A stretch of DNA of 37,825 nt from a virus: IMG/VR virus record IMGVR_UViG_3300037070_002295, positions 1 through 37,825 of that record; one strand, given 5' to 3'. Within the stretch, counting starts at the first letter, position 1; each line of letters opens with the position of its first letter. The notes under the pieces were generated by a model. The model did not search any database. It had not been told where the DNA came from and saw only the letters and a list, made by a program, of their open reading frames with translations. Made by a program: the position numbers and the translations under genes. This document shows positions 1 to 37,825 of the stretch, piece after piece.

Positions 1-702
1 CTTCACGGTGCTGCTGGTGATGCCGGAGAGGGTCTCGGCAACGTCGGCGATCCGCTTGAACTCGGCCGGGCTGACAGGCTCGGTTGCGAGCCTCAGTGCG
101 ATCGTTTCGAGCAGATCCAGCAGACCGGGGACCGACACGGGAACCGTCATGTCCTCGCTGACCGGACCAGTGTTGCCGTGCTCCTCGTCTGCCGGGGTCT
201 CGGTGGCCTTGTCCTCAGGAGTGAACTTCCCACCCTTGAAGCACGAGGCAACCGCCCGACGGATCTTCGGAGCGGTGGCCTTCGGGTCACGGATGACCCG
301 CGAGATACGGGGGTCGTTCGCCTTGCTGACGAGACGGCCCCACGTCTGCGCGTCCTTGCCGTCAGTCTCGACGCCGAGGGAGAGCGACTTGCCGCACAGT
401 TCCCACCGCGACACGGTGGACTTGGACGCGGCCACTCCGTCGCGGTTCGGGAACAGAGCGCCGAACTGGGCGCCTGACTCGTACCGCTGACCCTTCCCGA
501 TCAAGCCAGCCTCACGGACCGCCCACGTTGCCTTGCTCGCCGCGATCACGAACGTGTCGTCCGTGGCCCGGTTCTGCGAGTGCGCCAGCACGGCCTCGTC
601 GATCAGCGCCAGCACCTCAGGAGAGGCAACGGCAACCGCGTTGGTCGTGTCGACAGCAACCGCGTTGGTCGTGTCGACAGTCTCGTTCTTGTTCTCACTC
701 AT
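1..702 (-). CDS. Leftward protein of unknown function, 3' end outside window
   Basis: An open frame starts at the complement of 700-702 and stays open for 234 codons to the window edge, so its C-terminus is missing. The start is supported by a GGAAGGA ribosome site just upstream. The N-terminus carries an exact duplication of the eight residues VDTTNAVA (about residues 9-24). A segment near residues 92-106 (SKSTVSRWELCGKSL) looks like the recognition half of a helix-turn-helix, followed by a charged region and a Glu/Asp/Thr-rich linker. That makes a DNA-binding or regulatory role possible, but I do not recognise the family. It is transcribed away from the structural operon and separated from it by about 500 non-coding bases, as expected for an early or regulatory gene at the other end of the genome map. 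Confidence 0.75.
   Translation of the reverse strand, partial: MSENKNETVDTTNAVAVDTTNAVAVASPEVLALIDEAVLAHSQNRATDDTFVIAASKATWAVREAGLIGKGQRYESGAQFGALFPNRDGVAASKSTVSRWELCGKSLSLGVETDGKDAQTWGRLVSKANDPRISRVIRDPKATAPKIRRAVASCFKGGKFTPEDKATETPADEEHGNTGPVSEDMTVPVSVPGLLDLLETIALRLATEPVSPAEFKRIADVAETLSGITSSTVK
631..678 (-). repeat. 24-base tandem duplication inside the leftward gene
   Basis: Two adjacent 24-base units (631-654 and 655-678) differ at one base and encode VDTTNAVA twice in frame near the N-terminus of the leftward protein. The near-identity at the DNA level points to a recent duplication, probably by slippage. Confidence 0.9.
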
Positions 703-1210
703 GGTTCTGTCCTTCCGCCGTGCTCCACCGCGTCGACGTGCGCCGACAGTGAACGGAGAGTCACGGCTAGGTGATGCGACGAGTCCACTCACGGATGCCT
801 AGCCCACAACCTCGACCATGGCTCACCCGGCGACTCTCCACCCTTTTTCACTTCTGCCACCCGGCCTACCTTGCGGCTTGGTCCGGGGAGCGCGTGCGGT
901 GGAGAGACCAGAGTGGCACGGCTCGGGCAGGTTGCGCAACTCGTGCAACTCATCGGGTGACGGCTGACCGGTTTCGCAGCGAAACCCACCCCACCCCCCG
1001 CCCTCCCCCCAGGCGGTGTCCCCGCACAACGTTGCCCAGCGACCCAGTTGGCCACAATTTTGGGTTGGAATTCCGATTCTGGTTTCGGAATCAGACGATC
1101 TGAGCGCCTAGGAGGGCCCCAGACCACCCCACATGCCCTGTGGACCCCGTAAAGAGGCCTGCGCGGTGGTTTTGGAGGGCTCGTGGGGTGTTGTGGGGCA
1201 GGATCACCTC
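703..1210. other. Non-coding inter-operon region
   Basis: About 500 bases with no convincing gene; the open frames here are Arg/Pro-rich with no ribosome sites. Visible structure: a 7-base inverted repeat GGCTAGG/CCTAGCC (765-771 and 798-804), the first copy of the recurring 15-base palindrome (971-985), and a 6-base inverted repeat TTCCGA/TCGGAA (1071-1076 and 1085-1090) in a locally AT-richer patch. The region separates leftward and rightward transcription, so promoters for both are expected here, but I cannot place one confidently. Confidence 0.6.
971..985 (+). promoter_or_regulatory. Recurring palindrome GTTTCGCWGCGAAAC, copy 1
   Basis: GTTTCGCAGCGAAAC: perfect 7-base arms around a central A, preceded by CG as in every other copy. 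It lies in the inter-operon region. Likely a protein-binding operator; the binding protein is unknown. Confidence 0.7.
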
Positions 1211-1318
1211 ATGGATATGGGGTGGGTGGGTGCGGTGGCGGTGTTTGGGTTGGGTTTGACGGTCTGGGTGGTGGGTTTCGCGGTGGTGGGGTGGTTGTGT
1301 CACCGAGGTGAGGGCTGA
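1211..1318 (+). CDS. 35-residue single-pass membrane protein
   Basis: An ATG at 1211 opens a 35-residue frame (MDMGWVGAVAVF...) that is almost entirely one hydrophobic helix (about residues 5-29), followed by a short His/Arg/Glu tail. An AGGA stretch about 9 bases upstream is a modest ribosome site. The base use is odd: this stretch is G/T-rich (GGT, GTG, TTG codons), while neighbouring genes use C-ending codons. Either it was acquired separately or it is not coding. It ends just before the palindromic control region at 1332. Function unknown. Confidence 0.4.
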   Translation: MDMGWVGAVAVFGLGLTVWVVGFAVVGWLCHRGEG

Positions 1319-1331
1319 GACACCCCGAACT

Positions 1332-1384
1332 GTTATACGGATGGGCGTGTCCCACCGTATAACGTATAGCGAACGTGATACGGT
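1332..1384 (+). promoter_or_regulatory. Palindromic operator and probable leaderless promoter
   Basis: GTTATACGG (1332-1340) is mirrored by CCGTATAAC (1355-1363). Inside it TGGG (1342-1345) is mirrored by CCCA (1351-1354), giving a nearly continuous 13-base-pair stem with one unpaired A. A further half-site, GTGATACGG (1376-1384), sits downstream in the same orientation as the first arm. TACGGT (1379-1384) matches the TANNNT -10 pattern and lies 7 bases before the ATG at 1392, which has no ribosome site, so transcription may start at the codon itself. No good -35 is visible. The arrangement fits a repressible promoter for the packaging operon. Confidence 0.55.
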
Positions 1385-1391
1385 CCCCTGT

Positions 1392-1733
1392 ATGGACCTC
1401 CCTGACGGCGTCGACCCCGCCACCGTGCGGATCATCGGCCAGACGATGCGCTACCCGGCCTCGCTAAGGCGGGGAAACCCGACACTGTGGGAGCGGGCGA
1501 TGATGATGCAGCGCGAGACCCTCACCCGCAGGCTCGAACTCGACGACATGGTGCCCATCAGCGACATCCACGTCGAAGCCCGCTACAGCAAGCGGGTCGA
1601 ACTCGACGAAAGACCCGACTGGGCCGGTGAGAACTACGAGCCGCCGTGGCACGAGGAGGTCGAGTGCGCCGCAGACGACCCCGAGATGAGCCTGCTCCAC
1701 GTGATCATGGAGGTGACCTGTGCCCCGCGGTGA
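1392..1733 (+). CDS. Hypothetical protein, first gene of the packaging operon
   Basis: 113 residues starting MDLPDGVDPATVRI. An in-frame start at 1308 would place the palindromic control region inside the gene, so ATG 1392 is preferred. There is no ribosome site, and a TANNNT box lies 7 bases upstream, suggesting leaderless translation. The protein is acidic and rich in Trp and Glu towards the C-terminus (WAGENYEPPWHEEVE). A helical segment around residues 30-55 includes three consecutive Met. No recognised domain. It overlaps the next gene by 14 bases, so it is the head of a tightly coupled operon. Confidence 0.75.
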   Translation: MDLPDGVDPATVRIIGQTMRYPASLRRGNPTLWERAMMMQRETLTRRLELDDMVPISDIHVEARYSKRVELDERPDWAGENYEPPWHEEVECAADDPEMSLLHVIMEVTCAPR

Positions 1734-1911
1734 ACCACGCCAACTCGTCGCCTTCCGGCTCTCCGCGAACGGCAAAGGGTGGCTCGACGACCTCGTCGCC
1801 GTCCACGGAGCCACAGACCGCACCGATGCGTTCCGGGCCGTCATGGCCGTCGCCAAGAACCACGAGAACGAAGTCAAAGCCCTGATCAAACAGAACAAGG
1901 AGCAGAGATGA
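1720..1911 (+). CDS. Ribbon-helix-helix (CopG/Arc-like) DNA-binding protein
   Basis: 63 residues with a GTG start behind GGAGGTG. The layout fits a ribbon-helix-helix protein: a short beta strand (QLVAFRLS, residues 8-15), a first helix (NGKGWLDDLVAVHG) and a second helix (TDRTDAFRAVMAVAKNH), then a basic tail. These proteins bind DNA as dimers through the paired strands and usually repress transcription. It is the second gene after the palindromic control region at 1332-1384, so autoregulation at that site is a natural guess. It ends in an ATGA overlap with the next gene. Confidence 0.7.
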   Translation: MPRGEPRQLVAFRLSANGKGWLDDLVAVHGATDRTDAFRAVMAVAKNHENEVKALIKQNKEQR

Positions 1912-2189
1912 CCCAACTCACCGAAGCCGACTACAACATCGACATGGAAGTACTGATGGCCACCCTCGGCATCGACCCCGGCACCGTGCAGGCCAACACC
2001 ACCACCCTCCAGTTCCTCGACGGCAAAGCCGTCCTGTCCTACACCTGCATCCGCGCCATCCCCACCCGCGCACTCGCCGTCGCCATGCTCCGCTCCGCCA
2101 CCACCACCGAAGACGACACCGAACCAGAGCCAGCCAAGGAGCCACGCAAGCGCACCACCAAGAAGACCGTCACAAGGGACGAGAAGTGA
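1908..2189 (+). CDS. Hypothetical protein with basic C-terminal tail
   Basis: 93 residues; ATG 1908 overlaps the previous stop by four bases and has AAGGAGC upstream. The first 65 residues look folded (LTEADYNIDMEVLMATLGIDPG...). The tail is disordered: an acidic stretch (TTEDDTEPEPAKE) followed by a Lys/Arg/Thr-rich end. The tail could contact nucleic acid or another protein. No family recognised. Confidence 0.75.
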   Translation: MTQLTEADYNIDMEVLMATLGIDPGTVQANTTTLQFLDGKAVLSYTCIRAIPTRALAVAMLRSATTTEDDTEPEPAKEPRKRTTKKTVTRDEK

Positions 2190-2581
2190 CCTACCAGCCC
2201 CCCACCACCGACGAGATCACCCGAGTCGCCGAATACTGGCGGCGCGTCGAACTACTGAACTGCGAACACCGAGTCGGCTTCACGTTCACCGGGGAGTCCG
2301 AGAAGGCGGTGTGCTCCGACTGCCACCAGCCGCTCAACTTCCTCACTGACATCCAGTTGGAGCAGCGAAGACTGAAGCCCGAGGACCCCACCGTCCGCGA
2401 GAAACTCCTCGCCCAGATGAAACGAGGCGGAGTCTGCTTCGAGGTCGACGGCGAATGGTACGACGCGCGGTTCCTCGCCTACCGGCTCCCCGGCTGGAAC
2501 GGAAACCCCGCCGACAGTGAGATCGCCGTCATGAAGGTGACCGACGTGGAACTGCTGCTCCGGGCCACAGACTCGCGGTGA
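2186..2581 (+). CDS. Hypothetical protein with possible zinc-binding CxH...CxxC
   Basis: 131 residues; GTG 2186 overlaps the previous stop. Cys26, His28 and a CSDC motif with a following His (about residues 43-47) could form a small zinc site. The rest is mixed alpha/beta with a late Trp/Tyr-rich segment (FEVDGEWYDARFLAYRLPGW). No family recognised. The neighbouring genes also encode small Cys/His proteins. The gene ends just before the parS site. Confidence 0.75.
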   Translation: MTYQPPTTDEITRVAEYWRRVELLNCEHRVGFTFTGESEKAVCSDCHQPLNFLTDIQLEQRRLKPEDPTVREKLLAQMKRGGVCFEVDGEWYDARFLAYRLPGWNGNPADSEIAVMKVTDVELLLRATDSR

Positions 2582-2590
2582 GTGAGACGA

Positions 2591-2606
2591 TGTTTCACGT
2601 GAAACA
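2591..2606. promoter_or_regulatory. parS: Perfect bacterial parS (ParB-binding) site
   Basis: TGTTTCACGTGAAACA is a full 16-base palindrome identical to the consensus centromere site bound by chromosomal ParB/Spo0J, which is nearly invariant across bacteria. It lies between the stop of the upstream gene and the ribosome site of the next. If the next gene starts at GTG 2578 instead, parS would be coding (MFHVKH). No parA or parB is in this window, so host ParB or a phage ParB outside the window would have to act on it. Confidence 0.85.
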
Positions 2607-2622
2607 TCGAGAGGAGGAGACC

Positions 2623-2799
2623 ATGAAGCAGATCGAGGTGAAGGTGACCACCGTTCCCTCCCCCCGTGACGGAGCCGGTGGCACCACCCTGCTCATCGAG
2701 TGCTCCGCCTGCGGCCCCGTCTCCGTCGGCCGCGACCCCGGAGCCGGAATCGCCCACCTCCTCAACGTCCACCGGCTCACCCCCAAGGTGCACCAGTGA
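2623..2799 (+). CDS. Small protein with CxxC...HxxxxH zinc-finger-like motif
   Basis: 58 residues from ATG 2623, chosen because of the strong GAGGAGGAG ribosome site. Two earlier in-frame starts exist. GTG 2578 overlaps the upstream stop by four bases, as other genes here do, and would add 15 residues that include the parS-encoded MFHVKH. ATG 2590 lies between. After a short beta-rich start, CSAC and HLLNVH (about residues 29-52) form a C2H2-like pattern. Such proteins usually bind nucleic acid or a partner protein. Family unknown. Confidence 0.7.
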   Translation: MKQIEVKVTTVPSPRDGAGGTTLLIECSACGPVSVGRDPGAGIAHLLNVHRLTPKVHQ

Positions 2800-2906
2800 T
2801 GGACGCATACCGGGCGCTGACGATCATCGGGCCGGTGGTCGGCCTCATCGGGGCGGTAGCCCTGCTCGTCATCTCGTGGATCGAGCGGCCATGGAGGAAG
2901 CGATGA
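2799..2906 (+). CDS. 35-residue single-pass membrane protein
   Basis: MDAYRALTIIGPVVGLIGAV... has one clear membrane helix (about residues 8-28) and a basic end (RPWRKR), which predicts the C-terminus on the cytoplasmic side. Its ATG shares one base with the previous stop (TGATG). Function unknown; it is paired with another tiny membrane protein directly downstream. Confidence 0.65.
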   Translation: MDAYRALTIIGPVVGLIGAVALLVISWIERPWRKR

Positions 2907-2989
2907 GCGCCAACACCAGAGCCATCCTGTTCGCGTTCGTCGTCGGCCTGCTCATCTACATCGCCTACCTGATCGCGGTGTTCGGGTGA
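2903..2989 (+). CDS. 28-residue membrane peptide
   Basis: MSANTRAILFAFVVGLLIYI... is essentially a single membrane helix. It overlaps the previous gene by four bases (ATGA), with GGAGGAAG as the ribosome site. The tight coupling and the hydrophobic pattern support a real gene despite its size. Two consecutive membrane micro-proteins in a packaging operon are unusual. Confidence 0.6.
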   Translation: MSANTRAILFAFVVGLLIYIAYLIAVFG

Positions 2990-3126
2990 GCGAACCGGGC
3001 GACCTGATCGCCATCTACACGACACAGGGTGGCCCTGTCGGTGGCGGCTGGTACACGCCGTCCGAGACCTTCTACTGGGGCTGCGACCCCTACGTCCCGT
3101 CCAACATCGTCCTAGGAGAGAACTGA
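2986..3126 (+). CDS. 46-residue hypothetical protein
   Basis: GTG 2986 overlaps the previous stop (GTGA) and the frame ends at 3126, overlapping the next ATG by one base. The peptide starts VSEPGDLIAIYTTQGG and is rich in Gly, Tyr and Trp with a single Cys. No ribosome site is seen, so translation would be coupled. No family recognised. Confidence 0.6.
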   Translation: MSEPGDLIAIYTTQGGPVGGGWYTPSETFYWGCDPYVPSNIVLGEN

Positions 3127-3227
3127 TGCCCGACCACATCTGCACACCCTGCATCGAAGACGACCACAAGAACTGCACCCACGGCTGGTGCATCTGCCAG
3201 CACGAGGAGCGAGAGGTGAAGCGCTGA
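3126..3227 (+). CDS. 33-residue Cys/His-rich micro-protein
   Basis: MPDHICTPCIEDDHKNCTHG... contains CxxC, a third Cys, CxC and several His within 33 residues, enough ligands for one or two zinc ions. The ribosome site AGGAGA precedes it, and it overlaps both neighbours by one base. Similar short Cys-rich proteins are common in actinophage genomes; their roles are unknown. Confidence 0.65.
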   Translation: MPDHICTPCIEDDHKNCTHGWCICQHEEREVKR

Positions 3228-3445
3228 TGGCATCCAGCACCATGTGGTGGAAGGACGGCGACTCCGAACACGTCACCCCCTACAAGGCCAAGACCAAGGC
3301 ACTCGAACTCTGCACCCTCTGCGGGCAGGCCTTCGAGGTCCACGGCAAGGTCGGTGCCACCCTCGTCCACCCCGGCGACACCATCGTGTCCAAGGACGGC
3401 GGCGACATCGAGGTCGTCCGACCAGATCCCTTCGCGCAGTCGTGA
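3227..3445 (+). CDS. 72-residue hypothetical protein with one CxxC
   Basis: ATG 3227 overlaps the previous stop by one base. The protein starts MASSTMWWKDGDSEHV, has a single CTLC motif (about residues 29-32) and ends in a beta-rich region. It overlaps the nuclease gene downstream by four bases. No family recognised. A single CxxC would need a second protein chain to complete a zinc site. Confidence 0.7.
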   Translation: MASSTMWWKDGDSEHVTPYKAKTKALELCTLCGQAFEVHGKVGATLVHPGDTIVSKDGGDIEVVRPDPFAQS

Positions 3446-3804
3446 GCGACCGGCAGGTGTGGTACAACGCCCAAACCGAAGCCGACTTCCAGAAGAAGAT
3501 CACCGACCTCGCCTCCCTGCTCAACCTGAAGTGGCACCACGAGACCGACAGCCGCAAGTCACCCAAGGGCTGGCCCGACCTCGTCATCAGCGGACCCGAA
3601 CACGTGCTGTTCGTCGAACTGAAGTCCGAGAAAGGCCGCGTCACCGCCGAACAGGCCGAATGGCTCGACGCCCTCGACCGCGCCGGAGGCAACGTCTACG
3701 TGTGGCGACCCTCCATGTGGGACGACATCGAGAAGACCCTGCGCCGACTCGCCCAAGCCAAAGGACCCGGCCAGTACACCGGACGCTGGCACATCAACAG
3801 GTAG
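3442..3804 (+). CDS. VRR-NUC family nuclease
   Basis: 120 residues, the size of a stand-alone VRR-NUC domain of the PD-(D/E)xK superfamily. The conserved signature is in order: basic SPKGWPDLVI with the catalytic Asp (about residue 46), FVELK with the Glu-x-Lys pair (about 58-60), then GRVTAEQAEWLDAL and a final GGNVYVWRP strand. Such enzymes cut branched or structured DNA. GTG 3442 overlaps the previous stop, with no separate ribosome site. Its place directly before the small terminase is where many phages carry an HNH nuclease needed for packaging, so a role in processing DNA for packaging is inferred. Confidence 0.85.
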   Translation: MSDRQVWYNAQTEADFQKKITDLASLLNLKWHHETDSRKSPKGWPDLVISGPEHVLFVELKSEKGRVTAEQAEWLDALDRAGGNVYVWRPSMWDDIEKTLRRLAQAKGPGQYTGRWHINR

Positions 3805-3807
3805 TCT
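3802..3807 (+). promoter_or_regulatory. Possible leaderless -10 box for the small terminase
   Basis: TAGTCT ends 6 bases before ATG 3814, and no ribosome site precedes that ATG. The TAG is also the stop codon of the nuclease gene. Spacing and pattern match actinobacterial leaderless promoters (TANNNT, 6-8 bases, ATG). No clear -35. Confidence 0.4.
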
Positions 3808-3813
3808 TCGCGC

Positions 3814-4362
3814 ATGGCGATCCAGCAGAACTCCACACACCCCGCCGGGGTCAGCGGTGACAGAACCGGTGCACTGACCACCGCCCAGTACCGCAAGGCC
3901 GACGCCGCCCTCGCCCTGCGCCAGAAGCAGGTCTCATGGGCCGAAGTCGCCGAGACCCTCGGCTACCCCACCCCGCGCCACGCCCTCATCGCCGTCGAGA
4001 AAGCACTCCAGCGGGGGCTACAGGCCGACGAGTCCAAAGAGTTCATGCGGATGCTCGCAGGCCAGAAACTCGAAGAACTCCTCTACGCCGTCTGGGACAA
4101 GGCCACCGACCAAGAGCGCGAAGACCAAGCCGTGTTCGTCCGCTCCGCCCGCGAGATCCTCGCCGACCACGCCAAACTGCTCGGCTACCTCTCCCCCGCC
4201 GAAGTCTCCATCTACAACCCGCTGGAGTCCGAGATCGAGCAACTCGTCGGCAAGTTCATCGCCAAGGGCGCACCCGAGATCGAGACCGGCGACATCTTCG
4301 AGATGGAACCCGACGACGACGGGGTTTACCGCGAGAAACTCCCCAGCCCGGACGACTTCTGA
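3814..4362 (+). CDS. terS: Terminase small subunit (probable)
   Basis: 182 residues. A helix-turn-helix is visible around residues 30-68 (RQKQVSWAEVAETLGYPTPRHALIAVEKALQ), followed by helical oligomerisation segments and a conserved-looking KLLGYLSPAEVSIYNP. The acidic C-terminal tail (EMEPDDDGV) would contact the large subunit. Small subunits form rings that recognise the packaging site and regulate the motor. Position supports the call: it follows a nuclease and precedes the large terminase by two small genes. The ATG at 3814 lacks a ribosome site and may be leaderless. Confidence 0.75.
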   Translation: MAIQQNSTHPAGVSGDRTGALTTAQYRKADAALALRQKQVSWAEVAETLGYPTPRHALIAVEKALQRGLQADESKEFMRMLAGQKLEELLYAVWDKATDQEREDQAVFVRSAREILADHAKLLGYLSPAEVSIYNPLESEIEQLVGKFIAKGAPEIETGDIFEMEPDDDGVYREKLPSPDDF

Positions 4363-4532
4363 TGGACGTGCTCATCTGGGCGGTCGAGTGCTTCGCCCTG
4401 CTGTGCATCTTCACCGGCCTGATGGCCCTCGCCATGCGCGAACCCACCGGTCACCACCACTACTGCTTCGCCGGACGCACCCGGATCTGGCTGCGCGGCG
4501 ACAACCACTGCCCCATCTGCGGGAGGTACTGA
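4362..4532 (+). CDS. 56-residue membrane protein with Cys/His tail
   Basis: One N-terminal membrane helix (about residues 4-25, LIWAVECFALLCIFTGLMAL) is followed by a soluble part with HHHYC and CPIC, a likely zinc knuckle. One-base overlap with the small terminase and with the next gene. Function unknown. Confidence 0.65.
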   Translation: MDVLIWAVECFALLCIFTGLMALAMREPTGHHHYCFAGRTRIWLRGDNHCPICGRY

Positions 4533-4822
4533 TGCCGTTCCGGCTCAACGAGTTCCGCACCACCATCAAGTTCGTCACCTTCGCCCAGATGCCCACCCTG
4601 ATCTACCGGGCCTGCCTGTCCACCGGCACCGTCTCCAACACCCGCTATATCCAAGAGGCCATCTGCGAGAAACTCGCCCGCGACGGCATCGAGCCAGTCG
4701 AGTCCCTGAAGGCCAAACTCCCACCGTCCCGCACCAACGCCGCCACCCTGTTCGACGGCACCCGCAAGGCCGTCAATGGAAAGAACTACGTGGCCTCTAA
4801 GAACATCGAGGAGGTCAAGTGA
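4532..4822 (+). CDS. Ribbon-helix-helix-like protein
   Basis: 96 residues behind a GGGAGG ribosome site. The middle (TLIYRACLSTGTVSNTRYIQEAICEKLARDGIE, about residues 24-57) resembles the two helices of a ribbon-helix-helix DNA-binding fold, and the C-terminal third is basic. It may be a second regulator in this operon or a DNA-binding packaging accessory. The fold call is tentative: the strand-forming segment is less regular than in the 1720 protein. Confidence 0.6.
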   Translation: MPFRLNEFRTTIKFVTFAQMPTLIYRACLSTGTVSNTRYIQEAICEKLARDGIEPVESLKAKLPPSRTNAATLFDGTRKAVNGKNYVASKNIEEVK

Positions 4823-4832
4823 CTAAAGTTGC

Positions 4833-4838
4833 TAGACT
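4833..4838 (+). promoter_or_regulatory. Possible leaderless -10 box before the zinc-ribbon gene
   Basis: TAGACT lies 6 bases before ATG 4845, the same distance as TAGTCT from the small terminase ATG. The ATG has no ribosome site. Both starts share the TAGNCT-6-ATGGC arrangement. Confidence 0.4.
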
Positions 4839-4844
4839 TGCCTC

Positions 4845-4997
4845 ATGGCCAAGGTGCGTTGGTCCCAGCGATGCGCCGGTCCGTGCCGCGTCTGGCTGCG
4901 GGTCGGCCAACAGGCCGTCCGCATCCACGGCGGATGGTGGTGCCCCGAATGCGCCATGAAGCACCGAGCCTCCTGCCGGGTGGCGGAGCGGGTCTAG
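4845..4997 (+). CDS. 50-residue zinc-ribbon-like protein
   Basis: MAKVRWSQRCAGPCRVWLRV... contains CxxxC (Cys10, Cys14) and CPEC (Cys33, Cys36), a standard spacing for a four-Cys zinc ribbon, plus many Arg. It overlaps the start of the large terminase by 49 bases in another frame. The cysteine pattern makes chance unlikely. Nucleic-acid binding is inferred from the ribbon and the basic character. Confidence 0.65.
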   Translation: MAKVRWSQRCAGPCRVWLRVGQQAVRIHGGWWCPECAMKHRASCRVAERV

Positions 4998-6550
4998 ACG
5001 CCGAGACCATCTCCCGGTTCAAGCGCTGGAAGCCTGACGCACAGGCCAAGTTCATCCAGCGACTGCGCGAGGCCGAACAGATCAACTGGGCCCCCTTCTA
5101 CTGCCGCAACCGCGACTGCAACGGCCAGCCGCACGTGTGGCCCGACGACACCCGCGACTGCCCCAACCCCTACGGGCACGAATGGGTGGCCGTCGGCGAC
5201 ACATGGAAGTGCATCGACCACAAGACCAGCGAGGTCAGCGACAAGAACTGCGGCGTCTCCGGCACCCTGCTCGACGAATGGGCCTTCAACCACGCCCGCG
5301 CCGACCAGTGGCCCCCACGCTGGAAAGACGACTGGCTCACCCTGTTCATGCGCGGAGGCCGAGGATCAGGCAAGACCCGCACCGGCTCCGAGATCACCCA
5401 GCAGGTCACCAAGATCGTCCCCCTGATCACCCTGATCGGAGCCACCGGCCCCGACTTCCGAAACATCATGGTCGAAGGCGAGTCCGGCATCCTCGCCACC
5501 TCACCCCCCGGCCAGCGCCCCGAATGGGAGCCGTCCAAGAAACTCCTCACATGGCCCAACGGCTGCAAGGCACAGGGCTACAGCGCCGAGGAACCCGACC
5601 GGCTCCGAGGCCAGAACTCCGGCTTCGTCTGGGCCGACGAACCAGCCCACTGGACGCTGGTACAGGAGTCGTGGGACAACATGCTGTTCGGCCTGCGCAA
5701 GGGCGACTACCCCAAGATCGTCGCCACCTCCACACCCAAGCCCACCGAGTGGGTCAAGGACACCCTGAAGGACGAGTACACCGTCGACCGCCGGGTCTCC
5801 ACCTACGCCAACATGTCCAACCTGTCCCCCGTGTTCCAGCGCATCGTCATCGGCCGGTTCGAAGGATCACGGGCCGGACGGCAGGAACTCCACGGCGAGG
5901 TCCTCGAAGACGTGGAGGGCTCGCTGTGGAAGTGGGGGATGATCAACCACGTCGAAGAACAAGACCCCGACGAGATGGTCAAGATCGCGGTCGGCATCGA
6001 CCCCGCCGGAACCGCCAACAAGAAGTCCGACGAGACCGGCATCATCGTCGCAGGCGTCGGCCACGACAAGAACTTCTACGTGTTCGCCGACTACACCGGC
6101 AAGTACAGCCCCGAAGGCTGGGGCTCGATGTCCAACAAGCAGTACCGGGAGTGGAAGGCCAACGAACTGGTGCCCGAGCGCAACTACGGCGAGGACATGG
6201 TGATCTACGTGCTGGAGAACACCGTCGGCAAGCACAACCGCGACCTGATGCCGCTGATCAAGGCCGTACAGTCCCGCCGAGGCAAGGACATCCGCGCCGA
6301 ACCCATCGTCACCCTCTACGAGAAGCGCCGCGTCTTCCACGTCGGAGAGCGCGGCACCTTCCAGAAACTGGAGGACGAGATGACCACATGGGTCCCCGGC
6401 CACGGCGCATCCCCCAACCGGGTCGATGCACTGGTCCACGTCCTGACCCGGCTCGCCAAGGGAACAGGCATGGGGTCCTCCATCGCCAACCCCCGCGAAC
6501 TGTTCAAGGGCATGCGGATGGGCCACGGCGGGCAACTCCGCCAGACCTGA
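4949..6550 (+). CDS. terL: Terminase large subunit
   Basis: 533 residues from ATG 4949; an in-frame ATG at 4934 is an alternative. This is the ATP-driven motor and nuclease that packages DNA through the portal. Walker A is GGRGSGKT (residues 136-143), and Walker B ends in Asp230-Glu231 (FVWADEP). The RNase H-like nuclease has Asp351 (VGIDPAG) and a late Asp493 (NRVDALVHVL). Before the ATPase sits an unusual Cys/His-rich stretch (about residues 52-110: CxxxxC and further Cys/His) that looks like a zinc-binding insertion. Length otherwise fits the Terminase_6-type family. Confidence 0.95.
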   Translation: MRHEAPSLLPGGGAGLDAETISRFKRWKPDAQAKFIQRLREAEQINWAPFYCRNRDCNGQPHVWPDDTRDCPNPYGHEWVAVGDTWKCIDHKTSEVSDKNCGVSGTLLDEWAFNHARADQWPPRWKDDWLTLFMRGGRGSGKTRTGSEITQQVTKIVPLITLIGATGPDFRNIMVEGESGILATSPPGQRPEWEPSKKLLTWPNGCKAQGYSAEEPDRLRGQNSGFVWADEPAHWTLVQESWDNMLFGLRKGDYPKIVATSTPKPTEWVKDTLKDEYTVDRRVSTYANMSNLSPVFQRIVIGRFEGSRAGRQELHGEVLEDVEGSLWKWGMINHVEEQDPDEMVKIAVGIDPAGTANKKSDETGIIVAGVGHDKNFYVFADYTGKYSPEGWGSMSNKQYREWKANELVPERNYGEDMVIYVLENTVGKHNRDLMPLIKAVQSRRGKDIRAEPIVTLYEKRRVFHVGERGTFQKLEDEMTTWVPGHGASPNRVDALVHVLTRLAKGTGMGSSIANPRELFKGMRMGHGGQLRQT

Positions 6551-6554
6551 GACG

Positions 6555-6569
6555 GTTTCGCTGCGAAAC
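6555..6569 (+). promoter_or_regulatory. Recurring palindrome GTTTCGCWGCGAAAC, copy 2
   Basis: GTTTCGCTGCGAAAC with central T and the 5' CG flank. It begins four bases after the terminase stop and ends 17 bases before the next ATG, so a bound protein would block read-through or initiation between terminase and head genes. Confidence 0.7.
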
Positions 6570-6585
6570 TCAACAAGGAGTAACC

Positions 6586-6942
6586 ATGAGCAACTTCCAG
6601 TGGGTGGCAGCCGCAGTCCTGTCGGTGGTGACCACCGCTCGGATCACCCGGCTGATCGTCTTCGACGTGTACCCACCCAGCATCTGGCTGCGCGACAAGT
6701 GGGACGAACTCACCGGCTGGCGAGACGAGAACGGCAGCCTCGTCCACAACGAGCACGGCGATGTCGTCGGCCCGTGGACCCCTCTGCTGCACTGCGGATA
6801 CTGCGCCGGAATGTACATCTCCCCGGTCGTGGTCCTCTCAGGATGGCTCTCGGGGTGGCACACTGCGTGGTGGATCGTCTGCTCGATCTTCACCGCTGCG
6901 TACCTCGGAGCAGTGTTTATGGCGTTTGATGGGGAGGACTAG
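6586..6942 (+). CDS. DUF1360-like membrane protein
   Basis: 118 residues behind CAAGGAG. It has an N-terminal hydrophobic segment with TARITRLIVFD, then a soluble loop, then LLHCGYCAGMYIS leading into one or two membrane helices (about residues 75-112). The RLTRLI...D and CxxC-entering-a-helix pattern is that of the DUF1360 family, found in many actinophages; its function is not known. It sits between the terminase and the portal and is the first gene after palindrome copy 2. Confidence 0.65.
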   Translation: MSNFQWVAAAVLSVVTTARITRLIVFDVYPPSIWLRDKWDELTGWRDENGSLVHNEHGDVVGPWTPLLHCGYCAGMYISPVVVLSGWLSGWHTAWWIVCSIFTAAYLGAVFMAFDGED

Positions 6943-6945
6943 CCA

Positions 6946-8760
6946 GTGGCAGGACGCAGGAAGGCACCGGCCCAAGCGCCGACGTTGCCCAGCACCTCAC
7001 TGGTCGCGTCAGCGGTCCGCTACCCCGGCAAGGTCGCAGGCATCTACGTCGGAGCCAAGGAGTGGCAGCGCGAGTGCTACCGCCACTACGGCATCTGCGG
7101 TGAAGCCCGCTACGCCGCCACCTACTTCGGCCACGCACTGGCCCGCTGCTCCCTGTTCGCCACCGACAAGTCCGGCCGAGGAGCCGTCCCGCTGGAGAAC
7201 GGCACCGCGGTCGACGTGCTCGACGCCCTGTTCAACGGCTCCGAAGGGCAGGAGGCGATGCTCGACGCCATCGGCCAGCACCTCACCATCGCCGGGGAGT
7301 GCTACCTGATCGGCCGCGAGGTCGACATCCGCGACGAGGTCACCAAGCAGGTCGTCGACACCGACGAGCAGTGGGAGATCCTCTCGGTGCTGGAGGTCAA
7401 GAAGGCCGGGGAGCAGTGGTCGATCACCTCACGGGAGGAGGGTGAGCCCGACATCATCCTGCCCGACGACGCCGTCGTCATCCGCATCTGGCGACCCAAC
7501 CCGATGCGCCGCCTCGAAGCCGACAGCCCCTTCCGCTCACTGCTCCCGGTGCTGCGCGAGATCGAGTGGCTCACCCTGCGTATCTTCGCCGAGTGCCGCT
7601 CCCGCCTCACCGGTGCCGGACTCGGATTCATCTCCGAGGACGTGACCTTCCCCGCCCCACCCTCAGAGATCAACGGCAAGAAGGTCGCGCCCGCCAACGA
7701 GGCCGAGGGGATGCTGTGGACCCTCGCCGAGGCCATGATGGGTGCCATCGAGGACCCCTCCTCCCCGGAGTCGCTGATGCCGGTGCTCGCCACCGTCCCC
7801 TCCGAGGTGCTCGCCAACGGCAAGGTCATGGAACTGGTCAAGTTCTGGACCGAACTCGACGCCGAGACCCGGCCGATGCGCGAAGCGGCGATCCACCGGT
7901 TCGCCCTCGGTATGGACCTACCCCCCGAGAAGATCCTCGGCGTCTCCTCCAACCCCGGCACCGGCGGCGGCTCCACCAACGGCGTCTCCCACTGGGGTGC
8001 GTGGCAGATCGACGAGGAGACCATCCGGCTCCACATCGAGCCGATGCTCGGGCTGGTCTGCAACTCACTGATCATCGGGTTCCTCCGCCCCCTGACCGAA
8101 GGCATGGAGGGCATCGGCTACGACACCACCAACCTGCGGCTACGACCCGACCGGTCCAAGGAGGCCGTCGAGTTGTACAAGTTGGGTGTCGTCAAAGCCG
8201 AGGTGGTGCTCCGCGAGAACGGCTTCGACCCCGAGAACGACCTCATGGACGACGAAGGCCGCAGGCTGTGGCTGACCATCAAGGTCGCCTCCGGCTCCGC
8301 CACACCCGAACAGGTCCAGCAGGCCCTCGAAGCACTCGGCGTCGACCTCGGCCCGCTACTGCTCCCCTCGGCGACACCACGCGAGACCCGCCCCGACCCC
8401 TCCGGTGAGGACCACCCCACCCGAGACCTGCCCGAAGCCGCGGCCCTACTGCTCGCTGTGTGCGAGCCGCTGGTCCTGACCGCCCTGAACCGGGCGGGCA
8501 ACAAACTGCGCCAGAAGGGCAAGGGGGGTGTCCAGCCCACGAACGTCAAGGCGTACGAGGTGCACACCGTCGTCGCCGCCAACGGGCTCACCGAGATGTG
8601 TCTCGACGACGCCTTCCCACACGCCGCGATGTGCCTCAACGGTGTCGCCCCGGCCGACAAGGTCGTGCCCCGCCTCGACGCCTACGTCCGCACCCTGCTC
8701 GCCCAACAGCGCCCCCACACCCGGGCCCTGCTCTCCAAGGCACTGGAGGGCATCGCGTGA
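6946..8760 (+). CDS. Portal protein
   Basis: 604 residues, a usual portal length. GTG 6946 is preceded by GGGGAGGA. The portal is the dodecameric ring at one capsid vertex through which DNA enters and leaves. Family features: an N-terminal arm, a central region with paired helices (FRSLLPVLREIEWLTLRIFAECRSR) and the characteristic segment around residues 310-365 (ALGMDLPPEKILG...GVSHWGAWQIDEETIRLHIEP) common in actinophage portals. The last 110 residues form a less conserved tail. Position between terminase and MuF/protease agrees. It overlaps the next gene by four bases. Confidence 0.9.
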   Translation: MAGRRKAPAQAPTLPSTSLVASAVRYPGKVAGIYVGAKEWQRECYRHYGICGEARYAATYFGHALARCSLFATDKSGRGAVPLENGTAVDVLDALFNGSEGQEAMLDAIGQHLTIAGECYLIGREVDIRDEVTKQVVDTDEQWEILSVLEVKKAGEQWSITSREEGEPDIILPDDAVVIRIWRPNPMRRLEADSPFRSLLPVLREIEWLTLRIFAECRSRLTGAGLGFISEDVTFPAPPSEINGKKVAPANEAEGMLWTLAEAMMGAIEDPSSPESLMPVLATVPSEVLANGKVMELVKFWTELDAETRPMREAAIHRFALGMDLPPEKILGVSSNPGTGGGSTNGVSHWGAWQIDEETIRLHIEPMLGLVCNSLIIGFLRPLTEGMEGIGYDTTNLRLRPDRSKEAVELYKLGVVKAEVVLRENGFDPENDLMDDEGRRLWLTIKVASGSATPEQVQQALEALGVDLGPLLLPSATPRETRPDPSGEDHPTRDLPEAAALLLAVCEPLVLTALNRAGNKLRQKGKGGVQPTNVKAYEVHTVVAANGLTEMCLDDAFPHAAMCLNGVAPADKVVPRLDAYVRTLLAQQRPHTRALLSKALEGIA

Positions 8761-11700
8761 TCGTCCTCGCGCTGGAGGAGTTCGCCTCCCGTCGCCGCTC
8801 CGCACAGGAGCGCATCGAGTCCGCGCTGCGACCCGTGGTCACCCGGGCACTCGACGGCACCGTCAACACCGACGGCTACAGCGAACTGCTCGGCGAGGTC
8901 CGCGACCAGTGGCGGATCGCCTACGCCGACGAAGCCGGGTCCACCCGAGGCCACCTGCCCGGCCAGTTCATCGACGACGTGCGCACCACCCTCGCCAAGA
9001 CCGACCGGGTCAAGGCCGACCACAACACCATCGAGCGCATCACTGTCTGGCTCGCCACCGCCATCCTGTCCCACGCCACCATCACCGCCAGTGACGACGA
9101 CCCCGAGGAACTGTTCCTCGAATGGGTCGACATGAACGACACCAAGGTCCGCCACACCCACGAGGTCGCCTCCGGCCAGCAGCGCCCCATCGGCGAAGAC
9201 TTCCTCGTCGGCGGGCAGAAGATGCCCTACCCCGGCTACCCCGGCGTCGACATCGAACTGTGGATCAACTGCCGCTGCACAGTCCGGCCCGTGCTCGCCT
9301 CCGAAGCACTCGTCGCCTCCCGCATCGAGGTCCCCACCCGGTGGGGGACCCGCTACCTGCTCCCCGACTCCACGGTGCGGTGGACCGTGCACCACGGCGA
9401 GTTCAAGGACTACACCCCTGCGGAGCGCAAGGACGCTCACACTCTGCCCGACGGGTCCTTCCCCATCGAGGACTGCGCCGACCTGAAGAACGCCATCCAA
9501 GCCATCGGCCGAGCCAAGGACCCAGCCAAGGCCAAGGCCCACATCCGCACCCGCAAGTCAGCGCTCGGCTGCCCCGACGTGGAACTCCCCGACACATGGT
9601 CAGCAGGGTGGGGAGCACCCAGCGAAGACATCGACCCGAAGAAGAAGCGGAAGAAGATGTCCACGACCGAGTGGATGGCGATGGGCGAGCCAGACACCCT
9701 AGACGAGCCCACCGACAGTCCCACCCACGCGGGCCTCGCAGTGCAAGCATCCGACACCGGCCGAGTCCTGCTCATCCAGCGCTCCCTCGACCAAGACGAC
9801 GCCCCCGACGTGCAAGGCACGTGGGAGTTCCCCGGCGGCTCCTTGGAGGGAGAGGAGTCGCCGGAGGAGGCCGCCCGCAGAGAGTTCTGCGAGGAGGTCG
9901 GCTGCCCCTGCCCCGACGGCGAGATCACCGGCGGCTGGGCCTCCGAGGACGGCATCTACCAAGGCTTCGTGCTCACCTGCGACATCGAGCGCGAAGCCTT
10001 CGAGGCACTCAACCCCGAGGTGGCAGACACCGAGAACCCCGACGACCCGGAGCGGCGCAAGCCCGACGTGGCCGCATGGTTCTCACTGGAGCAGATCAAG
10101 GCGCTGGGACCCAACCTGCGCCCCGAGTGCCACAACACGGACTGGTCGCAGTTCTCCGAAGGCGGAGGCGATGTGTGGCAGTCTGAGCCCGACACCGAGG
10201 AGGAGCCCATGCCCGAGCCCGAGAAGGACGAGGCACTGGTGGCCGACGTATTCGCAGGCGCACCCGTCACCCCCGGCTACGGGGTCCTGACCGTCGAGGA
10301 CACATGGTCCGGAGACCGCCGCCGGTTCTCCGCCGGTGCCCTCCGCACCCGACCACTGCCCCTGCCGCTGTCGTGGCAGCGCGAGTCCGCACAGGGTCAC
10401 GAGAAGTCGGTCACCGTGTTCAAGATCGACCAGACCATGCGGGTCGGCAACGAGATCCGCTACTCCGGCAACTTCATCGTCAACGCCGAGTCCGACGAGG
10501 TGCAGGCCCTGATCGCCGAGTTCGGCCGCTTCGGTGTCTCCGTCGACGCCGACGACGTGGCCATGGAGTTCTCCGAGGAGAGCGCCGACGAACAGGAAGG
10601 CGTCACCTTCACCGACGCCCGGTCGTGTGGCGGCTCCATCGTCCAGATCCCCGCGTTCCACGAGGCCTTCATCGCGCTCGGCCAGCACCCCGAAGACTGG
10701 TACGAAGGTGGGGAGCCGCTCGCCGCGGAAGGCGAGTCCATGGTCGCCTCCATCGAGGCCGACACCTTCGTCGACATCGCGCCCGGCAAGACCGAGGACG
10801 GCCCCGGCTGGATCACCAACTACGAGGACACCGACCGGCTCCGCGACTGGTGGGCCTCCGCCGAGTCCGGCGTCAACTGGGGTGTCCCCGGCGACTTCAA
10901 CCGCTGCCGGGTCAAGGCAGCCGAGTACGTCAAGCCGCAGTACCTGTCCGGGTTCTGCGCCAACCGTCACTACGACGCGCTCGGCTTCTGGCCGGGACAG
11001 GAGGCATCCGTGGCCGACAGCCTGAGTACCACCGACCCGGCCGAGGCGCTCAGTCTGGTCGCGGCAACCTACGGCAACATCAAGGCACCCCACGAGTGGT
11101 TCGAGATGGAGGAGCCCGACGCCCCCGATGGTGTGCCACTGACCATCACCGAGGACGGGCAGGTCTACGGCCACGTCGCCGCATGGAACTCCTGCCACGG
11201 CAACACCAACGCCTACGGCGAGTGCCGCATCGCGCCCCGGTCGTCGTCGAACTACAGCCAGTTCCTGCTCGGCGAGGTACTCACCGACGAAGGCAAGGTC
11301 GCCACCGGCTGCCTCACCATCGGTGGAGGCCACGCCGCAGGCAACCTCCGCCTGCGCGAAGCGGCCCGCCACTACGACGACGCCACCTCGGTGTTCGCCG
11401 ACGTGACCTGCGTCGACGGCAAGCACGGCATCTGGGTGTGCGGCTGGGTCCGCCCCGGCACCCCCGAGGAGATGGTCGTCGCAGCCCGCGCGTCGAAACT
11501 GTCCGGTGACTGGCGCAAGGCCGGAGGCAAGTGGGAGATGATCGCCGCGCTCGCGGTCAACGCCCCCGGCTACCAGATCCCCCGGGTCGCCGCAGGCATC
11601 CTCGACGGCGAGCAGATCAGCCTCGTCGCCGCCAACGTGGTCGTGGCCGAGACCGAGCCGGTCGCGCCCACCTTCGACATGGTCAAGTTCGCCGACATCG

Positions 11701-11789
11701 TCGCAGCCCGGATCGAGGCCCGCGAGAAGGCCCGGCTCGACATGTCCGAACTGCGCCGCAAGTTCGAGAACAAGGAGGTGAGTGCCTGA
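8757..11789 (+). CDS. MuF - Nudix - capsid maturation protease fusion
   Basis: 1010 residues from GTG 8757 (GGAGGG upstream). Domains in order: MuF-like head protein ending in the hallmark NCRCTVRPV (about residues 171-179); a helical KNAIQAIGRAKD module (about 240-280); a Nudix domain (about 322-450) with an intact Nudix box from Gly361 (GSLEGEESPEEAARREFCEEVGC); and from about residue 505 the actinophage capsid protease, with a GHEK segment near 548, ARSCGGSIVQIPAF near 622-635, WGVPGDFNRC near 705 and a terminal SGDWR...VNAPGYQIPR region. MuF-protease fusions are known; the catalytically complete Nudix hydrolase between them is the surprise. The protease would trim scaffold and capsid during assembly. 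Confidence 0.88.
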   Translation: MIVLALEEFASRRRSAQERIESALRPVVTRALDGTVNTDGYSELLGEVRDQWRIAYADEAGSTRGHLPGQFIDDVRTTLAKTDRVKADHNTIERITVWLATAILSHATITASDDDPEELFLEWVDMNDTKVRHTHEVASGQQRPIGEDFLVGGQKMPYPGYPGVDIELWINCRCTVRPVLASEALVASRIEVPTRWGTRYLLPDSTVRWTVHHGEFKDYTPAERKDAHTLPDGSFPIEDCADLKNAIQAIGRAKDPAKAKAHIRTRKSALGCPDVELPDTWSAGWGAPSEDIDPKKKRKKMSTTEWMAMGEPDTLDEPTDSPTHAGLAVQASDTGRVLLIQRSLDQDDAPDVQGTWEFPGGSLEGEESPEEAARREFCEEVGCPCPDGEITGGWASEDGIYQGFVLTCDIEREAFEALNPEVADTENPDDPERRKPDVAAWFSLEQIKALGPNLRPECHNTDWSQFSEGGGDVWQSEPDTEEEPMPEPEKDEALVADVFAGAPVTPGYGVLTVEDTWSGDRRRFSAGALRTRPLPLPLSWQRESAQGHEKSVTVFKIDQTMRVGNEIRYSGNFIVNAESDEVQALIAEFGRFGVSVDADDVAMEFSEESADEQEGVTFTDARSCGGSIVQIPAFHEAFIALGQHPEDWYEGGEPLAAEGESMVASIEADTFVDIAPGKTEDGPGWITNYEDTDRLRDWWASAESGVNWGVPGDFNRCRVKAAEYVKPQYLSGFCANRHYDALGFWPGQEASVADSLSTTDPAEALSLVAATYGNIKAPHEWFEMEEPDAPDGVPLTITEDGQVYGHVAAWNSCHGNTNAYGECRIAPRSSSNYSQFLLGEVLTDEGKVATGCLTIGGGHAAGNLRLREAARHYDDATSVFADVTCVDGKHGIWVCGWVRPGTPEEMVVAARASKLSGDWRKAGGKWEMIAALAVNAPGYQIPRVAAGILDGEQISLVAANVVVAETEPVAPTFDMVKFADIVAARIEAREKARLDMSELRRKFENKEVSA

Positions 11790-11950
11790 TGGCATGCGGA
11801 TGCAAGGGCGGCGTCAAGGCGTGGACCTACACGGCCGAGGACGGAACCGTCACCACCAAGCGCACCGAGGTGGAAGCCCTCGCCATGAAGATCCGGGCCG
11901 GAGGCTCCGGTGAAGTCGCGCCGAGCAACGTCCCGGCGCAAGTAGGCTGA
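11789..11950 (+). CDS. 53-residue CxC protein
   Basis: MACGCKGGVKAWTYTAEDGT... begins with CxC, then a beta-rich part and a Gly-rich end. Small proteins with an N-terminal CGC motif in this position, right after the protease, recur in actinophage head clusters; their role is not established. One-base overlap with the protease. GGAGGTG ribosome site. Confidence 0.75.
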   Translation: MACGCKGGVKAWTYTAEDGTVTTKRTEVEALAMKIRAGGSGEVAPSNVPAQVG

Positions 11951-11961
11951 CGGCCGTCAGC
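11943..11961 (+). promoter_or_regulatory. TAGGCT box fused to a perfect 16-base palindrome
   Basis: TAGGCT (11943-11948) overlaps GCTGACGGCCGTCAGC (11946-11961), a perfect palindrome. The pair sits 40 bases before the decoration-like gene, a distance fitting a -10 box with an operator across the transcription start. No clear -35. Confidence 0.45.
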
Positions 11962-11988
11962 ACCACAACCAGCACGAGGGAGTAGTCA

Positions 11989-12375
11989 ATGGCCATCAAG
12001 GTAAACGATGTCAACGAGAGGGTCGGCACCGCCGCCGAATGGGCCGCTTCGACCCTCGTGCTCGCCGCCGGTGAGCGAGGCGTCTCCTCCGACACCGGGG
12101 AGATCAAGGTAGGCGACGGCACCAACGTCTGGTCCGCGCTGACCTCCGAGGGACGCGAAGGGACCGCCGTGCTCGTGGGCGGCACCGTCACCATCTCGAA
12201 CACCACCATCACCGCCAAGACCATCTGCGTGGCCTCGTGTCAGGTGCTCGGCACCGTCGCCCGTCCGCAGGGCATCGGCGTCCACGCCCGGGTGGTCGGC
12301 ACCTCGATCACCCTGCGGTCCACCGACGCCACCGACACCTCCACCATCGGCTACATCCTCGTCGAAGGCCCGTGA
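11989..12375 (+). CDS. Head decoration or fibre-like protein
   Basis: 128 residues. The N-terminal half has a motif common in phage fibres and head fibres (AAEWAASTLVLAAGERGVSSD, then IKVGDGTNVWSAL, about residues 14-48), in which a short repeat is followed by a GDG turn. The C-terminal half is Thr/Ser/Val-rich and beta. It lies among head genes right after the protease, so a capsid surface fibre or decoration role is more likely than a tail role, but this is inference. Ribosome site CGAGGGAG. Its leader GAGTAGTC-R-ATGGC is nearly the same as that of the gene at 18409. Confidence 0.6.
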   Translation: MAIKVNDVNERVGTAAEWAASTLVLAAGERGVSSDTGEIKVGDGTNVWSALTSEGREGTAVLVGGTVTISNTTITAKTICVASCQVLGTVARPQGIGVHARVVGTSITLRSTDATDTSTIGYILVEGP

Positions 12376-12377
12376 GC

Positions 12378-12506
12378 ATGAAGACGCTCGCAGCAGTCGC
12401 GCTCACTGTCTCGCTGGTGGTGCTGTCCGCCCCGTCGGCCGACGCCAAGGACTCACAGTGGCCCGGCCGTCACGTGGTCGCCAAGGACAGCCAGTGGCCC
12501 GGCTGA
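12378..12506 (+). CDS. 42-residue secreted peptide with duplicated KDSQWPG
   Basis: MKTLAAVALTVSLVVLSAPS... is a textbook signal peptide: basic start, hydrophobic core, Ala-x-Ala cleavage at about residue 23. Cleavage would release 19 residues that contain AKDSQWPG-type units at both ends, separated by RHVV and ending exactly at the second unit. The two 24-base units encode the same octapeptide although serine is TCA in one and AGC in the other, which suggests selection on the peptide sequence. There is no lipobox Cys and no later membrane helix. It follows the decoration gene by two bases and ends before a strong terminator. A secreted signal, an envelope-acting peptide or a moron function are all possible. 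Confidence 0.7.
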   Translation: MKTLAAVALTVSLVVLSAPSADAKDSQWPGRHVVAKDSQWPG

Positions 12507-12537
12507 CCCGATAGTCGCTCAACTGGTAGCCCCGCGA

Positions 12538-12574
12538 AGAAGCCCCCACCCTCAACTAGAGGATGGGGGCTTCT
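12538..12574. terminator. Bidirectional terminator between convergent operons
   Basis: Arms AGAAGCCCCCA and TGGGGGCTTCT, extended inward by CCTC/GAGG across one C-A mismatch, with an AACTA loop. It separates the rightward head genes from the leftward lysis-like cassette. Confidence 0.85.
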
Positions 12575-12583
12575 GCTTGTGCG

Positions 12584-12598
12584 GTTTCGCAGCGAAAC
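12584..12598 (+). promoter_or_regulatory. Recurring palindrome GTTTCGCWGCGAAAC, copy 3
   Basis: GTTTCGCAGCGAAAC with the 5' CG flank, nine bases after the terminator hairpin. Its last base overlaps the stop codon of the leftward holin gene, and TAGGCT follows directly (12599-12604). Confidence 0.7.
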
Positions 12599-12996
12599 TA
12601 GGCTGCCTTCGGCTTGTCTCCACCGAATGCATCCTGCGCCTTGGCAGCGATTGTCTTGTCGCCAACCTTCACGTTGGTCCACAGCCCGGCATGGGCCACG
12701 TAGCCCGTACCGAACGTCAGGAGCATGGTCAGCACCGCCTGCTGCCACACGAAGTTCTCGCTGTTGGCCCACTCGGTCACGAACGCCGTCAAGGCGGACG
12801 CAGCGAGCAGCAGAATCGCCTTCGTGCTCGCCGACGTGTACCGCTTGGTGATCAGACCGACCACCAGAGGCAGCAGAACACCGATGAAGATGGCGGACAG
12901 TTGCACCTTGTCGAACCCGGTGTGGGCTGTCGGGTCGACCTCGTTGGGGAGGTCGTCGGCCAGCCTCACGAAGTTCACGTAGATGACGTTGCTCAT
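12598..12996 (-). CDS. Holin (probable)
   Basis: 132 residues from the ATG complementing 12994-12996, with GGGAGGGGG upstream. Two to three membrane helices: QLSAIFIGVLLPLVVGLITK (about residues 33-52), STKAILLLAASALTAFVTEW (about 58-77) and AVLTMLLTFGTGYVAHAGLW (about 88-107). The C-terminus is basic. The LLPLVVGLITK...KAILLLAASALTAF pattern is typical of actinophage holins, which make the lesion that lets endolysin reach the wall. It is the last gene of a three-gene leftward operon with a peptidase at its head, which supports a lysis role. Confidence 0.75.
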   Translation of the reverse strand: MSNVIYVNFVRLADDLPNEVDPTAHTGFDKVQLSAIFIGVLLPLVVGLITKRYTSASTKAILLLAASALTAFVTEWANSENFVWQQAVLTMLLTFGTGYVAHAGLWTNVKVGDKTIAAKAQDAFGGDKPKAA

Positions 12997-13001
12997 ATTG
13001 T

Positions 13002-13706
13002 TCACCCCCTCCCCTGTGAGTAGGTACCCTGCATGCGCAGGAGGAAGTGGGAGTCCAGCCCGAGCCGGGTCGGAGCCAGCGCCCGGAAGCGCGACCGGTT
13101 CCCCTCGGCAGGTCGGACCATACCCCAGTCGGTGCGCTCGTGGACGACGGTGCGCTGGCCCGGAATGGGCCTCACCACCTTGACGGTGTAGGCGTTGCGG
13201 TCCTCCATCAGCGAGACGTTGCGACCACGCCGGTACTCGACCTGCTCCAGTTGCTTGTGCACCCGGTCGAGGTTGTCCCACGAGGTCTGCAACGGACCCC
13301 TCGCCCACGACGGCCGGTCACCCTGACCGTTGGCCCCGGCTGCATAGTGGGCAGAGAACAGGGTCTCGTTATCGGGCAGGAACACCCGGCCCACCGACCG
13401 CACCGGCGACCAGTGCTCCACCGCCGTGTCACCCACCCACCGCACCCGCTCCTGACACTGGGCCCAGTCCGGGGACAACAGGATCGGCTCCCGGGTCGAG
13501 GCCAGCCGCAACTGCCAGTTCGGGAACACCCGGCGGATCAGGGCCTTCTCGTCGTTGTCGTCGCCCTCGTTGATCTCGACGAAGAAGACCACCGCCCGCT
13601 TCGACGGCATCTTCTCCTTCACGATGTGCAGGATGCGCAGGTCGATACGCGTGGTGGACCCCGGCTCGTCGTCCCGCCCGAGGTTCACCAGCCCGTAGGT
13701 GGTCAT
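13002..13706 (-). CDS. EEP (endonuclease/exonuclease/phosphatase)-like protein
   Basis: 234 residues. Although not strongly conserved, the order of elements resembles the DNase I-like EEP fold: Asn8 near the N-terminus, a VVFFVEINEGDD strand with Glu44 where the catalytic Glu would be, SAHYAAGA in place of the usual strand with a His, MEDRN in place of GDxN, and LDSHFLL in place of SDH near the C-terminus. Several catalytic positions are shifted or altered, so activity is uncertain. It overlaps the peptidase gene by four bases and ends five bases before the holin, so it belongs to the lysis-like operon. A nuclease, a phosphoesterase or an inactive relative are all possible. Confidence 0.5.
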   Translation of the reverse strand: MTTYGLVNLGRDDEPGSTTRIDLRILHIVKEKMPSKRAVVFFVEINEGDDNDEKALIRRVFPNWQLRLASTREPILLSPDWAQCQERVRWVGDTAVEHWSPVRSVGRVFLPDNETLFSAHYAAGANGQGDRPSWARGPLQTSWDNLDRVHKQLEQVEYRRGRNVSLMEDRNAYTVKVVRPIPGQRTVVHERTDWGMVRPAEGNRSRFRALAPTRLGLDSHFLLRMQGTYSQGRG

Positions 13707-14404
13707 GCGTCAGCGGCCACGGCCTCGTCGATGGCCTGCTCGATCTTGCGGCGAGCCGCCGTGATCCGGGCCTTGATCTCCTCGTCACCCTCCGCCACGT
13801 CGTCGGCGATCAGGTCGAGCAGTTCGCCCTGTTCCTTCATGACCTTGCGCAGCGCCACGTCCCGCTTCTGGGACTGCTGGCCCTGCTTGATGATCAGCGC
13901 GAGTTGCGCCTCGTAGTTCGCCATCTCCTGTTCCTCCATCCACTCGATGCCTTCACGCCACGTCCGGTAGGACAGCGGTCGCGGTCCAGAGTCCGGTGCG
14001 GTACCGGCCAGCCCGTCGTCATTACGGTCCACCGAGCCCACCTGCACCAACCCGGCGGCACTCATGTGCGGACAGCCACGCAGACCGGAGTGCACGTGCT
14101 CGTCACCACCCCGGCCGTCCCAGTTCGGCTGCCGGTGCCACGTCGGGTCAGCGCCAGCCTTGCGGGCCTCCGCCACCACAAGGTCGGCCATGGTGCCCCT
14201 CAGCCAGTAGTCGCCGTAGCCACCCCCGGCATGGGTGTCACCCGACGACGGGTTCAACCCGATCAACTGGGCGATGGCCAACGTCCCCCGGAAGCCCGCG
14301 ACCACCCGGTTGCAGTGCTCCTCGAACGCCGGGATCCAGATCACCTGACAGGGACACGCCCACAACCCACGGAACTCGACGGCGTACGGCCACGGCTTGC
14401 TCAT
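13703..14404 (-). CDS. M15-like peptidase, probable endolysin
   Basis: 233 residues behind AAAGGGAG. The central domain matches the pattern of M15/D-Ala-D-Ala-type zinc peptidases: THAGGGYGDYW gives His58 and Asp65, PTWHR gives a Trp-His pair (89-90), and EHVH gives His103 and His105, the remaining likely zinc ligands. It then has GLRGCPH and DRNDDGLAG, seen in actinobacterial relatives. After residue 160 comes a long charged coiled coil (MANYEAQLALIIKQ... to the end) instead of a usual wall-binding domain. Cutting the host peptidoglycan at lysis is inferred from the domain and from the holin downstream. No signal peptide. Confidence 0.65.
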   Translation of the reverse strand: MSKPWPYAVEFRGLWACPCQVIWIPAFEEHCNRVVAGFRGTLAIAQLIGLNPSSGDTHAGGGYGDYWLRGTMADLVVAEARKAGADPTWHRQPNWDGRGGDEHVHSGLRGCPHMSAAGLVQVGSVDRNDDGLAGTAPDSGPRPLSYRTWREGIEWMEEQEMANYEAQLALIIKQGQQSQKRDVALRKVMKEQGELLDLIADDVAEGDEEIKARITAARRKIEQAIDEAVAADA

Positions 14405-14434
14405 GGTTGCTCCCTTTCTGAACGATTCTCGATC

Positions 14435-14458
14435 AGCCTAGACCCGGCGACACGCCGG
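14435..14458 (-). promoter_or_regulatory. Probable leftward promoter with inverted repeat
   Basis: On the minus strand TAGGCT (14440 to 14435) lies 30 bases before the peptidase start. The perfect inverted repeat CCGGCG-ACA-CGCCGG (14444-14458) fills the space where the -35/-10 spacer would be. No good -35. It would drive the lysis-like cassette. Confidence 0.45.
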
Positions 14459-14474
14459 ACCATGGATCTCGTGA

Positions 14475-14503
14475 TTCCCAGACTGGTCGAGTGTGCGTAT
14501 AGT
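14475..14503 (+). promoter_or_regulatory. Probable promoter of the capsid operon
   Basis: TTCCCA (14475-14480) and TATAGT (14498-14503) are spaced 17 bases apart and match four of six and five of six consensus positions. It faces the capsid gene, about 95 bases downstream. Confidence 0.55.
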
Positions 14504-14548
14504 CCTGCACCAGAACGTCCCAGTGGTCTTGGCACCCGGTGACACATC

Positions 14549-14565
14549 CCGCTCCAAAGGAGCGG
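14549..14565 (+). promoter_or_regulatory. 5' leader hairpin of the capsid mRNA
   Basis: CCGCTCC-AAA-GGAGCGG is a perfect 7-base-pair stem with a three-base loop in the predicted untranslated leader, 34 bases before the capsid ATG. It may stabilise the highly expressed message. Confidence 0.55.
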
Positions 14566-14599
14566 TTGATACAGAAACGTCACCGAGGAGCCACACATC

Positions 14600-16273
14600 A
14601 TGGCCAAGAACGAGAAGTTCGCAGGCATCGAGTTCGACGCTCTCACCAAGCAGCGCGACGAGAAGCACGCCGCCTACAGCGAGGCGATCAAGAACGAGTC
14701 GCCCACCCCCGAGGAAGTTGCCGCCGCGGTAGCCCTCGGAGACGAGGTCGACGCGATGGACGCCGAACTCGCCGAGCGCGAGACCGAGCGGGCCGAGGCC
14801 GCAGCCAAGTTCGCGGAGGCCAAGGAGCGCAAGTTCGGGGCCGACAAGGTCGAGGCAGCCGAGACCGAGGTCGAGGACCCGCCGGTCGCCGAGGACGAGG
14901 ACGACGACGAGGCCGAAGGTCAGGCCGAGGTCGCCGACGAGGAGCCCGTCGAGGTTTCCGCCAAGGCCGAGGCCAAGACCAAGACGGTCAAGACCCTCGC
15001 CGCCCGCACCACCCGTCCGGCCGTACCCGCCGAGCAGAACACCAAGGCCACCGTCTCCATCGTGGCCGCAGCCGACGCCGGGTTCGCAGCCGGAGCCGAG
15101 ATGCAGTTCAGCGACCTCGCCAAGGGTGCGATCAACCGCCTGCGCGGGATGCCCGAGCCCAACGGTGACGGCAACACCACCGCCGACTCACTGCGCAAGT
15201 TCTCCGTGGCCGCTCTCGCCATCCCGTTCTCCTCGGACCTCGTCATCGACGAGCGCACCTCGGAGTCCGACACCTTCGACATCATCGAGCGGGCCTCCAA
15301 CGAGTTCAACATCAAGGGCCACGACGGCGAGGAGTTCGAGTCCCTCGTCGCCGCCAACGGCTGGTGTGCACCGTCCGAGACCCTCTACGACCTCGCGTCC
15401 GACGAGTCCCTCGACGGCATCCTGAGCCTCCCCGAGGTGCAGGTGAAGCGAGGCGGCATCCGCTACACCGTCGGCCCCCAGTTCGTCGACTTCTACGCCA
15501 ACGCCGGGTTCATCCAGACGGAGGCGCAGGCCATCAGCGGCACCACCAAGCCGTGCTACGAGGTGTCCTGCCCGTCGTTCACCGACGTGCGGCTCGACGC
15601 GGTGGGTGTCTGCATCAAGGTGCCGATCCTGCTCAACGCCGCCTACCCGGAGATGACCAACCGGTTCACCTCCGGCACGCTGATCGCCCACCAGCACATG
15701 GTGAACGCGTCCGTGATCGGCCGGATGGTCACCCTCGCGGGTGCCGCCCGGGTGTTCGCTGACAAGGGCTCCGGCTTCGCCGACGCGCTGGAGTACGCCA
15801 GCCTCGTCGCCGACCAGCGCCGTCAGTCCCAGCGGCTCGCGTTCAACCGGACCATCGAGTGGGTCGTGCCGTTCTGGGTCAAGAACGTCTACCTCAACGA
15901 CATGGGTCGCCGCACCGGTCAGGACTCGACGAGCCCGATCACCGAGGCCGCGCTCAACGCGCACTTCTCCAGTCGCAACATCAACGTGTCCTACGTCTAC
16001 GACTGGCAGGTGCTCGACGAGACCGTCGAGTTGTACCCGACCACCTACCAAGCGCTCGCCTACCCGGCTGGCACCTTCGTCAAGGGCGTGTCCGACGTGA
16101 TCAACCTGTCGGCCGTCTACGACGCGGCGTCACTGGCGGGCAACATGTACACCGGCCTGTTCATGGAGCAGGGTCTTCTGGTCGCCAAGAAGCAGTACGG
16201 GGCCGACCTGATGACGATGCCCATCTGCGAGGCCGGACGCACCGGTACCGCCAACCTCGCCACCTGCGTCTGA
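14600..16273 (+). CDS. Major capsid protein with fused N-terminal scaffold
   Basis: 557 residues. Residues 1-150 are charged and helical, then very acidic (EDEDDDEAEG) and then Lys/Ala-rich: a scaffolding (delta-like) domain expected to be removed by the protease encoded at 8757. The shell domain follows, with HK97-type actinophage features: LPEVQVKRGGIRYTVGPQF (about 279-297), a paired-Cys strand region (KPCYEVSCPSFTDVRLDAVGVCIKVPILLN) and a C-terminal beta region. Many Cys in the shell domain might form cross-links, but that is inference. Start supported by GAGGAG. It is the first gene of the rightward late operon. Confidence 0.88.
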   Translation: MAKNEKFAGIEFDALTKQRDEKHAAYSEAIKNESPTPEEVAAAVALGDEVDAMDAELAERETERAEAAAKFAEAKERKFGADKVEAAETEVEDPPVAEDEDDDEAEGQAEVADEEPVEVSAKAEAKTKTVKTLAARTTRPAVPAEQNTKATVSIVAAADAGFAAGAEMQFSDLAKGAINRLRGMPEPNGDGNTTADSLRKFSVAALAIPFSSDLVIDERTSESDTFDIIERASNEFNIKGHDGEEFESLVAANGWCAPSETLYDLASDESLDGILSLPEVQVKRGGIRYTVGPQFVDFYANAGFIQTEAQAISGTTKPCYEVSCPSFTDVRLDAVGVCIKVPILLNAAYPEMTNRFTSGTLIAHQHMVNASVIGRMVTLAGAARVFADKGSGFADALEYASLVADQRRQSQRLAFNRTIEWVVPFWVKNVYLNDMGRRTGQDSTSPITEAALNAHFSSRNINVSYVYDWQVLDETVELYPTTYQALAYPAGTFVKGVSDVINLSAVYDAASLAGNMYTGLFMEQGLLVAKKQYGADLMTMPICEAGRTGTANLATCV

Positions 16274-16280
16274 TGAGTGA

Positions 16281-16311
16281 GCCGGGGGTGGCCAGCGCAA
16301 CCACCCCCGGC
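16281..16311 (+). terminator. GC-rich hairpin after the capsid gene
   Basis: Perfect 11-base arms GCCGGGGGTGG and CCACCCCCGGC with a nine-base loop, directly after the capsid stop and before the next ribosome site. There is no T tract, so it probably acts as a partial terminator or an mRNA stabiliser that keeps capsid expression above the downstream genes. Confidence 0.65.
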
Positions 16312-16332
16312 ACTCTCTGAGAGGAGGCGCAG

Positions 16333-17106
16333 ATGAGCACCATGACAACGGCCCGCTACCCGGTGGCCCCCACGGTCACCCGGCGTCGGTCCAGCCTTCT
16401 CGACGTGGCCACGGTCACCGACCAGTTCGAGTGGCTCGACGGCGAGTCCCTGTTCCAGACCTTCAACTGCATGACGTTCCTCGGCTCCGCAGAGTTCTGC
16501 GCACCCGCCACCAAGACCATCGAAGCCACAGCGGAATGGACCGACGGGTTCCGGTTCAGCGCCTACGGCGGGTTCACCTGCAAGCCCATCGGCCGCAACC
16601 CCGCCGCCGACGCCGAGATCCTCACCGCCTTCGAGAACGGCGAGTCCACCGCCGTCGAGTCCGCGTTCGTGGCCATGCGGTTCGTGGTCAACGCCGTCGG
16701 CTCAGGTCTGCCCGGTTCGTGGATCGCACCCCCGGCCATCAGCGCCTCGGTCGCCACACCGGCGCTGGTCCTCGCAGGACTGGAGGAGTACGGGGCCACC
16801 CACTACAACGGTGCGCCGACCCTGCACCTGCCGGTGGGTCTGGCCTCCCAACTCGCCGCCACCGACGCCCTGCTGTGGGACGGAGACATCCTCCGAACCA
16901 AGTTGGGGTCCAAGGTCGCGGTCGGCGTCGGCTACAGCCTCGCCGACCCGAAGAAGACCTACGTCACCGGCGAGGTCTGGGTTGGTCGCTCCGGTGTCAT
17001 CAACCAGTCCGCCATCGACACCACCAACAACGACGAGATCAACCTCGTCGAGCGCGGCTACGTCGCCGCAGTCGACTGCTTCGCTGCCACGCTGAGCCTC
17101 ACGTAG
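16333..17106 (+). CDS. Structural protein following the capsid gene
   Basis: 257 residues behind GAGAGGAGG. No named domain is evident. The body is beta-rich with several Cys (FNCMTF, EFCAPATK, FTCKP). The late segment (LPVGLASQLAATDALLWDGDILRTKLGSKVAVGVGYS, about residues 160-200) resembles proteins that follow the capsid gene in several actinophages. A head-associated or minor capsid role is inferred from position. Confidence 0.6.
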   Translation: MSTMTTARYPVAPTVTRRRSSLLDVATVTDQFEWLDGESLFQTFNCMTFLGSAEFCAPATKTIEATAEWTDGFRFSAYGGFTCKPIGRNPAADAEILTAFENGESTAVESAFVAMRFVVNAVGSGLPGSWIAPPAISASVATPALVLAGLEEYGATHYNGAPTLHLPVGLASQLAATDALLWDGDILRTKLGSKVAVGVGYSLADPKKTYVTGEVWVGRSGVINQSAIDTTNNDEINLVERGYVAAVDCFAATLSLT

Positions 17107-17123
17107 GAACAAGGGAGACCTCT

Positions 17124-17450
17124 ATGACCGACACCGTGCACGTGCCCTTCGGGGAGAACATGTCGGAGACCGCGACCCTGCTACTCGCAGCCGCCGAGGA
17201 GACCGACAACCCGGCGCACGTCGTGGTCGTCGACCACTTCACCGACTCCTACGTGGTGCCCGCCGACGTGGCCAAGAAGGCAGGGCTCGGTACCACCGAC
17301 CCCGACGCCGACTTCGCCGCCGAGGTCAAGGCAGCCGAAGGCACCAGCATCGAGGTCGACACCTCGGTGGAGCCGGGCGAGCAGCCAGCACCGGCCAAGA
17401 AGGCAGCGGCCAAGAAGACCGCCAAGAAGACCGCAGCCAAGAAGTCCTGA
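17124..17450 (+). CDS. 108-residue protein with histone-H1-like Lys/Ala tail
   Basis: The first 75 residues look folded, with a strand-rich AHVVVVDHFTDSYVVPADVAKKAGLG. The last 25 residues are a run of AKK repeats (PAKKAAAKKTAKK...), as in histone H1 tails and some phage head proteins. The tail would bind DNA or the acidic scaffold. ATG 17124 follows AGGGAG. It sits between two structural genes; the exact role is unknown. Confidence 0.65.
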   Translation: MTDTVHVPFGENMSETATLLLAAAEETDNPAHVVVVDHFTDSYVVPADVAKKAGLGTTDPDADFAAEVKAAEGTSIEVDTSVEPGEQPAPAKKAAAKKTAKKTAAKKS

Positions 17451-17467
17451 CCGAAGGAGACTGACAG

Positions 17468-18370
17468 ATGCCCACCACTCTGATCCGTGGCCGCGCACTC
17501 CGCGCGACCCGGCTGGACGGCTGCGGAGCCCCCGTCCTTGGTCCCGACTCGCAGGTCACGACCAAGGGCTTCATCTCCGTGGCGATGACCGCGAACTCCA
17601 ACGCGGGCACCGCCATCCAGATCGACAACGCCAACGGCGAGCGGATGGTGGACGAGACCCCGGTCCCGCGCTTCACCAACTACTCGCTCGAACTCACCTT
17701 CGTCAACGTCGACCCGGCGCTGCTGTCCCTGCTCTCCGGCATGCCGGTCGTCATGAACGCAGCCGGTGACGAGATCATCGGGTTCGACCAAGACGACGAG
17801 ATCGACGTGGAGGCCACCGCCTTCGCCCTCGAACTCTGGACCGGCGTCGGCGGAGCCGCCTGCGACGAGGAAGGCGACCCGCTGTACGGCTACATGCTGC
17901 TCCCGTTCGTGAAGGGCGGCATGATCGGCAACGTGACCGTGGAGAACGGCAACATCACCTTCCCGATCACCGGAGCCCAGACCAAGAAGGGCAACCAGTG
18001 GGAGTCCGGTCCCTACGACGTGCAGGACGACGAGACCGGCCTCGCAGGCCCGCTCATCGACCCGCTGGTCCCGACCCGGCACTTCCGCCACATCACCACC
18101 TCCATCGCCCCCCCGGAGAACCTCGATGGCGGTGCCGCAGCGCTCGGTGTCGCAGCCACCGGCGGTGTCGCAGCGTCCGGTCTGTCCACCCCATCCAACT
18201 CCTACTTCCCGGCCAACCTCGCCGACCTCATCGCCGGTGCCGGTGGGCCGCACGGTGTCGCAGTCGTCGCCTCCCCGTCCACGGCGTGGACCACCGGCCA
18301 GAAGATCCGTCTGCGCGACGGTTCCCTCGCCCACTGGACCTCGTCCGCGTGGGCCGCGGGTGCCGCCTGA
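17468..18370 (+). CDS. Major tail protein (probable)
   Basis: 300 residues behind GAAGGAG. It starts MPTTLIRGRALRATRLDGCG and continues with GPDSQVTTKGFISVAMTAN, a pattern shared by actinophage tail tube proteins; these include a VDPALLSLLSG helix and late strands (GNVTVENGNITFPITGAQTKKG). The tube forms a stack of hexameric rings from connector to tip. The C-terminal 80 residues, after about residue 218, form an extra Gly/Ala-rich module, possibly a surface domain. Unusually it precedes the head-to-tail connector genes instead of following them. Confidence 0.75.
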   Translation: MPTTLIRGRALRATRLDGCGAPVLGPDSQVTTKGFISVAMTANSNAGTAIQIDNANGERMVDETPVPRFTNYSLELTFVNVDPALLSLLSGMPVVMNAAGDEIIGFDQDDEIDVEATAFALELWTGVGGAACDEEGDPLYGYMLLPFVKGGMIGNVTVENGNITFPITGAQTKKGNQWESGPYDVQDDETGLAGPLIDPLVPTRHFRHITTSIAPPENLDGGAAALGVAATGGVAASGLSTPSNSYFPANLADLIAGAGGPHGVAVVASPSTAWTTGQKIRLRDGSLAHWTSSAWAAGAA

Positions 18371-18408
18371 CCTGTCTAGCACCAAAGAACCCAACGGAGG
18401 AGTAGTCG

Positions 18409-18753
18409 ATGGCTTTCAACGACGCAGCACTGGTGGTGATGGCGAACGCCATCGACGCTGTCATCACCCACGCCCAGTTGTACTCGGCAGCCACGAACGC
18501 CGCCGGTACCACCAACACCATCGGCACCCGGGTGGCCATCAACGGCACCGTGGACGCCGACGGTGACTGGACGGTCACCAACGTCGCGTTCACCGGTCTG
18601 ACCGCCAACCAAGCGGTCCACTCCGTCGGCTACTTCACGGCCTCGTCCTCGGGCACCTTCTACGGGGTGACGGTCCTCACCGGTGACGCGACAGCGAACA
18701 GCGCTGGCGAGTACACGGTGACCTCGATCACCGAGACCAGCACCGCCACCTGA
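18409..18753 (+). CDS. Beta-rich virion protein of unknown role
   Basis: 114 residues behind GGAGGAG. A short helical start (FNDAALVVMANAIDAVITHAQLYS) is followed by a Thr/Ala/Val beta-sandwich-like sequence with no Cys (TRVAINGTVDADGDWTVTN...). It may be a tail decoration protein on the tube encoded just upstream. Family not recognised. Confidence 0.65.
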   Translation: MAFNDAALVVMANAIDAVITHAQLYSAATNAAGTTNTIGTRVAINGTVDADGDWTVTNVAFTGLTANQAVHSVGYFTASSSGTFYGVTVLTGDATANSAGEYTVTSITETSTAT

Positions 18754-18787
18754 TCCACGGGGAACCACCACACCGAAGGGCACCACC

Positions 18788-19054
18788 ATGGCCAATCCCA
18801 CCGCATCAGCGACCCTCAACAAGGCGTCGTACGCCGTTGGGGAGACCATCACCCTGACCGTCAACCACACCGACGCGGACCGGCAGACGCTCTCCATCGC
18901 CGGTACGGTCACCGACAGTGTCGGCAACAGCGCGAACTGGTCGGCGACAGCGCAGATCGACGCGGGCGTGGTGGCCTTCACCCAGACCGGCGGCAAGACG
19001 TGGACGTTGCAGTCCGCCACCGCCAACCAGTCGGTCTACACCACGACGGCCTGA
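18788..19054 (+). CDS. Ig-like (bacterial big-type) domain protein
   Basis: 88 residues that read as one immunoglobulin-like domain: NKASYAVGETITLTVNHTDAD, GTVTDSVGNSANW and GGKTWTLQSATANQSVYTTTA. Such domains decorate tails and help bind cell-surface sugars. It ends in TGA (19052-19054). The next ORF lies in the same frame only one codon later and continues with a TDASGN Ig-like strand, so read-through would give a joined protein. The ribosome site GAAGGG is modest. Confidence 0.7.
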   Translation: MANPTASATLNKASYAVGETITLTVNHTDADRQTLSIAGTVTDSVGNSANWSATAQIDAGVVAFTQTGGKTWTLQSATANQSVYTTTA

Positions 19055-19057
19055 GCC

Positions 19058-20008
19058 ATGCCGACCGTCACAGTGACGGTCACCGACGCCAGCGGGAACG
19101 TCAGCGCACCCGCCTCCGCGTCTTGGACCGTCGGGGCGTCCAGCCCCTACAAGCCGTTCCCGGGCGGGGTGGGCACCAAGGTCCGGATGGGGATGCGCAC
19201 CCCGGACTCCGAGCGCATCGCACGGGTGGCGGAGGTCGAGGCCGCACCAGCAACCCGCCAACTGACGGCGTGGCGAATCTTCGTCGAGGACGGCGGCTGG
19301 ACCTCACCGTCGGTCGAGGGCGACATCATCGACTGGGCCATCTCTCAGGGGATGCTGCCGGTCATCACCTACAAGAACGTCAACCCCTCCACCACCCTCC
19401 AGAACCAGACCGCCGACTACCTCCAGTCCAAGGGCGTCCCCATCGCTGTGGGACGCTGGCACGAACCCCGAGGCGACACCGCACTGGGCTCCTCCACCTC
19501 GGCCCAGCAGACCACATGGCGCAACATGCAGGCCGTGTCCTCGCCGATCTTCCGGGCCCGCTCCAACCTGTCGTTCGGACCCATCGCCAACGGGTTCCTG
19601 ATCTCCACCGCCAACGGGCGCACCGAGTTGGAGGGATGGCTGCCCGACGCCGACCTCGCCGGGTCCCTGTACGACTGGATCGGTGCAGACTTCTACCAAG
19701 CCGCACCCGACTCCGTGCCGAGCCTCGCAACCCCGTGGCCGGGCGAGCGGATGCGTGACTTCGCCGAATGGCTCGACGACCGAGGGTTCCCCGACCACCG
19801 GCTGCTGGTCGGAGAGTTCAACGGCAACCACGGCAACGTCCTCGACGATGCCTGTGAGGCGCTGCTGGAGTCCGACAGGTACTGGCTCGGGATGCTGTTC
19901 AACTCGACCACCGGCAACAAGGGCATCGTCCTGACCCACGACTCCAACGCCTCCGACCGGCTGCTCGCGTTCCAGCAGGGGATCAGCGACCCCCGCGCCT
20001 ACCCTTAG
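19058..20008 (+). CDS. Glycoside hydrolase-like (GH26-type barrel) tail protein
   Basis: 316 residues. A short Ig-like start (VTVTVTDASGNVSAPASASWTV) is followed by a barrel-like enzyme domain: RIFVEDGGW, VITYKN, GRWHEPRGD with a candidate acid Glu136, YDWIGADFYQ, and LLVGEFNG with a candidate nucleophile Glu253. Glu after strands 4 and 7 is the clan-A glycosidase arrangement, and GH26-like beta-mannanase is the closest pattern. On a phage tail such an enzyme would degrade a surface polysaccharide, or bind it if inactive. It has no ribosome site of its own and starts one codon after an in-frame TGA. Confidence 0.65.
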   Translation: MPTVTVTVTDASGNVSAPASASWTVGASSPYKPFPGGVGTKVRMGMRTPDSERIARVAEVEAAPATRQLTAWRIFVEDGGWTSPSVEGDIIDWAISQGMLPVITYKNVNPSTTLQNQTADYLQSKGVPIAVGRWHEPRGDTALGSSTSAQQTTWRNMQAVSSPIFRARSNLSFGPIANGFLISTANGRTELEGWLPDADLAGSLYDWIGADFYQAAPDSVPSLATPWPGERMRDFAEWLDDRGFPDHRLLVGEFNGNHGNVLDDACEALLESDRYWLGMLFNSTTGNKGIVLTHDSNASDRLLAFQQGISDPRAYP

Positions 20009-20040
20009 GTCGTCCAGTCCGTCGTCCGGGGAGGTGACCC

Positions 20041-22083
20041 GTGGCCGTACCCACCGTTATCGCCACGGGTGCCGACAACTCCGGCACCACGGGCGCGGTC
20101 ACCTACGTCCTGCCCACCCATCAGGCCAACGACATCCTGCTGCTGTTCGTCGAGACCAACGTCACCGGCGGGGTGTCTGCTCCGTCCGGCGGATGGGCTC
20201 ACATCACCAACAGCCCGCGTGCACAGGGCTCCAACGTCACCTCGCTGAGCGTCATGTGGCTCCGGGCCTCAGGGGCGGGCACCACCAACCCGCAGGTCTC
20301 GGGGGCCGCTAACCACCAAGTCGGGTTCACGATGGTGGTCCGTGGCTGCATCACCACCGGCAACCCGTGGGACTTCACACCCGTCGGCTCCGGTAACGCG
20401 TCCGGGGCGGACATGTCCGCGACGGGCGGCACCACCACGGTGGCCGACACGCTTGTGGTGATCGCCTCGGCCAACCAGACCGACACCGGCACCGACAACT
20501 ACGCAGCGGGCACCCTGGCGAACGCGACCCTTCCGGATGAGGCTTACGTCAACCAAGCGTTCACCGCCGACGGCAACGGCGGCGGCGTCATGGTCGCCAC
20601 CGGCACCAAGTCCACGGCGGGCGCTACCGGCACCACCACGGCAACCATCACCACCGCGGGCGGCACCGCGAACCTCGTGTTCGCGTTGGTCCCCGGCGGC
20701 TCGACACCCAATGAAGGCTCCGGCACCGGGACGGCGGCGTTCGCTGGCGCAGCGGACGGCCAGAGGGCCCCCAAAGCCACAGCCACCGGCACATGGGCGC
20801 TGGTCGGTACCGCTGTCGGGAAGAAAGCCCCCGTCGGGTCAGGTACCGGCACCGCCGCATACGTCGGCACCGCTGTCGGCCGCAAGATCCAGTCCGGCAC
20901 CGGCACCGGTATATGGAGCACTGCCGGTGCGGCGGTCGGCAAACGTGTCGCAGGGGCCACAGGCACAGGTACATGGACCCTCGCCGGGGCAGCAGTAGGC
21001 CAGCGCTCCCCCAAGGCGACAGCCGCTGGCACATGGACGTTCGCCGGTACGGCCACAGCAGCGACACAGCACCGCGGGACGGGAACCGGAACCGTCGCCT
21101 ACTCCGGTGCCGCCGTCGGCGATGCCCCCGCCAACCACGGCTCCGGCACCGGCACCAACACATGGGCAGGGGCAGCGGTCGGCAAGCGGACCCCCAAGGC
21201 GACAGCCACCGGGACCGTCACCTTCACCGGCGCTGCTGTCGGTGATGCCCCACCGAACCGTGGTACCGCAACCGGCACCAACACGTGGGTCGGCACCGGG
21301 GTCGGCAAGCGGGTCGCCGGAGCCACTGGCACCGGAACCAACACATGGGTCGGCACTGGGGTAGGGGCACGCTCCCCCAAGGCCACAGGTACCGGCACGA
21401 ACACGTGGTCGGGTGCGGCCGTCGGCAGCGCACCCGTCCCCGGAGCACAGGAGGGGTCCGGCCTCGGTGACTGGATCTTCACCGGGACCGGCGTCGGCAG
21501 ACGCTCCCCCAAGGCTGCGGGAAGCGGCACGTGGACCTTCGCCGGGGCAGCCACCGGCAAGCGGGTGGCAACCGCCACCGGCGGCGGCACGTGGACGTTC
21601 ACCGGCTCCGCCGTCGGCAAGCGGGCACCCGAAGGCTCCGCCACCGGCACCAACATATGGATCGGCACCGCTGCCGGTGACGCGCCATCCGAAGGAAGCG
21701 CCACCGGCACCAACACATGGTCGGGTGCCGCTGTCGGCGATGCGCCAGCGGACCTGCCCAACGACGGCGAGGGCACCGGCACCTTCACCTTCACCGGCAC
21801 AGCGGTCGGAACGGTCCCCAGCGGAGGCAGCGCCACCGGCGACACCGTCTGGGTGGGTACGGGCTCGGCCCATGTCGTCGCCGTCGGTGTCGGTGCCGGA
21901 CAGGTCGCGTGGGTCGGGACCGCGATCAAGGTCATCCCCAGCCCGCCGCCGCCGAGCCGTATCCTGACAACCAAGCCGTCAGACCGGTTCACCTCCGTAC
22001 GTCAGGGTGGCCGCACCACTAACGTTGGGGCAGCGAGCAGAATCACACAGGCCCGGCTGGGCAACCGGAACACCACCGCATGA
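20041..22083 (+). CDS. Repeat-rich fibre-like virion protein
   Basis: 680 residues from GTG 20041 with GGGGAGGTGA upstream. Residues 1-223 form a beta-rich head domain seen in virion surface proteins. The rest is about 20 repeats of roughly 19-20 residues on the pattern GTGTWTFTGTAVGKRxPKA, ending in a Pro-rich linker and a basic C-terminus (TTKPSDRFTSVRQGG...). Regular Gly-Thr repeats with one aromatic suggest a stacked beta structure. It lies with the Ig-like and glycosidase proteins, so a side or tail fibre for host contact is inferred. Confidence 0.65.
   Translation: MAVPTVIATGADNSGTTGAVTYVLPTHQANDILLLFVETNVTGGVSAPSGGWAHITNSPRAQGSNVTSLSVMWLRASGAGTTNPQVSGAANHQVGFTMVVRGCITTGNPWDFTPVGSGNASGADMSATGGTTTVADTLVVIASANQTDTGTDNYAAGTLANATLPDEAYVNQAFTADGNGGGVMVATGTKSTAGATGTTTATITTAGGTANLVFALVPGGSTPNEGSGTGTAAFAGAADGQRAPKATATGTWALVGTAVGKKAPVGSGTGTAAYVGTAVGRKIQSGTGTGIWSTAGAAVGKRVAGATGTGTWTLAGAAVGQRSPKATAAGTWTFAGTATAATQHRGTGTGTVAYSGAAVGDAPANHGSGTGTNTWAGAAVGKRTPKATATGTVTFTGAAVGDAPPNRGTATGTNTWVGTGVGKRVAGATGTGTNTWVGTGVGARSPKATGTGTNTWSGAAVGSAPVPGAQEGSGLGDWIFTGTGVGRRSPKAAGSGTWTFAGAATGKRVATATGGGTWTFTGSAVGKRAPEGSATGTNIWIGTAAGDAPSEGSATGTNTWSGAAVGDAPADLPNDGEGTGTFTFTGTAVGTVPSGGSATGDTVWVGTGSAHVVAVGVGAGQVAWVGTAIKVIPSPPPPSRILTTKPSDRFTSVRQGGRTTNVGAASRITQARLGNRNTTA
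20710..21945 (+). repeat. About 20 degenerate 57-60-base coding repeats
   Basis: Units such as ACCGGCACCAACACATGG recur with the same phase and encode the GTGTxTWxGxAVGxRxPK repeat. Similarity at the DNA level makes the array prone to unequal recombination, so repeat number should vary between relatives. Confidence 0.85.
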
Positions 22084-22093
22084 GGAGACGCCA

Positions 22094-23149
22094 GTGAAGG
22101 TCTGGACCAAGGACCCCGACGAGGTTGCCGACTTCACCATCGACTGGGGACCCGAACTCGGGACCGACACCCTCGCGTCCTCCACGTGGCTCGACATCAC
22201 CGCCGGGATCACCACCGGCACCCCGGTGTCGACGTTCACCGACACCACCAGCACCATCTGGATCGCAGGCGGTGTCGCCGGTGACCTCTACAGCCTGACC
22301 AACCGGGTCACCACCAGCGGCGGCAGGACCTACGACCAAGAGGTCGAACTCCGGGCCACCCCGACACCGATCACAGTCCCCGACTTCTCCGGCTGCGTAT
22401 GGCCCGTCGACCCCGCCTGCTTCACCGACGTGTGGGACACCTACGACGAGGCCCTGCGGGAACGGTCCCTAGCGCTGGCCTCAGCCACGCTGTACCGGCT
22501 CTGTGGCTACCGAGTGGGGGGATGCCCCCTGACGGCCCGCCCAGTCCTTCAGAACGGCTCCTGTGTCCTGCCCGAACTCAACGTCTTCTACGGTGCAGGC
22601 GGAGGCTTCTACCCGATGAACTGGGGTGGCCACTGGTCCAACAGCGGCTGGCCCACTGTCGACGCCCGGCTGGTCGACCTGCCCGCCCCTGTGGGAGAGG
22701 TCTACGAGGTCAAGGTCGACGGTGCCGTGGTGGACGAGGACGACTACACCGTCATCGATGGCCACTACCTCGCATGGGTCGGTACCGGTGACTCGCCGTG
22801 GCCACAGTCGCAGGACTGGATCACTCCCGACACCGAGTCCGGCACCTTCTCCGTCACCTACCTCAACGCCTACCCGGTCGACTCGCTCGGTGCCTACGCT
22901 GCGGGACTGCTCGCCATGGAGTTCGCCAAGGCCTGCGCCACCGGAGGCCAGAAGTGCAAACTGCCCTCCAACGTGGTCAACATCGTCCGCCAAGGCGTCT
23001 CCTACGAGATGGCAGCCGGGGCATTCCCCGACGGCCGCACCACCATCCGCGAGGTCGACGCCTACATCGAGCAGTGGAACCCGAGGGGTCGCCGCAACGC
23101 CGGAATGGTCTTCAACCCCGGCCGACCCAAGGTCCACGTGCAGCGGTGA
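22094..23149 (+). CDS. Head-to-tail adaptor with N-terminal Ig-like module
   Basis: 351 residues from GTG 22094 behind GAGGAGA. Residues 1-97 match the small KDPDE...IDWGPEL...STWLDI...GRTYDQEVEL module that many phages encode as a separate protein. From residue 105 comes an adaptor domain: WPVDPACFTDVWDTYDEALRERSLALASATLYRLCGYRVGGCPLTARP, then strands around VDARLVDLPAPVGEVYEVKVDG, and a C-terminal helical part (LPSNVVNIVRQGVSYEM). It forms the ring under the portal. The fusion order is noteworthy. Confidence 0.75.
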   Translation: MKVWTKDPDEVADFTIDWGPELGTDTLASSTWLDITAGITTGTPVSTFTDTTSTIWIAGGVAGDLYSLTNRVTTSGGRTYDQEVELRATPTPITVPDFSGCVWPVDPACFTDVWDTYDEALRERSLALASATLYRLCGYRVGGCPLTARPVLQNGSCVLPELNVFYGAGGGFYPMNWGGHWSNSGWPTVDARLVDLPAPVGEVYEVKVDGAVVDEDDYTVIDGHYLAWVGTGDSPWPQSQDWITPDTESGTFSVTYLNAYPVDSLGAYAAGLLAMEFAKACATGGQKCKLPSNVVNIVRQGVSYEMAAGAFPDGRTTIREVDAYIEQWNPRGRRNAGMVFNPGRPKVHVQR

Positions 23150-23652
23150 CCTCCAACGGCTCCTACATCAAGGCCCTGATGACCGAACTCGCAGCATGCC
23201 TGTGCGCCCAGATCGAGTCCGAGGGACTGACCCGACCCTGCTTCTGCGGTGTCGTCCCCGGACAGCAGGTCGTCGCCGACTTCATGCCCGACTGCTTCGG
23301 CGGCGAGGACGCACTCGACGGGATGGCGTTCGTCCGGCTCGCCACCGCCTACCCGGCATTCGCCCCCGGCATCATCGTCGAGGAGCCCGCGGAGTCGGTC
23401 ATCGCGGGACTCGGCGTCGACATCGAGATCGGCATCCTGCGGTCGGTGCCACTACAGGACGACGGTCTCGACGAAGCCCAGAGCGCCGACCTCGTCACCG
23501 CCCAGTTGGACGACATGCTCGCCATCCGCAAGGCCATCGTCTGCTGCGTCCAACTGGAACGGGCCGACTTCATCCTCAACCAGTACACGCCCTTCGGTCC
23601 CCTCGGCGGTGTCGTCGGCGGAGCGTTCACGGTGATGGTGCACCGGCCATGA
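23146..23652 (+). CDS. Head-to-tail stopper or tail terminator protein
   Basis: 168 residues; GTG 23146 overlaps the adaptor stop. Mixed alpha/beta with several Cys near the start (LAACLCAQIE, RPCFCG), a central DIEIGILRSVPLQDDG, and the C-terminal ADFILNQYTPFGPLGGVVGGAFTVMV segment that recurs in actinophage connector proteins of this position. Assigned to the connector complex by order; I cannot separate stopper from terminator by sequence. Confidence 0.65.
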   Translation: MTSNGSYIKALMTELAACLCAQIESEGLTRPCFCGVVPGQQVVADFMPDCFGGEDALDGMAFVRLATAYPAFAPGIIVEEPAESVIAGLGVDIEIGILRSVPLQDDGLDEAQSADLVTAQLDDMLAIRKAIVCCVQLERADFILNQYTPFGPLGGVVGGAFTVMVHRP

Positions 23653-24191
23653 TGTTCACCGCCGAGATCACCGGGGTTGTGGTCACCGACTCCAAACTGT
23701 TCAACCGCACCGGTGCCGTCGGATCGTGGGCCACCAAGGTCGAGGCGGCGTTCACCGCACACGCCATCGCCGAAGCACCCATCGGCACCGACACCGGCCG
23801 TGTCAACAAGTCCCGCGCCAACGCCGCGTGGCCCGTCGGGTCCCTGAAGGCCAACATCCACGGCGATGTGGACCGGGTCGCAGTGCGGCAACTGGTCACC
23901 ACCATCTCCTCGGACGCCCCCTACTCGCTGTACGTCATCAAGGGCACCGGCGACATCTACTCCAAGTCAGCGCGTGGTGCAGCCGGTTCCGGTCAGGGTG
24001 GTCAGTTCCTGCCCCTCGACTTCGAGGCCGGGCAGGGCATGTACATTCCGGCCAACCCCGGCTGGGGCAAGTCCAAGATCCGCCGGAAGGTGAGCGGCCA
24101 GCGGGCCAACAACTTCCTCGCCCGCGCCTTCGACGCCACGGCACGCACCCACTCCTCGCTGCGCGGACACTCGATGGTGGGTAGCCTGTAG
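23649..24191 (+). CDS. Connector / tail-completion protein
   Basis: 180 residues; ATG 23649 overlaps the previous stop by four bases. The sequence has VGSWATKVEAAFTAHAIAEAPIGT, a Val/Leu strand segment (DVDRVAVRQLVTTIS), YSLYVIKGTGDIYSK and a basic C-terminal part. This layout is that of the HK97 gp10-like proteins (a helical AxxNAPxxTGxLRxSI region followed by beta YAxYVExGT), which join the head to the tail. Here APIGTDTGRV and YSLYVIKGT match those anchors. Confidence 0.65.
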   Translation: MMFTAEITGVVVTDSKLFNRTGAVGSWATKVEAAFTAHAIAEAPIGTDTGRVNKSRANAAWPVGSLKANIHGDVDRVAVRQLVTTISSDAPYSLYVIKGTGDIYSKSARGAAGSGQGGQFLPLDFEAGQGMYIPANPGWGKSKIRRKVSGQRANNFLARAFDATARTHSSLRGHSMVGSL

Positions 24192-24241
24192 CCAGTGGTC
24201 TGGCCCATATCTGGTCCGTAACACGGCGAAGGCGACTGCTG

Positions 24242-24295
24242 CACACACCCCCGGCCTGCGGTACACCTGACGACCGCCGGTGCCGGGGGTCTGTG
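24242..24295 (+). terminator. Terminator hairpin after the connector operon
   Basis: Arms CACACACCCCCGGC (24242-24255) and GCCGGGGGTCTGTG (24282-24295) pair with one mismatch around a 26-base loop that can itself pair. It ends the late operon before the tail chaperone genes. Confidence 0.75.
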
Positions 24296-24297
24296 CG

Positions 24298-24312
24298 GTT
24301 TCGCTGCGAAAC
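24298..24312 (+). promoter_or_regulatory. Recurring palindrome GTTTCGCWGCGAAAC, copy 4
   Basis: GTTTCGCTGCGAAAC with central T and the 5' CG flank, two bases after the terminator hairpin. It lies upstream of a TAGGCT box (24359) and the chaperone genes. Confidence 0.7.
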
Positions 24313-24358
24313 TGACTGGTCATCTGCCTGCTTAGTTCTCTGCTGGCTGCCTTCAGGC

Positions 24359-24372
24359 TAGGCTCTGAGAGC
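24359..24372 (+). promoter_or_regulatory. TAGGCT box with GCTCTGAGAGC palindrome
   Basis: TAGGCT (24359-24364) overlaps the 11-base palindrome GCTCT-G-AGAGC (24362-24372). It lies 38 bases before the chaperone ATG, the same design as at 11943. Likely promoter plus operator of the tail operon; no clear -35. Confidence 0.45.
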
Positions 24373-24402
24373 ACAGTTATTCGGAGCAACCGGAAGGCAC
24401 CC

Positions 24403-24831
24403 ATGACCAAGTCATTCACCACGGCGATCAAGGAACGGGTCGAACCCGAGATCGGCGAGGACGGCGAACCCATCGAGGAAGGCCTACTGAGTTTCGAACT
24501 CGACGGCGAGCCGATGGAGGCACACAAGCCGTCCGAGGAACAGTTCGCCCTGCTGATGCACGCGGCCGGGACCTACACCTCGACCAAGGACGCCATCGCC
24601 GGGTTCATCGACTTCGTCTTCAACGTGATGGACACCCACTACGCCCAGCACCTGCGCAGCAGACTCCTCGACCGCAACGACGACTTCGGTCTGGACGAGA
24701 TCGAAGACATGGTCTCGTGGATGGTGGAGGAGTGGACCGGCCGCCCTATGAAGCGGCGATCAGGTTCTACCTCATCGCCGCGGTCCACTGGCCCACGCTC
24801 GACTTCGCGTTCAAAGAGGTCGACCTCCTGA
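24403..24831 (+). CDS. Tail assembly chaperone, short form
   Basis: 142 residues behind CCGGAAGG. Acidic and helical: an N-terminal charged region, then EEQFALLMHAAGTYTSTKDAIAGFIDFVFNVMD and a DEIEDMVSWMVEEWTGRP helix. From residue 116 the sequence turns Ser/Arg-rich (RRSGSTSSPRS) and ends, as expected for the unshifted product. It guards the tape measure during tail assembly and is made in excess over the frameshifted form. It lies directly upstream of the extension frame and the tape measure, which fixes the identity. Confidence 0.8.
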   Translation: MTKSFTTAIKERVEPEIGEDGEPIEEGLLSFELDGEPMEAHKPSEEQFALLMHAAGTYTSTKDAIAGFIDFVFNVMDTHYAQHLRSRLLDRNDDFGLDEIEDMVSWMVEEWTGRPMKRRSGSTSSPRSTGPRSTSRSKRSTS

Positions 24832-25049
24832 CCCAGAGCCCCGCCCGGTTCTGCAACCTGATCGAAGGCTGGGCACGGGACCACATCGCACAGCGCAGCA
24901 AGCCCGAGGAGGTCGAGACCAACATCTCCCAGTGGGAGTTCCAGATGACCGAGCCCCTCCCATGGCAGAGTGAGCGCAAGCCGAAAGTCACCACCCTGCA
25001 AGCCGAGCGAGACGCCTTCCTCGCTCTCGACGAGATCGACACCCACTAG
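24747..25049 (+). CDS. Tail assembly chaperone, -1 frameshift extension
   Basis: This frame has no good start of its own but continues the short form after WTGRP: YEAAIRFYLIAAVHWPTLDF..., with the fused product about 215 residues. The frame relation is -1. The likely slip is at CCT (24745-24747) falling back to CCC (24744-24746), so the T is read twice, because this preserves the WxGRP junction. The extension frame is open upstream too, so the exact site is not proven. No classic slippery heptamer is present. The extension carries the part that binds the tape measure. Confidence 0.75.
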   Translation, partial: YEAAIRFYLIAAVHWPTLDFAFKEVDLLTQSPARFCNLIEGWARDHIAQRSKPEEVETNISQWEFQMTEPLPWQSERKPKVTTLQAERDAFLALDEIDTH

Positions 25050-25057
25050 GAGCCGAG

Positions 25058-28027
25058 ATGCCGCTGCGAGGTGGTGAGTCAGTCGGACAGGCCTACGTCC
25101 GCATCTACGGTGACGGCTCCTCGATGCCCGGTGACATCAGGCGGGCCATCGACTCCGCCGAGCCCAGCGTCCGCGAAGCAGGCGAGAACCACGGCAAGAC
25201 CTACGCCGACGCCTTCGAGTCCGACGCCACCAAGCGGTTCGAGACCTTCTTCGGCGACAACAAGGTCATGTTCCGCCGCATCAACGACAACCTCACCGAG
25301 GAACTGGGGCGGCTCGAACTCGCCGAAGACTTCTTCGACCACAGCCTCGCATGGAAGAAGTTCCAAAAGCGCCTGCGCGACGAGTTCGGTGAGGCCGGAC
25401 GGGTCGCCGGGGCCGAGATCGAGCGCGAGTTCCGAGACAGCGCCGACCTCGAACGCCTGCCCGACACCATGACCAACGTCGGTGTCCGCATCCGCAGGGT
25501 GCAGGCCGACATCCTCAACCACCTCCACTCCGAAGCGCTGCGGATGAACAAAGCCTTCGACAAGGCACTGGTCGAACAGGACAACCGCCGCAACCTCGCC
25601 CTGCGCAAGCAGGAACAGGACGCACTGCGCGGGATCGTCTCCTTCAAGAACGCCATGACCGACGTGGCCGCACAGATAGACAAACTGGAACGAGGCGAAC
25701 GCTCCATCAGGCGGTCCCGGCTGGAGGAGATGCTCGAAACCCTGCGCCGGTTGGCACCCTCCATCGCCGAGACCGACCACGAACTCCTCCAGTTCAACGA
25801 GCACATCGAGACAAACAACCGACGCCTGCGCGACGGCCACCCCCTGCTCAGGCGGTGGGAGTCCAGCGTGATCCGCATCGGCGACGGCATGGGTCGGCTG
25901 TTCGGCAAGGGGTCACGCAACGACTTCTTCAACATCTTCGGGTCCTTCGTGGGGATGCTGGTCAAGTTCCCCGGCCGCGTCCTGTTCGGCATCGCCGAGG
26001 GCGTCACAGCACTGGGCCGGTCCATGAGCGAAGCCTTCACCGAAGGAGGAGGCGGGCTGGCAGGCACCTTCGACGCCTTCGTCAAGGGCTTCACCGGCAT
26101 CGCCGGGGTCGCCGCCAAGGCTGCCGCAGGTGTCGCCGCCTTCGCCGGGTTCATCGCCATCCTCGGGATCGTGCTCGGCCCCGTCGTGGCGGTCCTGTCC
26201 GGGCTGGTCGCCATCCTCACAGCACTCGCCTCCTCGGCGATCTTCGCCGCCATCGGAGCCCTCGCCGGGTTCGCACCACTGCTGTTTCCGGTGATCGGGA
26301 TCATCGGCGGCATCATCCTCGCCATCAACCGGTTCAAGGACACCGCCGGACCCCTTGCCCAACTGTTCGACACGCTGGAGGTCCGGGCCGCGAAGTGGAT
26401 CGACCTGTTCGGTGACGCAGCCTTCAAGAACGTCGACAAGTTCGGCAAGCGCATCGAGCAGGTCAGCCGTGGCCTCAACCCTCTGTTCGAGGCAGCCGGA
26501 CAGGGCTTCAGCCGCTTCCTCAACCAGATGACCAAGGGTCTGGACTCCCCAGCCTTCAACCGTTTCATCGTCCAGTTCACAGACTTCCTGCCCGACGCCA
26601 TGAAGGACCTCGGCACCATCTCCGCCAACGTCTTCGGCGGGCTCGGTGGCCTGCTGCGCGGAGCAATCCCGCTGTCCGAGCGGCTGCTCGACTGGCTGGT
26701 CAAGATCACCGACCAGTTCAACAACTGGGCCAACTCCCGCAGGGGCCAGCGCGAAATCAAGGAGTTCCTCGACCGCGCCGGTGACAGCGCCAAGTCCTTC
26801 GGCGACTTCCTCGAAGGTGCATGGGGTTGGCTGGTCCAACTGGTCGACAAGTCCAAAGGGGAGGGCGACACCCTGTGGGAGCGCATCGGTGGGCAGTTCC
26901 AAGAGTGGGCCGACTTCATCATCACCCACCCCGACGCCTTCGAGCAGTGGATGAAGGACGCAGACGAACTCGCCACCTCCATCGGCCACTTGGTCGACGG
27001 CCTCATCGACCTGATCGACACCCTCGACTCCCCACGCAACCGCGACATCGGCAACACGCTCGTCGCTGGTATCGGTGACGTGCTGAGCATCCTCGGCGAC
27101 CTGATCACACTCGTCTCGTCGGCCCAGATCGTTCCGCTGATCGTCGCCGAGTTGGACGCCATCATGCCGTGGGTGGAAGGCATCGGGTCGGTCTTCAGCG
27201 CAATAGGCGAAGGCGTCTGGTTCATCGTCGGCGGCGAGTGGGTCGGTGCCCTGTTCCGTGGGATCGACCGAGCCCTCCGGGCATCAGCGGGTGCCGTCTC
27301 CGAAGCCCTGAACTCCTTCTTCTCGGGAATCGGTCAGGCGTTCTCGGGCGGTGGTGGTGGCCTGATGGTGATCAGGCCCAACGTCGACCTCTCGGCGGTC
27401 GTCGAAGGTATGGGCAGGCTGGTCACCAGAGTCACCCGAGGGGTCTCCGAGGCAGTGTCCCGGTTCAACGGCATGGCGGGCCGGGCCGCGTCGGCCGCAG
27501 GTGATGTGGCAGGCCGGGTGCTCGCCAGATTCTCACCGCTGCCCGGACGGGTGCTGGGCATCGTCAACCAAGTGGTCGCCCGGTTCGGCAACGTCGCCGA
27601 GCGAATCGGTCGCGCCATCGGTGACCTGTGGGGCCAGATCAGCGGAAAGTTCCTCTCCATCGTCACCAACCTGCCGAAGGTCATCGACGCCATCGTGGGG
27701 CTGTTCCGTGGTCTGGCAGGACGCATCATCGCCGCCGTCGGCCCCATCGTGTTCCACCCGAGCATCGACTGGCCCAGTTTCAGCCCCGGCGGTGCAGCAC
27801 ACGGCAACACCCAGCCGCTCGGACAGGACGAGCAGGGTGCGACCGCTGGCGGCGACTCCCAGTCGCAGGCCTTCGATCCGACCGGCCGGTTCCTGTCGCC
27901 CGCGGCCTCCGTGAGCGGCTCCCGGGGACTCGTGGACCTCTCAGGCTGGCAGATCATCACCCCCTCGAAGGACCCACGCATCGTGGCCGTCGAGGTCGTC
28001 AACGAACTGATCGCAAGGGTGGTGTGA
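25058..28027 (+). CDS. Tape measure protein
   Basis: 989 residues behind TAGGAGCC. It spans the tail lumen, sets tail length and moves through the host membrane at infection. The first 250 residues are charged coiled coil (ADAFESDATKRFETFFGDNK..., RLEEMLETLRRLAPS). Residues about 345-425 are strongly hydrophobic (FAGFIAILGIVLGPVVAVLSG..., LLFPVIGIIGGIILAI), the membrane-insertion region of tape measures. Later parts alternate helices with Gly-rich stretches; the last 80 residues are disordered. By the usual ratio of about 1.5 angstrom per residue the tail would be near 150 nm. No peptidase or lysozyme motif seen. Confidence 0.92.
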   Translation: MPLRGGESVGQAYVRIYGDGSSMPGDIRRAIDSAEPSVREAGENHGKTYADAFESDATKRFETFFGDNKVMFRRINDNLTEELGRLELAEDFFDHSLAWKKFQKRLRDEFGEAGRVAGAEIEREFRDSADLERLPDTMTNVGVRIRRVQADILNHLHSEALRMNKAFDKALVEQDNRRNLALRKQEQDALRGIVSFKNAMTDVAAQIDKLERGERSIRRSRLEEMLETLRRLAPSIAETDHELLQFNEHIETNNRRLRDGHPLLRRWESSVIRIGDGMGRLFGKGSRNDFFNIFGSFVGMLVKFPGRVLFGIAEGVTALGRSMSEAFTEGGGGLAGTFDAFVKGFTGIAGVAAKAAAGVAAFAGFIAILGIVLGPVVAVLSGLVAILTALASSAIFAAIGALAGFAPLLFPVIGIIGGIILAINRFKDTAGPLAQLFDTLEVRAAKWIDLFGDAAFKNVDKFGKRIEQVSRGLNPLFEAAGQGFSRFLNQMTKGLDSPAFNRFIVQFTDFLPDAMKDLGTISANVFGGLGGLLRGAIPLSERLLDWLVKITDQFNNWANSRRGQREIKEFLDRAGDSAKSFGDFLEGAWGWLVQLVDKSKGEGDTLWERIGGQFQEWADFIITHPDAFEQWMKDADELATSIGHLVDGLIDLIDTLDSPRNRDIGNTLVAGIGDVLSILGDLITLVSSAQIVPLIVAELDAIMPWVEGIGSVFSAIGEGVWFIVGGEWVGALFRGIDRALRASAGAVSEALNSFFSGIGQAFSGGGGGLMVIRPNVDLSAVVEGMGRLVTRVTRGVSEAVSRFNGMAGRAASAAGDVAGRVLARFSPLPGRVLGIVNQVVARFGNVAERIGRAIGDLWGQISGKFLSIVTNLPKVIDAIVGLFRGLAGRIIAAVGPIVFHPSIDWPSFSPGGAAHGNTQPLGQDEQGATAGGDSQSQAFDPTGRFLSPAASVSGSRGLVDLSGWQIITPSKDPRIVAVEVVNELIARVV

Positions 28028-28028
28028 G

Positions 28029-29339
28029 ATGGCGTGGGAAGGCTACCTGACCCTCGACGGTGTGGAGATCGCCAACCGGCAGAGGTTCGAGACCTACACG
28101 GGCACCCGGTCATGGTTCCAGCCGGTCTACCGCGCCGACGGGGTCGGCAACGCACTGGAACAGACCTACACCGACGTGGCCACCGACGTGGCCCCATGGT
28201 GGGACCCCGACGTGCCCGCCAGCCTCGACCTGCTCGGGTTCTACCCCATCAACATCGTCGGCCTCGAAGACTCCTCCCGCACCGTGTCCACCGTTGAGTC
28301 CACCCGCGACGGTGGCGTCCCCGGCAGGGTCCGGCACGCCACCAAGGAGGTCAATGTCACCGGGTTCGTCGCCGGAGGGAGCGAAGCCGCAGTCGAGTAC
28401 GGGCTGATCTGGCTCCGCAGGGTGCTGCTCGCCGGACTGTGCAGCCCACAGGACGCACGCAAGCAGGCCCTCGGCACCGAGATGACCTTCTTCGGCTACG
28501 AGCCACCCACACAGGCTGCCGCCGAGGAGGCGGAGATGTCCGCACAGATGGTGCGGGACGCCATCACCCGCACCTACCGGGGCACCGTGACCGCCACCGG
28601 GCCACAGGTGCTGTCCCGTCGCAAACTCGCCTGCGGAGACTTCGTCGCGCAGGTCCAGTTCACCTTCCGCATCGGCGACCCGGCCATCTACTCCAACTCC
28701 ACCCGAGTCTTCTCCGGTCTCCTCGACCCCATCGACCCCATCGTGTGGGGCACCACCGTCGAGGAAGGCGATGTCGACACCACCACCTTCGAGGAGGCGC
28801 TGTGCGGCCAGCCGCTGTGGGCACCGCTCTACGACCCCGAGTGCGCCGCAGCCATCACCCCACCCTCCCCACCGAACGTGCCGCTGGGCTGCTGGACCGC
28901 GCCCACTGAAGGTGCGACCTTCGACCGCACCGTGGTGACCATCCCGGCCACCACCTTCCAGACCTTCACCGAGATGATGCCGGTCCTGACCCTGACCAAC
29001 GTCAACGTCGAGCCCCTCCGCGACATCCGCATCCGCTTCTACCGCGACCCCCTCGACGACCTCGACCTCGAAGCAAACCCGTGCGAGTTCGTCTCCGACA
29101 TCGTGCTCTCATTCATACCGTCGGGCACGCTGATCATCGACGCCTCCTACGAGCAGACCCACATCACCACCACCGGCGGCAACACCCGGCGTGCAGACTC
29201 ACTGATCTTCGCCACCGACCAGCGCCCCGTCCGGTGGCCGGTCCTCGACTGCGGTGTGCAGTACCTGATGACCGTGGACACCCTCGGCTCCGACGACCCC
29301 CCGATCATCGACCTCGCCCTGATCGCAAAGTCGGTCTGA
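28029..29339 (+). CDS. Distal tail protein / minor tail protein
   Basis: 436 residues behind AAGGGTGG, directly after the tape measure, where the Dit-like protein belongs. The N-terminal half has GYLTLDGVEIANRQRFETYTGTRSWFQPVYRADG..., typical of actinophage tail-tip proteins. The middle has a helical linker and a Cys-containing loop (EALCGQPLWAPLYDPECAAA); the C-terminal beta domain (from about residue 295) looks like a sugar-binding or galectin-like module. It would form the hub ring at the tube end. Confidence 0.75.
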   Translation: MAWEGYLTLDGVEIANRQRFETYTGTRSWFQPVYRADGVGNALEQTYTDVATDVAPWWDPDVPASLDLLGFYPINIVGLEDSSRTVSTVESTRDGGVPGRVRHATKEVNVTGFVAGGSEAAVEYGLIWLRRVLLAGLCSPQDARKQALGTEMTFFGYEPPTQAAAEEAEMSAQMVRDAITRTYRGTVTATGPQVLSRRKLACGDFVAQVQFTFRIGDPAIYSNSTRVFSGLLDPIDPIVWGTTVEEGDVDTTTFEEALCGQPLWAPLYDPECAAAITPPSPPNVPLGCWTAPTEGATFDRTVVTIPATTFQTFTEMMPVLTLTNVNVEPLRDIRIRFYRDPLDDLDLEANPCEFVSDIVLSFIPSGTLIIDASYEQTHITTTGGNTRRADSLIFATDQRPVRWPVLDCGVQYLMTVDTLGSDDPPIIDLALIAKSV

Positions 29340-32300
29340 TGACCGATCCGGTCACACTCACATTCGGCCACACCGGCCAGTGGGCAGGGTTCCACGTCCC
29401 CGGCCCGGTCGGGGTTCTGGAACTGGAGATCCACGGGGCAGGCTCCGGAGGTGTCGCCGGTGGCCGCATCATCGGCAAGGTCCACGTCAACGGCGGCGAC
29501 CACATCTACATCCTCGTCGGCGACGAAGGCAAAGGCGGAGCCACTCAGGCCGGAGGTGGTGGAACCACCGGAGGCGGTGGCCCCGGCGGCAACGGTGGAC
29601 ACCCGTCCCGTCTCGGAGGTCGCTCCGGTGGCGGCTGCACCGAGATCCGGCTGAACAGTCCCACCGGTGACCTGATCGCCATCGCAGGAGGTGCTGGCGG
29701 CAACTCCGGTGACGGCGGACTCGGCGGACCCGGCGGCGGCGACCGGGGCGGCGACGGCAACAGGGCCGGAGGAGGCAGCGCCAACGTCGCCACCGGAGGC
29801 ACCCAGTCCAACGGCGGCAACGGCGGCACCGTCGGCTCCAACCCCGGCTACAACGGCTCGAACGCACCCGACGGCATCAACGCCCAAGGCGGCGCTGGAG
29901 GCCACTCCTCCGACGACAGGGCATGGGGCGGTGGCGGCGGAGGCGGCGGCTACCACTCAGGCGGTGGCGGACAGGCTGGACGCAACGGCGTCTTCTTCGG
30001 AGGCGGAGGAGGTGGCGGGTCCAACCGAGTGGGTGCCATGTACAACGTCACCACCAACGACCGCAACGGCTCAACCACCGAAGGTGTCCTCTACCTCACC
30101 TACGACCCCGACGGTGACCCCAACCCGGTCACCCCCACCGATGTCACGATCAACGGCGAAGCCGAGACCGCCGAGATGGCCACCCGGAGTCGGGCAGTGG
30201 ACATCAGGGCCAAGGTCCAAGACGTGGTCGGTGGCGGCTCCATCGTCGTCACCCCCAACGACGTGTGGGCCTACGTCCTGCTCTCCCCCTACGGCGACCC
30301 CGGCGACCCAGAGGTCCCCATCACCGACTACCGCAGCGTCCACATCGGTAACGGTGTCGAGGCCACCGGTGGTCACTCCACCGCCCACGCCGGTGGTCTG
30401 ATCGCCAACCGGCTCTACCACGGCCGGGTCTACACCCAAGACCGGCGCGGCCAGTTCTCCAACTCCTACGTGTCCATCTCGTTCTGGACCAACCGTCCAC
30501 CCAACCCTCCCGTGCCGACCTCCCCAGCCGCCGACACCGAGTTCGACTCCGACGACACCCTCGCCTTCGAGTGGACCGTCTCCGACCCGGACGCGGATGG
30601 CGGACACCCCGAGACCCAGAGCGCCTACGCCTTTCAGTACCGCCAACTCGCAGCCGCCGTGGTGGACCCCAAGACACGCAAGGTGCCCGGCCCGTGGGTC
30701 GTCGGCACCTTCCCCGGTTCCGCGACCAGCCACTCCTTCCCTGCCTCCAACCTCGCCGCAGGCAGATGGTACGAGTGGCAGGTAGCCTCCGCCGACCCCG
30801 ACGGGGCATGGTCGGAGTGGAGCGGCAAGCCGTCACGGACGTTCTACATCAACGCCGTCGCGGTTCCCCCGACACTGCTCAGCCCCATCGACGGCGAAGC
30901 CATCTACGCCGCCGACAACAACGTGTTCGAGTGGCAGTTCAACACCTCGCTCGCCGACGAGACCCAAGTGACAGCCGACATCCGCTTCCGTCCGGTCGGG
31001 GGCGACGAAGGTGACTGGGAGACCATCACCGGCGACACCGGCGAACCCGGCTCGGACGGACGCTGGCTGATCCTCGCCGAGACCTTCGTGGCCGGGATCA
31101 ACTACGAATGGCAGGCCCGCACCCACACCTCCAGCACCACCATCTCAGGCTGGTCGACCAGCGCGACCTTCTGGACCCTCAACCTGCCAGTGACCCCACC
31201 CGATGTCATCCCCATCGACGTGACCCGGATGCAGGAAGCGCTGGGCCAGTACAACAACCGGGTCTACGTCTACAGGCGCGGCGGTCAGATCCTCGTCGGA
31301 GAGATCAAGCCGATCTTCGACATCCAGTGGGACCGCAAGCGCGACGACCGCGGCTACTGCACCATCCACGTCACCGAATGGGACACCGAGTCCAAGGAGA
31401 TGCTCCGCTCGCTGAAGCCGTGGGCCCACGAACTGGTCGTGTTCCGCAACGGGGTGCGCTGCTGGGAAGGACCCATCACCCGCATCTCCGGCAACCGCGA
31501 GATTCTGGAGATCGAAGCACAGGACGTGATGGCCTACGTGTACCGCAGGATCATGCGCAACGGCTACAACGACTCCTACCAGATCGTCGCCGGACAGCAG
31601 GTCGGACTGCACACTGTGGTCTACCGAGCCCAGCGCATCATCACCAACGCGCTGATCTACGACGACCCCAACGTGCTGGCCTACCTGACCCCGATCCACA
31701 ACGTCGGTGACGCCGTCCAGTCGAGGATCGTCAAGGCCTACACCAAGACCGCCTTCGACGAGGTGGACGACCTCGCCGCCCACGCCGGGCTCGACTACTC
31801 CGTCTCCGGACGGCGGATCATCCTCAACGACACCCACCGACCCATCGGACGACTCCCCGAACTCGGCGACGGCGACTTCTCCGACCCGCCCGTGGTCACC
31901 GTCTACGGGATGACCTTCGCCACCGACTTCGCAGTCACCAACAACAACGGCTACTGGGGCATCGCCACCCGCTACGACGACACCCTGACCGAGACCGGAC
32001 ACATCGAACAGTTGGCCAGCGAGTACGGCGAGTCCGACCCATCCGACTCCGACGTAGGGGCCGAAGACCTCACCCCCGAGCAGATCGCAATCCTCATCGC
32101 CACCCTCACCGCACAAGCCGAACGCAACATCGCCAACCGGTTCCCCATGCCGGTAGTGGTCCGGGTCGCCGACAACTCCACACTGGACCCCGGCATCAAC
32201 CTCGGCATCAACCAGTTGGTCCCCGGCGTGTGGGCACCGCTGCGGTGCAACGAAGGACTCGTGCAGGCCAGCCAGTGGCAGAAACTGGACTCGATGACCG

Positions 32301-32392
32301 TCCGACAAGACAAGGACGGTGAGAAGATCAGCGTCGTGTTCTCACCCGCACCCAACGGAGGAGCCGACCCCGACGACGAGGTGATCGAGTGA
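29339..32392 (+). CDS. Minor tail protein: Gly-rich, Fn3-like and hub domains fused
   Basis: 1017 residues; ATG 29339 overlaps the previous stop. Residues about 30-235 are an extremely Gly-rich domain (GGGG runs alternating with strands such as [21 protein letters not shown]) resembling the ALK-type glycine-rich domain and polyglycine lattices of phage adhesins. Residues about 380-620 are two or three Fn3-like beta domains ([32 protein letters not shown]). From about 623 comes the actinophage tail-hub domain ([36 protein letters not shown]...). The hub part anchors it at the tip; the Gly-rich part likely contacts the host. Confidence 0.75.
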
Positions 32393-35300
32393 GCCAAGAC
32401 CGGGTCACCCCACAGAACACCTCCGACCTGCTGGTCCGCACCGAGAAGCGGCTCACCGCACTGGAACGCCGCCGCGGCTCCGTCGGGGACACCCTCTCCA
32501 TCATCGGCCCGACCCAGAACAGCAAGGCCGTCCGCATCCAAGACTGGAACACCTCGATAGCCGCCAACAACGGCTACGTCTGGTCACAACCCGGTGCCCT
32601 GCACGCCCCTGACGGGATCCGCACATGGACCGGCTCGGTGGTCTGCCGCTCCGACAACTCCGGCATGCAGGAAGTCTGGAACACAGACGACATCAACGAC
32701 GTGCGCTACTACATGCGCACCTTCACCGATGACGGCACCGGGCAAGGACGCACCTACTCCGACTGGCGCTCATGGGCCACCCCGTCCGGGCTGATCGAAC
32801 TGCCTGACCTCGGCCCAACCATCGACGAACTGCTCGCCGAGATGGCCGCAGACATCGACACCGCCGCAGTGGCGCTGTCGTTCTTCGAGCAGGACGGCGA
32901 ACCTGTCCCCGGTGTGTCCGGTGTGCCCGCCACCCTGAAGATCGGATCAGTGTGGGTCGACACCAACGACAACCGGCACACCTACTCATGGGACGGCGAC
33001 TCGTGGGTCTCCATCGAGTCCACCCTGTTCGCCGCCATCGACGCGGAACTCGCCCTCCAGCAGGCAGCCATCGAGGCCGCAGCCACCGCCGCCGACGACG
33101 CCATGGACTTCGCCGAGGCTCTCAACAAGACCTACCGGGCGAGTTCCGCACCCACCAACCCCGACTCCAACGGTCGGGCACTGGTCGCACAGGACACATG
33201 GTTCGACACCTCCACCAGCCTCAACGAGATGAAGCGCTGGTCCGGGTCCGCGTGGGTATCCGCCGACGTGGGGTTCACCGACGCCGACCTCGCCACCCCC
33301 ACCGTCACCGGCGGCATCATCCAGACCATCGCCACCGCTTCCCGAGGGATCAAGATCACCTCCTCGGCGCTGACTGCCTATGACGGCTCCGGTGTCACCA
33401 AGTTGGTGATCGACACTGCCACCGGCTCCATCACCATGTCCGGCAACGTCTCCACCGGCGGCACCATCGACGGTGCGGTAGTCACCGGCGGCACGTTGCA
33501 GACCGAGGCCACCACAGGTCGCGGGATCAAGATGAACTCGTCGGGGATGATCCTCTACGCCGCCAGCCCCACCGCTGCGTCCACCCCGATCTTCACCCTC
33601 AACGCAGCCACCGGTGCCGTGACCATGGACGGCTCCATCGCAGCCATGACCATCACCGGTGCTGTGGTCACCGGTGGAACCCTCCAGACCACCGTCACCG
33701 CAGCACGGGGCATCAAGATCACCTCGTCCGGGCTCATCGCCTACGCCGACGGCTCAGGTGTCGAGTCCGCCGGAACCACGATGGCCAGCCTGCTCGCCAC
33801 CACCGGGGTCCTCACTCTCGCAGGCGGGGTCCTCACCGGCGGCTCGTTGACCGGTGGGATCGTCACCGGCGGAACCCTCCAGTCCGAGGCCACCGCGGCG
33901 CGAGGGATCAAGATCAACAGCGCAGGCATGATCGCCTACAACTCCTCGGGCGTGTCCAAGTTCGCCATCGACGCCACCACCGGCAACGTCGCATTCGACG
34001 GGGCCATGACCGGTGGCGGCACCATCACCGGCCCGGTGTTCCAGACCGCATCGAGTGGCGAGCGCATCGTGGTCCGCAACGACGGGTCCGGCGGCATCAT
34101 CGAGTCCTACTCCGGTGTCACCGGGGAGACCCCCGGCGCGTTCGACCCGACCATCTACGGCAGCGGTCGCCCGACCGTGACCATCAAGCCCGGCACCGGG
34201 ACCAGTTTCTCGGACCAGCCACTGCTGACCCTGCTGACCGGTAACGGATCGTCCTCCTTCGCGGAGGTGTGGGCCAACGCATCAGTGTTCAGCGTTCGGC
34301 AGGGCACTCGACCCGGCACCGAGATATTCAGCGCCGTCGACTTCGGTGACACCTCCGCTCAGGTGACCATCGGCAGTGTCAGCCGGGACACCAACCTGCT
34401 GGCCTACAACGACGCGACGATCACCGGTGACCTGACGGTCAACAGCGACGGCCAGTTCGACGGGGACGTGAACGTCACGGGCACCCTCACCGCCAGTTCC
34501 GTCATCGGTTCCGGCGGGGTCTCCGACCTCGACGACCTCACCGACGTGGTGATCTCCTCGCCCACCACCGGCCACATCCTTCGCCACAACGGCACCAACT
34601 TCGTCAACGCCCTCGGCACCACCCACTTCTCGGCGGTGGGCCACGTCCACTCAGGCGCAGAGATCACCGCCGGGACCGTCGACCCACTCCGTCTCGGCTC
34701 GGGCTCCTCGATCACCACCAAGTTCCTTCGAGGCGACTCCACATGGCAGACCATCGCCGCCGCTGGCGACGTGGTCGGTCCCGCCTCCGCTACAGCCTCC
34801 CGCGTGGCGCTGTTCGACGGCACCACCGGCAAACTGATCAAGCAGGCATCGTTCCTCGACACCGACGTGGTGACACTGACCGGAACCCAGACGCTGACCA
34901 ACAAGACGCTGACAGCCCCCGCGCTGGGCACCCCCGCATCGGGGACGCTGACGAACTGCACAGCCCCGGCGTCGATCATCACCAGCGGCACGATGGCCGC
35001 GGCGCGTCTCGGCTCGGGGTCCGGTGGCTCCACGAAGTTCCTGCGCGAGGACTCCACATGGCAGACCGTCGCTGGTGCAGGTGGCGACGTGGTCGGCCCG
35101 GCGTCGTCTGTCAACAACGCCCTCGCCCTGTTCAGCGGCACCACCGGCAAACTCCTGCAAAACAGCACGGTCACGGTGGGCGACGTGGTGACGGAGACCG
35201 GAACACAGACGCTGACGAACAAGTCCATCGACGCGGCGCAGTTGACCGGCACCGTGGCGAACGCACGGCTGGACGCGGAGTTGCAGGCGCTGGCCGGGCT

Positions 35301-35757
35301 CACGTCGGCTGCGGACAAACTGCCGTACTTCACCGGTTCGGGCACAGCCTCTCTCGCCACGCTGACCTCGTTCGCGCGGGGGCTGCTGGACGACACCGAC
35401 GCAGCAGCGGCACGAACAACGTTGGTGGTCGCGCAGCCGGGTCTGAAGTACATCTACAAGGGCAACGTGAACGATGCGCCCGGAGACGTTGCTGCGGGCG
35501 AGTTGTGGCAGTCCGACGACAACTTCGGATTGGTGATCCACGGCACCGACAACGAAAGCCACGACAACTCTGACTTCTGGGCATCGCACGCCATCGGTGC
35601 GGTGTCCGTGCGCAACGCAGCGGGCGTCCTCGTGCTCGGGGCAGTGAGCAGCGTCTCCAACAACACTTGGGGCACTGGCAGTTTCACCCTCGGTACCGGC
35701 AATGAGACCGACACCACCGTGTTCACCATCGGCCAGCCCGTATACCTACAGCCATAA
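32389..35757 (+). CDS. Tail fibre
   Basis: 1122 residues; GTG 32389 overlaps the previous stop. The N-terminus has a short coiled coil ([19 protein letters not shown]) as in proteins attached to the hub. A helix-rich part follows (residues 195-250). Residues about 298-558 hold four or five repeats of the type [25 protein letters not shown]. From about 768 two copies of [11 protein letters not shown]...DVVGPAS...[12 protein letters not shown] follow, the latter a widespread fibre motif. The C-terminal 120 residues would form the receptor-binding tip. No chaperone-type autoprotease motif is seen. Confidence 0.8.
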
Positions 35758-35770
35758 GCCCACCATCGAC

Positions 35771-35797
35771 CGTTTAGCAACTAAACGCGGTTAGGCT
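35771..35797 (+). promoter_or_regulatory. Variant palindrome with TAGGCT box
   Basis: GTTTAGCAACTAAAC (35772-35786) keeps the GTTT/AAAC ends and 15-base length of the recurring palindrome but differs at three inner bases; the stem extends by C/G at 35771 and 35787. TAGGCT (35792-35797) follows, 24 bases before GTG 35822. Likely promoter and operator for the membrane-protein cassette. Confidence 0.5.
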
Positions 35798-35821
35798 TCC
35801 CTTGACCACGGAGGAGGGCAT

Positions 35822-36061
35822 GTGAACACCCACAAGCAGGGCGAGTCGCAGTCGCTTCCCGCGTGGGTCACGGTCACCGTGGTGCTGGTCCTGCTCGGCA
35901 CCTTCGTGTACAACATCGTGATCGTGGGCCCGGAAGGGTACCCGACCAACGTGATCATCGGCGGTCTCCTCGGGGCCTATGCTGGCATAGACCAGTTGCT
36001 CAAACGGCGCAAGGACGACACCCCGCCGCCTCCCCCGCCGCCTGACGGAGGGACCACGTGA
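35822..36061 (+). CDS. 79-residue membrane protein
   Basis: GTG 35822 follows GGAGGAGGG. A membrane helix at about residues 14-35 (WVTVTVVLVLLGTFVYNIVIVG) and a second weak one (NVIIGGLLGAYAGIDQLL) are followed by a basic stretch and a poly-Pro tail. Resembles small holin-like or anti-holin proteins in shape, but there is no family match I can name. First gene of a four-gene membrane cassette. Confidence 0.7.
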   Translation: MNTHKQGESQSLPAWVTVTVVLVLLGTFVYNIVIVGPEGYPTNVIIGGLLGAYAGIDQLLKRRKDDTPPPPPPPDGGTT

Positions 36062-36062
36062 C

Positions 36063-36203
36063 ATGTTGGTCCTGCTGCTGTTCGGAATCCTCGTCCCGGT
36101 GGCATGCGCCGCCGCCACCTGCTGGTTCGTCTTCAAGTACCTGCCCCCAGCCATCGTGAAAGCCCTCCAAGAGACACTCCGCCACGAAAGGCCCACTCCA
36201 TGA
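36063..36203 (+). CDS. 46-residue membrane protein
   Basis: MLVLLLFGILVPVACAAATC... forms one long hydrophobic helix (about residues 1-24) followed by a charged amphipathic tail with His and Arg. It begins one base after the previous stop and overlaps the next start by four bases. It could be a signal-anchor protein. Function unknown. Confidence 0.65.
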   Translation: MLVLLLFGILVPVACAAATCWFVFKYLPPAIVKALQETLRHERPTP

Positions 36204-36814
36204 GCGACCAGACTCCGAACGGATCGGCTCCCGGCAACACCGGCAACCTCGGTGAGCCGGGCAGCGCGGGCGTCGGAGGCACCGGTGGCACCGGCGGCAC
36301 CGGAGGCAGTGGAGCCATCGGGGAGACAGGCCCCAAGGGCGAGCCGGGTCAGCGGGGTGAGCGAGGCCGCAGAGGAGGCCTCTCCACCGAGGGGTGGCTG
36401 GTGGTCACCATCGCCTGCGTGATCATCGTCGGCCTCGGTGTCGGCGGCTGGCTCTACCAGCGGGAGAACGACAAGCGAAACGAGGTCGCCGACCAGCAGC
36501 GGACATGCCTCAACCTGTGGGCCTCCGACTTCACCGCGACTGTCAAGGTCAGGGCTGACGGAAACGCCGACCTCCAAGCCGCACAGGCCCGCAAGAACGC
36601 CGCCGACGACTCCGTTACCGACGTGTTCGTCGAGGCGTTTCTCACCGAGCCCCGGCCACCGGATGACGTGCTCGAACAGCACTTCACCACCGCGCTTCAG
36701 GAGTACGCCGCAGCCAAGACGAACCTCCAGACCGTCTCGGCGACCGTGGCACTGACCCAAGCGTCCAACCCCTACCCAGAACTCGACCTCAACTGCAAGA
36801 CCAAGCCCAAGTGA
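36200..36814 (+). CDS. Collagen-like single-pass membrane protein
   Basis: 204 residues. About 16 Gly-X-Y triplets (residues 12-60, such as GETGPKGEPGQRGERG) form a collagen-like segment before a single membrane helix (about residues 66-86, WLVVTIACVIIVGLGVGGWLY). A helical domain of about 110 residues with two Cys follows. With the collagen segment first and no signal peptide, the helix acts as an anchor; which side faces out is not clear. Collagen repeats are frequent in phage fibres but rare in phage membrane proteins. Confidence 0.75.
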   Translation: MSDQTPNGSAPGNTGNLGEPGSAGVGGTGGTGGTGGSGAIGETGPKGEPGQRGERGRRGGLSTEGWLVVTIACVIIVGLGVGGWLYQRENDKRNEVADQQRTCLNLWASDFTATVKVRADGNADLQAAQARKNAADDSVTDVFVEAFLTEPRPPDDVLEQHFTTALQEYAAAKTNLQTVSATVALTQASNPYPELDLNCKTKPK

Positions 36815-37218
36815 GCGCCTACGTCCGAGCGGGACTCCATGTGCTGCTGTGCACCACCGTCGCTGTCGCAGCACCCCTCCTGACGTGGGCCACCGGTGTC
36901 GACCCGAGGCTGGTCGGGATGGTCTCCGGGTCACTGGCCCTGTGCATCCTGTTCTTCCAACTCATCGACAGTTGGTCGATCACCACCCTGCTCGCCAAGG
37001 TGCTGGTGCTGGCACTCATCCTGTCGCTGCTGTTCTCGGTGATGGCGACCATCCAGTTGCGCCACAACCCGCTGCTCGTCACGGTCGTGACCTACCCGCT
37101 GATCGCACACCGGGTCGGCTGCATCATGATCGGCCTGTACTGGAGGTGGCTGCTGTGCTTCGACGTGGAGGAAAGCAAGCACAGGCTGGTCACCGAGGGC
37201 TCAGAACCCCCTGCCTGA
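36811..37218 (+). CDS. Polytopic membrane protein
   Basis: 135 residues; GTG 36811 overlaps the previous stop. About four membrane helices: AGLHVLLCTTVAVAAPLLTWA, LVGMVSGSLALCILFFQLI, TTLLAKVLVLALILSLLFSVMA and a weaker one at PLIAHRVGCIMIGLYWRWLL, ending in an acidic tail. Holin, superinfection-exclusion or transport-like roles are open. It ends the cassette before palindrome copy 5 and the terminator. Confidence 0.7.
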   Translation: MSAYVRAGLHVLLCTTVAVAAPLLTWATGVDPRLVGMVSGSLALCILFFQLIDSWSITTLLAKVLVLALILSLLFSVMATIQLRHNPLLVTVVTYPLIAHRVGCIMIGLYWRWLLCFDVEESKHRLVTEGSEPPA

Positions 37219-37242
37219 GCCACACAACCTCGATCTGGGCCG

Positions 37243-37257
37243 GTTTCGCAGCGAAAC
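37243..37257 (+). promoter_or_regulatory. Recurring palindrome GTTTCGCWGCGAAAC, copy 5
   Basis: GTTTCGCAGCGAAAC with central A and the 5' CG flank, 24 bases after the stop of the last rightward gene and before the terminator. Confidence 0.7.
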
Positions 37258-37285
37258 TGGGGTCCTAGGTCGTCCGGGCATGCGA

Positions 37286-37328
37286 AAGCCCCGCAGATCC
37301 CGTACAGAAAACGGGACCTGCGGGGCTT
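37286..37328. terminator. Bidirectional terminator between convergent genes
   Basis: AAGCCCCGCAG pairs with CTGCGGGGCTT and, across one A/C mismatch, TCCCGT pairs with ACGGGA around the loop ACAGAAA. It stands between the rightward late genes and the leftward gene at 37358-37690. Confidence 0.9.
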
Positions 37329-37357
37329 CTAGCGGGCGATGCTCGTGAACACCGCCC

Positions 37358-37690
37358 TCAGTCCGCGCTGGCTGCCACCTCGTCAGCATCAGCGAGCGCG
37401 AAGTCCGTGGAGTCGTCGGCGATGGAGTCGGGAGAGAATGTCACCGACACGTGACCACCCACGTCGTGCACCTCGGCGATCCGAGGGTCGTTCAACGCCA
37501 CCAGCCGGTCCTTCAGACCCTTGGAGGCCGTCTTGTCGAACTTGAACGTGCGGTGGACACCGAAACCGTCCGGGTCGTCGACCGCCACGGCGGTCTCGGA
37601 CCCCGCCTTGGAGTCCGGCTTGCGGTTGAGTCCCTCACGGACCTGACGGATCAAGGTCCGGGCTGCTCGGGGTGTACGACCGGCCATCAT
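37358..37690 (-). CDS. Leftward hypothetical protein
   Basis: 110 residues from ATG at the complement of 37688-37690 (a second ATG follows at once), with AGGAGC upstream. Basic N-terminal helix (RAARTLIRQVREGLNRK), a central beta/alpha part (FGVHRTFKFDKTASKGLKDRLVALNDPRI, then HVSVTFSPD) and an acidic C-terminal tail. No family recognised. It marks the switch to leftward transcription at the right of the structural genes, mirroring the leftward gene at the left edge. Confidence 0.75.
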   Translation of the reverse strand: MMAGRTPRAARTLIRQVREGLNRKPDSKAGSETAVAVDDPDGFGVHRTFKFDKTASKGLKDRLVALNDPRIAEVHDVGGHVSVTFSPDSIADDSTDFALADADEVAASAD

Positions 37691-37825
37691 GTGCTCCTGT
37701 TCTTGGGTTGAAGTGAGAAGTCGGGTGTTTCATCGGGCGATCACAGAGCCTGTCGCAGGATCTCCCTGCGCACCATGCCCGACCCTCACGGCTCAAAGGG
37801 TAGTTCTTCCTGCTCGCTCGGTGGA

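Follow-up and report, generated by a model that had tools for sequence, protein, structure and literature searches.

A parS site of the host type, probably an orphan, lies in the left part of a phage genome, and our preferred reading, with a probability of roughly two in three, is that host ParB clamps load at this site and so hold the phage DNA at the host nucleoid. The window, i.e. the whole stretch of DNA that was analysed, comprises 37,825 nucleotides of the IMG/VR record IMGVR_UViG_3300037070_002295. The analysis yielded the exact site, an enrichment of the same sequence in phages, its occurrence in phages that lack a ParB of their own, selection at the DNA level in relatives, and variants that match the host.

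A scan of the whole window found the 16-mer TGTTTCACGTGAAACA at 2591–2606 with 0 mismatches to the consensus, and this was the sole match at ≤3 mismatches. Dinucleotide shuffles gave a mean of 0.07 matches per window at ≤3 mismatches to TGTTTCACGTGAAACA. The expected number of exact copies per window was 9e-7 in a GC-composition model and ~9e-6 in a uniform model. An earlier note on this DNA had reported the exact 16-base consensus and a chance figure of one in 100,000; the site was confirmed, and the figure is right and slightly conservative. The palindrome is longer than claimed there: a perfect palindrome of 22 bp, CGATGTTTCACGTGAAACATCG, encloses the 16-mer and is the longest in the window (the second-longest has 16 bp). 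Its central 20 bp, GATGTTTCACGTGAAACATC (2589–2608), are letter-identical to the duplex that was annealed for X-ray crystallography of ParB-parS (PMC7383237). By its 16-bp palindrome TGTTTCACGTGAAACA, the site is of the chromosomal parS type, with putative ParB binding. A search of the window for Noc-type sites found none. Read as RNA, the palindrome gives a 9-bp stem with an ACGU loop and no T run after it; a role as an intrinsic terminator or RNA hairpin was ruled out because the T tail is absent and the fold is unremarkable (z −1.3).

Table 1. Coordinates of the parS site and of the features around it in the window
Feature	Position	Strand	Remark
Upstream ORF, 131 aa	2186..2581	+	no PHROG or Pfam match; none among phages
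22-bp perfect palindrome CGATGTTTCACGTGAAACATCG	2588..2609	.	longest in window
Crystallography-duplex match GATGTTTCACGTGAAACATC	2589..2608	.	identity to PMC7383237 20-mer
parS 16-mer TGTTTCACGTGAAACA	2591..2606	.	exact consensus
Shine-Dalgarno-like AGGAGG	2612..2617	+	read from sequence
Small downstream ORF (MKQIEVKVTT...)	2623..2799	+	start choice inferred
VRR-NUC nuclease	3442..3804	+	PF08774, 9e-10
TerS-like gene by position	3814..4362	+	phrog_645 (named RNase E)
Terminase large subunit (TerL)	4829..6550	+	true start probably near 5003
Portal protein	6946..8760	+	phrog_776
Major capsid protein	14600..16273	+	phrog_777

The palindrome sits within the 41 bases that separate the stop of the ORF at 2186–2581 from the ATG at 2623. 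AGGAGG begins 2 bases past the palindrome, and 5 nt separate it from this ATG. With an alternative GTG start at 2578 for the same ORF, the site would be read in frame as ..TMFHVKHR... The genes 3' of the site follow in the order VRR-NUC, TerS-like, TerL, portal, capsid and tail genes. Homologues of the 3814–4362 protein occupy, in relatives, the positions of annotated HTH/TerS genes. To call this region a packaging operon was roughly correct: the site precedes the TerS-like gene (3814–4362) and TerL (to 6550), and it lies among small unknown ORFs. At the left end of the window (1–702, minus strand), a 234-aa protein without a PHROG or Pfam match has an HTH-like stretch, SKSTVSRWELCGKSL, recognised by eye.

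Neither a ParB domain (PF02195, E ≤10) nor a ParA-type ATPase (PF13614, E ≤1) was found in the window, so the claim that no ParA or ParB is encoded holds for this left part of the genome. Both features of a phage-encoded ParABS, a ParB with the site and a ParA-type ATPase, are thus absent from the part covered, and the site stands without a cognate ParB in a record that is a partial genome. The nearest isolated relatives were Arthrobacter phages (Wilde, BruhMoment, Odyssey395 and others), Curtobacterium phages Sunfish and Kithara, and Microbacterium phages of Gillianvirus and Squashvirus, with a TerL identity of 40–46%. As their genomes are about 62–70 kb long, the window is probably the left 55–60% of a 60–70 kb actinophage-type genome. 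TerL relatives within bacterial genomes, most of them alphaproteobacterial and matching at about 40%, gave no host assignment. In relatives from Arthrobacter and Curtobacterium (L245, L259–L264), TerL is preceded by genes annotated as ParB-like nuclease-domain or ParB-N-like; a counterpart was undetected in the window by PF02195.

Among 50,697 phage records searched with blastn, the 30-mer matched 368 (251 at ≥99% identity) and the reversed 30-mer gave five imperfect matches, while in IMG/VR at least 120 stretches contained the 16-mer versus one for the reversed control, and likewise at least 120 were found with the 20-mer alone as the query; these counts are not independent events, as they take in records that are related to each other and some Listeria records that are unannotated and could be bacterial. 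The parS representatives examined were siphoviruses of Microbacterium, Gordonia, Arthrobacter and Rhodococcus, Salasmaviridae and Herelleviridae of Firmicutes, and one inovirus. Microviruses were present among the blastn match lists.

All 20 whole parS phage records contained one to seven sites at ≤2 mismatches, and the reversed control gave 0 in all of them. A ParB_N match was absent in 16 of the 20, including an 18-kb phi29-like phage; it was present in two Quhwahvirus genomes and Appa, and Odyssey395 had a weak match. Only three of 50 IMG/VR parS contigs, which may be fragments, were over the ParB_N cut-off. Bajarodino virus 6 (PQ006135.1), a gut inovirus of 5,910 bases, carries six exact parS copies and lacks ParB. 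Its sister bajarodino viruses had five to six sites each in the match list. Two parS sites were found in Gordonia Woes, a member of cluster CS, which is without temperate features (PMC5559632). In Gordonia Woes and PatrickStar (L239 2719, L250 2156), parS forms the middle of longer palindromes, also perfect, close to the right end of the genome; one example is GCAGTGTTTCACGTGAAACACTGC, whose flanks are further paired. Since many unrelated phages carry parS without its reader protein, phages probably borrow the chromosome-segregation protein of the host.

When the whole genomes of nine superfamily relatives were searched at ≤3 mismatches, six carried sites and the reversed control gave 0 in every one; two of the six (OneinaGillian and Odyssey395) had been picked as parS matches, and among the remaining seven, chosen purely by TerL, four carried sites. 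Curtobacterium Sunfish and Kithara and Microbacterium Hyperion had none in the same search. Hence, the site is dispensable. Where present, it lies in the portal gene, the protease gene or the right arm, and in no case at the position seen in the window. The nearest relative, contig L278 (53% TerL identity), had 0 sites in about 8 kb upstream of TerL. In 80 distant contig relatives (949 kb, mostly fragments), there was one exact and one 2-mismatch site (control: 0). No close relative spans the locus: a TerL query returned just fragments of the same virus, with the site region outside them. The refuting condition set in the earlier note gave a mixed result: L278 has no site upstream of TerL, yet six of the nine isolated relatives carry sites elsewhere. 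Gain and loss among relatives fit a loader for a sliding clamp and not a fixed packaging signal. With the sites of relatives scattered over capsid-protease and portal genes and the right arm, or absent, and those of unrelated phages elsewhere, a packaging signal was rejected. That part of the original interpretation is unsupported, and its other part, the recruitment of host ParB, has good indirect support: the enrichment against the reversed control, the orphan sites, the in-frame copies in rare codons, the host-matched variant and the phi29/Spo0J case all point to it.

The Arthrobacter relatives carry the site within the gene for the capsid maturation protease, where it is invariably read as GTT TCA CGT GAA ACA/G (VSRET). 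These codons usually have GAT before them, giving DVSRET (GAT GTT TCA CGT GAA ACR). The in-frame sites are often in segments missing from other members (indel positions). BruhMoment has three copies in the protease gene, Ranunculus two (plus one within the portal gene), and Odyssey395 and MellowYellow one each. Given the peptide VSRET, the probability of the codons in the GC-rich phages was 1.8e-6 for BruhMoment, 1.4e-5 for Ranunculus, 1.1e-5 for MellowYellow, 1.2e-7 for OneinaGillian and 3e-7 for Emotion; the value of 0.014 for the AT-rich B103 was uninformative. The same VSRET reading was found in unrelated genes, namely endolysin (B103, Chedec 11), a Quhwahvirus HTH gene and a small ORF of OneinaGillian. 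Many further phage copies of parS are intergenic, like that of the window. The codon usage indicates that, in relatives, selection acts on the in-frame sites at the level of DNA.

The parS2/3 sequence of P. aeruginosa is TGTTCCACGTGGAACA (PMC4368675). Its core as a query matched 147 phage records, including 20 of Pseudomonas and 6 of Stenotrophomonas, whereas the ten names found most often with the standard core, each with at least 8 records, did not include Pseudomonas. The comparison is one of two queries and is uncorrected for the number of phages per host in the collection. Across phages, the shift of matches to Pseudomonas phages with the Pseudomonas variant agrees with the prediction of host matching. 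The TGTTCCACGTGGAACA core also recovered phi29 and PZA, within the endolysin gene, and 27 mycobacteriophage records, of which those listed bear mismatches. In ~70 kb mycobacteriophages (H257, H270, H276–H284), small hypothetical genes flank a near-parS variant close to the right end. The exact TGTTCCACGTGGAACA (TTCC variant) was also found in Klebsiella jumbo phages of the K64-1 type (H291–H293). Enterobacteria are said to be without chromosomal ParABS, and the host model leaves these jumbo phages as an unexplained exception.

After infection, host ParB would load at the palindrome as a CTP-dependent clamp and slide onto the adjoining phage DNA. Host ParA and SMC would then treat the phage genome as an origin-like region. 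The genome would be positioned and held with the host nucleoid during a slow or stalled infection (carrier state, starvation), a retention comparable to the use of Spo0J by phi29 for spore entry. For this host, we infer the binding of ParB, the spreading of the clamp, the engagement of ParA and SMC and the benefit. Points against this reading are the relatives without a site, the Klebsiella exception and the single copy in about 38 kb, which is the smallest number possible. ParB is known to bind parS, close with CTP and slide (PMC12704722), and it recruits SMC and is pulled by ParA (reviewed in PMC7333895). A plasmid in B. subtilis was stabilised by one parS in dependence on Soj and Spo0J (PMC2346475), entrapment of phi29 DNA in spores depends on Spo0J according to Meijer et al. 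2005, as cited in PMC9437464, and the parS mimics of SGI1 exploit the ParB of IncC plasmids (PMC10954446). On the basis of these properties and precedents, recruitment of host ParB with partition-like retention is favoured.

Other uses of host ParB were weighed against this. Replicating phage genomes could multiply parS, titrate host ParB and disrupt host segregation, and so free or redirect host resources; segregation of the phage itself would be beside the point. Sites in lytic phages such as Gordonia Woes (see above) and genomes with six to seven sites would suit a decoy of this kind. However, numerous phages carry just one site, which would soak up little of a protein that slides outward from where it loads, and we consider a decoy unlikely. 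Host ParB could also load SMC-ScpAB on phage DNA, which would organise replicating genomes or shield them from topology-sensing defence. In many bacteria, ParB does load SMC at parS (PMC7333895), and loading should be independent of where the site lies, in keeping with its mobility among relatives; the sites in short linear genomes and in the 5.9-kb inovirus fit this less well, and we rate it as quite unlikely. Very unlikely, in our view, is a local regulation in which ParB just upstream of the ribosome-binding site of the ORF at 2623 shuts off the left operon or sets the time of its expression. The Shine-Dalgarno sequence 2 bases past the site and the repression by P. aeruginosa ParB of genes adjoining the intergenic parS3/4 are in line with it, but the sites of relatives lie within structural genes, and no sigma-70-like promoter was found near the site in a scan that did not cover actinobacterial promoters.

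The two remaining explanations do without host ParB. The site could be read by a ParB or regulator that the phage itself encodes in the missing right arm: the window is partial, the Quhwahvirus and Appa parS phages encode ParB_N proteins, and ParB-like nuclease-domain genes lie near TerL in the Arthrobacter relatives. Yet the same 16-mer is found in many unrelated phages without any ParB_N, and ParB_N is also missing from OneinaGillian, whose site is the most similar among the relatives, which makes such a reader highly improbable. A chance palindrome would agree with the lack of a site in the nearest relative, L278; against an expectation of about 1e-6 to 1e-5 per window, the extended palindrome and the strong global enrichment, its probability is close to negligible.

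Retention through host ParB therefore remains our preferred reading for the window. Whether phages of non-sporulating bacteria have evolved the borrowing of host segregation through orphan parS sites many times over and use it generally, some of them with DVSRET inserted in virion genes, is an evenly balanced question. If this is true, host ParB/SMC would be a routine player in lytic infection. The exploitation of host ParB by phi29 in sporulating Bacillus is already known, whereas the presence of host-type parS in ParB-less phages that infect many different non-sporulating bacteria suggests that reliance on the segregation machinery of the host is common. The literature search, with subscription literature covered incompletely, found no paper that ties the sequence to phage carriage and no description of the wider pattern, namely parS in many unrelated phages and in those of non-sporulating hosts, in frame within virion genes and as a host-matched variant. 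Silent parS mutations in phages would be a simple genetic handle on how infecting genomes are positioned and kept, and this may matter for the persistence of lytic phages in slow-growing hosts.

Actinobacteriophages with parABS encode their own ParA and ParB and a phage-specific parS. The likeness to the window would be the partition of a phage genome in actinobacteria (Dedrick 2016, as far as it is cited in PMC12704722); the difference is that, in the window, a host-type parS alone was seen. SGI1 is likewise a mobile element whose parS mimics bind a foreign ParB and which gains stability in this way (PMC10954446), with the corresponding binding in the window being putative. However, SGI1 parasitises a plasmid system and not the host chromosome, and it has two sites and the Sci protein (PMC10954446). 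Phi29, in the account of Spo0J cited in PMC9437464, is a phage that relies on the chromosome-segregation ParB of its host. In phi29-family genomes, we found parS or near-parS in gene 15 (endolysin). According to the same account, phi29 gains by spore entrapment, whereas the relatives of the window infect non-sporulating Micrococcales. The single site of the window is probably a further case of the phi29-type arrangement.
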